A DNA stretch of 59,658 nt from Fuerstiella sp. (GTDB lineage: Bacteria; Planctomycetota; Planctomycetia; Planctomycetales; Planctomycetaceae). The notes below the pieces were generated by a model that saw only the letters and a list, made by a program, of their open reading frames with translations, was not told the origin of the DNA and searched no databases. A program made the translations under genes and the position numbers. Below, piece by piece: positions 1 to 59,658 of the stretch. The first letter of the stretch is position 1, and every line of letters starts with the position of its first letter. The stretch lies in NCBI GenBank assembly GCA_029941865.1, contig JAPYTO010000011.1, positions 1-59,658 of the forward strand. Reading direction: 5' to 3'.

Positions 1-11
1 GTTCTGTGAGA

Positions 12-46
12 GGGCCGAGTCACGGTTTGATCACCGTGGCTCGCCC
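12..46. repeat. Long imperfect inverted repeat
   Basis: Two arms at 12-26 and 33-46 pair over about 14 bp with one bulge and one G-T pair, closed by a loop of about 6 nt. No T-run follows on either strand, so it is not a classic intrinsic terminator. It may be a terminator of a gene left of the window or a dispersed palindrome. Confidence 0.5.
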
Positions 47-426
47 TACTCGATGAAACGCCTCGCAGTTCTGCTGACGCCACTCACATGGCCGGAAAAT
101 CGCTTGAGTGTTTGGCGAGCAGCAAGGTATAACATGATTATGTGGACAATCTCTCACGTCGCCTCGCAGCGATTTCGTGCATTCTGAGTGCACGGCGACC
201 GGACCGCATACGGCAACGAAAGGCATATGCCTGTTGTTCGACGAAACAGGTGGCCTTATCCGGCAGAAGGTGAAACACTTGATAAAGGCTCAGGACCAGA
301 CGGAGGTAAATCTCGCGGAATAGCCCACGCGTGTTCCGCTCGAATCTCTCATGGCCAGGAATCAACTTCGTCAAATCGTCTATCGCATCCGTAAGCCGCT
401 GTTGTCATTGTGCCTTGCGTTTCGTT
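47..426. other. No gene recognised
   Basis: About 380 bases lie between the left-hand hairpin and the stop codon of the ABC permease. The open frames here are short and resemble no family known to me. I see no RNA gene. Confidence 0.5.
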
Positions 427-1239
427 CTACACCGTGCAGATACTGCGACGTCGAAAAATGACGCCACCGGCAATCCAGAAGACGGAGGCCAGCCCCACCA
501 GAATGCAAATGTCCCTGACAGGAAACTGTCCCGACTGAATCACTACCGCGGGGCGGTAGTACTGCATCACGCTTAAGAACGACACTGTTTTCGCAGGATC
601 CCAGAACTGAGCAATAAAGTTCAGCAGAAAGGACATCAGCAGGATGGCAAACATGATGCCCACTGCTCGACCGCGACGGTCACTGCTGCAGGAAACCATA
701 AATGCGAGACCGCCGACGGCAAGGTAAACGGCCATCAGGTTTGCCATGATGCTGAATGTGGCAAAGGCCCCCGGTCGCATCCTTGGCTCCAGCGCCGACG
801 ATGCCAACCAATGTCCGACGAAACCAGCACTCAGAATAAAAAGGCCCGACAGAATCCAGCCGGTGGTCTCAGTCAGATAAAGCTTCCAGCGGGAAACCGG
901 CAGCCCCAGTAAAAAGTCCACGCTGCCGCGATCGATTTCTCCGGCCGGCATCCGCGAACAATACATCAGTTCGTGGGCCCACAGCAGCGACAGTACAGTT
1001 GGGTGAACCCACAGAAACGCCTGCATCATCTGAGCCGTAAAGGCATCACCGGGATCCATTCCCAGCAGAGCTGTAATCAGCGGCTTTACGAATGGAAGTT
1101 TCTCAAACACTTTGTCGATGTCACCCAACACTTTAGGCAGCAGTCCTGTCAGCAACGCCATGACCAGGGCCAGGCCAATTGCGAGAAACAGGACGGGCCA
1201 GCGAACTTCCAGAAAGATTTTGCGCAACAGCCCTTTCAT
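427..1239 (-). CDS. ABC-2 type transporter permease
   Basis: Integral membrane subunit (270 aa) of an ABC exporter. A hydrophobic segment at about residues 14-35 is followed by a long extracytoplasmic loop and then about five more membrane spans. The internal sequence EIDRGSVDFLLGLPVSR is the cytoplasmic coupling region typical of ABC-2 permeases, which read 'EI..GT...LL..PVSR'. The start codon overlaps the stop of the upstream ATPase gene by 4 nt (ATGA), so the two are co-translated as an operon. The substrate cannot be told from sequence; relatives export drugs, lipids or bacteriocins, or act in stress resistance. Family assignment is firm, substrate unknown. Confidence 0.85.
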   Translation of the reverse strand: MKGLLRKIFLEVRWPVLFLAIGLALVMALLTGLLPKVLGDIDKVFEKLPFVKPLITALLGMDPGDAFTAQMMQAFLWVHPTVLSLLWAHELMYCSRMPAGEIDRGSVDFLLGLPVSRWKLYLTETTGWILSGLFILSAGFVGHWLASSALEPRMRPGAFATFSIMANLMAVYLAVGGLAFMVSCSSDRRGRAVGIMFAILLMSFLLNFIAQFWDPAKTVSFLSVMQYYRPAVVIQSGQFPVRDICILVGLASVFWIAGGVIFRRRSICTV

Positions 1240-2216
1240 GATGCCTCCGATGTGGGAAACCGGCCGTCATTATTTGGATCCGTTGCAGCGTCAGTACAGC
1301 CACTCGTTGCGGGCTCTTGAACAGGCCGATCAGAATCATGGTTGTAGTATTGACGGAACAGGAACTCCAGATTCGGTTTTCCAATGCTCAGATCCACGAT
1401 GGGTTGGGATGCTGCCCACTGCGTCAGATCAACAGCAGAGCCCGTCAACTGAAGGTGCAATTCGTTTCCGGAACGACTCTGCACCGTCACAATGTCGGGC
1501 ACTGCAACGTCGGCGACGATTGTGGAGGATTTCATCGTAACGATGGCAGTTCGAGGTGCCCTGGACTTCAGCACATCCAGTGATTCGTCAACAACGATCC
1601 GTCCCTCGCGGACAATGGCGACGCGGTCGCACAACGATTCCACTTCGCTCAATGTGTGGCTGGAAAAGAAAACCGTATGCCCCGCTGCGGCCAGTTCTCG
1701 CAAACAGTCCGCCAGGGTATCCTGCATCAAGGGGTCCAGTCCCGACGTTGGTTCATCCAGTACCACCAGCTTAGGCCGGTGTGCAAGTGCCAGCACCAAC
1801 GCCACTTTTTGCCGGTTGCCACGGGACATCTTTCGTACCGGCAAATCCGGTTCCAGGCGAAATCGCTCAGCCAGCAGCATTCCGTCTGCGAGAACATCCC
1901 GGCCACGGATTTCACCGGCAATCTGAAATGCCTTGCGAGCCGTCAGCCAGGGGTATAAGCGGACATCACCCGCCACGTAGCCAATATCCTGTTTGATCGT
2001 GGCGCTCCTGGCCCAGCAGTCCTGTCCCAATACTGTGGCAGTACCTGATGACGCCTTCAGAAATCCCAGCAGCAGGCGAATTGTGGTCGACTTCCCTGCC
2101 CCATTTGGCCCCAGAAATCCAAATATTTCACCCGCACTGACGCACAAATCCACTTCGTCGACACCGCGACGATGGCCGTATGCTTTGGTCAGCTGTTGTG
2201 TGACGATAATGGACAT
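1236..2216 (-). CDS. ABC transporter ATP-binding protein
   Basis: Cytoplasmic ATPase (326 aa) driving the ABC-2 permease encoded just downstream. The Walker A motif GPNGAGKST lies near residues 37-45, Walker B is LVVLDEPTSGLDP, and the H-loop is SSHTLSE. The signature is the degenerate MSRGNRQKV seen in many ABC-2 exporters in place of LSGGQ. About 110 residues after the ATPase core form the accessory C-terminal domain common in this subfamily. It is first in a two-gene operon read leftward, with a 4-nt overlap. A start at 2216 gives the standard N terminus just before the first strand (IIVTQQLTKAYG). Confidence 0.9.
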   Translation of the reverse strand: MSIIVTQQLTKAYGHRRGVDEVDLCVSAGEIFGFLGPNGAGKSTTIRLLLGFLKASSGTATVLGQDCWARSATIKQDIGYVAGDVRLYPWLTARKAFQIAGEIRGRDVLADGMLLAERFRLEPDLPVRKMSRGNRQKVALVLALAHRPKLVVLDEPTSGLDPLMQDTLADCLRELAAAGHTVFFSSHTLSEVESLCDRVAIVREGRIVVDESLDVLKSRAPRTAIVTMKSSTIVADVAVPDIVTVQSRSGNELHLQLTGSAVDLTQWAASQPIVDLSIGKPNLEFLFRQYYNHDSDRPVQEPATSGCTDAATDPNNDGRFPTSEAS

Positions 2217-2371
2217 GCCGTGCTTGTCATCGTTGATCTCAGGATTGCCGCAGCGTCGAATTCCAGCGGATTATTGCAGGCAGTCCCCTGAGAGCCAGTC
2301 ACTGAGCAATTCGCCCAGACGGTAAAATCAATATGAGTCTGTTGATTCGTCGTTCAAACGGAGCTACGAAC

Positions 2372-2400
2372 TTGAACGCTCTGTGGGCCGAGGATACTAT
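2372..2400 (+). promoter_or_regulatory. Sigma-70-type promoter of tRNA-His
   Basis: TTGAAC at 2372-2377 and TACTAT at 2395-2400 are separated by exactly 17 nt. The mature tRNA starts 35 nt downstream of the -10 element. The bases after the -10 (tccgccgcc) form a GC-rich discriminator, which in other bacteria goes with growth-rate or stringent control of stable RNA; that is inference here. Confidence 0.65.
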
Positions 2401-2434
2401 TCCGCCGCCAGACGCCCAAAGCGTCGTCGATTAT

Positions 2435-2509
2435 GGTGGGTATAGCTCAGTTGGTTAGAGCGCCGGATTGTGATTCCGGAGGTCGCCGGTTCAAATCCGG
2501 TTACTCACC
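2435..2509 (+). tRNA. tRNA-His (GTG)
   Basis: A complete cloverleaf is visible. The acceptor stem is GTGGGTA/TACTCAC, the D arm contains AGCTCAGTTGGTTAGAGC, and the anticodon stem CCGGA/TCCGG encloses loop TTGTGAT with anticodon GTG at 2470-2472. The T arm contains GGTTCAAATCC. The extra 5' G at 2435 opposite C73 at 2509 is the identity element of tRNA-His. CCA is not encoded and must be added after transcription. It has its own promoter upstream and a terminator just downstream, so it is a single-gene unit. Confidence 0.97.
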
Positions 2510-2523
2510 CTTCCCAAACAAAG

Positions 2524-2557
2524 ACCCCGTCATGACTTATGTCTGGCGGGGTTTTTT
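2524..2557 (+). terminator. Rho-independent terminator after tRNA-His
   Basis: The stem accCCCG...CGGGGt is followed directly by a run of six T. It starts 15 nt after the tRNA 3' end. Confidence 0.8.
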
Positions 2558-2780
2558 GATGCGGATTAGGCGGGATTCTGTACCGTCTGTGTACCCTTTT
2601 TAGCGTGATGTCGCCGATGGCCCTGTGAGCAGTGGCCGCTTCCTGGTTATGGCGATACAGGCGATGAATCGCTTCATTCTTGTGACCGATGATCTGCAAT
2701 GCCCGTTTGTTCCTGCTGGAACAGAGTAGATACCGCCGTTGGCCGAACTTATCGCGGACGCATACACGCCAGTATGCCAC
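2558..2780 (-). pseudogene. Possible remnant of a tyrosine recombinase C terminus
   Basis: The minus-strand frame entering from 2780 reads ...RALQIIGHKNEAIHRLYRHNQEA... This resembles the last catalytic block of phage-type integrases, where a GHK/GH(x) motif precedes the nucleophilic Tyr of 'RxY'. Neither the upstream catalytic core (Arg, RHTxxT box) nor a start codon for a full gene is present. The frame runs straight into the tRNA-His 3' end, which is a usual integration site. If the reading is right, it is the residue of an integrated element that was otherwise lost. The match is short and could be chance. Confidence 0.35.
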
Positions 2781-2788
2781 CTTGTTTG

Positions 2789-4573
2789 CTACACCTCTTC
2801 CGCTTTCTTCGCATATTCCGCCACGGTTTGGATCAGTTTTTTTCTGTCAACAGGCTTAGTCGCATAGTCATCACACCCGGCATCGAGGCATTTCTGGCGG
2901 TCAGTTGACATGGCATGGGCCGTCAGGGCGATGATGGGCAGAGTGTAGCCTTTCTCTCGCAGTTGCCGTGTTGCCGCATAGCCGTCCAGGACTGGCATCT
3001 GCATATCCATCAGGATCACGTGGAACGGACAGCCTTCTGACTCTGCGGCGGTCACCATGTCAAGGGCGACCTGCCCGTTGTCGGCCACCGTGACATCTGC
3101 TCCGGCTTTCTTCACGATGAAGCCGATCAGCCGTTGATTGTCAGGTCCATCTTCGGCAAACAGGATGCGATAGTCGGCCAGTGGAGACTCTGCTTCGTCA
3201 GCCGCTTTCACATCCACGGTTTCGACGGGGTTATCAATCAATCTCACATCATCCAGTAGACCCGTGGCGACGGTGAATGAAAACGTGCTGCCTGTTCCAA
3301 TGGTGCTTGAAGCGGAGATTTCGCCGCCAAGAGCTTCCACCAGTCGTTTGCTGATCGTGAGTCCGAGGCCCGTTCCGCCAAACTGTCGCGTTGTTGAGCT
3401 GTCGGCTTGCACGAACGGCAGGAAGAGCGACTCAATTCTGTCTTCGGAAATCCCTGTTCCCGAGTCAATTACGTCAAACTGCAGTTTCGGTTCATCACCT
3501 GTGTTATTCAGCAGGCGAGTGATGATCTGAACGGATCCAGCCTCTGTGAACTTGATCGCATTGCCAACGACGTTGATGAGTACCTGACGCAACCGAGTGG
3601 GATCCGTACAAATCGTTTCGGGCATCGGACCATCAAACTGCACACTCAAGGCCAATCCTTTTGATCTCGCCCGCACCGCCATCAGTGAGGAGACATCGGA
3701 AACGAATTCATGAGGGGAACATTCGATTTGTTCCACACTCATTTTTCCTGACTCGATCCTGGACAGGTCCAGAATGTCGTTGATGACACAGATGAGATGT
3801 TTGCCGTTCTGTTTGACCGTGAGTGCGGCGTCAATGTCCTCTGGATTGGTGACGTTGTCCAGCAAAATGTCATTGAAGCCGAGGATGGCGGTCATCGGTG
3901 TCCGAATTTCATGGCTCATGTTAGCAAGGAACTCGCTCTTCGAACGATTCGCCGCTTCAGCAGCTTCCCTGGCCAGGATCAACGTGGCTTCGGCCCGTTT
4001 GCTGACTGTGATGTCGGTCAGCGTCAGACGACACTGAATCTCATTGTCCTCAGTCGTTCGGGCAACCGTACCGTCCAGCTTTACCCACATCGGATCAGAA
4101 TCGCCCTGGTGCAGCCGCAACTGGCAGGATTGTTTCTCACCGCTGTCCAACAGGGCACGTCGAAACCTGTAATACGTATCCTGGTCATCATGGACGATGA
4201 AGGCGGATAGTGGCTGTTTGTCGAGTGACGTTTTGTCCCTGCCGAAAATTTTCGCAACGGTCTGGTTCGCTTGTTCAATAAGGCCGTTTGCGTTGACGAT
4301 CAGGTAGCCAACAGGAGCAAGGTTATACAGGTCGCTGTAAGCATCCCGTAACGTAGTGAGTTCTTCCTGTGTTCGTCGAAGTTCCTCGTTCTGCATCTCC
4401 AGTTCAATCTGGTGCGTCTGCAGTCCGTGAATTAGTCGCTGACTTTCTTCAACGGATTCGTTCGACTCTGATGGAACGGGACGGTCTTGAATTTCAGCTT
4501 CCGCTTGCCGTCGCAGTTCGGCCAATAGTTCCGATTTCGACGGCATATTTTTCATGGTGTCAGAACGTTCCAA
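2789..4573 (-). CDS. Hybrid histidine kinase (PAS-HisKA-HATPase-receiver)
   Basis: 594-residue cytoplasmic sensor kinase with no membrane span. A coiled coil rich in Glu and Gln (about residues 36-75) precedes a PAS domain (LAPVGYLIVNANGLIEQ, about 80-190). The HisKA phosphoacceptor box is FLANMSHEIRTPM. The ATPase domain has an N box (NVVGNAIKFTEAG), G1 (DSGTGIS) and G2 (GTGLGLTIS). The C-terminal receiver has acidic residues in FAEDGPDN, the phospho-Asp in ILMDMQMP, and the Lys in YATKPV. The phosphorelay partner is not encoded nearby. The first Met is at 4573; an internal Met (MKNMPSKSE, 4555) is equally possible. Confidence 0.92.
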   Translation of the reverse strand: MERSDTMKNMPSKSELLAELRRQAEAEIQDRPVPSESNESVEESQRLIHGLQTHQIELEMQNEELRRTQEELTTLRDAYSDLYNLAPVGYLIVNANGLIEQANQTVAKIFGRDKTSLDKQPLSAFIVHDDQDTYYRFRRALLDSGEKQSCQLRLHQGDSDPMWVKLDGTVARTTEDNEIQCRLTLTDITVSKRAEATLILAREAAEAANRSKSEFLANMSHEIRTPMTAILGFNDILLDNVTNPEDIDAALTVKQNGKHLICVINDILDLSRIESGKMSVEQIECSPHEFVSDVSSLMAVRARSKGLALSVQFDGPMPETICTDPTRLRQVLINVVGNAIKFTEAGSVQIITRLLNNTGDEPKLQFDVIDSGTGISEDRIESLFLPFVQADSSTTRQFGGTGLGLTISKRLVEALGGEISASSTIGTGSTFSFTVATGLLDDVRLIDNPVETVDVKAADEAESPLADYRILFAEDGPDNQRLIGFIVKKAGADVTVADNGQVALDMVTAAESEGCPFHVILMDMQMPVLDGYAATRQLREKGYTLPIIALTAHAMSTDRQKCLDAGCDDYATKPVDRKKLIQTVAEYAKKAEEV

Positions 4574-4938
4574 CGTCTATGACTTTCATCACCGCTGTCC
4601 TGGCGAAGAACGACACTGCTGAGTTTCTACCTGTTCAACGGATTTTCGAGGGAATCTTCGCAACCTGTTGAAACTATAACTGATCAAACACGTCGGAGCC
4701 TTACGCAGTGACAACGACGATTGTCCTGGAATCAGATCAGGAAGAACAGGCCATTCAGTAGCGACTTAAGCAATATCGGGATCATCTATCAGACCTGTGA
4801 CGAATTGCGATCTGTGAGGATGTTGAGATACTGCCGCACAGAGCAGACGAATATCCCTTGTACACGCTCGCCTGTTCACTCTCGGAAATCCAGCACTGTC
4901 CTGTGGCAAACAGAAACTGCCTTCGGATGCTGTGTGGA
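4574..4938. other. No gene recognised
   Basis: About 365 bases lie between the hybrid kinase start and the end of the protease gene. It must hold the promoter of the hybrid kinase. I see no convincing small gene or hairpin. Confidence 0.5.
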
Positions 4939-6093
4939 TCAGACAATCTGCATTCGCGTCAGGTGCTGTCGCAGTTCGTCGGGGCGTTCTCTCAATGGCG
5001 AGGGCGGCAGCGTAACCAGCAATGAGCCGAACCGCCGGGCAGCGAGTATGGCATCTCGGGTCACAAGCCCTTCCAGGTGACCAAACGCGTCAACCACCGG
5101 AAGCGAGGCGAATTGAGACGCCTGCAGGTGCTCAGCCGCAACCGGCACCGTTTCATTCGATCGAACCAGCTTCAGCTGGCGGTGGCACAGCTGCCCAACC
5201 GAGATTTCCGGCTGTTCTTCAGCCACTGCGGCGGCGAGATCTTCAATCCGGACAATGCCCTCAAACTGTCCGCTCGAAACAACAGGCAGTTCGTGTTTGT
5301 TGGCGGACATCGCGAAACGCAACGCCCAAACGGCCGATGCCTGGGCCGGAATTGCATCGAAGCGAGTAATCATCATGTCGCCAACGTGGAGGTCTTCCAG
5401 CGAAGCTTCTGTTTCTGCCGCTTCGGCTTCCTGAGCCGCCCCGAGGAATACGAAGCCGGCAATGAAGATCAGCATCGGATTGTATAAGACGAACAGCCCA
5501 GCCACTCCCAGAAGTACAGCCATCGTCTGACCGACCTTTGCAGCAATGCGCGTCGCTCTCAAATGTCCCATTCCCAGTGACAGCAAGGCTCGCAGGACTC
5601 GACCACCGTCCAGTGGAAACGCGGGCAGCATGTTGAACACAATCATCGCCAGATTGACGGCAATCACCTTTCCAACAAGACTTGTGCCGAGCGACGTCGG
5701 GGTCATTAGTCCGTCGACACCGATAAGCGGCACGGTGATCGCCAGCAGGACTGAAGCGATGATTACATTGACGGCTGGCCCGGCTATTGCCACGATCAAT
5801 TCCTCGCGTGGATGCTTCGGCATTTTTTCCAGCCGAGCCACACCGCCGATCGGCATAAGAATGATGTCCCGCGTTCGGACACCAAAACGACGTGCCGCCA
5901 GCGCATGGCCGAGTTCGTGCAGAACGACGCATGCAAAAATGGCGGTTACAAACGTGAGGTCTGCAATCATTCCAAACACGGGACTCCCCGTCGCCAGTCC
6001 GCTCAGAATTATGTACGCAGGGATCAACAGAAACGTCCAATGCAAAAACACGGGAATGCCTGCTGCCGTACCAATTCGAATTGACTTGCTCAT
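4939..6093 (-). CDS. Site-2-type zinc metalloprotease (M50) with CBS pair
   Basis: 384-residue polytopic membrane protease. The zinc motif HELGH lies at residues 59-63 inside a membrane span, and the second ligand motif NMLPAFPLDGGR lies about 110 residues later. These are the hallmarks of the SpoIVFB/RIP branch of S2P proteases. Residues from about 240 to the end form two CBS domains that usually bind adenine nucleotides. Members cut membrane-anchored regulators. The start at 6093 (MSKSIRIG) is chosen over an upstream Met at 6153 because GAGGT lies 6 nt before it and the family begins with this strand. The csrA gene lies about 190 bases upstream on the same strand. The substrate is unknown. 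Confidence 0.9.
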   Translation of the reverse strand: MSKSIRIGTAAGIPVFLHWTFLLIPAYIILSGLATGSPVFGMIADLTFVTAIFACVVLHELGHALAARRFGVRTRDIILMPIGGVARLEKMPKHPREELIVAIAGPAVNVIIASVLLAITVPLIGVDGLMTPTSLGTSLVGKVIAVNLAMIVFNMLPAFPLDGGRVLRALLSLGMGHLRATRIAAKVGQTMAVLLGVAGLFVLYNPMLIFIAGFVFLGAAQEAEAAETEASLEDLHVGDMMITRFDAIPAQASAVWALRFAMSANKHELPVVSSGQFEGIVRIEDLAAAVAEEQPEISVGQLCHRQLKLVRSNETVPVAAEHLQASQFASLPVVDAFGHLEGLVTRDAILAARRFGSLLVTLPPSPLRERPDELRQHLTRMQIV

Positions 6094-6284
6094 GATTTTA
6101 CCTCTCAAATGTGTTGTTCGATTAACGAACCTCCTGCTTACAAAAAACCGCACGGAATTACGGAACTCAACACAATAGGTGAGTCCAACGAAGTCGTCTC
6201 TGACACACCGTCAACTCTTTCGTGTTGCCGCAGTGGTCATCATGCCTGCTCGATGACCACTGTTGGCACACGCTCTCGATTACG

Positions 6285-6455
6285 TCAGTTTTGATCACGT
6301 TCCATGCGATTCCGAAGCTCAGTTCGAATCACCGGGATTTCGCGCGGAGCGTTGATTCCGAGCCGCACAGCATTGCCACTGATGTGCAGCACTTGAACTG
6401 TAATCCTGTCGCCGATCCGAATAATTTCATTCGTTTTCCGTGATAGAACAAGCAT
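6285..6455 (-). CDS. csrA: Carbon storage regulator CsrA
   Basis: A 56-residue protein beginning MLVLSRK, followed by NEIIRIGD and [18 protein letters not shown]. It matches CsrA/RsmA over its full length. Leu-4 and Arg-6 at the first strand and Arg-44 (VIRTEL) are the RNA-contacting residues of the family and are all kept. CsrA dimers bind GGA-containing hairpins in mRNA leaders and change translation or stability; in many bacteria they control motility, biofilm and carbon storage. The Shine-Dalgarno AGGGAG precedes the ATG by about 8 nt. An alternative ATG 5 nt upstream is in another frame. It lies about 190 bases upstream of the M50 protease gene and may be cotranscribed. Confidence 0.96.
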
Positions 6456-6460
6456 TTCAT

Positions 6461-6909
6461 CACTCCCTTAAATTCAGTTGGGACGATGAGACAATGCAGT
6501 GCACGCCCTGTGCCAAAACGGGCAGTTTATGCCGGATTGGTTCTGGTGCGGTCTGGTACAATTTCTGTCCTGGCGATTGTGTTCGGCATCTGATTGGTCC
6601 GACTCACCGCTGGCACAATTGTGACCGGGGTGGACAGTTCCTGGTCATGGACAACAGACGACAGACGACAGGCAGAATGAACGTTCCTGGCGGGCACACT
6701 CGGACACGCAGTACATTTGTCGGGACGAGTCGTGATTGGGAGGGACAAAAGTACCGTTCTACGAATCGGGGCTGTTTTCACGTGCCGAGCGCAATTATCC
6801 GGGCAGCATTCACGTCGACGAAAATCCTGACTTCGTGTAATCTGCGCGCGTTTGGATCTGTTGTTCCACGATTTCATTGGAAGACGTATTCAGGGAAGGA
6901 GCGTTAACA
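6461..6909. other. Divergent intergenic region, no gene recognised
   Basis: About 450 bases separate csrA (leftward) from the secreted-protein gene (rightward), so promoters of both must lie here. Open frames present have no recognisable similarity. Confidence 0.5.
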
Positions 6910-8361
6910 ATGTCTCGATCTAAACGGGATTCACCGACGGTTGCCGGGCAGCCATGCAACAGCTCGATCGTCCGTCAACACAGTGGGACTGCCCGGATCG
7001 CAGCTGCGGAACAGGCGAAATGGTCGTTCGCCGTCGGCTGCATGCTGGCCGTTTTTTGCGTCCCGCACACAGGCGTTGCTGAGGACCCTGCCGCCGCCGC
7101 AATTACGTTCTCGTCGACCGGAACTGCCACGCACGTCAGTGCCATCGATTACAAAATTGAAATTCGCGGTGATATCAAAACACCTCATTCCACTGGTACT
7201 CGAACGTGGCCAATGGAATCGCGCGGTGCGTTTCGCTTCGAGCAACGATCACTGCCCACAGACCTGGGCGGACCGTTCACTTTGCGTGCGGTTCGCAGAT
7301 TCAGCGCCGCTGGTACACAGACCACCGTCGGAACCGGAACCAGGACCGGGGTCTCCCTGTCGAAGTCGTACAGAACCATCCACACGTTTGGATCGGACAC
7401 GGGATTGGTTCACGTTTCGCCAAAGTATGCTCTGCCACGACAACAGCTGGATTTGTTACAGATGCCCTGTGACGTCCTGGTCGTTGCCGCGCTGCTGCCG
7501 TCGTCAGCGGTGAGCGTTGGTGACAAGTGGAACACCGACGACTGGGTCATGCCGATGGTGATGGGTGTCGAAGCCGTGATCGAACAGTCGGCCACCTGTG
7601 AACTGAAGTCTGCGAACGACGAGACCGCCATCGTGCTGTTCAATGGCAGAGTGCACGGTGCGACCCTGGGATCGGAGACGACCGCGTCCATCAGCGGTGA
7701 GTTCACCGTGCACCGCAGAAGCGGAATGATTACGTCACTGAAGGCGACCCAAAAGGAAGAACGCACGCCGGGGTCAGTCAGCCCGGGACTTGATGTCACC
7801 GCTGTGATCGACTGGACTCAGACGCTCGGCAGTGCGGATTCAAAAACGCTGGCCACATTGACCGAAACCGCTCCGTCAGATCGCGCCCGTTTGTTGCTGC
7901 TGCAGACGTCGTTGAAGCTGCAGTTGACACATTCGCGAGAATGGCATCTGTTTCATGAAACGCCATCGGTGCTGATGATGCGGCAGCTGCGCGATGGCAA
8001 TCTGATTTCTCAATGCAATATTTCCAGCGCCGTTACTGTTGCAGCAAAACAGCATACGCCGGACAGTGAATTTCTGTCAGACGTGACGGATTCCGTCAAG
8101 CAACGGAATGGGCGCGTCGTGGAACAGGAAACCGTGCGAGACGACAACCGATGGCGAATTCGCCACATCCGGGCGATTGGAGATGCCAGTGGTAAGGTGA
8201 TTGTGTGGGACTATTATCTATGTTCGACCGGCACGGGGGAGCAGTTTTCGATGTTCTTTTCGCACGCTCAGGACGATGCTGAGTCGTTCGGCGACGAGGC
8301 CACCAAATTGTTGGCAGGGCTGCAGATTGCACGCAAACGGCCAGCACTCCCGTTTCGATGA
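6910..8361 (+). CDS. Secreted protein of unknown function
   Basis: 483 residues. I do not recognise the family. An unusually long polar N-terminal stretch (about 37 residues) precedes a hydrophobic segment (WSFAVGCMLAVFCV) and a plausible signal peptidase site after GVA, so it is probably exported. Long n-regions like this are common in planctomycete exported proteins. The rest is beta-rich with many Thr and Ser, and has no Cys pattern, metal site or repeat I can see. The start at 6910 is preferred over one at 6877 because GGAAGGAGC sits 7 nt before it. It stands alone, with csrA divergent and prc about 450 bases downstream. Confidence 0.7.
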   Translation: MSRSKRDSPTVAGQPCNSSIVRQHSGTARIAAAEQAKWSFAVGCMLAVFCVPHTGVAEDPAAAAITFSSTGTATHVSAIDYKIEIRGDIKTPHSTGTRTWPMESRGAFRFEQRSLPTDLGGPFTLRAVRRFSAAGTQTTVGTGTRTGVSLSKSYRTIHTFGSDTGLVHVSPKYALPRQQLDLLQMPCDVLVVAALLPSSAVSVGDKWNTDDWVMPMVMGVEAVIEQSATCELKSANDETAIVLFNGRVHGATLGSETTASISGEFTVHRRSGMITSLKATQKEERTPGSVSPGLDVTAVIDWTQTLGSADSKTLATLTETAPSDRARLLLLQTSLKLQLTHSREWHLFHETPSVLMMRQLRDGNLISQCNISSAVTVAAKQHTPDSEFLSDVTDSVKQRNGRVVEQETVRDDNRWRIRHIRAIGDASGKVIVWDYYLCSTGTGEQFSMFFSHAQDDAESFGDEATKLLAGLQIARKRPALPFR

Positions 8362-8807
8362 TACTCTTTGTCCGGACGACGGTGTTGGGCGACCGAGGGG
8401 GCGTTGACCAGTTCTACCCGGTGTCTGCGTGGCGCAGGAAAACGTGCTGATGCTGTGGAAAGCGAGGCGGACAGAGGGAAAAACACTATAATACTTGTCA
8501 GGGCGTCGTGTGGAGCGGCAACGTTCATCAGCCCGTCCGCCTTCGTCGCCTTCGCATGGCTGCAGGAAACGCCGAACGGGTGCCATAGGTTTTGCCGACG
8601 TTTGTTTGAGGCAAATGCCAAGTGCATCTGTTTGTATGTTTGCTGAAACAAACGTCTTGCGACAAAGACGACTTGTCGTCTAGGATCTATCGGTTGCTCT
8701 CGATCACGCCCCAGCGACGGTCGGAAGGGAAGGGACGAGACGTTCTTGTGAGTTCTTGTCGATACAAGTCGCTGAATCATCACCGATCAGCCATAGAGGA
8801 ATTCAAG
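8362..8807. other. Long leader or intergenic region before prc
   Basis: About 445 bases without a convincing gene. The second half holds the nested inverted repeats described separately, just upstream of the protease start. Confidence 0.5.
8597..8680 (+). promoter_or_regulatory. Nested inverted repeats upstream of prc
   Basis: GACGTTTGTTT (8597-8607) and AAACAAACGTC (8646-8656) are perfect 11-bp complements around a 38-nt loop. They are followed by a perfect 6-bp hairpin GACGAC-TT-GTCGTC (8667-8680). The prc start codon is 128 nt further on. The arrangement could be a folded mRNA leader or a double operator. No T-run is present, so it is not a simple terminator. Confidence 0.4.
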
Positions 8808-10859
8808 ATGAAGTGGGAACTGAAGAATCGGCTCTTTCTCGCAGGCCTCGCAATGCTGATTTCAGTCAGCGCAGTGACTGCGGTCGATTCTGCAACAGTC
8901 ACAAAGGACGATGGCACGACCGGGCGCATGGTGGCTGACATGGTCAGTTCCCGCCATATTAATCACCCCGACATCGATGACGACCTGTCTGAGCGACTGT
9001 TGAATCGGTACGTCGATGTCTGGGATCCTCAGAAGCTTTACTTCCTGCAGTCCGACATCGATCTGTTTCGGACGTCGTCCCGAAAACTGGATGATCAGAT
9101 TCGCGCTGGAGATGTCAAGTTCGCCAGCACGGTGTTCGAACGATATCAACAGCGGATGGGCGAACGGGCCACACTGATTGGGCAGTTAATCGACACGGAG
9201 CACGACTTCTCCATTGAGGAGGAGATGGTGCTGGATCCGGATGATCACGAGTGGTCGAAAACGGAAGCGGAACTGGCAGAACGCTGGCGAAAACGAGTCA
9301 AGTTTGACCTGCTGATGCTGAAGCTGGAGGACACCGAACTGGCGGAAGCCCGCACACGGCTGCACAAGCGATATCACCGCAATCGCAATCTGCTGAAGCA
9401 GACAGAATCGCACGAGGTGCTGGAACTGTACCTGTCCTCCATGACTCACTGTCTGGATCCTCATTCCAGCTACATGTCACCTCAGACACTGGAGGACTTT
9501 CGGATCAACATGGAACTGAAGCTGGAAGGCATTGGTGCCCGGTTGAGATACGATGACGGCTACACGGTTGTCGAGGACGTCATCAAAGGCGGGGCGGCAG
9601 CGGCCAATGGCAATCTGGTTAAGGGCGATAAGATTATTGGCGTCGACCCGGACGGCCCAGGCGGATCGGAAGAAATTATCGATGTTGTCGAAATGAAGCT
9701 TTCTAAAGTCGTGGACAAGATCCGTGGCCCCAGTGGCACAACTGTCACGCTGCAGGTGAAGAAAGAAGAAGGCGGCATCGAAGATTACACGATGACGCGT
9801 CAGACCGTAAAGCTGACGGAACAGGAAGTCAAAGGCAAGATTATCGAAGCGTCCACGTGGCTTGAGGGACGACCCGGTCGCATCGGAGTTCTTAACATCC
9901 CGTCGTTCTACCGAGATTTTCGCGAAGCTTCTCGCGGTGGCGATTTCAAGAGCACCAGCCGTGACGTGAAGAAAGTCCTGGCACGGTTCCGCGAACAGGG
10001 TGTCGATGCGTTAATTGTTGACCTGCGATGGAACGGCGGAGGAGCGTTGAGCGAGGCAATAGAAGTATCAGGCCTGTTTATTCCCCAAGGCCCGATCGTC
10101 CAGGTTCGCGAACCGAATAACGCCGTGACGCCGTACAACGATGAAGATCCCGATATGTACTGGCGTAAACCGATGGTTGTTGTGTGCAACCGACTGTCAG
10201 CTTCAGCGTCAGAGATCTTTGCAGGAGCCATCAAGGACTACCGACGAGGAATCGTGATCGGTGACAAGACGACTCACGGTAAAGGGACCGTGCAGAATGT
10301 CATGAACGTTGCCAGTCGCCTGTCATTGTTTGGAAAAGATCGAGGTGCTTTGAAGCTGACCATCAGCAAATTCTATCGAGTCAACGGCGACAGTACTCAG
10401 AATAAAGGCGTCGTCTCAGACGTCGTGCTGCCATCGATCATGAATCATCGCGACATCGGCGAGGACTCGCTGGACAACGCGCTGGCATTCGACCGAATTC
10501 AAAGAGCCCGCTATCTGCCGTTCAGTGCCTACGTGAACGACGGAATCAGCCGGACACTGGCTCAGCAAAGTGCCAGTCGCGTCAGCATTGACAAAGACTT
10601 CCAGAAAGTTGCGCAGAATGTCACACGCTACACGGAACGCAAAAATCGCAAGACAATCTCGTTGAATGAAAAGACGCTTCGCATGGAAGAAGAAGAACTG
10701 AAACGCGAACGGGAAGAGGAAGAAGAAACGATGAAGAAGGCCACCGGCACCGATGACGAAAAGGACATCTTTGCCGACAACTTCTACAACCGGGAACTTG
10801 TCAACATTTCAGTCGACTACTCGCAACTTCTGGACGATCAACGCACTGCCGGAAAATAG
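8808..10859 (+). CDS. prc: Tail-specific (C-terminal processing) protease, S41
   Basis: 683 residues, close to the length of E. coli Prc/Tsp. A signal peptide (LFLAGLAMLISVSAVTA, residues 9-25) targets it to the periplasm. The N-terminal Tsp domain includes RYVDVWDPQKLYFLQSDID, then a PDZ domain at about 235-335 (GIGARL...GDKIIGVD), then the S41 peptidase. The catalytic Ser lies in SASASE (residue 466 or 468) and the general-base Lys is in HGKGTVQ (about residue 492). The charged Glu/Arg-rich C terminus matches the Prc tail domain. The enzyme degrades proteins with nonpolar C termini and trims envelope proteins. The start at 8808 fits the signal peptide; an upstream in-frame ATG at 8622 would bury it. 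Confidence 0.94.
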   Translation: MKWELKNRLFLAGLAMLISVSAVTAVDSATVTKDDGTTGRMVADMVSSRHINHPDIDDDLSERLLNRYVDVWDPQKLYFLQSDIDLFRTSSRKLDDQIRAGDVKFASTVFERYQQRMGERATLIGQLIDTEHDFSIEEEMVLDPDDHEWSKTEAELAERWRKRVKFDLLMLKLEDTELAEARTRLHKRYHRNRNLLKQTESHEVLELYLSSMTHCLDPHSSYMSPQTLEDFRINMELKLEGIGARLRYDDGYTVVEDVIKGGAAAANGNLVKGDKIIGVDPDGPGGSEEIIDVVEMKLSKVVDKIRGPSGTTVTLQVKKEEGGIEDYTMTRQTVKLTEQEVKGKIIEASTWLEGRPGRIGVLNIPSFYRDFREASRGGDFKSTSRDVKKVLARFREQGVDALIVDLRWNGGGALSEAIEVSGLFIPQGPIVQVREPNNAVTPYNDEDPDMYWRKPMVVVCNRLSASASEIFAGAIKDYRRGIVIGDKTTHGKGTVQNVMNVASRLSLFGKDRGALKLTISKFYRVNGDSTQNKGVVSDVVLPSIMNHRDIGEDSLDNALAFDRIQRARYLPFSAYVNDGISRTLAQQSASRVSIDKDFQKVAQNVTRYTERKNRKTISLNEKTLRMEEEELKREREEEEETMKKATGTDDEKDIFADNFYNRELVNISVDYSQLLDDQRTAGK

Positions 10860-10884
10860 CGGCAAGCCAAGGGCCCGGCAGAAC

Positions 10885-10900
10885 GTCAGGCCAGCCTGAC
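10885..10900. other. Hairpin between convergent genes
   Basis: GTCAGGC-CA-GCCTGAC is a perfect 7-bp palindrome in the 48-bp gap between the convergent prc and folK genes. It has no T-run on either side. It may help stop or stabilise transcripts from both directions. Confidence 0.35.
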
Positions 10901-10907
10901 ACACTCG

Positions 10908-11693
10908 TCAGGCGTGTCGCACATCGGCAGCGCCGAGGGCCGCTGTCAGGAAGTCACGAACCGCGTTCAGGATCTGATCCTGAACGTCGAGTGACGGATC
11001 GGTAGTGATTGTCACCGTTCGATTCCTATGGTTACGTGGTTGTGTTCGACCATGATCGTCGAGGTTGTGGGGCGTGAACTCGATTCGGGAAAAACTGTCC
11101 TTGTCGTGTGGTCCGTTCACTGTTGTTGACCGCAGCCGAAGTCGACCACCGGGAAATTCGTTGCTGAGCTGGGACTCCATGCGCACCAGCGAAAACTGTG
11201 TTTCGTTCTGATTCACGATGTCCAGAACCAACGGCTTCTGTTGCAGACGTGCAAAGAGGCACTGAATCGTCTCGTTCAGCATGGGGTGCATCCAGTCGCC
11301 CGCGACTTCAGCATGCGGTTGCAGCACGAATCGACGATACCAGAGACCGGGGTGCGGCAGGACCAGAGTATCGCTGTCGACCGACTCTTCCGCATACAGC
11401 AGCAAGTCCAGATCAACTGCCCGGGGCCCCCAGTGAATCGTTCGCTGTCGCCCGAGGTGCCTTTCTGTCGTGTGCAGCAACGCCAGCAATTCGTTCGGTG
11501 TCAGCGTTGTGTCCAGAATGGCGACGGCGTTTAGAAAGTCACCTCCGGCAGACGCCCCCATCGCTCGGGTGATGATCGTCGTGCTGACTCGGCAAATGTG
11601 GACACCGCTGTCGCTCAACAGCGACAGGGCATCGTCGAAACACTTTTCGGTGTTTTCAAGGTTTCCACCGATTCCAATTGAGCACTCTGCCAC
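10908..11693 (-). CDS. folK: HPPK (folate biosynthesis) with C-terminal extension
   Basis: 2-amino-4-hydroxy-6-hydroxymethyldihydropteridine diphosphokinase transfers pyrophosphate from ATP to hydroxymethyl-dihydropterin in folate synthesis. The family signature WGPRAVDLDLLL is intact, with GIGGNLEN at the start and LPHPGLWYRRFVL later. The kinase normally ends near residue 160. Here about 100 further residues follow, rich in Arg, Asn and Thr and of no family I know. The GTG at 11693 is chosen because AAAGGAAA precedes it closely; the ATG at 11732 has no ribosome site and adds 13 residues. It converges on prc. No other folate gene is nearby. Confidence 0.88.
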   Translation of the reverse strand: MAECSIGIGGNLENTEKCFDDALSLLSDSGVHICRVSTTIITRAMGASAGGDFLNAVAILDTTLTPNELLALLHTTERHLGRQRTIHWGPRAVDLDLLLYAEESVDSDTLVLPHPGLWYRRFVLQPHAEVAGDWMHPMLNETIQCLFARLQQKPLVLDIVNQNETQFSLVRMESQLSNEFPGGRLRLRSTTVNGPHDKDSFSRIEFTPHNLDDHGRTQPRNHRNRTVTITTDPSLDVQDQILNAVRDFLTAALGAADVRHA

Positions 11694-11859
11694 GCTGTTT
11701 TCCTTTCGTTCTGCGCACAGACTGTTACGCATTACGTCAGGAAGTGGAACCGCAGTTTACAGGGTGTCACGCTGATTTGTGGACGCGGAAGACGTGATTC
11801 CGTCAGAGAAAACGGCTCGCCCACGAGCCTGGACGGTTCACTAAAAGATGTCAACTGGT

Positions 11860-12066
11860 CTAGAAACCGTTGGCATCCAGGTCAGTCTCGATGTCCGTCC
11901 ACCAGTCCAGTACGCTGTTCCCGGCCGCTGTGATGCCAATCAGGGCGACAAGCAGAATCATGGCCAGCATCACGCAGTATTCAACGGCCGTTGTCCCGTC
12001 CGTCTCGACCAGAAATGACTGAAGAGTTTTCCCGAATTGCATCGTCTGCGGCCTCTTAGGATTCAT
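11860..12066 (-). CDS. Flp/Fap-type pilin
   Basis: Small prepilin (68 aa from 12066, or 60 aa from MQFGKTL at 12042, which has AAGAGG upstream). A short basic leader is followed by DGTTAVEYCVMLAMILLVALIGITA, of which TAVEY is the Flp hallmark: the Glu five residues into the mature pilin and a neighbouring Tyr. The hydrophobic helix then anchors the subunit. Such pilins build type IVb (Tad) fibres for attachment. No Tad assembly gene (ATPase, prepilin peptidase, secretin) is in the window, so this is an isolated pilin gene. A frame open to 12153 is probably not translated from there. Confidence 0.82.
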   Translation of the reverse strand: MNPKRPQTMQFGKTLQSFLVETDGTTAVEYCVMLAMILLVALIGITAAGNSVLDWWTDIETDLDANGF

Positions 12067-12434
12067 CGTCTCTGTGGACTCTATGTCGTAAGCGTATGGT
12101 GGCAACCTGGCAGTTCGGGATGTAAGGGGATTTACGCAGGCCATGACGGACAACCGCTACTTCCTGTCCTGTCGAGTAGCAATGTTTCCGATTCTCCCGG
12201 TCCTTCGGAAACGATTGGCTCTGTCTCTGAAAGGAATCTTGTCGAAGTTTCCAATTGTTGCATCTATATCACTCCCGATTCACCGCGTTGTGAATACATT
12301 CTCATTCACTTTCCGGAATGCAGAAGCACAGAGGTACTGCGGGCACCCTTCCCCATCTCCGGCCTGGCGACGGGCAGGATGCCCAACCGGCGACACGTAT
12401 TTTTTCATTGGACTTCAGACCCCTGCGATAAAAC
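12067..12434. other. Divergent intergenic region, no gene recognised
   Basis: About 370 bases between the pilin gene and pyrF, which are transcribed away from each other. It presumably holds both promoters. Confidence 0.5.
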
Positions 12435-13370
12435 ATGCCCAGTTATTCAGAACGACTCGCCGCTCGCGTTGAGCAACTCAACACTCCTGCATTGGTCGGA
12501 CTGGACCCCCGCTGGGAGCAACTGCCGGCAGAGATACAGACAGCGGCTCAGTCGGCAGGTGGCAGCGAACTGGCAGTCATGGCTCGCGGTTTTGAGAGCT
12601 TCTGCTGCGACATTATCGATGTGGTTGCCCCCCTGGTTCCCGCTGTGAAGCCTCAGGTCGCATTCTTTGAGCAACTCGGTCCCGCAGGATTCACGGCTCT
12701 GGCCCGAATCATCAGGCATGCCCGCACGGCGGGGCTGGTTGTGATCGCTGACGCCAAACGCGGAGACATCGGTTCGACCGCCACTGCTTACGCCGACGCG
12801 TGGCTGGCCGGTGATGACCCGGACGCCGCACCATTTGGCGCGGACGCATTGACGGTGAACGCTTATCTCGGCGATGACACGCTGCGGCCATTTGTCGAAA
12901 AAGCGGCCCAAAACAGTGCCGGACTTTATATTCTGGTGCGCACAAGCAATCCCGGTGCTGCAACGTTTCAGGACCGGACGTCCGAGAACCAGAAACTCTT
13001 CGAAACGGTCGCTGATGTGGTGCAGCAACTCAACGTGAGTCACTGGCCGGAACACGACTACGGTTCGATTGGAGCGGTCGTCGGGGCTACGTGGCCGGAA
13101 GAGCTGAATTCCTTACGCCGTCGGATGCCCAACACTCCGTTTCTGGTACCCGGCTACGGCAGTCAGGGTGGCACGGCCGCTGACGTTGCTGGTGCGTTCG
13201 ACCAAAACGGTCAGGGCGCACTGGTGAACAGTTCTCGCGGAATTAACTTCGCTTTCCAGAAAGAAGAGTACGCAGAACAATTCAGCCCCGCACGCTGGCG
13301 CGATGCGATCGAAGCGGCGACACGTCAGATGATCGCCGACCTGCGGAAGCATATCCCCGCGACTGCGTAA
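12435..13370 (+). CDS. pyrF: Orotidine 5'-phosphate decarboxylase, type 2
   Basis: 311 residues, the length typical of the long (type 2) OMP decarboxylases. It catalyses the last step of UMP synthesis, OMP to UMP plus CO2. The catalytic motif DAKRGDIGSTA starts at residue 106, giving the Asp-Lys-x-x-Asp charge array (Asp-106, Lys-108, Asp-111). ALVGLDPRW near the N terminus and the phosphate-binding end LVNSSRGINFAF also fit. The gene stands alone and its stop codon lies 4 bp from the stop of the convergent TPR gene. No other pyrimidine gene is nearby. Confidence 0.94.
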   Translation: MPSYSERLAARVEQLNTPALVGLDPRWEQLPAEIQTAAQSAGGSELAVMARGFESFCCDIIDVVAPLVPAVKPQVAFFEQLGPAGFTALARIIRHARTAGLVVIADAKRGDIGSTATAYADAWLAGDDPDAAPFGADALTVNAYLGDDTLRPFVEKAAQNSAGLYILVRTSNPGAATFQDRTSENQKLFETVADVVQQLNVSHWPEHDYGSIGAVVGATWPEELNSLRRRMPNTPFLVPGYGSQGGTAADVAGAFDQNGQGALVNSSRGINFAFQKEEYAEQFSPARWRDAIEAATRQMIADLRKHIPATA

Positions 13371-13374
13371 CCGC

Positions 13375-15084
13375 CTAAGATCGTGTCGTAGCTTCCTCGG
13401 CGGACAGTTCTTTATCGGCAGATTCCCCGCGGGCGTCGATGATCGCGTCGTCTCGAAAGGAAAGTCGCACGCCATCCAGTTCAATCTCACTGATGCGGTA
13501 GCGGACGTCCTCTTTGGGAAAAAACGACAGACGAGGACCGATGTTTGGCGGTGAAAACGGTCGGTGCGTCGGCAGAAGGCCTCTGCCGTCGGAGTGTATT
13601 TGGGGTGCCTCAAGTCTGATGTGGATGGCCGGTGTGCCGGGATAATTCAATGTCACCCGAATATCGTCCGAGTCATCGCTGCCGTCTTCAGTCGCGGCGC
13701 GTTCTGCCACAAAATCGGCCTGAAGTCCTGCGGGACCTGGTCGGTACCGGACCGTTCGTAACGGTGTCTGTCCTGCTGCGACTTCAGGTTTCGCGTCACG
13801 TAGTTTCCATGCTGCAGCGACAGACAGCGTAACGGCTGCCCCCTGAGGTGTTCGTCGGATCGATGCAGACAGCGTCGATGCCAGAAACTGCTGTGTCTGT
13901 TTAGGCACGGCTTCTGCGCCAAGCATTCGTACGCACAGCAGCAGGCCGGGAATCGGTACGTCACGAACGACCTGCTCGTCGCTCAGCAGTTCGGCCAGCC
14001 GAGTCGTGTTTTTTGAGTGATAATACAGTGATACCAGGGCAACCCGACTTTGGCCGGCTTCCTGATCCTCGTCAAGATTACAGAGAATCAATTCTTCGGC
14101 ATCATCAAAACGCTGGTGTCTTCCCAGAACCCAGGCACAGATCAGATTGGACTCCCAATTGCGGATGGAATGGTCCATGACTCGCATCGCGGTGTCCGGG
14201 GCTTCCGGAAGTCCCTGGTGTTCCTGCAACAGGGCAAGGTTGGCCATACTGCTGGCCATCATGTCATCCTGCCGAAAATGACCACTGCCAATGGCACTCA
14301 GACGTTGATACGTTTCGGTCGCCTCCTTAATCAGACCCAGTTGTTGCTGCGTTCTGGCGACGTAGTACCAATACGGCGGATAACATTCCATGAAACGCTC
14401 CATCCGGGACAACATACGTAGCCGTTGAGCGGCATCGCGTTCGGCCAGCACACGTGTCATCTGGTCCAGATCCTGGTCACGAATCAGCCAGCGGTCCGGA
14501 ATATCGTTCTTTTGCGACAATCGCCAGAAGCTGTCCAGGAACGCGCTTGAGCGAGACATCAGGCCATTGAACTCGCTCTTCTCGACCTTCCATCGATCAG
14601 AGTCGCGCCGCACCTGCTGATTGCGATAGTCCCACCAACTATTGGCTCCCGACTGAATCGCGCTACCCAACTGTCCCGTGAGCACTTGCGCTCCGACAAC
14701 AAAAAAACCGGTTCCCAGTTGTCTGTGAGTGTTGCGACGGAACTGTTCGTCGATTGCCACTCGTTCACGGTCGGTGATCTGCACCTGACCGATTTCTTCG
14801 AGAATAGACTTGTACAGCGTGATGACTTCGGGATCTTCGATGCGGTTCAGATCCAGATTGTTCAGAATGCGCTGCTGCTCTTCATGAAAGATGTGCTTTT
14901 CCGGCGTTCGACGAATTCGGTGTAGCGAGGCTCTGCAATAGTTCAGAGCGACGGCCGTGATCTTTCGTACTTCGTCAGGATTTTCCGTCGCCGCCGCACT
15001 GTCGTCGGCGACGAGCGCAGGGGACGAGGCAACAACGGTCAGCAGCACGACACAGAAGAGTGATGACGCGATTGATGGTTTCAT
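13375..15084 (-). CDS. Secreted TPR-like protein, function unknown
   Basis: 569 residues from the Met at 15084, chosen because a signal peptide follows directly (IASSLFCVVLLTVVASSPALVADD). The middle (about residues 220-400) holds helix-turn-helix repeats that look like degenerate tetratricopeptide repeats, for example CYPPYWYYVARTQQQLGLIKEATETYQRLSAIG (quoted here only to locate it, near residue 255). The C-terminal 130 residues are beta-rich (VTLNYPGTPAIHIRLEAPQI). It is probably periplasmic and protein-binding. No partner is evident; pyrF converges on it with a 4-bp gap. Confidence 0.65.
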   Translation of the reverse strand: MKPSIASSLFCVVLLTVVASSPALVADDSAAATENPDEVRKITAVALNYCRASLHRIRRTPEKHIFHEEQQRILNNLDLNRIEDPEVITLYKSILEEIGQVQITDRERVAIDEQFRRNTHRQLGTGFFVVGAQVLTGQLGSAIQSGANSWWDYRNQQVRRDSDRWKVEKSEFNGLMSRSSAFLDSFWRLSQKNDIPDRWLIRDQDLDQMTRVLAERDAAQRLRMLSRMERFMECYPPYWYYVARTQQQLGLIKEATETYQRLSAIGSGHFRQDDMMASSMANLALLQEHQGLPEAPDTAMRVMDHSIRNWESNLICAWVLGRHQRFDDAEELILCNLDEDQEAGQSRVALVSLYYHSKNTTRLAELLSDEQVVRDVPIPGLLLCVRMLGAEAVPKQTQQFLASTLSASIRRTPQGAAVTLSVAAAWKLRDAKPEVAAGQTPLRTVRYRPGPAGLQADFVAERAATEDGSDDSDDIRVTLNYPGTPAIHIRLEAPQIHSDGRGLLPTHRPFSPPNIGPRLSFFPKEDVRYRISEIELDGVRLSFRDDAIIDARGESADKELSAEEATTRS

Positions 15085-15612
15085 GAATCTGCAGACTGTT
15101 CGAAGTCCATGTGTCTGGCGGTTATCTAAGGCCACTCGTCATTGAGTGTTTGCTGCATCAACAGCAAAAAGAACCGCCAGAACTCTGGATTGTTGACAGC
15201 TGCCGGCGCAGAACTTCTTCCGTGAAATGGCGTCGACGAACGCCACATGATTTCACGTGGAGAGCTGCAGACAAGCCCCAATTTACTGAACGATCATGAT
15301 CCGTCAGAGACCACAGCGACGATGACGGTGAATCCGAAGCCGTAATCGGCGGAAGCTGCAGCAGTGACGTAGAATCTGCCACTCTTGCCGATTCATCGTC
15401 CGGTCCGTGTCGCCGCCCGTCATTTCATCTCAGCGACGGTGTTGGACGGGAATACCGCCTTGCATCCCTGCTGATCCCTACGGACCGCAAATTCGTCACT
15501 GGCCTTCAGGTGCGGATCCAATAGTCGGGTTTCCCCGAAGCGACCATAAAAAAACGTCATGGCTCAATCTGTGACCTAATGCTTGTGAATACCCTTACAC
15601 CAGGAGTACCTC
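15085..15612. other. Intergenic region, left edge of the tandem duplication
   Basis: About 530 bases without a gene. From roughly 15510 on, the sequence is recognisably shared with 16795-16900: TAGTCGGGTTT at 15522 and 16809, TGTGACCTA at 15570 and 16857. The shared blocks lie at nearly the same distance from the two PilZ start codons, so promoter or leader elements were duplicated with the genes. Confidence 0.6.
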
Positions 15613-16287
15613 ATGGCCCTCAAGACCGACGATTTCATCTATTTGCAACGAGATGTCTCAGACACTCAGACCGATCTGCTGCCAGGACGAGTCCTGTGGA
15701 CCAACGATAATTTGGTCGCGGCAGAAATGGACGTGGTGACCTTTCCGTACGACACTGGCAATAAAGTCAGGATTCTTTTTGAAGACGGCCGTCGGTTCGT
15801 TGCGCAGGATGCAGTCGTTGAAGGCCTCATCGACCGCGAAGCCGCCGATGACCCTTCCTTCGAACAATTGTCCCGAATGGACTATGACCAAGAGTCGCAG
15901 CCCGCCGTCGTCGTCCTCGAACGAATCGGACAACCGATACTAGCCGAAAATCGCGAGTGTTATCGAGTGCGAACATCCGCACTGAATGTGACGGTTGAAT
16001 TTGGCAACTGCCCGGAATGTGAACTGGCTGACATCAGCCAGACAGGATTTGCCGTGTTCAGCGACGAGGTCCTGGAACAGAGTTCAGTTGTTGACGCAGC
16101 CTTACCGAGCGGAGACTCTGTCATTCGCGGAAATGTCAGAATTCAGAGTGTACGTCAGTTGCGAAACGGTCGGTATCGTTACGGTGTCGCTGTGATCGGT
16201 CGTGGCTTGCAGAATGCATGTGGGTCATTGGCGGCTGAACTTCAGCGGCAAGTACTTCGCCGAACGCTAACTGTGCGGAGCTCATGA
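15613..16287 (+). CDS. PilZ-domain c-di-GMP-binding protein, copy 1
   Basis: 224 residues. The C-terminal half is a PilZ domain with both ligand motifs intact: RECYR (RxxxR) and DISQTG (DxSxxG) about 30 residues later. The N-terminal half (YLQRDVSDTQTDLLPGRVLW...) is a small beta-rich domain comparable in position to the YcgR N domain. It probably responds to cyclic di-GMP; its output target is unknown. AGGAG sits 8 nt before the ATG. It is closely similar along its whole length to the gene at 16901, and its stop overlaps the end of a decayed convergent SDR gene. Membership of the family is clear from the two motifs and the flanking strands. Confidence 0.88.
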   Translation: MALKTDDFIYLQRDVSDTQTDLLPGRVLWTNDNLVAAEMDVVTFPYDTGNKVRILFEDGRRFVAQDAVVEGLIDREAADDPSFEQLSRMDYDQESQPAVVVLERIGQPILAENRECYRVRTSALNVTVEFGNCPECELADISQTGFAVFSDEVLEQSSVVDAALPSGDSVIRGNVRIQSVRQLRNGRYRYGVAVIGRGLQNACGSLAAELQRQVLRRTLTVRSS

Positions 16288-16707
16288 AGCGGTAGAGTTC
16301 GGCACTGTAAACGGGGCAGAGAATGCTCCCAGCGCTCCGTGACCACCCTGTTGTTCCAGGCTGGCGCGGACCAGCTTATCGGGTGACGGCACGAGGAGAG
16401 ACCGAGGCCACTCGGACTCCATCCCCGACGTACTCTACGGCCCACTTCCGGGCGTGCACGATGTTCGCACTGTTGATCGGACCGTACGTGCCGACCTGCC
16501 GCGCCGTGCGATGTCCCTGTCTCCGTCGGCACAAACCACTGCGGCACCGGACTTTACGAATCTTTCGCATGGCGCTCTGCGGATTCCACGATAGCCACCG
16601 GTAACGATGACGACGGATTTCGCGTTGGCGAACGTCACATCGACGTACGGTCTCTGCACGGATGTTGCAGAATTACTGGTCAGAGTCGTGGGACCCGGTA
16701 TCGTCAT
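16282..16707 (-). pseudogene. Decayed copy of the SDR gene at 17555-18427
   Basis: The minus strand reads TSNSATSV...VVIVTGGYRGI...CADGDR, then GHRTARQVGTYGP...VASVSP, then LVRASLEQQGG...GALGAF, each matching the intact SDR downstream but in different frames. The position equal to the likely start Met (18403) is CTG here. About 300 bp, from just after the NAD-binding strand to just before the active-site Tyr block, are missing (junction near 16520). One extra base follows VSP. A further 132 bp are gone between two GGTGGT repeats, leaving one copy (ACCACC at 16342-16347). The catalytic Ser is lost, so it cannot be functional. Confidence 0.9.
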
Positions 16708-16900
16708 GCAACGACGATGAACGGCGCGTCTTTGTGCCGACCGGGGTGCCTCATGGATCTATACTTACGACCTGAAGAACTGTCACCAGTGTGCAGGTGC
16801 AGACCAGATAGTCGGGTTTCTACGTTGTCGCCCAAAAAAAACAACACGGCGCGATATGTGACCTAGTTGTTTACTGTATCCCCACCAGTAGGAGAATCAC

Positions 16901-17572
16901 ATGTCCCTCAAAGATAACAGTATCATCTATCTGCAACGCGATGTCTCGTCGATTCGCACGGACCTGCTGCCTGGCCGAGTCCTCTGGACAAACGGCAATT
17001 GGGTAGCCGCAGAATTGGATGTCGTGACTTTTCCGTACGCCGGCAAAAAGGTCGTGATGCTTTTTGAAGATGGTCGCCGGTTCGTTATGCAGGATGCCCG
17101 GGTGGAAGGCGTTATCGATTGCGAAGTCGCAGATGCCCCCCCTCCCTACGAAGATTTGCCGCGCATGGACTTTGATGAAGATTCGCGGTCCGTAAGTGTG
17201 GTCCTTGAACGAATCGGAGAACCGTCATCGGCCGAAAGTCGGGAATGTTTTCGGGTGAGAACATCCGCATTGAACGTAAGTGTCGAATTTGGTAGCTGCT
17301 CGGAATGCGAACTGACCGACATCAGTCAGACAGGCTTTGCCGTGCTGAGCGAGGAGTTCTTCGAACTGCACTCAGTCGTTGATGTGACGCTTCCTGGCGA
17401 AGATTCTGTCGTCGACGGACATGTCAAGATTCTGAGCGTGCGTCAATTGCGAGACGCCTGGTATCGTTACGGGGTCGCTGTTCTGGGACGTGGCCTGCAG
17501 AATGCCTGTAAGTCACTGGCAAACGAACTTCAGCGACAGGTGCTTCGGCGATCACTAAGCGTGCGAGCCTGA
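16901..17572 (+). CDS. PilZ-domain c-di-GMP-binding protein, copy 2
   Basis: 223 residues, paralogue of the gene at 15613 along its whole length, with most substitutions conservative. Ligand motifs RECFR and DISQTG are intact, so it should bind c-di-GMP. TAGGAG lies 8 nt before the ATG. Its end overlaps the convergent SDR gene by 18 bp. Both copies keep open frames and motifs, unlike the neighbouring SDR copies, which suggests selection on both PilZ proteins. The upstream DNA shares blocks with the upstream DNA of copy 1. Confidence 0.88.
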   Translation: MSLKDNSIIYLQRDVSSIRTDLLPGRVLWTNGNWVAAELDVVTFPYAGKKVVMLFEDGRRFVMQDARVEGVIDCEVADAPPPYEDLPRMDFDEDSRSVSVVLERIGEPSSAESRECFRVRTSALNVSVEFGSCSECELTDISQTGFAVLSEEFFELHSVVDVTLPGEDSVVDGHVKILSVRQLRDAWYRYGVAVLGRGLQNACKSLANELQRQVLRRSLSVRA

Positions 17573-18403
17573 TGAATCGGTGGGATTGGGCATCGGATAC
17601 GGATCAGCGAATGCTCCCAGTGCTCCGAGACCACCATCAACTTCCAGGTCCGTTCCTGTCACAAATGACGCATCCGGGCCGCTGAGCCACAATACAGCGT
17701 TGGCGACTTCTTCCGGCCGGCCAATCCGTCCAATCGGATGACGATTTGCCAGAGCAGCGCCACCACCCTGCTGCTCCAGGCTGGCGCGGACCAGCGGAGT
17801 GTCGATGGCACCGGGAGAGACCGAGACCACTCGAATTCCGTCACGAGCGTACTCGACCGCCCACTGTCGTGCCTGCATGATGTTCGCAGCCTTGATCGGA
17901 CCATACGTACCGACCTGCCGCGCTGTGCGATGTCCCTGGCCACTGGAGATGTTGACCACCACGCCGCTGTGCTGTTGTCGCATGTGAGGCAGCGCGGACA
18001 TCGCCATAAACGTGTAGCCGGACAGGTTGACGCCGATGACCCCGTCCCACACGTCGACGGGCACTTCGTGAATCGGTCGGTAGGAATCCTTTGGCTGAAT
18101 CGCCGCATTGTTGACCAAAACATCCAGCCCGCCAAATCGCTCGACAGTCCAGCCGACAACAGATGCACAATCATCTGTGCGGGACGTATCACATTGGCGA
18201 AACTCAATGCCCTCGGGCAGTTGTCGACCGCCGATTGTGTCCACGTCAGCACAAACCACGGTTGCACCGGACGTTGCGAAGCTTTCACAGATCGCTCTGC
18301 CAATACCGCTGCAGCCGCCGGTGACAATGACCACGCGCCCCGTATTGTCGAATGTCACACGGCCGCTCGGTCGCAAAACGGAAGTGTCAGAATTACTGGT
18401 CAT
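17555..18403 (-). CDS. Short-chain dehydrogenase/reductase (classical SDR)
   Basis: 282 residues from MTSNSDTS (18403); an upstream Met at 18427 is also possible. The Rossmann NAD(P) motif TGGCSGIG is at residues 28-35, the NNA motif at 98-100, the catalytic Ser in NISSGQG (153/154), and YGPIK gives Tyr-167 and Lys-171. The order and spacing are those of a classical SDR. CADVD after strand 2 has an acidic residue, which favours NAD(H). The C-terminal VTGTDLEVDGG loop is also typical. The substrate is unknown. The 3' end overlaps PilZ copy 2 by 18 bp on the other strand. A degraded copy lies at 16282-16707. Confidence 0.9.
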   Translation of the reverse strand: MTSNSDTSVLRPSGRVTFDNTGRVVIVTGGCSGIGRAICESFATSGATVVCADVDTIGGRQLPEGIEFRQCDTSRTDDCASVVGWTVERFGGLDVLVNNAAIQPKDSYRPIHEVPVDVWDGVIGVNLSGYTFMAMSALPHMRQQHSGVVVNISSGQGHRTARQVGTYGPIKAANIMQARQWAVEYARDGIRVVSVSPGAIDTPLVRASLEQQGGGAALANRHPIGRIGRPEEVANAVLWLSGPDASFVTGTDLEVDGGLGALGAFADPYPMPNPTDSSGSHA

Positions 18404-18427
18404 GGTGGTTGATCCCGATCTTCTCAT

Positions 18428-18907
18428 CAGCGGACGATGAGGGGCGTGTAAATGTCCCCATCCCGATTCGTTGTGTCGGGCCGCAACGGGGTGGTGTCAG
18501 ACTCTATGATTTGTAGCAGTGATTCTGTGGCAGTGACGGGCAGGGACAGCCACAGGAAACGCGAAGAGACACAAAAAGTAATGCGTGGGATTCATCTGGC
18601 TGAGCGACTGAACGGAATCGCCGTAGTGTAGGCTGCCAGGCTGGCCGCCCGTGTTACGAGAATCTCCAGGGTTTGAAAATACAATCTTTTACCGCACGCA
18701 GCGACCCAATACACTGTTTAACCTTGTGGACACCGAGTCACCGACTGCATAGAGTGGTTCGGTCGTCTGCATCTCGACGTTCTCAGGCATCTGTTGGGTT
18801 TTCCGAAGTCACTCGTTACGGCCACGTGTTTTGTCTCAGTTACGTCATTCCTGTTCGCCCGGTCACGCAAAGCGTGATGACGAGAATCGCCGCCTAAGGC
18901 CGCAGCC
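18428..18907. other. Divergent intergenic region, right edge of the duplication
   Basis: About 480 bases between the SDR gene and the receiver-kinase gene. The part up to about 18515 still resembles 16705-16775 upstream of the decayed SDR copy, so the duplicated unit includes SDR upstream DNA. Nothing else is recognised. Confidence 0.5.
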
Positions 18908-20125
18908 ATGAAAGTGCTTCTGGCAGAAGACAGTCTCACTATGCGGAGGCTGCTCGCATCCCAGCTGCAGCGTTGGAATTACGAAATCACTGAAGTTGAA
19001 GACGGTGCCAAGGCGTGGGAGAAGTTTCAGGAAAGCCATTTTTCATTGGTCCTGACCGACTGGATGATGCCCGAAGTGGATGGGCTGGAATTGATTCGTC
19101 GTATTCGGGAATCCGGTCACGCGGAATACGTTTATATCGTTCTGCTGACGTCCAAATCGGACAACGAAGATCTTGTCGAAGCCATGGATGCCGGGGCGGA
19201 CGATTTTCTTGCAAAACCCTGCAATCCCAAAGAACTGCGAGTCCGTCTGCGTGCCGGGGAGCGAATTATTGAACTGGAACACACGCTGATCGAGCAAAAC
19301 CATCAGCTGATGGAGGCACAGGCCGCGCTGGTGCAAAGCGAGAAACTGGCCGGCGTCGGTCAACTGGCGGCCGGGATGGCTCATGAAATTAACAATCCGG
19401 TTGCATTCGTTTCGAACAACCTGGCGGTTTTGCAGCGCGACGTGCAATCGTTGTTCAAACTGCTCGATCAATACGAAACATGCCTGCCGGTCGTGGAACG
19501 GGAAGATGAGCATCTGGCGGACCGCCTCAAAAAGATCGAATCTGAATGCGATCTGCCATGGCTCAAGGAGAATCTGCCTCAGCTGTTTCGATCGTCCCTC
19601 GACGGCTTGATGCGTGTCCGCGAAATCGTCGGTAACCTGCGGGACTTTGCTCACCTTGATCAGGCGGCGGCTGACGAAATGGACGTTGGCGCGGCACTGG
19701 AATCGACGTTGGAGATTCTGGCTTCCGATCTTGAAGCGAAGCAACTGACGGTCAGGACCGCCTTTGAGGATACGTTGAGTATTTACTGTCAACCCGCGAG
19801 TCTAAAGCAGGTCTTCCACGCGATCCTGTTGAATGCTGTTCAGGCAAGTGAGCCGAAGGGAATACTTGAGGTCGCTGTCTCGCGGAACGAATCGTCGGTC
19901 TGTGTGGAAATCACAGACCATGGCTGTGGCATGGACGAAACAACTCAGCGACGGCTGTTTGAACCGTTCTACACAACGCGCCCGGTGGGTTCCGGTCAGG
20001 GACTGGGCCTGGCCGTGAGTTATGGCGTGGTAAAACAACACGGCGGTTCCATTGAATTTGAGTCAACTCCGGGGAAAGGGACAACCTTTCGTGTTATGCT
20101 GCCGGACAGGCAGAAATCTTTCTGA
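18908..20125 (+). CDS. Receiver-histidine kinase protein
   Basis: 405 residues, cytoplasmic. The receiver domain comes first: acidic pair in LLAEDS, phospho-Asp-51 in TDWMMP, Thr/Ser and Lys in LLTS and AKPC. A short coiled coil (about 118-145) leads to the dimerisation helix with His-159 in AAGMAHEINNP, an H-E-I-N-N-P box as in HisKA relatives of the NtrB/ZraS type. The ATPase domain follows with GCGMDE, FEPFYTT and GQGLGLAVS. An N-terminal receiver means another kinase probably phosphorylates this one. It heads a cluster with the regulator at 20194 and the unknown gene at 20775. The first ATG is at 18908, 5 nt after GCCGCA. Confidence 0.92.
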   Translation: MKVLLAEDSLTMRRLLASQLQRWNYEITEVEDGAKAWEKFQESHFSLVLTDWMMPEVDGLELIRRIRESGHAEYVYIVLLTSKSDNEDLVEAMDAGADDFLAKPCNPKELRVRLRAGERIIELEHTLIEQNHQLMEAQAALVQSEKLAGVGQLAAGMAHEINNPVAFVSNNLAVLQRDVQSLFKLLDQYETCLPVVEREDEHLADRLKKIESECDLPWLKENLPQLFRSSLDGLMRVREIVGNLRDFAHLDQAAADEMDVGAALESTLEILASDLEAKQLTVRTAFEDTLSIYCQPASLKQVFHAILLNAVQASEPKGILEVAVSRNESSVCVEITDHGCGMDETTQRRLFEPFYTTRPVGSGQGLGLAVSYGVVKQHGGSIEFESTPGKGTTFRVMLPDRQKSF

Positions 20126-20193
20126 CGGCAGAGTGAGCAGCCCACAATGTTGTTGGTCAGGCTGTTTTCATCGCGAGAGACACAGGAAAAACT

Positions 20194-20736
20194 ATGTCGA
20201 CGGAGCCCAAACATCCCATCCTCATTGTGGATGACGAACCAGACGTTTTGTTTTCCCTTAAGGGACTGCTGCGACACGACTTTGAACTTCACACCGCAGA
20301 GTCCGGTGAACAGGCGCTTGCTATTCTGCGGCAACATCCGATTCACGTGGTTATGACCGATCAACGGATGCCCGGAATGACGGGCACCGAGCTAATGAGT
20401 CAGGCGAAAGTGCTGCATCCCGATGCCGTCCGGATCGTCTTTACGGGATATGCAGACATCAAGGCTGTTATTGAAGCCATCAACACGGGCGGACTTTATC
20501 GCTATATCACCAAACCGTGGGATCCTGACGAACTGATTGACGTTCTGCATCATGCCGCACAGCGGTATGATCAGGATGCCAAAAAGATAAGGTTTTCCAC
20601 AGACGTGAAGTCCTTTGCAAACGATGTTGTTCGGATTGCGGAAGCAGGCAAATTGGACAGTGATGACGCCGAGGCGGTGGGTACGCTGATTGATCGGGGC
20701 AAGTCGATCGTGGCCAGGGCAAACGTGCTGTTTTAA
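20194..20736 (+). CDS. Response regulator, receiver plus short C-terminal region
   Basis: 180 residues. The receiver (residues 8-125) has acidic Asp-13/14 (IVDDEPD), phospho-Asp-56 (MTDQRMPGM), Thr in FTGYAD and Lys in ITKPWDP. This pattern (VVMTDQRMPGMTG...FTGYADI...GGLYRYITKPW) is that of RpfG-like regulators, which normally carry an HD-GYP domain. Here only about 55 residues follow and no output domain is recognisable. It probably acts by protein contact. It starts 68 bp after the receiver-kinase gene, which is the likely donor. Confidence 0.9.
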   Translation: MSTEPKHPILIVDDEPDVLFSLKGLLRHDFELHTAESGEQALAILRQHPIHVVMTDQRMPGMTGTELMSQAKVLHPDAVRIVFTGYADIKAVIEAINTGGLYRYITKPWDPDELIDVLHHAAQRYDQDAKKIRFSTDVKSFANDVVRIAEAGKLDSDDAEAVGTLIDRGKSIVARANVLF

Positions 20737-20774
20737 CTTTGTCCTTGCCCAGCGATGGGCCGAAAGAATAACAA

Positions 20775-21299
20775 ATGGCCGAAAAAGAACCTGTGCTGCT
20801 TACTATTCTCATCGACACCAACCGCATGAGATGGCTTGCCGGCGGAATTAGTCTTGACCATCGCGTGTTTCCGCTACTGGCATCACATGATGATGATCTG
20901 ACTGGATATCGAAGCATGGAATTTGACGAACAGGCCTCCTTTCTGCGTCATCGATTTTGCGGTGCGTTGCAGCGAGGATGCGATCGTTTGTGGGGCCTGC
21001 AAAAAAAAGCGTGCCAGTTCGTCTTTCTGACCGACAGCGTGTTTCCGGACGCTCCGCCCGAACTAACCGCACGAATTGCAGATCACCTGGCCCAGTGGAT
21101 GACCAATCCGCCGGTCGCGTTTTTTTCCGTCGGCAGTGCATCTTACGACGCTCGCCCCCTGGAAGTCACCAGACTGGCCGGCGAGATCACTTCGGAGTTT
21201 TCCGAGGCGTTGGAGCTGGGACTGCCAATGCTCCTCGACGTTGCGACCCAGGCTGATCGTTGGGAACAGGTGCCTCCACCAAAGATACACAGCAACTGA
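20775..21299 (+). CDS. Unknown 174-residue protein in a two-component cluster
   Basis: I do not recognise this protein. It has no signal peptide or membrane span and is mixed alpha/beta. The start PVLLTILIDTNRMRWL looks like a beta strand followed by a helix, and a second strand-like segment is CQFVFLTDSVFP. It starts 38 bp after the response regulator on the same strand, so it is probably in the same transcript and may belong to the same signalling pathway. Its length and clean codon pattern in one frame support a real gene. A weak GAAAG lies ahead of the ATG. Confidence 0.65.
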   Translation: MAEKEPVLLTILIDTNRMRWLAGGISLDHRVFPLLASHDDDLTGYRSMEFDEQASFLRHRFCGALQRGCDRLWGLQKKACQFVFLTDSVFPDAPPELTARIADHLAQWMTNPPVAFFSVGSASYDARPLEVTRLAGEITSEFSEALELGLPMLLDVATQADRWEQVPPPKIHSN

Positions 21300-21497
21300 G
21301 CGCCGTCTGCACGATTCATAAGACCTGATGAGTCATGCTTTTTCAGCGAATTATGTTGACGCTGAACCTGGCTTTGCGACGAGCAGCAGCGGGGCATTCG
21401 TTTCCGGGTGTTGCAGCCGTTTGCTTGTTTTCGTGAACCGTGCCGTCCCGTGGATATGCCATTTTCTGGGCTGTAACGCGTTTTTCGCGGCCAGGAC

Positions 21498-22724
21498 TCA
21501 GCCTGACACGCTATCGCTCGGATCCGTGTTCAGGCCCCTGCCCTCATAGATCAAGTGCTGGGAAATGCGATCACGCCAGTCTTCTTCGTCGTACGATATG
21601 AGGTCGATTAGCTCGTCCGGCCCGAGTGGAGCGCCTGCACTCAGGTGAGTTCGAAGTCGATCGCTGCCAAAGAGGATGTCGATCGGTGGCTTTATGTTTT
21701 CGTATTCGTACGGCGGGTGCAGCCATGAAAATTCCTGCGGCGACAGCTGACGGGCGGCGGCGATCATAATGATGGTCAGTTGGACGGATCGAATTGCTGC
21801 TGCGTCCAGAATGTGGATCCCCAGGCCTCCACACGTCTGGTGCTTCCACTTGTCGAACGTTGGTTGAAACCGGAGTGCCTGCAGACCGACACCCGGATGT
21901 TCGTGCGGACGAATGGCTGCAAGGAACTGATCCGGGTTCAGGGCTGGCGCACCGACGATTTCAAATGGCATTGTGGTGCCCCGCCCTTCCGACAGACTGG
22001 TGCCCTCCAGCAGAACCTGCCCTGGATACAATACTGCCGTTTGCCAACGCGGCATGTTGGGCGATGGAGGAACCCACGGCAGACCGGTGTTTGGGAAAAG
22101 CATCGATCGGTCCCAGCCACTCATCGGTACGACTGTGAGTTCTGCGCCAATGTGTTCCTCGGTGTTCAGCAGTTGGGCCAGTTCGCCGATCGTCAATCCG
22201 TGTCGTAACGGGATTTCGCTGCCGCCCACGAAGCTGCGAAAGCTGTTTTCCAGCATTGGCCCTTCGACGACTGCTCCTCCCAGTGGGTTTGGCCGATCCA
22301 GTACGACTACGCGGACGTGGTTTCGAGCGCAAGCGTGGAGGCATTCGAGCATCGTCCAGACGAACGTGTACACTCGTGTGCCGACGTCCTGCAGATCAAT
22401 GACCAGGCAGTCGATATCGGCCAGCATGCTGTCTGCGGGCCGTCGCGTTTCCGCGTACAGACTATGGACCGGCAGGTCCAGCGGCGCGTATCGCGTGTCA
22501 GGCGATTCGATCATGTTGGCCTGCTGCTCACCCCAGAATCCGTGCTGCGGTGAGAACAGAACGCGCAGTTGCCCGGGCAACTTTTCGTCCAGCAAATCGC
22601 AGGCGTAGCGAAACTCGTGATTCACCGAAGCCTGATTCATCAGCAGGCCCAGCCGTACGCCCCGTACCGCAGGTGGTGGTGCTGCGAGGAAGTTATCCAG
22701 TCCGGTTCGAATGCGATTCTGCAT
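21498..22724 (-). CDS. NamZ-like (DUF1343) protein without signal peptide
   Basis: 408 residues, full length for the DUF1343/NamZ family (CAZy GH171), whose characterised members are exo-beta-N-acetylmuramidases releasing MurNAc from non-reducing ends. Conserved blocks are present: DIDCLVIDLQDVGTRVYT, VVVLDRPNPLGG, RHGLTIGELA, VPPSPNMP and YPGQVLLEGTSLSEGRGTT. In the early SPEHGF motif this copy has SPQHGF with Gln at residue 60. No signal peptide or membrane span is seen, so it is probably cytoplasmic. It starts 6 bp after the second NamZ-like gene ends, third in the symporter operon. It may act on imported muropeptides or have changed function. Confidence 0.88.
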   Translation of the reverse strand: MQNRIRTGLDNFLAAPPPAVRGVRLGLLMNQASVNHEFRYACDLLDEKLPGQLRVLFSPQHGFWGEQQANMIESPDTRYAPLDLPVHSLYAETRRPADSMLADIDCLVIDLQDVGTRVYTFVWTMLECLHACARNHVRVVVLDRPNPLGGAVVEGPMLENSFRSFVGGSEIPLRHGLTIGELAQLLNTEEHIGAELTVVPMSGWDRSMLFPNTGLPWVPPSPNMPRWQTAVLYPGQVLLEGTSLSEGRGTTMPFEIVGAPALNPDQFLAAIRPHEHPGVGLQALRFQPTFDKWKHQTCGGLGIHILDAAAIRSVQLTIIMIAAARQLSPQEFSWLHPPYEYENIKPPIDILFGSDRLRTHLSAGAPLGPDELIDLISYDEEDWRDRISQHLIYEGRGLNTDPSDSVSG

Positions 22725-22730
22725 AGTGCG

Positions 22731-23933
22731 TCAATCGTACAACAGAAAGGTCTGCCGTCGTTCCAGAAACTGCTGCACTCCCGCAGTGGCAGTTTGCTGT
22801 ACTTGATCCGCTGGCTGCCCTGCCAGAATCGAATCCAGAGTCCGGCGATTGCCCAGCAGTCGCATGGCGTCTTTGCCTTTCCAATCGTTCGGATACAGCT
22901 TCCGCAACTGGGCCGAGATCTCGAACCCGACTATCAGTGGCTCAAACTGTTGTCGGTCTGTAATGACGATGTTGATGCCGCCGCACGGCTGGTTGGCGTA
23001 CTTGCTGGAAGTCGGTGCGAAGCGAATCGGCACGAACGCGACTCCTGGGATTTCGCGAGCGTTCAATGCTCCGGCCAGTTGACGCGGTTGAATCCAGGGG
23101 GCGCCGATCACTTCGAACGGTGTGTCTGTGCCACGACCAACGGAGATATTTGTCGTTTCTATGAGGCCAATCCCCGGATACAGCAGAGCCTGTGTCAGAC
23201 ATCGCATGTTTGGTGACGGATTGACCCACACCAGGCCGGTTGCATCCCACAGTGTGTCTCGCTGCCAGCCGTCGCAGCGAATTACATCAAGTTTCAGATC
23301 CAACTTCAGCTCCGTGCGAAACATCTGCGCCAGTTCGCCGATCGTCATGCCGTGACGAACCGGCAGATGGTGGAACCCGACGAACGATTTTTCACCGGCG
23401 TCCAGCATCGGGCCCGCCACATCGACTCCGTTGATGGGGTTGGGGCGATCCAGCACGACGAACCGTTTGCCGTGCTGCGCCGCAGCGTGCATCGCTTCGC
23501 CCATGGTTGAAATGTACGTGTAGAAACGTGCACCGATGTCCTGGATGTCAAAGACAATGGTGTCGACGCCGCTTAGCATCTGCTTTGTCGGACGACGTGT
23601 TTTGCCGTACAGGCTGAAGATCTTCAGTCCTGTCGATTGATCGGCCGCGTCATCGATTTTCGAGATGTCCAGCTTGCCTTCAAATCCATGCTCAGGACTG
23701 AACAATGCTGTGAGCGAAACGTTCGGGGCATCGTGCAGCAGCGTAACCGTGCTGACACCATCACGAGTCAGTCCGGTGTGATTGGTAATCAGGCCAATGC
23801 GTTGACCTGCCAGTTGATGAAACCCGTCACGTTGCAGCACGTCAACGCCACATAAAACGGTGTCCGCAGCTAAGCCGACGGAACCTGTCAGCAGAACAAC
23901 TGTTGCACAAACCTGTTCGAAACGAATCATCAT
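22731..23933 (-). CDS. namZ: NamZ-like exo-beta-N-acetylmuramidase, exported
   Basis: 400 residues, DUF1343/NamZ family (GH171). A signal peptide (CATVVLLTGSVGLAADT, cut near residue 23) sends it to the periplasm or outside. The SPEHGF motif is intact with Glu-81, and the blocks FDIQDIGARFYTYI, VLDRPNPINGV, RHGMTIGELAQMF, NPSPNMR and IETTNISVGRGTDTPF follow in family order. It would cut MurNAc from peptidoglycan chain ends outside the cytoplasm and feed the symporter. Its start overlaps the stop of the symporter gene by 4 nt (ATGA). The pairing with MurQ and a sugar kinase across the divergent promoter strongly supports the role. Confidence 0.88.
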   Translation of the reverse strand: MMIRFEQVCATVVLLTGSVGLAADTVLCGVDVLQRDGFHQLAGQRIGLITNHTGLTRDGVSTVTLLHDAPNVSLTALFSPEHGFEGKLDISKIDDAADQSTGLKIFSLYGKTRRPTKQMLSGVDTIVFDIQDIGARFYTYISTMGEAMHAAAQHGKRFVVLDRPNPINGVDVAGPMLDAGEKSFVGFHHLPVRHGMTIGELAQMFRTELKLDLKLDVIRCDGWQRDTLWDATGLVWVNPSPNMRCLTQALLYPGIGLIETTNISVGRGTDTPFEVIGAPWIQPRQLAGALNAREIPGVAFVPIRFAPTSSKYANQPCGGINIVITDRQQFEPLIVGFEISAQLRKLYPNDWKGKDAMRLLGNRRTLDSILAGQPADQVQQTATAGVQQFLERRQTFLLYD

Positions 23934-25438
23934 TCAGATCCCTTAGGTCGGGGGTACACGGTAGCGACCAACTCACCCACCACAAATGTCGTCACCGAAC
24001 CGATCAGTGCCAGCCAGGGCCATGCAATACTCCAGCCGAAGTTCGGTGCCATGAATTGAACAAACAGAAGGACCGTCAGTCCGGCGAATGCGCCTGTCAA
24101 TGCGGCAGCCTGCCCGGCTCGACGTGACAGCACACCAAGCGAGAAAATGCCCAGCAGTATGCCGGCGGAAAAACCGGCGATTGTCAATGCGCTGCGCACG
24201 ACGGTCGCGTCCAGCGTAATCGCCCAGATGCCGATACCGATCTGAACGACGCCGAAGATGACTGTCCACCACCGTGAAATCGCCAGCTGACGTTCCGGTG
24301 CAGGCGGAGTTTTACAGGCAGGTAGATAGAAGTCATTTAACAATGCCGACGCCGAAGCATTCAGCGAACTCGACAGTGTCGACATCGCGGCAGAAAGAAT
24401 GGCAGCCAGCATCAGACCGATCAGTCCGGTGTTCCGGGGAAAACTGTGCACGATGAAGTGAGCAAAAACCTGGTCCGCCTCTGCCGGAGCAACATTGCCT
24501 TCCAGCGAATAGAAGCAGGCCAGTTCAACGCCGATAAACAGAAACAACGCGAACTGAAACAGGACCACAAACGAGCTTAGAAAGATGGCTCGTCCCGCAT
24601 CGCGTTCGCTGCGAGCACTCAGGTAGCGCTGCACCATCATGTGGTCAGTTCCGTGCGTTCCGATGGTCAATACAGCTCCGCCGATCAGGCCTGCCCAGAT
24701 GTTGTAGGGATCAGATATCGAAAACCCAACTTCAAACAGCCGCGACTTGCCGGATGATTCGGCGAATGCCCACAGCTGATTCCAGCCGCCCGGAAGATTG
24801 TTGGCGATGATGATGACGGCCGCCGCACCGCCGAGCATGTAGATGACGAACTGAATGCAGTCATTCCAGACCACGGATCGCAGCCCGCCGAAGACTGTGT
24901 AGACAATCGTGACAGCTCCCATGGCCACAACGCTCCATGCGAACGGCCAGCCCAGCAGAGTGTGAACAACCAGTCCGGCCAGAAACAGCCTCAGCCCATC
25001 GCCCAGATTTCGGGTCACCAGAAACAACAGTGACGCGGCCGTTTTGGTGGCGCTGCCAAATCGCTGATCCAGCACCTGATATGCCGTGAACAGTTTCCCC
25101 TTGAAGTACAGGGGCAGAAAGACGCGCACAACAACGGCCCGCCCCAGCACGTACCCCATCGCAATCTGCAGCCATCGCATTCCGACTTCGCCGTAAGCCG
25201 CTCCTGGAATACTCAGCACGGTGGCGGTACTGGTTTCTGTGGCCACGATGGACCCCAGAATCGCCCACCAAGGTAACGATCGGCCACCCAGCAGGTACGA
25301 TTCGACGTCTTTGTTCTTCCGGCCGGACCAGAAACCGATGCCGATTGCTGCCAGCAGCAGCGAACTCAGGACCACAACGTCCACGATGCCAAGGTCTGCA
25401 CTCACTCTGATGATTTCTCCCCGTACCACAGTTGTCAT
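23930..25438 (-). CDS. Sodium:solute symporter (SSS family), probable MurNAc importer
   Basis: 502 residues with about 13 hydrophobic helices from IVDVVVLSSLLLAAIGIGF to the C-terminal ALIGSVTTFVVGELVATVY. The family core is visible: GFWSGRKNKDVESYLLGGRSLPWW after helix 1, the broken helix SIVATETSTATVLSIPG, and later NASASALLNDFYLP. Such proteins import sugars, amino acids or anions with sodium ions. Genomic context (NamZ genes directly downstream with 4-nt overlap, murQ and a kinase divergent) suggests MurNAc or a muropeptide as substrate; this is inference. The assigned ATG has no clear ribosome site, so the true start may lie a few codons downstream. Confidence 0.88.
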   Translation of the reverse strand: MTTVVRGEIIRVSADLGIVDVVVLSSLLLAAIGIGFWSGRKNKDVESYLLGGRSLPWWAILGSIVATETSTATVLSIPGAAYGEVGMRWLQIAMGYVLGRAVVVRVFLPLYFKGKLFTAYQVLDQRFGSATKTAASLLFLVTRNLGDGLRLFLAGLVVHTLLGWPFAWSVVAMGAVTIVYTVFGGLRSVVWNDCIQFVIYMLGGAAAVIIIANNLPGGWNQLWAFAESSGKSRLFEVGFSISDPYNIWAGLIGGAVLTIGTHGTDHMMVQRYLSARSERDAGRAIFLSSFVVLFQFALFLFIGVELACFYSLEGNVAPAEADQVFAHFIVHSFPRNTGLIGLMLAAILSAAMSTLSSSLNASASALLNDFYLPACKTPPAPERQLAISRWWTVIFGVVQIGIGIWAITLDATVVRSALTIAGFSAGILLGIFSLGVLSRRAGQAAALTGAFAGLTVLLFVQFMAPNFGWSIAWPWLALIGSVTTFVVGELVATVYPRPKGSE

Positions 25439-25858
25439 CGGTCAGCGACCGTGTCGATACTGTACACGAACCAGTCGGCTTTCGCTCGTAACACGTTTGA
25501 CCGTCGGTGTTGGCGTTTTGGGTCGGCGATGGCGGGGCATCGCTGGCCTCTGCAGCCGGCGCGTCGGCAGGTTGGACGTTCCGGCTGGGTGTTCTCGAGA
25601 AATGTGGTAGAGTCGTGGAGGGTGGCCGGAGGCTGGACTGAGCTTGCGAAGGAGAATTAAACCGGCACTGCCGGCCCCGGGGTTCACTCGTTCCTCGCTC
25701 CAACCACCGGCCACCCTCCCGAATCCACAACATTCCGTGATTTCATCTTTCCGGCTTTGGGCTGTCGAATTCGAAGGACTTCGCCGACCGGACGCTGCTC
25801 TTCCATCGCTCATACCTGCCATCACCGCAACGTATCCTGAATTGGTACCTGAAACTCG
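25439..25858. promoter_or_regulatory. Divergent promoter region of the MurNAc cluster
   Basis: 420 bases separate the symporter operon from murQ. A perfect 13-bp inverted repeat, GGAGGGTGGCCGG at 25617-25629 and CCGGCCACCCTCC at 25707-25719, encloses 77 bases that contain a smaller palindrome (CCGGCA-c-TGCCGG near 25662-25674). It could be an RNA hairpin in the murQ leader or an operator for coordinated control. No regulator gene of the MurR type is adjacent. Confidence 0.45.
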
Positions 25859-26791
25859 ATGACTTCTGACTCACATTCCGACTTGATCAATGATCTGACC
25901 ACAGAAGCCGTGAATCCGGCGTCTGCGAGAATTGACACGTTGACACCGGTGGAAATCGTACGGCTGATGAACGCCGAGGATGCCACGATTCCTCAGGCGA
26001 TCGCCCAGGAAGCCGAATCGATCGCCAGTGCAATCACGGTGATCACAGAGCGAATTCGCAACGGTGGGCGGTTGATCTACATCGGAGCGGGCACGTCCGG
26101 GCGTCTTGGTGTGCTGGATGCGTCCGAATGTCCACCAACCTTCAGCACTCTCCCGGAAATGGTTGTGGGGCTGATCGCTGGCGGCGATTCTGCGCTGCGA
26201 AAGGCGGCGGAAGGCGTGGAGGATCACCCCGAGACTGCTGTCGAAGATTTGCAGACCATCGACCTGGCCAGGGCTGACGTAATCGTTGGCATCGCCAGCA
26301 GTGGTCGCACACCGTACGTGATCGGAGCACTCAAACATGCTCGTTCCGTTGGAGCATTCGCGATAGGGCTGGTATGTAACGAAGGATCCGCTCTATCGCA
26401 GGTGGCCGACCTGATGATCACCCCGGTCGTGGGGCCGGAACTCATTACCGGTTCGACTCGAATGAAGGCGGGGACCGCGACGAAAATGATCCTGAACATG
26501 CTCACCACGGCAACGATGGTGCAACTTGGCAAGACATACGGCAATCTGATGGTCGACCTGCGGGCAACAAATACAAAGCTGGTGGCTCGCAGTTGTCGTC
26601 TTGTGACATTACTGACAGGCATTTCCGAAACGCAGGCGAAGGAAGAACTGCAAAAGTGTGACGGTGAACTGAAGACCACAGTCGTGATGATTCGTCGCGG
26701 TGTCTCTCCGGACGCCGCTCGCCGAATTCTCAGCGACTGCGGTCACCAGCTTCGACCGGCGTTGCAGACTGCCGACGGAGAAAATTCGTGA
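25859..26791 (+). CDS. murQ: N-acetylmuramic acid 6-phosphate etherase
   Basis: 310 residues, usual for the family. MurQ cleaves the lactyl ether of MurNAc-6-P to give GlcNAc-6-P and D-lactate in the cytoplasm. The SIS fold is seen in IYIGAGTSGRLGVLDASECPPTF, which includes the catalytic Glu of the ASECPPTF box, and in the phosphosugar loop TGSTRMKAGTATKMILNML. The N-terminal TEAVNPAS is also typical. The stop overlaps the GTG start of the kinase gene by 4 nt. It sits divergent to the symporter-NamZ operon. This is the anchor that gives the whole cluster its meaning. Confidence 0.95.
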   Translation: MTSDSHSDLINDLTTEAVNPASARIDTLTPVEIVRLMNAEDATIPQAIAQEAESIASAITVITERIRNGGRLIYIGAGTSGRLGVLDASECPPTFSTLPEMVVGLIAGGDSALRKAAEGVEDHPETAVEDLQTIDLARADVIVGIASSGRTPYVIGALKHARSVGAFAIGLVCNEGSALSQVADLMITPVVGPELITGSTRMKAGTATKMILNMLTTATMVQLGKTYGNLMVDLRATNTKLVARSCRLVTLLTGISETQAKEELQKCDGELKTTVVMIRRGVSPDAARRILSDCGHQLRPALQTADGENS

Positions 26792-27780
26792 CAGACCCGC
26801 ACGATAGGCTGGTGATCGGCGTTGATGCGGGCGGTACGTCAACGGTTGCGTGGATCGGTGAAGTCAGCGACGCAACATCTGAAAGGCCGTTGGGCAGGGG
26901 ACAGGCTGGCCCCGGCAATCCGAGATCCGTTGGTTTTGACCATGCGACGCAGGCGATCACTGCGGCGATCACGGCTGCATTTGAACAAGCGAACCTGACG
27001 GCCGCTCGGGTTGCGAGTGTTTGTCTTTGCGTCGCTGGAGCCGGGCGTGCGGCAGAACAGGAGCAACTGAAATCCTGGGCAAAGTCGCAGGGCTTTGCAG
27101 ACCGCGTGACAGTGATGGACGACGCCGAACCGATCCTCGCCGCGGCGTCGCGGGACAGCATCGGTATCGCTCTGATCAGCGGGACAGGTTCTCTGGCACT
27201 GGGCCGCAACGGCGATGGCCAGGTGGACCGGGTCGGTGGTTGGGGTTATCTGTTTGGCGACGAAGGCAGCGGCTATTCAATCGCGATGGCCGGACTTCAG
27301 GCAGCCGCCCAGGCGGCCGATGGTCGAGGCGAAAAGACGCTGCTGCTGAACGGTTTTATGGAACGATTTGGCGTCCGTACTCCGGCGGGACTCATCGAAT
27401 CTGTCTATGGTGCCGCCCTGTCGCGACAGCAGTTGGCCGCGTGCTGCACAGTTGTCTTCGAGGCCGCGCCGAATGACGATGTTGCACAGGAGGTGCTGGA
27501 TACTGCTGGCACTGAGCTGTCGGAGATGGTGACAACACTTGCGCAGAAACTGGGTTTCGAATCGAGCAGTTTTCCCCTGGGCCTCGCCGGTGGAGTGCTG
27601 CTGAATCAACCGACGTTTCGATCGGATGTTATCGGGAGAATTGGAATTAGTTCAGATCGCGTTGTTGACGTGCCCTGCCCCGTCGCAGGGGCGCTCATGA
27701 TCGCCAGCAGGTTGGCCAGGAAATATCCGGGTGCACGCGGGACTGACGGTGATCTTGATCCCCTTTTCCACGGCGAGTAA
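26788..27780 (+). CDS. BadF/BadG-type sugar kinase, probable MurNAc/GlcNAc kinase
   Basis: 330 residues of the ASKHA fold. The phosphate 1 loop is VIGVDAGGTSTVAWIG at the N terminus, the phosphate 2 region is ISGTGSLALGR, and GGWGYLFGDEGSGYSIA is the hallmark of the GlcNAc-kinase/MurK branch of the BadF/BadG/BcrA/BcrD family. Translation starts at a GTG inside the murQ stop region (4-nt overlap), so the two proteins are made together. In this context it should phosphorylate MurNAc (and perhaps GlcNAc) at O6 with ATP to make the MurQ substrate. The annotation as a dehydratase activator sometimes given to this family is unlikely here. Confidence 0.88.
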   Translation: MTDPHDRLVIGVDAGGTSTVAWIGEVSDATSERPLGRGQAGPGNPRSVGFDHATQAITAAITAAFEQANLTAARVASVCLCVAGAGRAAEQEQLKSWAKSQGFADRVTVMDDAEPILAAASRDSIGIALISGTGSLALGRNGDGQVDRVGGWGYLFGDEGSGYSIAMAGLQAAAQAADGRGEKTLLLNGFMERFGVRTPAGLIESVYGAALSRQQLAACCTVVFEAAPNDDVAQEVLDTAGTELSEMVTTLAQKLGFESSSFPLGLAGGVLLNQPTFRSDVIGRIGISSDRVVDVPCPVAGALMIASRLARKYPGARGTDGDLDPLFHGE

Positions 27781-27798
27781 TCCCGCCGCATCATTTGA

Positions 27799-29345
27799 CT
27801 ATTGATCAATCGCCACATGCACTGGCCATAAACGCGCGGTGAAGTCTTCTGAAGCGGATCCCAGCCAGCGACCGTCGGAACTGAAGGCCGCTCCGACAAT
27901 CTGCTTCTTGTGCCCCTCCAATACGGCAAGTTGTGTTCCGGACTCGACATCCCAGAGCCGTACGCGTTTGTCCTGAGATGATGTCGCGATTAAGGCGCCA
28001 GTCGGGTCGAATACAGCGAACAGTACACGTTTTCGATGACCACTGAGAACATGCAGTTGCTGACCGCTCTCGACGCTCCAGATTCTTGCTGTGCCATCCG
28101 CGGACGCCGTGGCAACCAGTTTGCCATCGGGGCTGAACCGAGCGTCCGTTAGTGTCTCTTTATGTCCACTTAGCCGGTGAATAGTACTCAGGTCCAGGGC
28201 ATTCAGAACGTACGCCTCGCGCGCCCAGCCTCGGCATAACAACTGTCTACCGTCTTCCCGAAAATCGATTTGTTCCTGCGGTCCAAGGCCGTCGGGGCTC
28301 TGAGCAATCTGGCGTCCGGTATCCAAATCAAAGATTCGAACATGGTGCCTGTCAACGGTGGCAAGGTGATGACCATCCGGGCTGAACGCAGCCATCTGTA
28401 CCACGCCTGCATGTCCAGTCAACTCGTGAATCTCTTCACCCGTCGCGGTCTTCAGAATCCGCACCGACGTCTTCTGCAGAATGGAACCCGAACTCTTCAT
28501 TCCCGTTCTCGTTTTTGTGTACTGCCGAATTCTCGCGTCGGGCGTCGAGACCACCAGAGTGCCATCGGGGCTGAACGCGGCGAACTGCGCTCCACATGCG
28601 TGGCCCTTTATTCGGATCGGATCGGTTCGGTTCCGGTCTCCACGTCGAACACCCGCACTGGATTGAACGAAAGTGCCTCTGCGGGGCCCGGGAGGAACGG
28701 AGTGATCGTCGCGTGCGTTTCCTCAGTTCCCGTGACAACCTGCTTGCCGTTCGGGCTGAACTTCGCACTACGGACATCTCTTAATATTCGATCACGCAGT
28801 TCTGAGTCCAATGACGAATGTCCGCTCAGAACTGCCAGCGACTGACCGTTGTCTGCATCCCAGATTCGCGCGGACCCGTCGCGGGAGGCGGTCACTGCAC
28901 GCTTTCCGTCAGGACTGAATTCCACAGATGTGACAACGCCACGATGACCGCTCAACTCGACAGCCAGCTGTTCCAGTGTGGCCGACGGCCAGATGACAGC
29001 CGTGCCATCCAGTGATGCGGACGTGATGAGAAGTCCGTCCGGGCTGAACTCGGCGGAGTACACGCGATCTTCATGGGCCTTCAGCACGGCAAGCCCTTTG
29101 CCCGAGTTTGTTTCCCAGACGCGGACGTTGCCATCGGCTGAGGCGGTGACAACTCTGTCACCATCCGCCGTGAAATGTGCGTCAAGACGGTTTCGTCGTG
29201 GCCACGGATGATGGATACCTGACGCCCATCAGGGACTTGATAAACTCGGCATGTCGCATCGGACGACGCTGTCACCAGACGCGAGCCATCCTGTGAGAAC
29301 CGAATCCGGTTGACTTCGTGCGTGTGGTCTGTCAGAGACGATTCG
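27799..29345 (-). pseudogene. WD40-repeat remainder of the kinase gene, frameshifted
   Basis: Continuation of the kinase gene at 29332-31116 in three further frames. Frame b (about 29340-29188) gives HTHEVNRIRFSQDG...GHDETVL. Frame c (about 29187-28608) starts DAHFTADGDRVVTASADG and carries four repeats. Frame d (about 28620-27799) starts IKGHACGAQFAAFSPDG and runs through about six repeats to HVAIDQ-stop. The joins are an out-of-frame shift near 29332-29350, one missing base near 29183-29187, and a 5-bp tandem duplication (GGATC twice) at 28613-28625. Removing these restores one continuous frame. Either real decay or sequence errors would produce this. Confidence 0.8.
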
Positions 29346-31116
29346 CGTCTTCCAGTTTCAGGATTTCACGGCCCGTCGTGACGTCCCAAAGCCGTGCCGT
29401 TTTGTCGTGCGAACAGGTGACGACTTTGGAGCTGTCGGCGCTGAAACCTGCGTCTGTGACCTCGGCCGTGTGACTGGCCAGCAGAACCGTCTGATTTCCC
29501 GTTTCAGCGTCCCAGATGCGCACAGTCGCATCACCACGTTCTCCGGAATGCCAGCTTGTGATGGTCCGGCCCGCTGGGTCCACGTAGGTGTAATGGTTCG
29601 TGACATCATGTGAAACGGTCAGGATGTGGCGGCCGTCAGAACTGAACTCTGCCTGACTCACGGCGCCCGTGTGACCTTCAAGTGTTGCGATTCGCTGGCC
29701 GGACATCACGTCCCAGATGGCAGCCGTTTTGTCGTGTGACGCTGTCAATACTCGCTCGCCGTCGCTGGAAAAGACAGACGAAAGCACGGCACCGTCATGA
29801 GTCAGTATCCGCCGCGGTATCAGAACCGGTGCACGGGCGGTTGCTTCTGCGATCACCGTTTGATGCAGGAGTTCGAGCGCATGTTCTGTCTTGTCCCACT
29901 GCCAGTAGACGGCAAGGAATCCGGACGCGGCCACGGTCACCAGCAGAGCTGCCATGCCGGCGACCAGAGGTCTCCGGCGGGACCACTTTGTGACTCTTTC
30001 CATGAACCCGGCACGTCGCGCCTGAATTGGCTCACGCAGCAGCCAGCGATCAAGGTCGTCGGCCAGCGTTTCTGCCGACCCATATCGCTTTGCCGGATCC
30101 TTCTCCAGGCACTTCAGACATATTGTCTCGAGGTCCCGGTCGACCGCACACCGCGCCGATGGCTTTCGCGGTTCCGACTCAAGCACCTGCATCACGGTGT
30201 CGACGGGAGTTTCGCCCAGAAACGGAGGCTTGCCTGTCAACATTTCATACAGGATTGCTCCCAGACCGTAAACGTCGGTTGATGTTGTCAACGACGCGCG
30301 ATTGCCGGTCGCCTGCTCGGGAGCCATGTAACTGGGCGTTCCTACCAACGTCTCGGAAGCCGTCAGGCGACTATCCGCAGCGATCTGCTGAGCTAATCCG
30401 AAGTCTGTGACGTACGGCTGCCCTGCTTCATCCAGCAGTACATTGGATGGTTTTAGATCACGATGCAGAATCTGTCTTTGGTGAGCGAAGTGGATTGCTC
30501 GGGCGATACTGACAAGCATACGAGCACATTCATCCTGGTTTTGCTGACTCAGGCCTGCTGCCTTGCCCGGATGCCGCGATTCAATCCCGTTCGCAAGATT
30601 GCCGTTCTCAACCAAGCGCATGCTGAAATAGTGTTGACCATCCTGCTCTCCGACCTCGTAGACGGAGATGATTGCGGGGTGGTCCAGGCTGGCCGCCGAT
30701 TCTGCTTCCGTGTAGAAACGTTCGACTTCAGTATCGGTGGCGAATTGCCCCGCTCGAATCATCTTGAGGGCGACGATTCGGTTCAGCCGCGTTTGTCGTG
30801 CGCGGAACACTGTTCCCATGCCACCACTCGCCAGTTCCTCCAGTAATTCGTAGTCTCCAAAATAACGGCCATCGGTCGTGGAACGTGACGGCGAGGGATC
30901 GCTGTCGGCGGCGGGCGTTACGTTGTCGGTCGCCTGTTTGGCCTCCGCATTTCCCCCTGTTTTCTCGATCCACGTCGAGTCATTCGCCTTGATCGCAGAA
31001 TCGGGCAGCCCCGTTTGCAGCAGACAGCGAGCGCACACGCCCAGCGGAGAGTCGGCACTCAGCTCAAGGCCGCAGTCTGGGCAACGGTTCGTGACATCGT
31101 TCATTACAGTTTCCAT
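29332..31116 (-). CDS. Ser/Thr protein kinase, WD40 domain truncated by frameshift
   Basis: 594 residues from METVMNDV (31116). A zinc-ribbon-like start (Cys-12, 15, 28, 31) precedes the kinase domain: glycine loop LASGGMGTVFRA, ATP-binding Lys-118, HRDLKPSNVLLD, DFGLAQ, and TPSYMAPEQ. A single membrane span follows (AGMAALLVTVAASGFLAVY), so the kinase is cytoplasmic and the WD40 repeats are outside or in the periplasm-like space. About three and a half WD40 repeats remain before an early stop. The rest of a propeller array of about 13 repeats lies downstream in other frames. The ECF sigma gene upstream on the same strand is the usual partner. Kinase activity may survive. Confidence 0.88.
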   Translation of the reverse strand: METVMNDVTNRCPDCGLELSADSPLGVCARCLLQTGLPDSAIKANDSTWIEKTGGNAEAKQATDNVTPAADSDPSPSRSTTDGRYFGDYELLEELASGGMGTVFRARQTRLNRIVALKMIRAGQFATDTEVERFYTEAESAASLDHPAIISVYEVGEQDGQHYFSMRLVENGNLANGIESRHPGKAAGLSQQNQDECARMLVSIARAIHFAHQRQILHRDLKPSNVLLDEAGQPYVTDFGLAQQIAADSRLTASETLVGTPSYMAPEQATGNRASLTTSTDVYGLGAILYEMLTGKPPFLGETPVDTVMQVLESEPRKPSARCAVDRDLETICLKCLEKDPAKRYGSAETLADDLDRWLLREPIQARRAGFMERVTKWSRRRPLVAGMAALLVTVAASGFLAVYWQWDKTEHALELLHQTVIAEATARAPVLIPRRILTHDGAVLSSVFSSDGERVLTASHDKTAAIWDVMSGQRIATLEGHTGAVSQAEFSSDGRHILTVSHDVTNHYTYVDPAGRTITSWHSGERGDATVRIWDAETGNQTVLLASHTAEVTDAGFSADSSKVVTCSHDKTARLWDVTTGREILKLEDANRL

Positions 31117-31348
31117 CGAAGATTCTCCTAGTCTAACAATCGCGGGAACGGAGGGTCGAATGCTATTGCCGTCCCTGACTGCAAAGTTCCTGGTAGGGAT
31201 GGTGTCTGGTCCGAAGGGCGTGCACTGTCCCGTCCACGCAACCGGCTTACTCACCTCTGAAGCAACTGCTCCCGAGCGCAACACGGTTCTTCTCCGGATT
31301 TTCAACTTTCACGGAGAATCTCGGTTGGTCAGCGACCCCGGTCGGTGT

Positions 31349-32089
31349 TCAGGCAGAAAACACTGAGAAAAGGTGCGAGATTTCGTCATCAACGTCCGCT
31401 GAGGACGTGACCGTTTCAGCAATCTCTGACCTCAGCAATTCGCGATACCGATCGCGCAGCCGACTGACAGCCATCCGTGCGGCAGGCCCTGTCATCCCCA
31501 ATTGAGGAGCAACCTCGGCCATGTTCGCTCCATCGGAACGACCACCGATGAACTGTTTCAATTCGGCGAACAGTCTCGTGTTTCCGCCCCGCTCCTGTTC
31601 CCGCCCCAGTTTCTGCATGACACGGGTCAGGACCGTGTTCACCCACTGGCGCTCAAAAAGTGCCTCGGCATCAAGGTCACCGGTTGACAGGTTCGCGTGC
31701 CATGAGTCTCCAGCCGAAAAATCGAGCGACAGGACTTTCTGACCTCCGCCTCGCTTTGCCGCGTTCCGCTTATCCCATTCGTTCGCCAGAAAGTGCTTGA
31801 AAGATGTCAACAGGAAGGAGCGAAATCGTCCACGGTTCGGGTCTGCATCTGCCAGATAGTCTCGTTCCAATAATCGCTCAAAGAACGCCTGAGTCAGATC
31901 CTGGGCATCATGCACATCTTTAACCCGACGCCGGACATATGCATACAAAGGCATCCAGTATGCATTGCACAGCCATTCCAACGCGGATCGAGACGATTCA
32001 TCATCGGCGTTACCCACCGAGATGACCAGACTCCACTGCGTCGTGGCGAAATTCATACCACGGCTGCTCGTTGGGTCACTCTGGCTCAC
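31349..32089 (-). CDS. ECF sigma factor, planctomycete kinase-linked type
   Basis: About 246 residues from a GTG at 32089 (AGGT 6 nt upstream); the ATG at 32056 (MNFATTQWSLV) is the alternative, and a frame open to 32146 is unlikely. Region 2 is recognisable in LEWLCNAYWMPLYAYVRRRVKDVHDAQDLTQAFFERLLE, and region 4 in GGRSDGANMAEVAPQLGMTGPAARMAVSRLRDRYRELL. This subgroup of sigma factors is found in planctomycetes beside Ser/Thr kinases such as the one that follows 230 bp downstream. No anti-sigma factor is adjacent; phosphorylation by the kinase is a possible control route (inference). Confidence 0.9.
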   Translation of the reverse strand: MSQSDPTSSRGMNFATTQWSLVISVGNADDESSRSALEWLCNAYWMPLYAYVRRRVKDVHDAQDLTQAFFERLLERDYLADADPNRGRFRSFLLTSFKHFLANEWDKRNAAKRGGGQKVLSLDFSAGDSWHANLSTGDLDAEALFERQWVNTVLTRVMQKLGREQERGGNTRLFAELKQFIGGRSDGANMAEVAPQLGMTGPAARMAVSRLRDRYRELLRSEIAETVTSSADVDDEISHLFSVFSA

Positions 32090-32269
32090 ATGACTACCTG
32101 GATTGAAGGCAATTCGAACACATGTGCGGGCATGATAGCACTGCACACGGGGATCGGCATCACAGCACGCGACAGCAATACAGCGTCGGCCAACCGAAAG
32201 TTCAGAAACTGACTGAATACCGAAAATCGCTGCCGTGCGAAACGATGACGAAACGGTTAAAACTCGGGC

Positions 32270-32896
32270 ATGCCAGCTGCAAATACGAAATACTCACTGC
32301 CATATGCACACCTGAATTTGCGGCGAAATCCCTTCGGCGAGTTCTCAGAAGACGAACGAACGTCACTGGCACTGGTTGATGTCGACGCGATCATCACGCG
32401 ACTGAATGATCCACATTACGTCGTGCAATTCATCGGTGAGAAGGGCTACGGCAAGACGACTCATTTGCTGGCCATTCGATCGCGCCTGCGCGCCGCCGGT
32501 TATGTGCACATCCCCGAAGGCGAGCGCGCCCCCATTCCATCCGGCCGTCCGATCCTGATCGATGAAGCTCAGCGACTGACACGCTGGCAGCAGTTTCAGG
32601 TGTTTCGATCAAACATACCTCTGGTGCTGGGCACTCACCGAGACTTCCACAGGCAACTTCGTTTAGCGGGGCGAGTTGTGGAAACGATTGAGGTGCAGCA
32701 GGGCACTGATGTCGAGCGATTGCATCGGCTGCTGAATGCTCGGATTCAGTGGGTTCGCCGCAATGATGGGCAGGTCCCGGCAATCACTACCGGGATGGCG
32801 GAACGTCTACGGAAGGAATTCGGAGCAGACATTCGCGGCATGTTACATCAGTTGTATGCGGTATTTCAGAATCTGAATGAGATCGCGGATTTGTAG
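32270..32896 (+). CDS. P-loop ATPase (ExeA/TniB-like AAA)
   Basis: 208 residues. The start HLNLRRNPFGEF resembles the LxxxPF opening of ExeA/TniB-type ATPases. Walker A is GEKGYGKTT at about residues 56-64 and Walker B is ILIDEAQRL. The arginine-finger region is less clear. At 208 residues it is shorter than most relatives. It ends 33 bp before the arrestin-like membrane protein gene on the same strand, so the two probably form one transcript. It may provide ATP-driven remodelling or switching for the neighbour. No transposase is nearby, so a transposition role is unlikely. Confidence 0.75.
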   Translation: MPAANTKYSLPYAHLNLRRNPFGEFSEDERTSLALVDVDAIITRLNDPHYVVQFIGEKGYGKTTHLLAIRSRLRAAGYVHIPEGERAPIPSGRPILIDEAQRLTRWQQFQVFRSNIPLVLGTHRDFHRQLRLAGRVVETIEVQQGTDVERLHRLLNARIQWVRRNDGQVPAITTGMAERLRKEFGADIRGMLHQLYAVFQNLNEIADL

Positions 32897-32929
32897 ATTC
32901 CGAGCGACGTCAAATCTTAAGGAACTGCT

Positions 32930-34450
32930 ATGGCCAGGTGCGACATTCGAATCACCTTTGACAGCCCCGACCGCATCTATCGTGGCGGCGACACTGTTGT
33001 TGGTCAGGTACATATTCAGGTCAACGAGGACATTCGCTGCAACGGCATCGTACTGACCCACTACTGGAGGACGCATGGTCGAGGGAACGCCGATCGTGGC
33101 GAAAAACACGAAGTCCGCCTGTCGGAAACCGTGCCCCTGCAGGCTGGCGAAGAGCTGAATTTTCCGTTTGAATTCGAGTCGGAAATCTGGCCACTGACCT
33201 ATCACGGTCACTACATCAACGTGGACCACTTCGTCCATGTCGGTGTCGACGTGCCGTGGGCGATTGATCCCAAACACGAAGAAGAATACATCCTGCTGCC
33301 GGGGGAGCGGCCACCGGAATTCACGGGTGGTCGTGGCGAAGTCATCGAATTCAAGAAGAAGGCCACTGAAGCCAAAGGCATCGTAAAGGTCATTCTGTTT
33401 ATCGTCGTGGCCATGTTTCTGGCTGTTTTTGCAGCGTTCGCCATCGTCCTTATTCCGGTCATTCTCGTATGTGGCGGCATCTACTGGGTCTGGAAGTCGA
33501 TGATCGCCAGCCGGGTCGGAGAAGTGGAACTGAAGTTGCCTCATCTTGTCGTCGGCCCCGGCGAACAATGGCCGCTGGAACTGAGCTTTACACCAAAGAA
33601 AACGTTCCCCGTCAACGGGATCACGCTGAAGATCTTCGCTCAGGAAGCCGCTACTTCCGGAAGTGGAACGAACAGCACGACTCACCGTCATACGCTGTTC
33701 GAAGAAACTCACACGCTGCATCCAGGCGGAGCACTGCGGGCCGGCGAACGGTTTTCGGAACAGTTTCTGATCGATTTCCCGGAAACGGATGCGTTCAGCA
33801 TTGCCGAATCCGACAACAAAATCGCATGGTCGGCCGAGATCAGAATTGACATTCCCCGCTTTCCCGACTGGTCAAAAAAAACCGAGCTGCAGGTGATCCC
33901 TCTTGGGTTCCTGGATGCCGCCGAACCATCTGTCATGGAACGGTTTGCATCTGTTGTCGATCATCGGTATGCGGCTCCGGCTGGCACGGAAACTACGGCG
34001 GAGTCAGAAGCACAGTGGTCAGACACACCAGATAGGCCGGACACTTCGGGCACACCGGATAGCTCGGACAGAGTTCGTGCCGACGTGGGTACAGATCTGG
34101 CGTCGTTGCTGGCGATTGTCAATGAGATCGAGCAGGCCGGGCGATTTGGCAACGAACGATCCGAAATCGTCGCGGCGACCGCAGGACGCGACTATGATGT
34201 GAAAATCCTGATCGATCGCGTCTCAACCACGTTTGGTTTTTCCGGCGACGACGCTCGCTTTGAAAACGGGCGAACGATTATCGGCACGATTGCCGACACT
34301 GACCAGAAAGTTCAGCTGTTCGCGGCGGAGACCAGCAACGATTCACTGGATTACCTGGCCCGCGGGGGATCGTGGCAGACGCTGGCCACCGTCAAAAGCT
34401 GGGATTCGTTGTACGATCGACTGGTGATGCACGAAGTCCCGATCGACTAA
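32930..34450 (+). CDS. Membrane protein with two arrestin-like domains
   Basis: 506 residues. The N-terminal about 120 residues (CDIRITFDSPDRIYRGGDTV...GQVHI) have the opening strand pattern of the arrestin N-like and Spo0M families, including 'Y..GD.V.G.V'. Two adjoining membrane spans (VKVILFIVVAMFLAVFAAF and VLIPVILVCGGIYW) follow at about 150-185. A second beta-rich domain (about 195-335) again resembles an arrestin sandwich. A Ser/Thr/Asp-rich linker leads to a 110-residue C-terminal domain. AAGGA lies 8 nt before the ATG. The role is unknown; arrestin folds usually bind other proteins or membranes. It pairs with the ATPase just upstream. Confidence 0.65.
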   Translation: MARCDIRITFDSPDRIYRGGDTVVGQVHIQVNEDIRCNGIVLTHYWRTHGRGNADRGEKHEVRLSETVPLQAGEELNFPFEFESEIWPLTYHGHYINVDHFVHVGVDVPWAIDPKHEEEYILLPGERPPEFTGGRGEVIEFKKKATEAKGIVKVILFIVVAMFLAVFAAFAIVLIPVILVCGGIYWVWKSMIASRVGEVELKLPHLVVGPGEQWPLELSFTPKKTFPVNGITLKIFAQEAATSGSGTNSTTHRHTLFEETHTLHPGGALRAGERFSEQFLIDFPETDAFSIAESDNKIAWSAEIRIDIPRFPDWSKKTELQVIPLGFLDAAEPSVMERFASVVDHRYAAPAGTETTAESEAQWSDTPDRPDTSGTPDSSDRVRADVGTDLASLLAIVNEIEQAGRFGNERSEIVAATAGRDYDVKILIDRVSTTFGFSGDDARFENGRTIIGTIADTDQKVQLFAAETSNDSLDYLARGGSWQTLATVKSWDSLYDRLVMHEVPID

Positions 34451-34832
34451 GGCGGGGCGTTGCCATCGAAGGTGAGAAGGAAAAATCGAGGACGAAAGAA
34501 AGAACACGAACGTCGTCCTCGAATGTCGTACCACGCTGTGCTTGGGTCTCCTGACCCCGTACCTGGCGGACCGCAGACATCTGAGTGTATAGTACGCGAC
34601 GGACGGAGACCTCCGCCCAGCGCCGGCTGGTGTCTGCGACATTCCCCGAAATGCCCACTCGTCCCTCATTAAACCGTTGGCCACAGTCAATCGACTGAGA
34701 AGTCCCGCTCCGGGGAAAAAGAGCTGCCGAAGCGGCGAACAAATTCGACGAATCGCTTCGGATCAGCCTGCGTCAGGCGTAGAATGAGGTCCACTGGCAG
34801 GGCCGCGTGAGGTATCCGAGGCGGAAGCGAAC
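34451..34832. other. Intergenic region with one hairpin
   Basis: About 380 bases. TCGAGGACGA (34486-34495) and TCGTCCTCGA (34513-34522) form a perfect 10-bp stem with a 17-nt A-rich loop, 36 bases after the stop of the arrestin-like gene. No T-run follows. It may protect the 3' end of that mRNA. No gene is seen in the rest. Confidence 0.5.
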
Positions 34833-37800
34833 ATGAATGTACTCAGCAGAGCCACGAATCGTGAAGTTGCAGAACGAGTGCGAACAATGAAAACGGGTCG
34901 TTTTACCGGTCGGCTTCTGTTAATGCTGGTTGCTGTCGCATTTGTGCTGCTCATTCCCTCAGCCGCACCAGCAGATAAAGCGACAGATGATTTCAATCTG
35001 GCGGTGAACCTGTTTCGTAAAGAACGCTGGAACCTGGCGTCGGACACGTTTGCCGCATTCCTGAAATCGCATCCACAGCATCCGCGGGCCAGTCTGGCTC
35101 GGCTGTATTACGGGCTGTCACTGAATTCAATGGAAGATTATGGATCGGCCCGGAAGCAGTTTGAAACGTTCATTGCGGACAATCCCAACAGCCGAAACAT
35201 CGCCGATGCAAAATATCGGCTTGCCGAATGCAGCTTCTATCTGAAGGAATATCCGACAGCGATTGGTCAGCTGACGGACTATTTGTCCCGCCACTCAGGT
35301 CACAATCTGAACAACTGGGCCAGTCTGATGCTGGGCAACAGTTACAACGCCGCTGCCGACTGGTCCAAAGCCGAACCGACCCTCCGCGCTCTGGTGGCCG
35401 TGCCGCCTGAAGCACAGCTGGTCCCGGATGCCACGTTTGCCCTGGCAAGATCTCTGGAGGGGCTGAAGAAGAAGGACGAGTCTCTGCAGCTTTACGCACA
35501 GGTTGCGGCGCGAAAGGTTGCCGTGCTGTCCGCCCGCGCGTTGGCGCGAATCGGCACGATGCACTTTGACGACGGCGAATTCGAAAAAGCGAGCGAATCG
35601 TACGACCGTATTGTGGACGAGTACAAAGGCCAGCCAATCGCGAACTCGGCGGCACTACAGTCAGGTGTGGCTTCGTTTCGACTTGGCAAACATGAAGCAG
35701 CGCTGGCCAGCCTGGAAAACGTTGCCGCGGAATCGAAGCTGTTGCCGCAGGCCACAATGCTGCAGGGTTTGTGTCTGCGGGAACTCGGCCAGCTTGATGA
35801 CGCTCGCAAAATGCTCTCGAACGCGTATGCGGCAGCGGGTGATACTCCCCTGGCGGCGGAGATTCTGTTCAAGCGTGCTCAGGTGGAACAACTGGACGAC
35901 AGAAAACAGCTTGCCGCACAGATGTTCCGCGATCTCGCCGACCGCTGGCCTGAAGATTCGCATGTGTTCGACAGCTTGTTTAACGCGGCTGAACTGCTGA
36001 TGGAACTGGACGATCTGAAGACGTCTCGCAGCCTGTTGAACCGACTCGATGCTGATTTTTCGGACGCATCAAAGACAGCACGAGTTCAGATTCTGGTCGG
36101 TCGTATTCTGCTGAACGACCAGAAGCCGAAGGATGCGATGACCCTGCTGCGAGCGGTCATGGAGTCTCCCGATGTGACTTCGAAGGACGACAGTCTGGCT
36201 CGTTACCATTTGATCCGTTCGCTTCATCAGGACGAACAGTTTGAAATGGTGCTGGCCGAGATCAAGCCCCTGCGTGAGAAGCTGCGGGATCCCATGTACG
36301 CCGATCTGATCGGAGCGTTGGCGCTGGCGGCGATGAGTAGTCTGGAATTAAAGCAGTATCCGGACGTTCAGGAGTATGCTGACGAGCTGCTGCAACTGCA
36401 GCCGGACAACACACAGGCGGCCGACGTGCTGGCAGCTCGAGCCGTCGCGTTCAGCCATCTGAAGGATGTCAGTGGGGCCAGGGCTGATCTGGACCAGCTG
36501 GTCAAAGAGTTTCCGGAGAATCCGCAGACATGGATGGCCGTTCTGCAGTCGGCGGAAGCGGCGTGGCAGTACGAAGATTTTGTCACGTCCGCAGCGCTGT
36601 TCGAAGTCGCGGCGAAACATGAGACGGACCGAACAGTTCATGCGGCCGCTTTGTCCGGAGCCGCATGGAGCCGTTATCGCCTGAAAGACTTCGCGAAATC
36701 GGAACCTTTGTTCTCGCAGTTCTCGCAAGCATACCCGCAGTCTGACAGTGCAACGGAAGCGGCCTATATGGCGGCTCTGAGTTTATTTGAAGCGGGGGAC
36801 GGTAAATCGGCCGCTCCACTTTTTGCGACCTTGCATCAGCAGCTTGTGGAAAAGGCCGCCAGTGATCCTGAGGCCATCAACGCTCCCTGGTTTCTGGATT
36901 CAGGGCAGATGTTCGCCCGACTGATTGGCCAGGACGGTCAGGTCGAGGCAGCTGACGAAGCATGGGATGACCTCGCGAAGACCTTTGCGACGGATGATCG
37001 TCTGGACGTCATTCTGGATGAATGGGCCTACCTGAACCTGCAACACGAACGGTACGAGCGGGCGGACGCGATTTACCGCCAACTTCTGTCGAAGTTCCCG
37101 AACAGTCCCTACGCTGGTCAGGCACGCTTGTCACTCGCCGAAAGCGAAATGCAGGCGAATGAACTCGACACCGCCCTGCACGAATTCACAGCGATCGCGA
37201 TGGACAAACGATATCCTGATGCTGCCAGAGAGCCGGCGATGTATCACGTCATTGACATCAGCGCTGCTCAGCGAAAGTGGCCGGACGTGCTGAAGTTCGC
37301 CAGGATGTTCGCCATGGAATTCAGTGCCAGCCGACACGCGTCGAAAGTACAGCTTTTCTACGGCGAAGGACAGTTGGATCAGGACAATCTGCCGGAAGCT
37401 GAACGGGTCCTTCAGGAATTACGCAAGGGCGTGCTGGAAGGGCAACTCGCTGCGTCCGACTGGACCGAACGCATCTGGGTGTTGCTGGCCGAGGTCGCCC
37501 TGACCAGGAAGGAATATGCGGACATCGATGCCATGGCCGGCGAATTGGTCGCTCAATCGCCGAAGTCACGTTTTCTGTTTCAAATGAAAGATGTTCAGGG
37601 GCGACGATGGAAGTCTCAGGCCGAGCCCGACTTTACGAAGGCTCGTGACTACTTTCAGCAGGTCACGCTGGACGAAGTTGGGCGAGGCACCGAAACCGCG
37701 GCGCGATGTCAGTTCCTGATCGCTGAGACTTTGTTGCTGGAAAACCGCAAAAAGGAAGCGCTGACAGAATACCACCGGGTATACCTGAACTATCAGGGAG

Positions 37801-37973
37801 CCAACGAGTGGCGCATGCGAGGTCTGTTTCAGGCGGCCGCCTGCGAGTTGGCACTCGGGGATAAAAGCGGCGCAGTGCGAAGCTACAAAGACCTGGTAAC
37901 TGAGTTTCCGAATTCGGAACTGGCAAAAACAGCTGCCGAAAAGCTCAAGGAAATCCTGCCCCAGTCAAAATAG
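34833..37973 (+). CDS. Very large TPR protein, probably periplasmic
   Basis: 1046 residues. A signal-type hydrophobic stretch (LLLMLVAVAFVLLIPSAAPAD) follows a basic N terminus. From about residue 50 to the end come tetratricopeptide-type helix pairs with the Ala, Tyr and Pro spacing of YbgF/BamD-like repeats (FNLAVNLFRKERWNLASDTF...FLKSHPQHPRA). There are more than a dozen such units. The start may be 34833 (GGAAG upstream) or MKTGRF at 34887. It is followed 140 bp downstream by an ExbB/TolQ-type gene; long TPR proteins and proton channels often lie together in planctomycetes. A scaffold role in the envelope is likely; partners are unknown. Confidence 0.8.
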   Translation: MNVLSRATNREVAERVRTMKTGRFTGRLLLMLVAVAFVLLIPSAAPADKATDDFNLAVNLFRKERWNLASDTFAAFLKSHPQHPRASLARLYYGLSLNSMEDYGSARKQFETFIADNPNSRNIADAKYRLAECSFYLKEYPTAIGQLTDYLSRHSGHNLNNWASLMLGNSYNAAADWSKAEPTLRALVAVPPEAQLVPDATFALARSLEGLKKKDESLQLYAQVAARKVAVLSARALARIGTMHFDDGEFEKASESYDRIVDEYKGQPIANSAALQSGVASFRLGKHEAALASLENVAAESKLLPQATMLQGLCLRELGQLDDARKMLSNAYAAAGDTPLAAEILFKRAQVEQLDDRKQLAAQMFRDLADRWPEDSHVFDSLFNAAELLMELDDLKTSRSLLNRLDADFSDASKTARVQILVGRILLNDQKPKDAMTLLRAVMESPDVTSKDDSLARYHLIRSLHQDEQFEMVLAEIKPLREKLRDPMYADLIGALALAAMSSLELKQYPDVQEYADELLQLQPDNTQAADVLAARAVAFSHLKDVSGARADLDQLVKEFPENPQTWMAVLQSAEAAWQYEDFVTSAALFEVAAKHETDRTVHAAALSGAAWSRYRLKDFAKSEPLFSQFSQAYPQSDSATEAAYMAALSLFEAGDGKSAAPLFATLHQQLVEKAASDPEAINAPWFLDSGQMFARLIGQDGQVEAADEAWDDLAKTFATDDRLDVILDEWAYLNLQHERYERADAIYRQLLSKFPNSPYAGQARLSLAESEMQANELDTALHEFTAIAMDKRYPDAAREPAMYHVIDISAAQRKWPDVLKFARMFAMEFSASRHASKVQLFYGEGQLDQDNLPEAERVLQELRKGVLEGQLAASDWTERIWVLLAEVALTRKEYADIDAMAGELVAQSPKSRFLFQMKDVQGRRWKSQAEPDFTKARDYFQQVTLDEVGRGTETAARCQFLIAETLLLENRKKEALTEYHRVYLNYQGANEWRMRGLFQAAACELALGDKSGAVRSYKDLVTEFPNSELAKTAAEKLKEILPQSK

Positions 37974-38111
37974 GAAGAATGCACGTCATGATCGCGGCCA
38001 CGGTGCGGTAGATTAGGTAAATCCCTCACGCCAATGCCGTCCGACGCTGCTACAATCGGATTTCACTTCTTCTAATTGTTTTCGGTTTCCCCCTGTCTAT
38101 TCTTCGCCGCA

Positions 38112-38999
38112 ATGAATTCATTCGCCTTTCGTTTCGTTTTCGACCGATTCCTGTTGCTGACGTTCTTAATCCTGTTGCCTTGCGCCCTATTGGTCAGCTC
38201 GGTCAACGGGCAGACGACGGAATTGGCGCCGAATTCAGAAACGATTACTGATCCGGTGCACGAGCCGATTTCCGGTTCAGCCGTTCCCAGTTCGCCTGAG
38301 GAAATTGTGCGCGCGATCGGAGTCCCGTTTGCAATTGTCTTTGCGCTGGCATCAATCGCAGCCATGTGGTGTGGCATCGAACGAACCGTGTTGTTGCGGC
38401 ATCGGCGTGTGATTCCACGTGCCTTTGTCGACCGATTTCTGCAGCTGCTGCGTTCCGGAAGAATGGACAAAACAAGTGCCATTGCCGTATGTCAGCAGGA
38501 CGGCAGTCCCATGGCGGACGTCTTTCTGCACGGCGTCCGCAAATGGGGCAAACCCAGCGTTGAAATCGAACAGGCGGTCATTGATGGAGGTGAACGGCAG
38601 ATCAGTCAGTTGAAGACACGACTGCGCGTTCTGAACGGAGTTGCCACCTTGTGTCCGCTGATCGGACTGTTGGGAACGGTCATCGGCATGATCCAGGCGT
38701 TCAACGACATCGCGGAAAGCAATGCGATGGGACAGGCAGAACAGTTGGCCGGTGGTATTGCGATGGCGTTGCTGACTACTGCTGCGGGGCTGTTTATCGC
38801 AATTCCGGCGCTCACCGTTTATATGTTTCTGGCTGGACGAATCGACGCACTTGTGATGGAAATGGATCGACTGGGGCAGGAACTGGTTCATCTGATTTCG
38901 GGGGAAGCACTTCGAGAACGCGGCGCAGCCGTTCCCGCCACTGCCGGCACGGAAGCATCGAAGACGACAACCGCGAAAACGGTACAGAAGAAGCAATAA
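38112..38999 (+). CDS. MotA/TolQ/ExbB-type proton channel protein
   Basis: 295 residues from MNSFAFRF (38112), or 307 from 38076. A cleavable or anchor segment ([21 protein letters not shown]) comes first, then a membrane span ([19 protein letters not shown]), a cytoplasmic domain, and two spans near the end. The signature [27 protein letters not shown] and the following [26 protein letters not shown] are the core of the ExbB/TolQ family. These proteins use proton flow to drive an ExbD/TolR partner. No ExbD/TolR gene follows; the next gene is a glycosyltransferase. The partner must be encoded elsewhere. Confidence 0.9.
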
Positions 39000-39227
39000 C
39001 GCGGGACGATCCGTAAGCCGACTGGAACTGACGCTGGGAACCAAACAGCCGCGTCAGTTGGCCCCTTGAATCTGCCGCCCAACGGCAACATATTATCAGG
39101 AATAAACGTAGCTACAGCGACATTGGCTGACTCATGGCCGCGGTTGACGTGTATTAATAGCAGAACGGCTGCCCCACGAGCCAGAACCGATTCTGTCATC
39201 TTATAAACTGCTCTAAGGAGCTAACTA

Positions 39228-40220
39228 ATGTTGTCCATTATTGTTCCGGTGATGAACGAAGAAGGCAGCCTGCGGCAACTCTGGGAGGAAATCCTTGTGG
39301 TCGCGCAAACGGCTGTTGATCGATTTGAAGTGATCTTCATCGACGACGGTTCCACCGATTCTTCGTGGCAGATTATTTCTGAACTCAGTGCCCAGGACTC
39401 ACGCATCAGCGGAATTCGATTTCGGCGGAACTTCGGCAAGGCCGCCGCGCTGACCGCCGCGATGAGAGCGGCAGATGGCGAATTGATCCTGATGATGGAC
39501 GCCGACCTGCAGGATGATCCGGCTGAAATTCCGGCAATGCTGAAGTTGATCAACGAAGGCCATGACGTCGTCAACGGCTGGAAAAAACGCCGACTGGATC
39601 CGTGGCACAAGGTCTACCCCAGCCTCGTGTTCAACTGGCTGGTCAGTTCCATGACCGGCCTGAAACTGCACGACCACAACTGCGGACTGAAAATGTTTCG
39701 GTCCGACGTAGCGGCCGAAATTAACATCTATGGCGAACTTCATCGTTTCATTCCCGTGCTGGCCTTCGCACGGGGATTTAAAGTGACCGAGATGTCTGTG
39801 CATCATCGATCGCGCCAGCACGGCGAATCAAAATACGGCGTGCGGCGATTTGTACGTGGTTTTCTGGATCTTCTGACCGTGACCTTTCTGATCAGTTACG
39901 GTCGTCGGCCCCAACACGCTCTGGGAGCTGTCGGCCTGTTCTTCTTTGCGATCGGAACAATGGGACTGGGCTACCTGTCTTTGATCTGGATGTTGATGCA
40001 CGTTGTCCCCGTATTGCCTGTACAGCCGATCGGTGGTCGACCGCTGCTGGCCTATTCGATCGCCGCCGCGCTGCTGGGCGGTCAGGCCATGTCGCTCGGT
40101 CTGCTGGCAGAACTGATCGTCGCCTACACCGGCAACACCAGCGATTCGTACAGCGTTGCCGAACGAGTCAGCAGCAACGGTCAAAATCAGGTTGCGACAG
40201 AAACTGCCACTACAACGTGA
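39228..40220 (+). CDS. Family 2 glycosyltransferase (polyprenol-phosphate type)
   Basis: 330 residues. The GT-A fold is seen in [24 protein letters not shown] and the metal/sugar motif [10 protein letters not shown], typical of the DPM1/ArnC/GtrB branch that loads a sugar onto polyprenyl phosphate. [14 protein letters not shown] is the conserved loop near the membrane. Two spans at the C terminus ([21 protein letters not shown] and [23 protein letters not shown]) anchor it. AAGGAG lies 8 nt before the ATG. Its end overlaps the convergent membrane glycosyltransferase gene by 11 bp; a donor/acceptor pair is plausible. Confidence 0.9.
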
Positions 40221-42510
40221 CTCTGAATATCTGGATGTTATTCCAGAAACGGCTGCCGTCCGTCAGCGATGCTGCGCCGTGCCAGGAAGATACTTCTGCC
40301 TGTTTCTGACGGTCCAGGGATGTCCAATCGCCAGGGAAAAAAGTAACCGGTGCGGCCAGCAATCCGACAGATTGCAACTTGACGAATCGGTCCGGCGTGA
40401 CGAAGTCGGTGTAACCGTAGGTCTGTCGATAGCGCAGAATCTCTGACCAGTTGACGTAGATGTGTGTGATCTTCTGTGCACGAAATACAGACCGTATTTT
40501 ATCCGCCGATTTCATCGGGGCGTTCTTTGACGCAGTCGAATCGCTTGCCGCGCTGGTCCATTGTTCGAAAATGGACTCGTCGAACACGGTGTTGTAGACG
40601 ACATCGAACGTTGCATTGAAAACGGCAGCCTCACCTACCATCAGGACGCGGGCATTCGACGGTAACGTCGAATTCAGCAGGCGAATTTCCTGACGAATCG
40701 GTTGCTTTCGAGCCTCCGTCAGGTCCAACAGTCCTGCATGAAATCCGACAACCGGCAGGCGACAGAATCCGTAGTTGAAAACACAGCACACAAGCAATAC
40801 CAGCATCATTCCGTAGCGCCAAAATCGGGTGGTGCTCAGTTGCCAGGCGGCTCCAGCTAACACTGCCAGCACCGGGGTCACCGGGATCCAGAAGCGGTCG
40901 ATACGATGAGTCAAAGCCCACCATGTTGCCAGCATCCAGATGACATAGAGCCACAGCCATCCGACAGTATTCCGCCTGCGAACGATCAGCAATGCAGGGA
41001 CGGCAAAGGCAAACAGAAATCCGCTTTGCCAATCGCTGCGGACCGCGACGTCCATCAGATGAGCCGGAATGTTTGTGACATCGTGATCATCCGGACTGTG
41101 CCCTTTCTGCCACTTGGCGTCCATCTCAGGACTCCAGTCGTTCGCTCCGAAAATGCTGTACGCCAACGGGTAGACCGGATTACCAGTTGCTACAGCGTTC
41201 TTCAACAGCCACGGACCGACAGCAAGAATCACGGCAAAGGCGAAGACAACACCGCAGCGCAGCACTAGCCGCGGATTGGTTGCTCTGTCGGGCGGGCCTG
41301 TTGATCCGGCCGATTCAGACACCGGTACGTCGGTCGCCGAACTCTGTGAACGCCACACCGACCAGGCCACAAACAGCGACACCGGAATCACCACAGACAC
41401 AAGCCCCGGATATTTTGCGGCCATCGCACTGCCCGACAGGAACCCCGTCAATACGACGAATCGCCAGCGGTGCCGAGAATCGCTCGTTGCCGCTACCAGC
41501 ATGCCAGCCATGATGCTTGCCACCAGATAGAAACTGATCGCGCCTTCTGAGTAGGCGATGATTGAGATTCGGGTCGTCCAGGGAGTCGACAACAAAGCAA
41601 TCGCCGCAATGAATCCAGGCACCATTCCAATCCACCGCTGGCAGATGGCAAATACGCAGATCGCCGACAGAAACTGAAACGATGACAGCGCAAGTTTGCC
41701 TGCGATTGCTCCCCGCCACCAGTCGTCTTCCAGCACCATCGCATTCAGACTCAACATCTCACTGAGAAAAGGGAAACTGGTGTAGACGTTGTGTTCGAGC
41801 GTCTGAATGCTGCCGCGCTGCAACCATTCTTTGGGCCCCTGCAAGTGGTATTCGCAAACGTCGAAATCAAATGGTGGCGTCATCCCGCCCAGAAATATGT
41901 GCAGCACAAATGGGGCCGGAAGAATGACCAGGAACAGAAACAGGCCACGATTAACTGTCGATCGGACCGCGGTCCGCGGAACCTGCCACCGTTCTGCAGT
42001 CGATCGGAATCTGGTGATGCGACTCATCAGCAGGACCACAATGGCGACGCCCGACGGAGTCAGCAGGATGCCGGAATTCAGTTGACCTGCCAGACCGCAC
42101 AGGAGAGTCCACAGCGTCAGCAGCGACAAGCCCACGCCAAGGTCAAAGACCGTGCGTTCGCTCCGCAACAACTGAACCGGGCCCAGGACCAGGCCGACCA
42201 CCAGTCGCCCCAGGCACCACGCCGCAAACCATATGACGGCTGCGGTCCTGATGAACGGCACGCGCTGCGCTACGTTGTGCCAGCCTGATTCGGGCCCGGC
42301 AGCCCCGGAATAGTCCAACGGATTCAGAATCGTTGGCCAGTCAGAGCGGATGTATTCCCAGATGTCGCCACGAGTCAGCGTCTCGGCGGCCGACGAATTG
42401 TTGGGCAGAACCTGATTGAAGAAACACCCCAGAAACACGACTACCCAGACGGCCGCGCAGCCGGTCACCCAGAACGGCTGAACGGGGCTGGACGGATTGG
42501 CGTCGGTCAT
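40210..42510 (-). CDS. Large polytopic membrane glycosyltransferase-like protein
   Basis: 766 residues with about 12 or more hydrophobic helices followed by a 170-residue soluble end. An acidic, aromatic first external loop ([19 protein letters not shown]) matches the catalytic loop position of ArnT/PMT-like (GT39/GT83) enzymes that use polyprenyl-phosphate sugars. The C-terminal half has [23 protein letters not shown] and later a soluble segment. Exact family is uncertain. The 11-bp convergent overlap with a polyprenol-phosphate glycosyltransferase gene supports a shared surface glycan pathway, although the two are not on the same mRNA. Confidence 0.78.
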
Positions 42511-42693
42511 GGATCGATTTCATTTCAACAGAGTCCAACAATGCTACGAATACAGGTCACATCCCGATGGGGCAATCCTTTGATTGTCGTTGGTGGATCA
42601 GCAGATCGTCGCAATATGAAACGAAAGCGGCTTCCAGGAAGAACCGGAAGCCGCTGACGCAGTGTTGCTCTGATTATGATCGGAAGACCTGGA

Positions 42694-43785
42694 TCAACGG
42701 ACCTTGTCCATTAATTCCGCCAATCCCGCCCGAATCCTCTCCGCCCCGGTCCTGCTATTCACGCGTGACGGTGGATCGGCCGTTGGATTTGAATCGGACA
42801 CCTCGTCCACGGTCGGAAGAAGGCGACCTGCATCCAGTGGCGGAGTATTCTCGTACACCGTTGGGGCATCACCAGCCGCCGCTTCGGCGGGAGCTGACGG
42901 AGCGACTTCCGGCAAAGGCTCTTGTGATAGATCTGGTGTCTCTGTGGGCGAGGGGGCAGGTGGAACCTGGTCAATAGGAGCAGTGGTGGTTGTGGTACTG
43001 CCGTCATTGCCACTGCCCCAAACAGTCCCGCTACCGTTGCCGCCCGGTCCACACGTCTGACATGATCGATTCTGACTGCCTTTGTCGACAATTTTATAAC
43101 CGGACCACAGCAAAGCTTCTTCTGCCTGACGACGGACGCTCCGATCGCAGTCCGCGAGTGCACAGGTCAGTGCCGAAATCGTCGGTGATCCGACACAACA
43201 CCTGTTACGTCGAATCTGGTCACCAATCTCGTCGGCCGCCTTCGCGCGAACCCGTTCGTCACTGTCATTGAGGGCATAGATGAAGGCGTTCATGATTTCC
43301 GGGTGACAGCAGCAGTCGAAGTAATCACCCAACTTGTGAATTGCTGATTTTCTGTCTCTCGCGTAGCACGCGGTCATCGACTGATAAATCAGCTTGGCGA
43401 TCTTGCTGCAGTCTTCTGTGGTGCTGCCGCACCCTTCCTGTGGACACACCGTTGGAACACAGCAGGAATTCTCGCCGCAAACCGGTGCGGGGCAAAACGC
43501 ACCCTGTTCAGTGCAACTTTGTGGCGGTGCACAGCATTCTGTTGGTGCACAGCATCTGGATGGAGCACAGCACGTATTGCAGCATGATGGTTTGCTGCTC
43601 TTACGCTGATGAGTGTACACGTTCGTCCAGCATGGACGCACAATTGTCGGTGTACAGCAGGATGGCTGGCAGTCGTTGGCACATCCGCTGGACTTGCCGC
43701 CGCCAAAATCGAACAGACCAGCCTGTACGGTTACTGTCATGCTGCAGGTTACGATTGCTGCACAGAAGAGTCGAATCCATGTCAT
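42694..43785 (-). CDS. Cys-rich secreted protein with HEAT repeats
   Basis: 363 residues from MTWIRLF (43785); a frame open to 43803 adds six. A signal peptide (CAAIVTCSMTVTVQA) is followed by a Cys-rich part (about residues 28-115) with many CC pairs: CQPSCCTP, CCNTCCAPSRCCAPTECC. HEAT-like helix pairs then follow (MNAFIYALNDSDERVRAKAADEIG; ALTCALADCDRSVRRQAEEALL). The C-terminal 100 residues are Pro/Thr/Ala-rich and low in complexity. The Cys part is likely disulfide-bonded or metal-bound in the envelope; I know no function. It stands alone. Confidence 0.75.
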   Translation of the reverse strand: MTWIRLFCAAIVTCSMTVTVQAGLFDFGGGKSSGCANDCQPSCCTPTIVRPCWTNVYTHQRKSSKPSCCNTCCAPSRCCAPTECCAPPQSCTEQGAFCPAPVCGENSCCVPTVCPQEGCGSTTEDCSKIAKLIYQSMTACYARDRKSAIHKLGDYFDCCCHPEIMNAFIYALNDSDERVRAKAADEIGDQIRRNRCCVGSPTISALTCALADCDRSVRRQAEEALLWSGYKIVDKGSQNRSCQTCGPGGNGSGTVWGSGNDGSTTTTTAPIDQVPPAPSPTETPDLSQEPLPEVAPSAPAEAAAGDAPTVYENTPPLDAGRLLPTVDEVSDSNPTADPPSRVNSRTGAERIRAGLAELMDKVR

Positions 43786-44258
43786 CGCCCTGTCTCCTTC
43801 CATGGAAACCCGTTGTTGTCAATCACCAGTAATACCCGGTCACCGCACATCGGAGTACGAACAGCGCGATGGAGTCGGAGTCACCGACTGCGGGACTGTC
43901 CGCAACTATCGTCGTGCGGGATGTACGGCTTGAACGTCTTGCCACGCTCAAACGCCATTAACTTTTGGTGCTTCTGGTGGCGATTACTGCAGCTGGACAA
44001 GATGGGCCAACTGTTCGGGGCAATTTGGCCACATATTCGGAACAACCGGATCACGCCGCGTTAATTCCGGGAAGCTGCACAGAGATTTCGCACAGAATCT
44101 CCTGTAATTTTTGTGCCGAAGGAAGGGCAGGCACGGGCGTGTGCACTGACGTTCAGCCGCTCGTATGCGGCACGTTCTGACTGAGGCGGGAAGATGCCCA
44201 GCGTGTTGTTTCCAACACATCGGCGATGGTTGTGGCCGCGGTCTCACGCCACGACTGC
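43786..44258. other. Intergenic region, no gene recognised
   Basis: About 470 bases between the Cys-rich gene and the small membrane protein gene. It carries the promoter of the Cys-rich gene. Nothing else is seen. Confidence 0.5.
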
Positions 44259-44447
44259 TTACTTAGCGTCTCTCAGGCAATCGATGCCAAGATACGCCGT
44301 AATTCCTGCAGAAATTATGAACAGAACGTCAAACGCCGTCTGTCCGCCAAACGGACTGCCGGTCGCAAGGTCAACAATGCTGGCAAGACCAATTAGTCCT
44401 GCGATTACGAGTGAAGCGTAAACTACGTTTTGCGGAAGTCCCGACAT
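44259..44447 (-). CDS. Small membrane protein, two spans
   Basis: 62 residues with two hydrophobic helices (VVYASLVIAGLIGLASIVDL and FDVLFIISAGITAYLGI) joined by the short loop ATGSPFGGQTA, and a charged end (LRDAK). The motif GxPFGG in the turn recurs in small planctomycete membrane proteins, as far as I recall. GGAAAG lies 6 nt before the ATG, which supports translation. The function is unknown. It lies downstream of the histidine kinase gene on the same strand, with a gap of about 207 bp. Confidence 0.6.
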   Translation of the reverse strand: MSGLPQNVVYASLVIAGLIGLASIVDLATGSPFGGQTAFDVLFIISAGITAYLGIDCLRDAK

Positions 44448-44654
44448 TCGTACTTTCCGAAGTGCTGGTCAAACAGTTAGATGGAGTGGAGACGTGAATC
44501 CTGTGCAGATGATTATAGGTCGCCATGGGGCGGCGATGCCAGCAGTAATAGACACGGAATTTCGAATCGACATTGTGAATGTGTCGACCGAGACCAGCAC
44601 AGCACAAATTACCGGCAGAACATGAGTACATGTCACTTCAGGCACGCGTGAGAA

Positions 44655-46259
44655 TCATGCCGCCTTCTGTTGTGGTTGCCGCCGAGGCAGCCGAATGCTG
44701 AATCGGCTGCCTTTTCCCGGACCTTTGCTGAACGGGTCGATTGTTCCGTGGTGTTCCTCAATGATGCGATGAGTAATGCTGAGACCGAGTCCCGTTCCCT
44801 GCCCCGTCTCTTTCGTTGAAAAGAAGGGTTCAAAGAGATTGCCGATATTCTCGGGCGCCATACCCATCCCGTCGTCCGTGATTTCGATGATGACCCAATC
44901 CATCTGCCCTTCGAGACGGATTTGAACAGTACCACCGGCGTCCGTGGCCTGCAGGCCATTGGCCACAAGATTGAGCACAACCTGTTTGATCTGAGAAGCG
45001 TTGATGTCGAGGATCAGCGGATCGGAGTGTTCGAAAATGACATTTCGATCGCGGTACCGGTCCATCGGACGGACCATGTCGAGTACTTCCTGAACGACGA
45101 GGGTCAGATCGTAGGGCAGTATGTGTTGTTTATCATTTCGTGAAAAATCGAGTAGCCGACGAGTGATCTGGCCACAACGTTTTGATTCGCGTTGAATCAT
45201 CTCCAGTCGCGACATGGCTTCGATGGTATCCTTGTGGTCCGGGTCCAGCTGCTCGTGCAATCGATACTGCAGTGATTCTGCTGCCATGGTAATGGACGAC
45301 AGCGGAGTATTGATTTCATGAGCTACGCCGGCCGATAGAAATCCCACGCCCGCCAGACGTTCCGAACGCACCAGTTGTCGACTCCGTTCTTCCACTTTGG
45401 CACTGAGATTGTCTTCGGACTCCTGAAAACGGTCGGCCATTCGGTTGAAGTTGGAAGCGAGGTCAGTGAATTCGTCGCTCCATCGAGAGACCGATCCTAA
45501 CCGGTAGTCCGTGTCGCCGTTGGCAATTCTGGACGTTCCTTTCGCAATCGTACGCAAGGGAAAGGAAACCCACTGAAAGGCACAGCAAACCGTGATGGCA
45601 TAACAAGCCACTGCAAGTACGGTGAGAATCAAAACGAAGTTCAGCAGCCGCGTGGATCGCTGCTGTTCCCTCAGCAATCCGGCCACGGTTTGTTCGGCTC
45701 GATAAGCGGGAAGTCCTCCCAGGACTTCAAAAATCCGTGCGACGTGCTCGCTTGCTTTCGTCCGCACCTTGTCGATCAGTTCGGGGGCCCTGCCGTCATT
45801 CGTGAACTGAATCTGGAATTCCAGTCCGGACAGCGTTTTCAATTCCTCGTCGATCGTTGTTAACCTCGTGGACAGGATCGCCCTGCCGCCAAGCTGTCGG
45901 GACGCTTCTGATGCGATCACCGTCTGTTCGATGCGCTTCCGAAACTGCTGGGCCTCGCTGATTGCAACGTTCACTTTGTTCCGAAAGTCGTCTCTGATTT
46001 TCTGAACGGCCTCCGGCCGATGTGAGACAATGTTGCTCTTCAGCGCGATCAGAGTGTCCGCGACGACCACAATCAATTTCTCTTTGTCCGGGCTATCATG
46101 CACCACGCTGCTGAATTCGGCAACCGCCTGCTGATGCCAGACCAGCCCAAGGATTGCGGCTGCGGACATCGCCAGCAAAAGGACCAGAGAAATCGTAAAT
46201 CCGGTTACCAGCCGTCTTCGAATACTTCGAAGGAAAAACACGCAAACCTCCCTGCTCAC
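44655..46259 (-). CDS. Sensor histidine kinase with HAMP domain
   Basis: 534 residues. The first membrane span is about residues 17-42, then a mostly helical extracytoplasmic sensor of about 150 residues, then a second span (LLNFVLILTVLAVACYAITVCC). A HAMP segment follows (FPLRTIAKGTSRIANGDTDYRLG), then a helix leading to the His box FLSAGVAHEINTPLSS. The ATPase domain has NLVANGLQATDAGG, DDGMGMAPENIG, FEPFFSTKETGQGTGLGLS. The His box differs from HisKA (HEIRTP) by HEINTP, as in ZraS/NtrB relatives. No response regulator is adjacent. Its neighbour upstream on the same strand is a PP2C phosphatase. Confidence 0.92.
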   Translation of the reverse strand: MSREVCVFFLRSIRRRLVTGFTISLVLLLAMSAAAILGLVWHQQAVAEFSSVVHDSPDKEKLIVVVADTLIALKSNIVSHRPEAVQKIRDDFRNKVNVAISEAQQFRKRIEQTVIASEASRQLGGRAILSTRLTTIDEELKTLSGLEFQIQFTNDGRAPELIDKVRTKASEHVARIFEVLGGLPAYRAEQTVAGLLREQQRSTRLLNFVLILTVLAVACYAITVCCAFQWVSFPLRTIAKGTSRIANGDTDYRLGSVSRWSDEFTDLASNFNRMADRFQESEDNLSAKVEERSRQLVRSERLAGVGFLSAGVAHEINTPLSSITMAAESLQYRLHEQLDPDHKDTIEAMSRLEMIQRESKRCGQITRRLLDFSRNDKQHILPYDLTLVVQEVLDMVRPMDRYRDRNVIFEHSDPLILDINASQIKQVVLNLVANGLQATDAGGTVQIRLEGQMDWVIIEITDDGMGMAPENIGNLFEPFFSTKETGQGTGLGLSITHRIIEEHHGTIDPFSKGPGKGSRFSIRLPRRQPQQKAA

Positions 46260-46470
46260 GTCATGCGGTCGGAACGAAAGTGACGCAGTTTAGACCTTCG
46301 TCCGGATCGCGGACAGACGTAATCGGCGGAATCTGCCGGCAGTCGATCAACGAAAACAGCAGCATTTTGTCGCTCGCGGCCAGCAGTGGCACGTCCTGGC
46401 TCACTGCCACCTGTTAGCCGACGCCTGTTGCTGGTTTTCCTGTCCCGCGCCCGGGCGTGTCCACTGATGG

Positions 46471-47796
46471 CTAACTGCGGCGTGTCTTGGCGTACAGTTC
46501 TTTCATCAGGGCATCAATGGCTTTTGCGCGAAGACGCACACAACGGTCGCGTTTGTTCTGTTTGAATGCTGCCACCGTTTGGCGTTGCACATCAGACAGC
46601 GAGTCGAAATCAACCGTCCACCCGTTCTCTTTTGCCGCCTGGGTCAGCTCGCTTTGAGCCTCCGTCAGAAACTCAAGAAACTCGTCGTTCACGGTTGCCG
46701 GCGCCGAGCGATACGGTGCCTTGGGTGCCGGTACATCCGCGTTTCCCCGTTCTGTATCAGGCGCGGCAACTGCGTCGGAGACGGACTTTTCGCTGGAATC
46801 CCCGCTGGTCGAAATGATCAACCTTACAAATCCGAGGATCAGTGCCGGACAGATCAGCAACAGTCCGAAACTATTCTGCCCAATGGCCAGCAATCCCAAC
46901 CCAACAGTGGCCAGCAGAGCAAAGACAATCAGTGACAAATTGCCGAGAATGTTTCCAGACTTCTTTGACGGGGACGCCTTGGCCGACGGCGGTTCGCTCG
47001 TCTCTGGCTCATCCACGACAGGCCCTGCGATGTGGGGATATTGCTCGACGTGTGCGACAACAACCGTGATGTTGTCCGCCCCGCCGCGACAGTTCGCAAG
47101 ATTGACCAGCAGTCGTGAAGCTTCCGCCGGCGGCATGCTGGACACGACGGCACCGATTTCCCTATCAGAAACGTGGCCGGTCAGTCCATCCGAGCAAAGA
47201 ACAAACTGATCACCTGCCCGAACGTCAAACGGTCCCTCAACGTCAATCGTGACATTCTGATCCGGTCCCAGACAGCGAGTAATCACGTTTCGTGGATGCA
47301 GCATGTCCACGTTGTCCATGGTCGCCCTGCCCTGCCGAATCATTTCCCATTGCAGACTGTGATCGAAACTCAGCTGCTGTATGACGCCGCCACGCACACG
47401 ATACGCCCGGCTGTCACCGACGTGCCCAACGTAGGCGCCTTCCGACGACAACGACAGCACTGTACACGTGGTCCCCATATCGGCAAACTCAGGGTTCTCG
47501 CGTGCTTTGAGGTTGATGGCACGGTTACCAGCGGTTAGTGCGCCCACCAGACGCTCCGACATCGAGGCCGCATCCATTTTGAAATACGCGAGCGGCAGCG
47601 ATTCCACAGCAATACGACTGGCGAGATCACCAACAGAGTGACCGCCCATCCCGTCGGCCACCACAAAAAGATGACCGCACCGAGACCATTCTTCGTACTC
47701 TGAGCATAATCGAACCGCCAGCGAATCCTGGTTCGCCGCTCTGCGCATACCGACGTCGGTGCGGGAGGCATAGTGAACCAGCGGTTGATCTGTCAT
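46471..47796 (-). CDS. PP2C-type Ser/Thr phosphatase with membrane tail
   Basis: 441 residues. PP2C motifs appear in order over the first 250: SLAVRL, VVADGMGGHSVGDLA, MGTTCTVLSL, GHVGDSRAYRVRGG, LCSDGLTGHVSD and CRGGADNITVVVAHV. The metal-binding Asp residues in DGMGG, CSDGL and GADN are kept. Two membrane spans follow (LSLIVFALLATVGLGLLAI and FGLLLICPALILGFVRLII), then 110 cytoplasmic residues that end in a basic helix. It could counter Ser/Thr kinases; none is adjacent. No clear ribosome site precedes the ATG. Confidence 0.9.
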   Translation of the reverse strand: MTDQPLVHYASRTDVGMRRAANQDSLAVRLCSEYEEWSRCGHLFVVADGMGGHSVGDLASRIAVESLPLAYFKMDAASMSERLVGALTAGNRAINLKARENPEFADMGTTCTVLSLSSEGAYVGHVGDSRAYRVRGGVIQQLSFDHSLQWEMIRQGRATMDNVDMLHPRNVITRCLGPDQNVTIDVEGPFDVRAGDQFVLCSDGLTGHVSDREIGAVVSSMPPAEASRLLVNLANCRGGADNITVVVAHVEQYPHIAGPVVDEPETSEPPSAKASPSKKSGNILGNLSLIVFALLATVGLGLLAIGQNSFGLLLICPALILGFVRLIISTSGDSSEKSVSDAVAAPDTERGNADVPAPKAPYRSAPATVNDEFLEFLTEAQSELTQAAKENGWTVDFDSLSDVQRQTVAAFKQNKRDRCVRLRAKAIDALMKELYAKTRRS

Positions 47797-48377
47797 CTGT
47801 ATTTATTGTTCAACACCACGTTCCCTCCACCACGCGGTCCGTCATAAGGTGAGGAAGGAAAATATCGGTTTGAATTTATGAAAGAAACAAGTTTACTTTT
47901 CAGGAGACACAACGCAAATCACCCAGCAGGAGCCAGCCGCCGAGCGTGCGACGATTCCCATAAAACCGAAACGGCCACTGTTACCACGGATTGGTCTGAA
48001 ACGACGCAACTCCTTTACAGGAAACGGGAAACGTCAAGTCGTGATCTCGTCCAATGCCGACGGGCGGTCCTGCACGCGTTCAGGGCCTTCCGAAAATGGT
48101 CCTGGTGAAGATCGTCCTTCCAAAAGTGGTCTTGGCTGAAAATTCCCGTTTGCATTACCCTAAGCACCACGGTGCTTTCGGTCACGTCATCAATTCAACG
48201 GCTCGATTCGCCGGCACTACGAATTCCACTCCCTTTCGCGTGGCCGATTCCGGCTGCCAGTAATCCCAACCAATTATGTCGTCCATCCCCGACGAACATC
48301 CTTTGTCGAGAAACGGTACTGCGCTGCGGATGACGATCAGTCCTCAGCACTGCCAGACCGCATCCCGAGCACTGCAC
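47797..48377. other. Intergenic region with a short tandem repeat
   Basis: About 580 bases between divergent genes. CCTTCC(G/A)AAA(A/G)TGGTC occurs at 48086 and 48116, a 30-bp period with similar continuations, so it is an imperfect tandem duplication. AAGCACC-AC-GGTGCTT at 48162-48177 is a perfect 7-bp hairpin. No gene is seen. Confidence 0.55.
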
Positions 48378-48773
48378 ATGCGACGGCTGGTGACAGCCTT
48401 TCTGTTGCTGCTGCTGCCATCCGGCTGTGTTCATCGTCGAGTCACGATCAACTCAAACCCACCAGGTGCGCTTGTTAGAATTGACGGCAAAGACATCGGC
48501 TACACACCAGCGTCGATCGACTACACGTGGTATGGAACACGTGAGGTACAGTTGATCAAGGACGGTTACGAAACGCAGACTCAGCTGGTGAACATCAAGA
48601 CGCCGTGGTATCAGCGATTTCCGTTGGACTTCGTGAGCGACAATTTTCTGGGCACACACATCAGAGACCATCGCCGTTTTGACATTTCGATGCGTCCCAA
48701 GCAACCGGACGTGTCGCAGGACGTGATTGAACGTGGGCGTTCATTGCGCAGTCAGGCTGTGCACGGAATGTAA
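48378..48773 (+). CDS. PEGA-domain lipoprotein
   Basis: 131 residues from MRRLVTAF (48378). The lipobox LPSGC, with Cys near residue 17, marks it as a lipoprotein. VTINSNPPGALVRIDGKDIGYTPASIDYTWYGTREVQLIKDGYETQT is a PEGA domain, with the 'PxGAxVxIDGxxxGxTP' pattern. PEGA domains are small beta units often found near surface-layer or envelope proteins. The C-terminal part is basic. An upstream in-frame ATG (48276) would hide the signal sequence. A GTAG palindrome follows downstream before the MlaD-like gene. Confidence 0.85.
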   Translation: MRRLVTAFLLLLLPSGCVHRRVTINSNPPGALVRIDGKDIGYTPASIDYTWYGTREVQLIKDGYETQTQLVNIKTPWYQRFPLDFVSDNFLGTHIRDHRRFDISMRPKQPDVSQDVIERGRSLRSQAVHGM

Positions 48774-48941
48774 TTCCCGACGTGAGCACTCATGAGGCTT
48801 CGCTGTTCCTGATACAAGCACGCTGCGCAAGTAAGTGTGTTTCACAAACGCACGGGACCCACCCGCTGGCGCTGAGCTTGTATTGCGGCCTCTTTCCAGA
48901 GGGAGTAGTGCGTGGTCACGTCTAAGAACGGGGGTTGTTCC

Positions 48942-49008
48942 GTAGCCGAACTCGCCAGAGTTTGGAGGGTTTTCTCTATGTCGTCCAAAGTCTGGCGACT
49001 TCGGCTAC
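48942..49008. repeat. GTAG-headed inverted pair (REP/BIME-like), copy A
   Basis: The 25-base arms 48942-48966 and 48984-49008 are complementary except at two positions, around a 17-nt loop. Each arm starts GTAGCCGAA and is also a small palindrome by itself (AACTC-GCCA-GAGTT; AAGTC-TGGC-GACTT). It lies between the convergent PEGA and MlaD-like genes. Confidence 0.85.
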
Positions 49009-49033
49009 CTCAAAGTCAGGACGTGACAAAGCG

Positions 49034-50158
49034 CTAGCGTGTTTTGCCCTCATACGCCGCTGGCACGACGCCGGAATCTTTGATGCCACTGCTGCCTCGT
49101 ACGACGCCGCGAACGCCCAGAATTTCAGGGTGTCGGGCAACCTTGTCGCTGAACACCTGCAGGTCCGACACAACCGGCTTCAGATTCTCAAGCAGTACCG
49201 CCAACGACGCAGCCGTCGAATTCAGGTTATGGTAGACCGAAGGATCGGTTAGCAACTTTCTGACTGTGCCGTCATTCCGGTTGACCAGTTTCGAAATGAC
49301 CGCCAGTTCGCCCGTCATCACCTCGATATTACCCAGCGATTGATTCAAACGCGTGACCATCGCCTGGCTGTGTTGAGCCAGTGGAGCTGTGGCTGTGTTG
49401 ATGTTTCCCATGGTCGATTCAACCTGACGAATCACCGCGTTTACAGAACGAAGAGTCCCGCGCGTTTCCATGAGCAATTCGGGCAGCGCGGTGAGTGTCT
49501 GCTGCAGCTGTTGCTGGTATCGAGGATCCCCGATCAGCGTTCCCGCTGCGGTCAACGTGTCTTCGGCGGACTTCATCGTTCGAGTAAACTGTTCCAGCGC
49601 CATTGCTGATCGCTGAATCGTGTTGACCCCGTCGGGACCGGATGTTTCCAGCACGCTGTTCAGGTTGTTGGCCAGCAGTCTCCATTCTTTTCCTGTTTTT
49701 TCAAACGACACCAATGTGGACGAAAGTCGCTGTTCTACCTTCGCCACGATTTCCGTGGGGTCTGTGGAGGCACGGCCGACGATGCGATCACCGTCTTTGA
49801 TCGATTCGCCCGTGGTTCCCGGTGTGATTTCGATAGCTCCGTCCCCGAGCAGGGAGCGGGTGACCTGTGCCGACGAATCGTTGCGAAAAGTGTATTCAGA
49901 ATCGATCAGCACTTGCACAACGACGCCCCTGCCCTCGGCAATCAGGGCCGTGGATTCCACCTGGCCAATGCGAATGCCACTCATGCGCACGGGAGTCTCC
50001 GGGTAGATCCCGGCTGCATTGGGCATCACGATGCTGATTCGTGTTCCCGACTTCCAGCGGTTGCCGAGTTCTCCGAATTTGAACACCATCACCACGGCTG
50101 CTGCCACCGCAACCACGGCCATGATGCCAACTCGAAATTCCTGTTGTCGTTCGTCCAT
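49034..50158 (-). CDS. mlaD: MlaD-like MCE-domain protein
   Basis: 374 residues. One membrane anchor (VGIMAVVAVAAAVVMVFKF, residues 10-28) is followed by a single MCE domain at about 40-115 (ISIVMPNAAGIYPETPVRMSGIRIGQVES...GVVVQVLIDSEYTF). Then comes a long helical region with Gln, Leu and Thr heptads, which in MCE proteins forms a tube or stalk. The C terminus ends near VVPAAYEGKTR. It should form the periplasmic hexamer of a lipid transporter with the MlaF ATPase and MlaE permease genes just upstream, in the order E-F-D. Symbol by analogy with E. coli; the helical region is longer than in MlaD. Confidence 0.85.
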   Translation of the reverse strand: MDERQQEFRVGIMAVVAVAAAVVMVFKFGELGNRWKSGTRISIVMPNAAGIYPETPVRMSGIRIGQVESTALIAEGRGVVVQVLIDSEYTFRNDSSAQVTRSLLGDGAIEITPGTTGESIKDGDRIVGRASTDPTEIVAKVEQRLSSTLVSFEKTGKEWRLLANNLNSVLETSGPDGVNTIQRSAMALEQFTRTMKSAEDTLTAAGTLIGDPRYQQQLQQTLTALPELLMETRGTLRSVNAVIRQVESTMGNINTATAPLAQHSQAMVTRLNQSLGNIEVMTGELAVISKLVNRNDGTVRKLLTDPSVYHNLNSTAASLAVLLENLKPVVSDLQVFSDKVARHPEILGVRGVVRGSSGIKDSGVVPAAYEGKTR

Positions 50159-50174
50159 GAATCCGATTTCCAGT

Positions 50175-51005
50175 CTATGCTGACTTTAACAGCGTCTGCT
50201 GACGCTCAATCTCGGCTCCCTGCGCCGTCTTTGTTTCGAACTCGTCACCAATGTACTCTCGAACGCGTTCATCAGAACTGGCCGCCAGTTCCTTCAAACT
50301 GCCGTCGAAAATAATCTGTTCGACTCCGTCAGGAAGTTTTTGCCGCGGATACAACATCACAATTCTGTCCGCAACTCGCTGCACCGTACGCAGGTCGTGG
50401 GTGACGATGATGCCGGTCACGCCGCGCGACTGTCGGACGGAAAGAATCAGATCGTCAATCCGTCGACTGTTCACCGGATCCAGCCCGGTGGTTGGTTCGT
50501 CATAGAACATGACGTCCGGGCTGAGCGCCAGGGCCCGTGCCAGCCCCACTCGTTTCTGCATGCCACCGGAAATCTCTGAGGGTCGCTTCATGACGATCTC
50601 AGCGCTAAGTCCGACTTCTTCCAGTCTCTCAAGCACCGTCTGGCGAATGTGCTGTTCGTCGTGTTCGCCCGTCTGTCGCATACCAAACGCGACGTTTTCG
50701 AAAATCGTCAGACTGTCAAACAATGCGGCTCCCTGAAACAGGTAGCCGAGTCTCAGACGTTGTTGCTGTCTTTCAAGGCCCGACAGAGTTTCGACATCCT
50801 CGCCGAACCACTTCAGCGTGCCGGAGGTCGGTCGCAGCAGTTGCATCATCACTTTCATGGTGACGCTTTTGCCACATCCACTTTCGCCCACGATGGCCAC
50901 GGTTTCGCCTGCTGCGATGCGCAGGCTGACCTCCGAAAGTATGGTCTGGCTGCCGAAAACGCAGCGCACGTCAGAGACTTCAATGGCCGGTGCAGTCATT
51001 ACCAT
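50175..51005 (-). CDS. mlaF: ABC ATPase of an MlaEFD-type lipid transporter
   Basis: 276 residues. Walker [10 protein letters not shown], signature [14 protein letters not shown], Walker [14 protein letters not shown] and H-loop IIVTHDL are all present. SGGM with the following 'RVGLARAL' and '[13 protein letters not shown]' is typical of MlaF/Ttg2A. It overlaps the MlaE-like gene by 7 bp upstream and lies 16 bp before the MlaD-like gene, so all three form one operon. It should power lipid movement between membranes. The C-terminal tail is close to the usual length. Confidence 0.92.
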
Positions 51006-51841
51006 GCTCCCGATATCGCCAGCGACACAGCCTGCGGCCAGATCAGATAGTAGGTCGTGTTCAGTACGACCGTCAGAAGAAAATCCATGCCCAGGATCGC
51101 GATAAACGAAAACACGAATGCCTGAGTTGCCGCGCGACCGACACCTTCAGCCCCGGCGCCGCAGTGAAATCCCTGCTGGCACGCGACAATCGCGATGCTG
51201 CAGCCAAAAAACACGCTCTTGATAAGCCCCGCCATGACGTCCCAGCCCGTGACAAACTGCACGGCATACATCCAGTATTGATGAGGATTAATGCCCAGCA
51301 CCTGCCAGCTGAACAACCAGCCGGACAGAATCCCGACGGCGTCGGCAATTGCCGTCAGCATTGGAATCAAAGCCACGCAGGCCACGAACCGCGGAACGAC
51401 CAGATAGCTGACAGGATCCGCTCCCAAAGCGCTGATGGCGTGAACCTGTTCAGTGACTCGCATCGTGCCGAGTTCTGCGGCCATCGCCGAACCGACTCGT
51501 CCAGCCAACATGGTCGCGGCAAGGACCGGCCCGAGTTCGGACACCAGGGTCATCGTGATGATGGCCCCCAGTCGGGACTCCATGTGCATCATCTTGAACT
51601 GCGTGTACGTCTGAACGGCCAGGACCATGCCAATAAACGTGCCTGTGACCAGAACGACGGGAACGCTGCGAACGCCGATTTCGTACAGAATCGGCACCAG
51701 CACGTGCCGTCTGGGCAGCCCGCGACGCAGCGATGCCAGCATTCGCAGCATGAAGACGACCAACCCGCCGAAACCGCAAAAAAAGTCGCGGATACTTCGG
51801 CCCAGCAGATTTATCGGATTTTCGGCAACAGCAGTGGTCAT
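50999..51841 (-). CDS. mlaE: MlaE-type lipid transporter permease
   Basis: 280 residues with the elbow helix [20 protein letters not shown] and then five membrane spans. Family landmarks are [64 protein letters not shown] and the ending [14 protein letters not shown]. This is the first gene of the E-F-D operon. MlaE works with the MlaF ATPase and an MCE ring to move phospholipids at the inner membrane. No MlaB or MlaC gene is nearby, as is usual for simpler MCE systems. Confidence 0.93.
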
Positions 51842-52050
51842 TCGGTCAGCATCCTTGCTGCGGGTATTGTATTTGAGCGACGACAGGCGGAGCGAGACCA
51901 GTTTTCAACAGCCCGCAGTGACGCAACTTTGGCTGAATCATTGAATCCTTGACGAAAAGCGAATACGCTCAGGGTACTCCTTTACCAAACATCCCGGCTT
52001 TCCATAATTCCGGGAAGTCTCACCAACGCATATTTCAGGACGTTTACGTT

Positions 52051-53094
52051 ATGAAACCCACCTGCACGCTGCTCCTTTCACTTTTGCTGACGGGCCCTGC
52101 TCTGGCACAGGAACTCTCCGAAGCTGACCAGAATCTGATCAAGGCCGTTCGAGACGGCGGTGGTCAGGCCATGCAACTTGCGAAGAATGACACTCGCATC
52201 ACGATTGCCTTCCACCTGTCCGACAAAGAAATTACCGATGACACGATCAAAATCCTGGCGGGAGCCAGCAACGTGTATTCAGTCAATCTTCGCGGCACGA
52301 AGGTGACTGACGCCGGCATGGCTCATGTTGCGGGCCTGAAGGATCTGGTCCGACTGCATCTTGAAAAGACGGCCATCACGGACGCAGGAATTGCTCAGTT
52401 GAAAGGGCTTGGGAAACTCGAATATCTAAACGTGTACGGCACGGTTGTTTCCGACGCAGCCCTGAAGGACGTCGCCGCGCTGAAGAGCCTGAAAAAACTG
52501 TTCGTGTGGGAAACAAAGGTTTCGGAAGCCGGTGAAGAGCCGTTGAAGGCGGCGCTGCCGGAACTGGAAATTGTACCTGACTTCAAACGTGACCGGGAAA
52601 AAGCAATCCTCGAAGCATCCCGAGCGGCCGAAGACGCGGCCAAAGAGATGGAAGAACTGGCAGCTCAGATTCCTGTTGATCAAAAAGCGGCTGAAGAAGC
52701 TGCCGCCAAGGCCGCCACCGCCAAGACCGAGTTGGATGCGGAAACTGCCAAGGTTGCCGCCGCGAACAAAGCCGTCACGGCCAGCGACAAATCGCTGGCT
52801 GGTGCGAACAAGGCGGTCGAGGATCTGAAGAAAAATGCCGACGCTCCAAAGGCCGTCGTCGATGCCGGCAACAAGGCACAGACCGCTGCGAAGAAGGCCG
52901 TCGACGACGCCAAGAAGGCCGCCGAAGCGGCCAAGAAAGCAATGGAAGCCAAAAAGAAAGCTTCTGACGCAGCCACTAAGGCCGCTGCCGCCGCCAAGAC
53001 AAAAGCAGAAGCAACCAAAAAGAAATCCGACGAAACAATCAAGAAGGCGGCCGACCTGAAGAAGAAAGCCGAAGAGCTCAGGAAACAGGGCTAA
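52051..53094 (+). CDS. Secreted LRR-like protein with Ala/Lys-rich tail
   Basis: 347 residues from MKPTCTLL (52051); a frame open to 51949 is likely not used because a signal peptide (LLLSLLLTGPALAQ) follows this Met. Residues about 50-175 are leucine-rich repeats of the 'KVTDAGMAHVAGLKDLVRLHLEKTAIT' kind common in planctomycetes. From about residue 180 on it is a long helix rich in Ala, Lys and Glu (KAAEEAAAKAATAK...), probably a coiled-coil stalk. It ends in KKKAEELRKQG. It is probably envelope-bound; the partner is unknown. Confidence 0.78.
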   Translation: MKPTCTLLLSLLLTGPALAQELSEADQNLIKAVRDGGGQAMQLAKNDTRITIAFHLSDKEITDDTIKILAGASNVYSVNLRGTKVTDAGMAHVAGLKDLVRLHLEKTAITDAGIAQLKGLGKLEYLNVYGTVVSDAALKDVAALKSLKKLFVWETKVSEAGEEPLKAALPELEIVPDFKRDREKAILEASRAAEDAAKEMEELAAQIPVDQKAAEEAAAKAATAKTELDAETAKVAAANKAVTASDKSLAGANKAVEDLKKNADAPKAVVDAGNKAQTAAKKAVDDAKKAAEAAKKAMEAKKKASDAATKAAAAAKTKAEATKKKSDETIKKAADLKKKAEELRKQG

Positions 53095-53105
53095 GGTATT
53101 TACCC

Positions 53106-53132
53106 ACGTTCCCGGGCTCTGCCTGGGAACGC
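53106..53132. repeat. Palindrome resembling a dispersed CGTTCCC...GGGAACG repeat
   Basis: CGTTCCC at 53107-53113 and GGGAACG at 53125-53131 pair perfectly, with further inner pairs around ctctg. From memory, sequences of this form occur as repeats in many genomes, including planctomycetes; I could not check. It lies right after the LRR gene, before a GTAG pair. Confidence 0.5.
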
Positions 53133-53177
53133 GTCTCTTCGAAGCTCCATGTTCACTAGAGCATTTTACTTTTTGTC

Positions 53178-53239
53178 GTAGCGGAAGCCGCCAAGGCTTT
53201 CGACCTGTCACTGCCGAAATTCTTGGCGAATTCCGCTAC
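53178..53239. repeat. GTAG-headed inverted pair (REP/BIME-like), copy B
   Basis: The arms at 53178-53202 and 53215-53239 both start (on their own strand) GTAGCGGAA. They differ at four bases, GC..GC in one and TT..AA in the other. Those changes keep each arm a palindrome (AAGCC-GCCAA-GGCTT and AATTC-TTGGC-GAATT). It lies between convergent genes. Confidence 0.85.
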
Positions 53240-53282
53240 AGAACGACCGCGTGATTTTGAAAACTGCTGTAAGGCCGGATTA

Positions 53283-54773
53283 CTACTGTTCACTGATCTC
53301 CCAGTGCTGCGCCCTCTGTAACGCACGGTCCCATCCTGCCACCAGTTCGGCGCGACGTTTCGGCTTCATCGTGGACTTGAAACGAGCGGCTTCCTGCCAC
53401 TGCGTGGCGATTTCTTTTTGGTTTTTCCAATAGCCCACTGCCAGGCCCGCCAGGTATGCGGCCCCCAACGCCGTTGTTTCTGCAACCACCGGACGCACCA
53501 CGGGCACGCGCAGCAGATCCGACTGAAACTGCATCAGCAGACCGTTCAGCGATGCACCGCCGTCGACTCGCAACTGCTTCAGCTTCAGACCGGAATCCGC
53601 TTCCATGGCCTGCAGGACGTCACCCACCTGATAGGCAATTCCTTCCAGTGCGGCGCGAGCGATGTGGGACTTGTTTGTGCCGCGAGTCATTCCGACCAGT
53701 GTTCCTCGAGCATATGCATCCCAGTGCGGGGCACCCAGGCCGGCAAAGGCGGGCACAAGGTAGACGCCACCAGTGTCGGCAACCTGAGCTGCAAGTTGCT
53801 CCACGTCCGAGGACTTTCGAATCAATCCGAGTCCGTCACGCAGCCATTGGACCACGGCCCCTGCGATGAAGATGCTGCCCTCCAGGGCGTACTCGGTGCG
53901 ATCGCCGATTTTCCACGCTACCGTCGTCAGCAGCTTGTTCTTCGACGTCACCGGTTCCGTACCAGTGTTCATCAGCATAAAGCAGCCCGTGCCGTAGGTG
54001 TTTTTGACCATACCCGGCTTTGTGCAGCACTGCCCAAACAATGCGGCCTGCTGGTCTCCCGCGATGCCGGCAATGGGAATCGATCCGCCGAGCAACTTTG
54101 TGTCGCCGTAGATTTCACTGGACGAACGTACTGTCGGCAACATGCTGCTGGGTACGTTGAACGTCTTCAGCAATTGAGCGTCCCATTTGCCGGTGTGGAT
54201 ATTGAACAGCATCGTGCGGGAAGCATTGCTGGGATCAGTCACGTGAACGTTGCCGCCAGTCAGCCGCCAGATCAACCACGAATCCACAGTTCCAAACGCC
54301 AGGTCGCCCTTTTCGGCTTTCCTGCGAGCCCCCTTAACGTTGTCCAGAATCCACTGCACCTTTGTGCCCGAAAAGTACGCATCCAGAATCAGCCCGGTTT
54401 TCTTCTGGATCGTGCGATCGACCTTCTTCTTACGCAGTGCGTCGCAGATTTGGGCAGTCCGGCGGTCCTGCCATACAATCGCGTTGCCAATCGCTTTGCC
54501 GGTGTTCCTGTCCCAGACGACCGTAGTTTCTCGCTGGTTTGTGATGCCAATTGCGACGATATCGCTGGCAGTGAGTTTCGCCTTTCGCAGAACAGCTTTC
54601 GCCACTGCAAGCTGCGATTTCCAGATGTCTTCCGGATTGTGTTCCACCCAGCCTGGCTTAGGAAAATGCTGTGGGAATTCCTTTTGTGACGAGGCAACGA
54701 TCGATCCGCCTTTGTCGAAGAGAATGGCCCGGGAACTGGTGGTGCCCTGATCAAGTGCCAGCACATATTTCAT
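53283..54773 (-). CDS. glpK: Glycerol kinase
   Basis: 496 residues, full length. It makes glycerol 3-phosphate from glycerol and ATP in the cytoplasm. FGGY signatures are visible: [15 protein letters not shown] at the N terminus, [62 protein letters not shown] and the C-terminal [21 protein letters not shown]. Arg in NQRET and Asp in AGDQQA fit glycerol binding. The glpF gene starts about 90 bp upstream on the same strand, so the two are likely an operon with glpF first. No glpD or regulator is nearby. Confidence 0.96.
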
Positions 54774-54860
54774 AAGTCGTCTCGCGATTCGTGCGCAGAT
54801 AAAGAGAACGTTCCGTCCCGGTCCAAGCCTGGGTTGAAGAAAACGATTGCGGTTTTCCTA

Positions 54861-55595
54861 TCAATTCACGGGCCACACCGCCTGATAGAACAACGCGCCA
54901 ATGACGCCACCAATAATCGGGCCAACCACCGGGATCCACGAATAGTTCCAACCGGAATCACCTTTGCCTTCGATCGGCAGAATTGCGTGAGCGATTCTGG
55001 GGCCCAGATCACGAGCGGGATTGATGGCGTATCCGGTTGGGCCTCCGAGTGACAGCCCGATTGACCACACCATCAAACCGACCAACGCTGGGGCAAACCC
55101 TTTGTCGAAACCGGTATTGGGGACAAGGTTTTCCGGTGTCAGAATGGCCAGAACTCCCAGCATCAGGACAAATGTGCCGACGATCTCTGTGATCAGATTG
55201 CCGACGGTGTGAGGAATGGCCGGAGTGTTGCAAAAGCAGCCTCGAATGTTGCCGGGATTCTCGGTTTCCTTCCAGTGGGGCAGATAGGTCAGCCAGACCA
55301 AAGTTGCTCCGGCGATCGCTCCCACCATCTGTGCGGCTATATAACTGCCGACCTCGGCCCATGCAAATTTACCAATGACCGCCAGGCCAATGGTGACCGC
55401 AGGATTCAAATGAGCACCGCTGTAAGTATTCACCAGGTAGACAGCAAACGCGACGGCCAGTCCCCAGCCCGTCGCGATCACAATCCAGCCACTGTCGTTT
55501 CCAAGTGTCTTGGTGAGATTGACGTTAGCGCAGACACCATTGCCCAGCAGCACAAGAATCATCGTGCCGACGAATTCGGCGACATATGGCGACAT
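54861..55595 (-). CDS. glpF: Glycerol uptake facilitator (aquaglyceroporin)
   Basis: 244 residues with six membrane spans and both NPA boxes, SGAHLNPAVTIG and GYAINPARDLGPR. The Asp after the second box (NPARD) is characteristic of the glycerol-conducting branch. It lets glycerol diffuse through the inner membrane. AGGAG 8 nt before the ATG gives a clear start. It precedes glpK, which would trap the glycerol as the phosphate. The segment between spans 3 and 4 includes the GlpF-like loop PHWKETENPG. Confidence 0.95.
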   Translation of the reverse strand: MSPYVAEFVGTMILVLLGNGVCANVNLTKTLGNDSGWIVIATGWGLAVAFAVYLVNTYSGAHLNPAVTIGLAVIGKFAWAEVGSYIAAQMVGAIAGATLVWLTYLPHWKETENPGNIRGCFCNTPAIPHTVGNLITEIVGTFVLMLGVLAILTPENLVPNTGFDKGFAPALVGLMVWSIGLSLGGPTGYAINPARDLGPRIAHAILPIEGKGDSGWNYSWIPVVGPIIGGVIGALFYQAVWPVN

Positions 55596-55664
55596 GCGTT
55601 TAAACTCCTGAATAGAATCAGACCGAGAACCAGGTTGATTGGGCCGGTGGCGTGTGAGCGTGCG

Positions 55665-56999
55665 TTAAACGCGAGGTATCTCGTACCCTTTTCGTTGTTC
55701 ACGGGCGAAGAAGGCGGCTGCCTGATCGTCGCCGACAATCTTTTCGTTTTTCGCGTTCCACTTAATGACACGCTTCAGCCGTGCAGCAATTCCGACCAAA
55801 TGACACGTATTCATCACCTGCAGGTGAGAGTACACGTCTGAAACAGGCAGGCCACCTTCGCTGATGCAGCGATAGAAGTTGTTCTTGTGGCCCTCAAACG
55901 GCTTGCCTTTGTAAAGGTCGACCAGCTGTTCGTCGCCAAACTGGTCCTTATCCCAGTGTTCTTCGATCGGCTTGCCCGTGATTTTGCCACGCTTGACGAA
56001 GATCCGACCTTTCGATCCTTCAAACAGAATGCCGTTGTCACCACGGCTTTCCACCGTCATTTCAATCCCGCTGGCGAACGTACACTTGACAGCAAAGTCG
56101 TGCGACGCGTTGAAGGAATCGTCCTTTTGAGCGTACCCATCTTTGTATTCGATCGGGTGATTCGCATCCGTACCATCGATTGAAACGGGGCCCTGGCCTT
56201 CGCCAAGCTCGTTGATCGCCCATGACGCAATGTCAATATGATGAGCACCCCAGTCGGTGAACTTGCCGCCCGAATATTCGTACCACCAGCGAAATGTCCC
56301 GTGACAACGTTCCTGGCGGTAGTCAACCATCGGAGCCTGTCCAAGCCACGCGTCCCAGTCCAGTCCTTCCGGCACATCCTTTTTCGCAAATGGTCCTCCC
56401 GTTGGACTCCCGTTGATGCCAACGGTGACTTTCCGGATGTCGCCGAGCAATCCCTTCCGGACCATATTGACCGCACGAAGAAAATGATCCTTACTGCTGC
56501 GTTGCTGAGTTCCAATGAAAAAGACTCGGCCCTTGTATCGGCGACACGCCGAGCGGATCAATTGGTTTTCCTCCAGAGTCAACGTCAGAGGTTTCTGGCA
56601 AAAGACATGCTTGCCAGCTTGTAGAGCTTCGATGGCAATTTTCACGTGCCAGTGATCCGGTGTCGCGATGCTGACCACGTCGACGTCATTGCGATCAAGC
56701 ACTTCACGATAATCGCTGTAAATTTCTGCCTTGCTATTACCGATTTTTGGATCGCTGTTCGCTTTTTCAGCGTGGCCGCGATCAACATCGCAAATCGCCA
56801 CCATGTCAGCAAACCTGCTGTGATCTCTGGCATCGCCGCGGCCCATTCCTCCGATACCAATGCTGGCAAATCGAGGGCGATCATTGGGCGACTTTGTGGC
56901 AAACGCAGACTGACCTGACGGTAACAGGACCGCTCCGGCAGCGACCGAGGCAGCCGACGTTTTCAGAAATGATCGACGTGAAGATTGGCGGCTGTTCAT
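55665..56999 (-). CDS. Gfo/Idh/MocA-family oxidoreductase, Tat-exported
   Basis: 444 residues from MNSRQSS (56999); a frame open to 57089 adds 30. The twin-arginine signal SRRSFLKTSAASVAAGA marks folded export. The NAD-binding domain starts RFASIGIGGMGRGD and includes SIATPDHWHVKIAIEALQAGKHVFCQKPLT, with the conserved EKP box changed to QKP. Planctomycetes encode many such proteins, often for sugar or inositol oxidation outside the cytoplasm. The substrate is unknown. It sits beside glpF on the same strand, but the 69-bp gap and different theme leave the link uncertain. Confidence 0.88.
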   Translation of the reverse strand: MNSRQSSRRSFLKTSAASVAAGAVLLPSGQSAFATKSPNDRPRFASIGIGGMGRGDARDHSRFADMVAICDVDRGHAEKANSDPKIGNSKAEIYSDYREVLDRNDVDVVSIATPDHWHVKIAIEALQAGKHVFCQKPLTLTLEENQLIRSACRRYKGRVFFIGTQQRSSKDHFLRAVNMVRKGLLGDIRKVTVGINGSPTGGPFAKKDVPEGLDWDAWLGQAPMVDYRQERCHGTFRWWYEYSGGKFTDWGAHHIDIASWAINELGEGQGPVSIDGTDANHPIEYKDGYAQKDDSFNASHDFAVKCTFASGIEMTVESRGDNGILFEGSKGRIFVKRGKITGKPIEEHWDKDQFGDEQLVDLYKGKPFEGHKNNFYRCISEGGLPVSDVYSHLQVMNTCHLVGIAARLKRVIKWNAKNEKIVGDDQAAAFFAREQRKGYEIPRV

Positions 57000-57097
57000 G
57001 AATGTCTTTCGGCGGTGTGGAAACACGTGCAAAAAAGAGATCGGGATCGCAGGCTGACACACTATCCAGAATACGCCGAAAAAATCCAAGTCTGTCG

Positions 57098-58303
57098 CTA
57101 AGTTGTGTACTCAGAATTCAGTCGGACATATTCCTGAGTCAGATCGCTGGTCCAGAATCGGACAGATTCGGAACCGGACGCGGGACCACCGGACAATTCC
57201 AGCAGCAGGTGAACTTCCCGGTTGTCGTTCATCTGCTGAGAAAGTGCCGATTCGTTATATTCGACCGGCGTTCCGGCCTTGAAGACTTCCGTGCTGTTGA
57301 TCTTCAGCGACAGAAACGACGTGTCAAAATCGATTCCGGCGTAGCCGGCAGCGGAAGTGATCCTCCCCCAGTTCGGGTCGTTTCCGGTGATCGCGGTCTT
57401 GACCAGAGCGCTTTCGGAAATCTCTTTGGCGACTTTGAACGCCGCTTCACGAGTTTCGAAACCCGTCACATCGACGGTGACGAAATGTCCGGCTCCTTCA
57501 GCATCACGAATGATGTCGGTGGCCAGCTTTTCACAAATCTGTTGCACGGCATCACGCACTGTCTTGTGATCGTCGACGGTGACCGGAGCAGCATTCGCGG
57601 CACCGTTGGCGAAAAACAGCACGGTGTCGCTGGTACTCATGTGGCCGTCAACGCTGATGCAGTTGAACGTCCGGTCAACACCGTAGCGAAGCATCTCATC
57701 ACACTGCTCCGCTGACAGCGATGCGTCTGTCATGATCACCGCCAGCATCGTCGCCATGTTGGGAGCGATCATGGCGGCACCTTTGGCGGCGCCGGCAATT
57801 TGAATCGTGCCGGTACTGAGTTTCACATCGACTGAAATCTGTTTGGCAAACGTGTCGGTCGTCATCATCGCGGTGGCGGCTGAATTGTACGCAGCGCCGG
57901 ATGTATCGAGTGCTTCAATGGCCGCCGGAATCCCTGCGGAAATGATATCCATGGGCAGAGTGACGCCAATAATACCCGTAGAGCACACCAGCACGTCGTT
58001 GGCATCGCATCCCAGGCTGGCAGCGACGTCGGCTGTCATCTGTCGGGCGTCTTTGAGTCCCTGCTCACCCGTGCACGCATTGGCATTGCCCGAGTTGATA
58101 ATCACAGCCCGAGCTGTCTGGGAGGGGACCCGTTCCCCGGAGATAATGACCGGCGCACCGAGAACCCGGTTGGTGGCAAAGACCCCCGCCACAGCGGCCG
58201 AAAATTCTGAGACAAACAGAGCAAGGTCCGGTTTTCCGCTCTCTTTGATGCCGCAAGTGGTGCCGGACGCAGTGAAACCGGAAGGAAGCGATGCACGGTT
58301 CAT
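57098..58303 (-). CDS. argJ: Bifunctional ornithine acetyltransferase / N-acetylglutamate synthase
   Basis: 401 residues. ArgJ moves the acetyl group from N-acetylornithine to glutamate (cyclic arginine route) and may also use acetyl-CoA. It is autocleaved at an Ala-Thr bond; the site MATMLAVIMTDA is seen near the middle. Other family blocks are SGNANACTGEQGLKDA, VLVCSTGIIGVTLPMD, CISVDGHMSTSDTVLF and the C-terminal YVRLNSEYTT. The start MNRASLPSGF is the first Met. argC lies 190 bp upstream on the same strand with a GTAG palindrome between them. Confidence 0.95.
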   Translation of the reverse strand: MNRASLPSGFTASGTTCGIKESGKPDLALFVSEFSAAVAGVFATNRVLGAPVIISGERVPSQTARAVIINSGNANACTGEQGLKDARQMTADVAASLGCDANDVLVCSTGIIGVTLPMDIISAGIPAAIEALDTSGAAYNSAATAMMTTDTFAKQISVDVKLSTGTIQIAGAAKGAAMIAPNMATMLAVIMTDASLSAEQCDEMLRYGVDRTFNCISVDGHMSTSDTVLFFANGAANAAPVTVDDHKTVRDAVQQICEKLATDIIRDAEGAGHFVTVDVTGFETREAAFKVAKEISESALVKTAITGNDPNWGRITSAAGYAGIDFDTSFLSLKINSTEVFKAGTPVEYNESALSQQMNDNREVHLLLELSGGPASGSESVRFWTSDLTQEYVRLNSEYTT

Positions 58304-58343
58304 GTTTAACTTCTGGATTAGGAATGCTCGTGAAATTAGTGTC

Positions 58344-58411
58344 GTAGCGGAAGTCGCCCAGACATTCGGCTTTTCACGTACAGCACCGAAAGTCTGGGCG
58401 ACTTCCGCTAC
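58344..58411. repeat. GTAG-headed inverted pair (REP/BIME-like), copy C
   Basis: The 26-base arms at 58344-58369 and 58386-58411 match with one mismatch, the cleanest of the three copies. Each starts GTAGCGGAAGTCGCC on its own strand and contains its own small palindrome. It lies between argC and argJ on a common transcript, if the two are cotranscribed. Confidence 0.88.
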
Positions 58412-58493
58412 GTAAAACCGCTTGCGGCCGGTCCCATGCTACGTATCTGCCCAACTTCACAACCATTCATGACGACACCACTGCCGCGACGTT

Positions 58494-59510
58494 TCAGCAC
58501 GGCAACATTCCGGTCCGTTGATCCAGTCCCAGCAGCAGGTTCATATTCTGCACGGCAACTCCGCTGGCGCCTTTGATCAGATTATCCGTCGCAGAAAATA
58601 CGACCAATTGATCGCGGTTCAGGCGGACGGAAATGTCGCAGAAGTTCGTACCAGAAACATGCTTGGTGGCGGGAATGTGATCGACGACACGAATGAAAGG
58701 CTGCTTAGCGTAGAATTCCCGCAGCACCGTCAGTAATTCTTCAACGGACTTCGGTGACTTCAGGCGAGGATACATCGAACACAGGATCCCCCGGTCCATG
58801 GGCATCAGGTGAGGATTGAAAGCGACCTGCACCTGCGTACCACCAATGTCGGTGAGGACCTGTTCAATCTCCGGCGTGTGGCGGTGAGTGCCGATGCCGT
58901 AGGCGGTGACCGATTCGTTGCATTCGGCGTACAGCGTGCCCAGTTTCGGACTTCGGCCTGCTCCGCTGACACCGCTCTTGGCGTCAATGATGATGCCGTC
59001 GGGGTCAATGAGTCCACTGGCCAGCAGCGGCGCAAGACCAAGTATTGAGGTGCTGGTGTAGCAACCCGGGTTCGCCACCAGGTCGGCACCTGGGATTTGG
59101 TCCATGTACAGTTCAGGTAATCCGTAGACTGTATTGCTCAACCGCGTCGGGTCGGTGTGAACGTGGCCATACCATTGTTCATAGACGCCGGGATCGTTCA
59201 GGCGGTAGTCGGCACTCAGGTCAACGACACGGCAACCGGCGTCCAGCAGGTGCGGAACCGCTTCCATACTTGCGGTGTGTGGCAGCGCGCAGAAGACGAT
59301 GTCGGCTCGTGCACCCACTTCTTCGGCCGAAAGGTTTTCGCAACACAGATCAAATTGCCCGGTCAGTGACGGATGGATTTCGCTGATATGTGGCTTTGTC
59401 TTCTGGCGAGTCGTCAGGGTCGTGACCTCCGCCTGGGGATGACGAGCCAGGATCTTCAGCAGTTCCAAAGCCGTATAGCCGGTGGCCCCAAGTATCGCAA
59501 TTCTCGCCAT
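58494..59510 (-). CDS. argC: N-acetyl-gamma-glutamyl-phosphate reductase
   Basis: 338 residues from MARIAILG (59510); a frame open to 59531 adds seven. ArgC reduces N-acetylglutamyl phosphate with NADPH in arginine synthesis. The NADP loop [14 protein letters not shown] is at the N terminus, the catalytic Cys is in [17 protein letters not shown], and the catalytic His is in [20 protein letters not shown] and DLSADYRL also fit. argJ follows downstream. The usual partner argB is not in the window. Confidence 0.95.
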
Positions 59511-59658
59511 CGTTTTGCCCATCAAATGCATTTTGCCGAAGTTTTACTGTCTGTCACGGCGACTTCTCTCCGAAGACTCGCGTTTATGGAAGCATGGCTT
59601 CCGAAGTGCCTGCAGAGCCCCACTTTACAGACTATTTGTCGGAAATGAGGTTCGGTCC

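Follow-up and report, generated by a model that had tools for sequence, protein, structure and literature searches.

The DNA stretch analysed here, referred to as the window, comprises 59,658 nucleotides of a Fuerstiella contig and carries a divergent cluster of five genes. All five members named in a preliminary description, an SSS-family symporter, two NamZ proteins, MurQ and a BadF-type kinase, were recovered in place, and their families were confirmed by profile matches. The minus strand encodes NamZ2 (21498-22724, 408 aa; NamZ_N 265.6 bits, NamZ_C 140.9 bits), NamZ1 (22731-23933, 400 aa; NamZ_N 283.3 bits, NamZ_C 159.2 bits), and the SSS-family sodium/solute symporter (23930-25438, 502 aa; SSF 143.2 bits), whose true start is probably GTG 25405 rather than ATG 25438, because relatives start there and GGGGAG lies upstream. 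The plus strand encodes MurQ, a MurNAc-6-phosphate etherase (25859-26791, 310 aa), followed by a BadF-type amino-sugar kinase, putatively MurK-like (26788-27780, 330 aa; BcrAD_BadFG 124.5 bits). Four-nucleotide overlaps had been said to bind each operon; they join the symporter to NamZ1 (ATGA, 23930-23933) and MurQ to the kinase (GTGA, 26788-26791), but NamZ1 and NamZ2 are separated by 6 nt. The divergent intergenic region (25439-25858), where the promoters presumably lie, holds an inverted repeat (25618-25637 / 25699-25718) that was not seen in relative L003, whose corresponding gap is shorter. Across the whole assembly (8.04 Mb, 612 contigs, 90.5% complete), NamZ matches number two, both in this cluster. 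NamZ1 matches two Fuerstiella MAGs at 82-83% identity, a relationship that marks the DNA as planctomycetal.

MurQ matches the equivalog TIGR00274 at 385.4 bits (cut-off 302) and the solved structure 4s12 with an E value of 2.1e-86. The best solved relative of the kinase is 8zo3, a MurNAc/GlcNAc kinase (E 2.6e-36), from which it differs in the catalytic pair, Asp-Asp in the window kinase and Asn-Asp in 8zo3. In Tannerella forsythia MurK, the residues permitting MurNAc are T94 and S133-P134-L135 (PMC10465942). The symporter matches TIGR00813 at 204.9 bits (cut-off 184) and is likely the MurNAc importer. In the sialic-acid carrier 5nv9, Arg135 is, we presume, the carboxylate-binding residue; it aligns with Gly146 of the window symporter, in an alignment stretch of lower confidence. 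Arg150 of the symporter is invariant in 20 of 20 aligned rows.

Linkage of these families in other planctomycetes, which the preliminary description had proposed as a check, recurs in several lineages. Among 25 relatives with fetched neighbourhoods, chosen partly for apparent closeness, nine combine the symporter, NamZ, MurQ, and kinase in a single stretch. Two more (G270, of the same genus, and G045) keep the symporter-MurQ-kinase triad apart from NamZ, and in another nine NamZ is flanked by no MurQ and no strong symporter match. Four of the five loci found through NamZ1 alone hold all four families; the fifth contig is short and begins at NamZ. Of the 30 best MurQ loci, 12 place the symporter next to MurQ. 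Relatives G097 and G380 encode MurQ-kinase fusion proteins, and Roseimaritima sediminicola (L006), a cultured planctomycete, carries NamZ1 without NamZ2. Many planctomycete NamZ1 proteins are themselves fused to a beta-lactamase-fold domain, for which the best NCBIfam match in the one protein checked is PBP4B, below cut-off.

The recurrent linkage and the MurQ-kinase fusions therefore support MurNAc salvage well, and the cluster is, with good probability, a MurNAc-salvage divergon. In the proposed pathway, exported NamZ1 would act outside the cytoplasmic membrane, cleaving peptidoglycan fragments at their non-reducing ends to free MurNAc, which the symporter would bring in, presumably with sodium. 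The kinase would then convert MurNAc to MurNAc-6-phosphate, possibly also GlcNAc to GlcNAc-6-phosphate, and MurQ would strip D-lactate from MurNAc-6-phosphate, returning GlcNAc-6-phosphate to amino-sugar metabolism. NamZ2, presumably cytoplasmic, may provide the kinase with MurNAc from some imported substrate. It is quite improbable that GlcNAc or a different amino sugar is the chief substrate of the cluster and MurNAc a mere by-product: the sole NCBIfam match of the kinase is indeed a GlcNAc kinase, at 101.8 bits and far below the cut-off of 370, but MurQ shares the kinase's unit and is fused to it in relatives, and the symporter adjoins MurQ-kinase even where NamZ lies elsewhere or is absent (G270, G045, G188). 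Several results speak against the salvage reading, besides this weak kinase match and the relatives in which NamZ is not linked to the other families: searches of the genome found no GH3, GH73, or GH20 enzymes able to make MurNAc-ended chains and no PF01182 deaminase, and a NagA-like match scored 167.1 bits, below its cut-off of 225.65. Because the genome encodes its own MurA, obligate scavenging of MurNAc need not be assumed.

The two NamZ proteins differ at their N-termini and at one presumed active-site position. NamZ1 matches the solved structure 4k05 (E 1.3e-80), contains the NamZ (GH171) domains with the near-invariant Glu of the PEHG motif (Glu81, SPEHG), which we take to be the proposed catalytic residue of the family, and is probably exported, judging from its hydrophobic N-terminus. 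NamZ2 has the same domains and fold, but carries Gln60 (SPQHG) in place of that Glu, and its start region, conserved in the alignment, leaves too little space for a signal peptide. Gln is present in 13 of 13 members of the unexported planctomycete NamZ2 clade, compared with Glu in 64 of 65 other NamZ, and this is the only near-invariant position that is switched in the clade. No description of this Gln-type clade was found in the literature consulted. A missing signal peptide was considered as a novelty and rejected: the NamZ frames of L095, L097, L098, and L104, from haloarchaea, Streptomyces, and Paenibacillus, begin at most about 15 residues before the domain and keep the Glu. Whether Gln arose once depends on the tree. 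A quick tree requires one change; a careful tree built without the Glu/Gln column requires two, with one change in 16% of bootstrap trees. Suspicion for the two-change result falls on the row of G026, the first to branch in the quick tree.

Given this Gln at the position of the near-invariant Glu of NamZ1, the presence of two NamZ genes does not necessarily imply two exo-muramidases, and the change argues against NamZ2 as a plain copy of NamZ1. It may nevertheless be an ordinary cytoplasmic exo-muramidase that acts on an imported MurNAc-containing disaccharide, with an acid at position 66 or 67 substituting for the lost Glu; we hold this reading tentatively, at somewhat below even chances. Every other near-invariant NamZ residue is retained, the model is closest to 4k05 (predicted fold TM 0.79/0.84), Glu or Asp stands at 66 or 67 in 12 of 13 Gln rows, and Glu-bearing unexported NamZ proteins occur in other phyla. 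However, the site is Glu throughout the Glu group (64 of 64 rows) and in both solved structures, and G026 has no acid at 66 or 67. That NamZ2 is instead a catalytically dead, sugar-binding regulator of the cluster seems unlikely. The presumed catalytic Glu is lost in every clade member, and no MurR-type regulator is found among the genes flanking the cluster, but the remaining constant residues are kept and the gene lies away from MurQ in G270, G227, and G026.

The Glu-to-Gln switch, together with the pattern of AnmK absence, also means that NamZ2 may have acquired a different activity, such as opening anhydro-MurNAc, although we consider this rather unlikely. In its specific form, equally doubtful to us, Gln-type NamZ2 would replace AnmK as a cytoplasmic hydrolase converting 1,6-anhydro-MurNAc to MurNAc, which MurK (AmgK in G026) would then phosphorylate. 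AnmK occurs in 0 of 10 genomes with Gln-type NamZ2 versus 13 of 20 with NamZ1 only (Fisher p 0.001, or 0.015 without four already known genomes, the genomes not being independent). In G112, G286, G291, and G364, all of which lack NamZ2, the AnmK gene is part of the cluster or adjacent to it, and genes for an LdcA-type protein, Gln-type NamZ2, and a MurU-AmgK-like protein are consecutive in G026. Against AnmK replacement, AnmK is also missing from seven of the 20 NamZ1-only genomes, including three from the family to which the window belongs, and we know of no NamZ that acts on anhydro-sugars. T. forsythia lacks AnmK too, and no evidence of a Gln-type NamZ was obtained for it here.

Several known systems resemble the cluster. 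The preliminary description proposed a complete MurNAc route, whose families, step order, and linkage stand; its further suggestion, that the use of a sodium symporter and two NamZ proteins was undescribed in a planctomycete, is largely unsupported as a novelty. The T. forsythia literature describes ampG-ybbC-murT-murK-murQ as one transcript, also including glycosyltransferases and lytB, in which ybbC encodes NamZ, MurT belongs to the sodium-symporter superfamily, and MurT-MurK moves and phosphorylates MurNAc. This places a NamZ-family gene, a MurNAc transporter of that superfamily, a MurNAc kinase, and MurQ together, as in the window, which favours the salvage reading. The window differs in being a divergent cluster without AmpG or LytB/SpoIID, the flanking genes belonging to other families, and in a genome that encodes MurA, whereas T. 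forsythia is described as lacking MurA and MurB; the window kinase also matches 8zo3 more closely than it matches 8ow9 or 8oqw (E about 2.5e-4). The title of a 2022 paper reportedly names NamZ1 and NamZ2 of T. forsythia.

Bacteroides-like contigs link the same families. NamZ relatives on phage records were confined to six faecal records, and those fetched look bacterial; two such contigs, L107 and L110, encode NamZ proteins that closely resemble B. fragilis 4k05/BF0371 and 4jja/BF0379. In L110 an SSF symporter adjoins NamZ and a second NamZ follows downstream, and L107 combines NamZ, kinase, and MurQ in a single stretch, but many extra genes intervene, both Bacteroides NamZ proteins carry Glu, and the symporter, the sole MurT-side relative compared, is 23% identical to that of the window. 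The Escherichia coli murR / murQ-murP-yfeW stretch shares the divergent layout and the pairing of MurQ with a MurNAc transporter, and its PBP4B gene recalls the PBP4B-like domain fused to many planctomycete NamZ1 proteins, though not to the window's; it differs in having a PTS transporter, a MurR repressor, and no NamZ. Bacillus subtilis murQ-murR-murP-amiE-nagZ-ybbC(namZ) also clusters MurQ with NamZ, but includes a PTS transporter, NagZ, and AmiE, in contrast to the window's genome, where no GH3 was found. Among the matches listed in the literature search, no title dealt with planctomycete MurNAc salvage.

Peptidoglycan was long denied to planctomycetes and has since been demonstrated in them (PMC4432640). 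The cluster offers a concrete route for peptidoglycan-sugar salvage in this group, testable gene by gene, and the NamZ2 clade provides a clean one-residue comparison, Glu versus Gln, for pinpointing which residue is catalytic in a glycosidase family named only recently. NamZ2 also suggests one way in which bacteria lacking AnmK could use anhydro-MurNAc. If AnmK replacement were true, the products of lytic transglycosylases would be converted without ATP into MurNAc for MurK-MurQ, or for the AmgK-MurU-like protein in G026.

All five genes of the putative MurNAc-salvage cluster claimed in the preliminary description were confirmed in the window. The minus-strand arm comprises, in order of transcription, the SSS symporter (23930-25438, probably starting at the GTG at 25405), NamZ1 (22731-23933), and NamZ2 (21498-22724); the plus-strand arm comprises MurQ (25859-26791) and a BadF-type kinase (26788-27780), which, among the solved structures compared, is nearer to the MurNAc/GlcNAc kinase 8zo3 than to 8ow9 and 8oqw. 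The 4-nt overlaps described as binding each operon are found between symporter and NamZ1 and between MurQ and kinase, while NamZ1 and NamZ2 are separated by 6 nt. The flanking genes, an SDR enzyme and two response-regulator proteins by domain search on one side, and WD40-like and protein-kinase-like frames named from translations alone on the other, do not suggest cell-wall work. An inverted repeat (25618-25718), whose 20-base arms differ at 2 positions and lie about 60 bases from each other, sits inside the divergent promoter region and is missing from the shorter intergenic gap of the Fuerstiella MAG L003; it may be a REP-like element or a small mobile one.

Of 294 genomes searched in the phylum, 66 have NamZ and 117 a MurQ above its cut-off. 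Among the MurQ matches listed, at least 10 of the 66 NamZ genomes have one on the NamZ contig no more than about 15 kb away; the distance is within 7 kb in nine and is 15 kb in G100, whose MurQ scores slightly under the cut-off. The linkage proposed for checking in other planctomycetes does recur: symporter, NamZ, MurQ, and kinase share one stretch in 9 of 25 fetched relatives (G022, G097, G112, G286, G291, G153, G186, G380, and G364), a rate biased by partial selection for apparent NamZ-MurQ closeness. Three of the four families stand at a contig end in G110, symporter and NamZ occur together in G100, G246, and G384, and the cluster is divided between two contigs in G050. In another nine neighbourhoods, no MurQ and no strong symporter match adjoins NamZ; one of these, G227, does show a symporter match, but a weak one (78.7 bits). 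Searching proteins with NamZ1 as the sole query gave five loci, four with all four families and a fifth on a short contig beginning at NamZ, and the Fuerstiella MAGs L003 and L004 have a layout identical to the window. MurQ and kinase are fused in one protein in G097 and G380, and probably in G153. Given the nine full clusters, the symporter-MurQ-kinase triads of G270 and G045 with NamZ elsewhere, and a symporter neighbouring MurQ in 12 of the best 30 MurQ loci, this triad makes up the more constant core, to which NamZ is less firmly tied. In L075, a locus of the congeneric G270, NamZ1 lies about 1.9 kb from that genome's best NagA-like match and not near MurQ.

The symporter and the NamZ pair had been thought undescribed in this setting, and neither novelty stands. 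The T. forsythia operon transcribes lytB, ampG, ybbC, murT, murK, and murQ together (PMC5388701), and MurT belongs to the sodium-symporter superfamily (PMC5790795). Four faecal contigs filed as phage (L107-L110) appear to be bacterial, with NamZ regions of Bacteroides-like or other bacterial type; the two NamZ tested are very close to the B. fragilis structures 4jja and 4k05. In the Bacteroides-like L110, NamZ adjoins an SSF symporter with a second, partial NamZ downstream, and L107 carries NamZ, an FAD-linked oxidase, an unnamed frame, a BadF kinase, and MurQ. Because the T. forsythia operon and L107/L110 link the same families, the window cluster is a compact, divergent planctomycete form of an already known arrangement. 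NamZ also lies near a BadF-type kinase, a MurQ or SIS-domain gene, and ABC transporters on Paenibacillus (L098) and Deinococcus (L099) plasmids, which means that this route also occurs with different importers. On five haloarchaeal plasmids (L095, L096, L103, L104, and L106), NamZ adjoins annotated nagZ and anhydro-MurNAc kinase genes, with a serine hydrolase gene in four and a peptidoglycan-recognition gene in two, a possible peptidoglycan-scavenging cluster in archaea without murein.

Unexpectedly, NamZ2 carries a residue switch, and this is what deserves following in the cluster. Across 78 aligned NamZ sequences, drawn from planctomycetes and other bacterial phyla as well as from haloarchaea and Bacteroides-like contigs, the near-invariant Glu of PEHG (E81 in NamZ1), the proposed catalytic residue, is replaced by Gln in PQHG (Q60 in NamZ2). 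Gln occupies 13 of 13 NamZ2-clade rows and Glu 64 of the 65 others, the sole exception being Thr in the second paralog of the haloarchaeal L105; no further position of this alignment passed the switch criterion, and other near-invariant residues are retained in NamZ2. A profile search matched 82 of 392 planctomycete genomes, and among the best 30 loci, where the residue was read, the ten best genomes (at least 448 bits) all have Gln, and the next (420 bits) and remaining loci have Glu. The predicted NamZ2 model (mean pLDDT 76.8, pTM 0.82) is closest in fold to 4k05 and 4jja and places Q60 just past a beta strand, ahead of a low-confidence loop. The Gln rows form one group in a quick tree (support 85, or 99 for the 12 rows without G026), but a careful tree built without the E/Q column needs two changes, so a single origin of Gln is not established.

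A plain muramidase, quite conceivable though short of probable, ranks above the alternative that NamZ2 is a cytoplasmic enzyme producing MurNAc from anhydro-MurNAc, which we consider improbable. AnmK, the kinase handling anhydro-MurNAc, occurs in none of 10 genomes with Gln-type NamZ2 versus 13 of 20 with NamZ1 only (Fisher p 0.001; 0.015 leaving out four genomes of already known AnmK status), as the alternative would lead one to expect, although the compared genomes are not independent and AnmK is also missing from seven of those 20, three of which (G045, G064, and G368) belong to the same family as the window. AnmK lies in the cluster or no more than about 3 kb from it in G112, G286, G291, and G364, all lacking NamZ2. 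The Gln-type NamZ2 of G026, with an LdcA-type peptidase on one side, a MurU-AmgK-like fusion protein on the other, and a MurC-like ligase next to it (best matches, all under NCBIfam cut-offs), also fits the anhydro-MurNAc reading, but that of G227 sits in an unrelated neighbourhood, in a genome with no strong MurQ.

Many planctomycetes join NamZ to a beta-lactamase-fold domain in one frame (eight of nine long frames scanned), and this domain is lacking in the window's NamZ1. One such domain best matches PBP4B in NCBIfam (217.1 bits, below the cut-off of 385), whose gene adjoins murQ and murP in E. coli. The Burkholderia savannae conjugative plasmid L101 encodes a long NamZ protein, annotated at 796 aa.

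The MurNAc-salvage pathway suggested earlier is judged the likely one, with gene identity, order, fusion, and recurrence all observed; the substrates and activities we infer. Searches of four genomes (the window's own, G270, G022, and G097) turned up no GH3, GH73, or GH20 enzyme, the candidate makers of MurNAc-ended chains. NamZ1 has a hydrophobic N-terminus and would be expected to act outside the cytoplasmic membrane; MurNAc would then enter through the symporter, receive its phosphate from the kinase, and be converted by MurQ to GlcNAc-6P and D-lactate. NagA-like matches fall under the cut-off in all four genomes tested, and PF01182, detected in G270 and G097, was not found in G022 or in the window's 90.5% complete assembly, so the MurQ product may feed cell-wall synthesis instead. 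Since MurA is present in all four genomes tested, salvage would supplement that synthesis.
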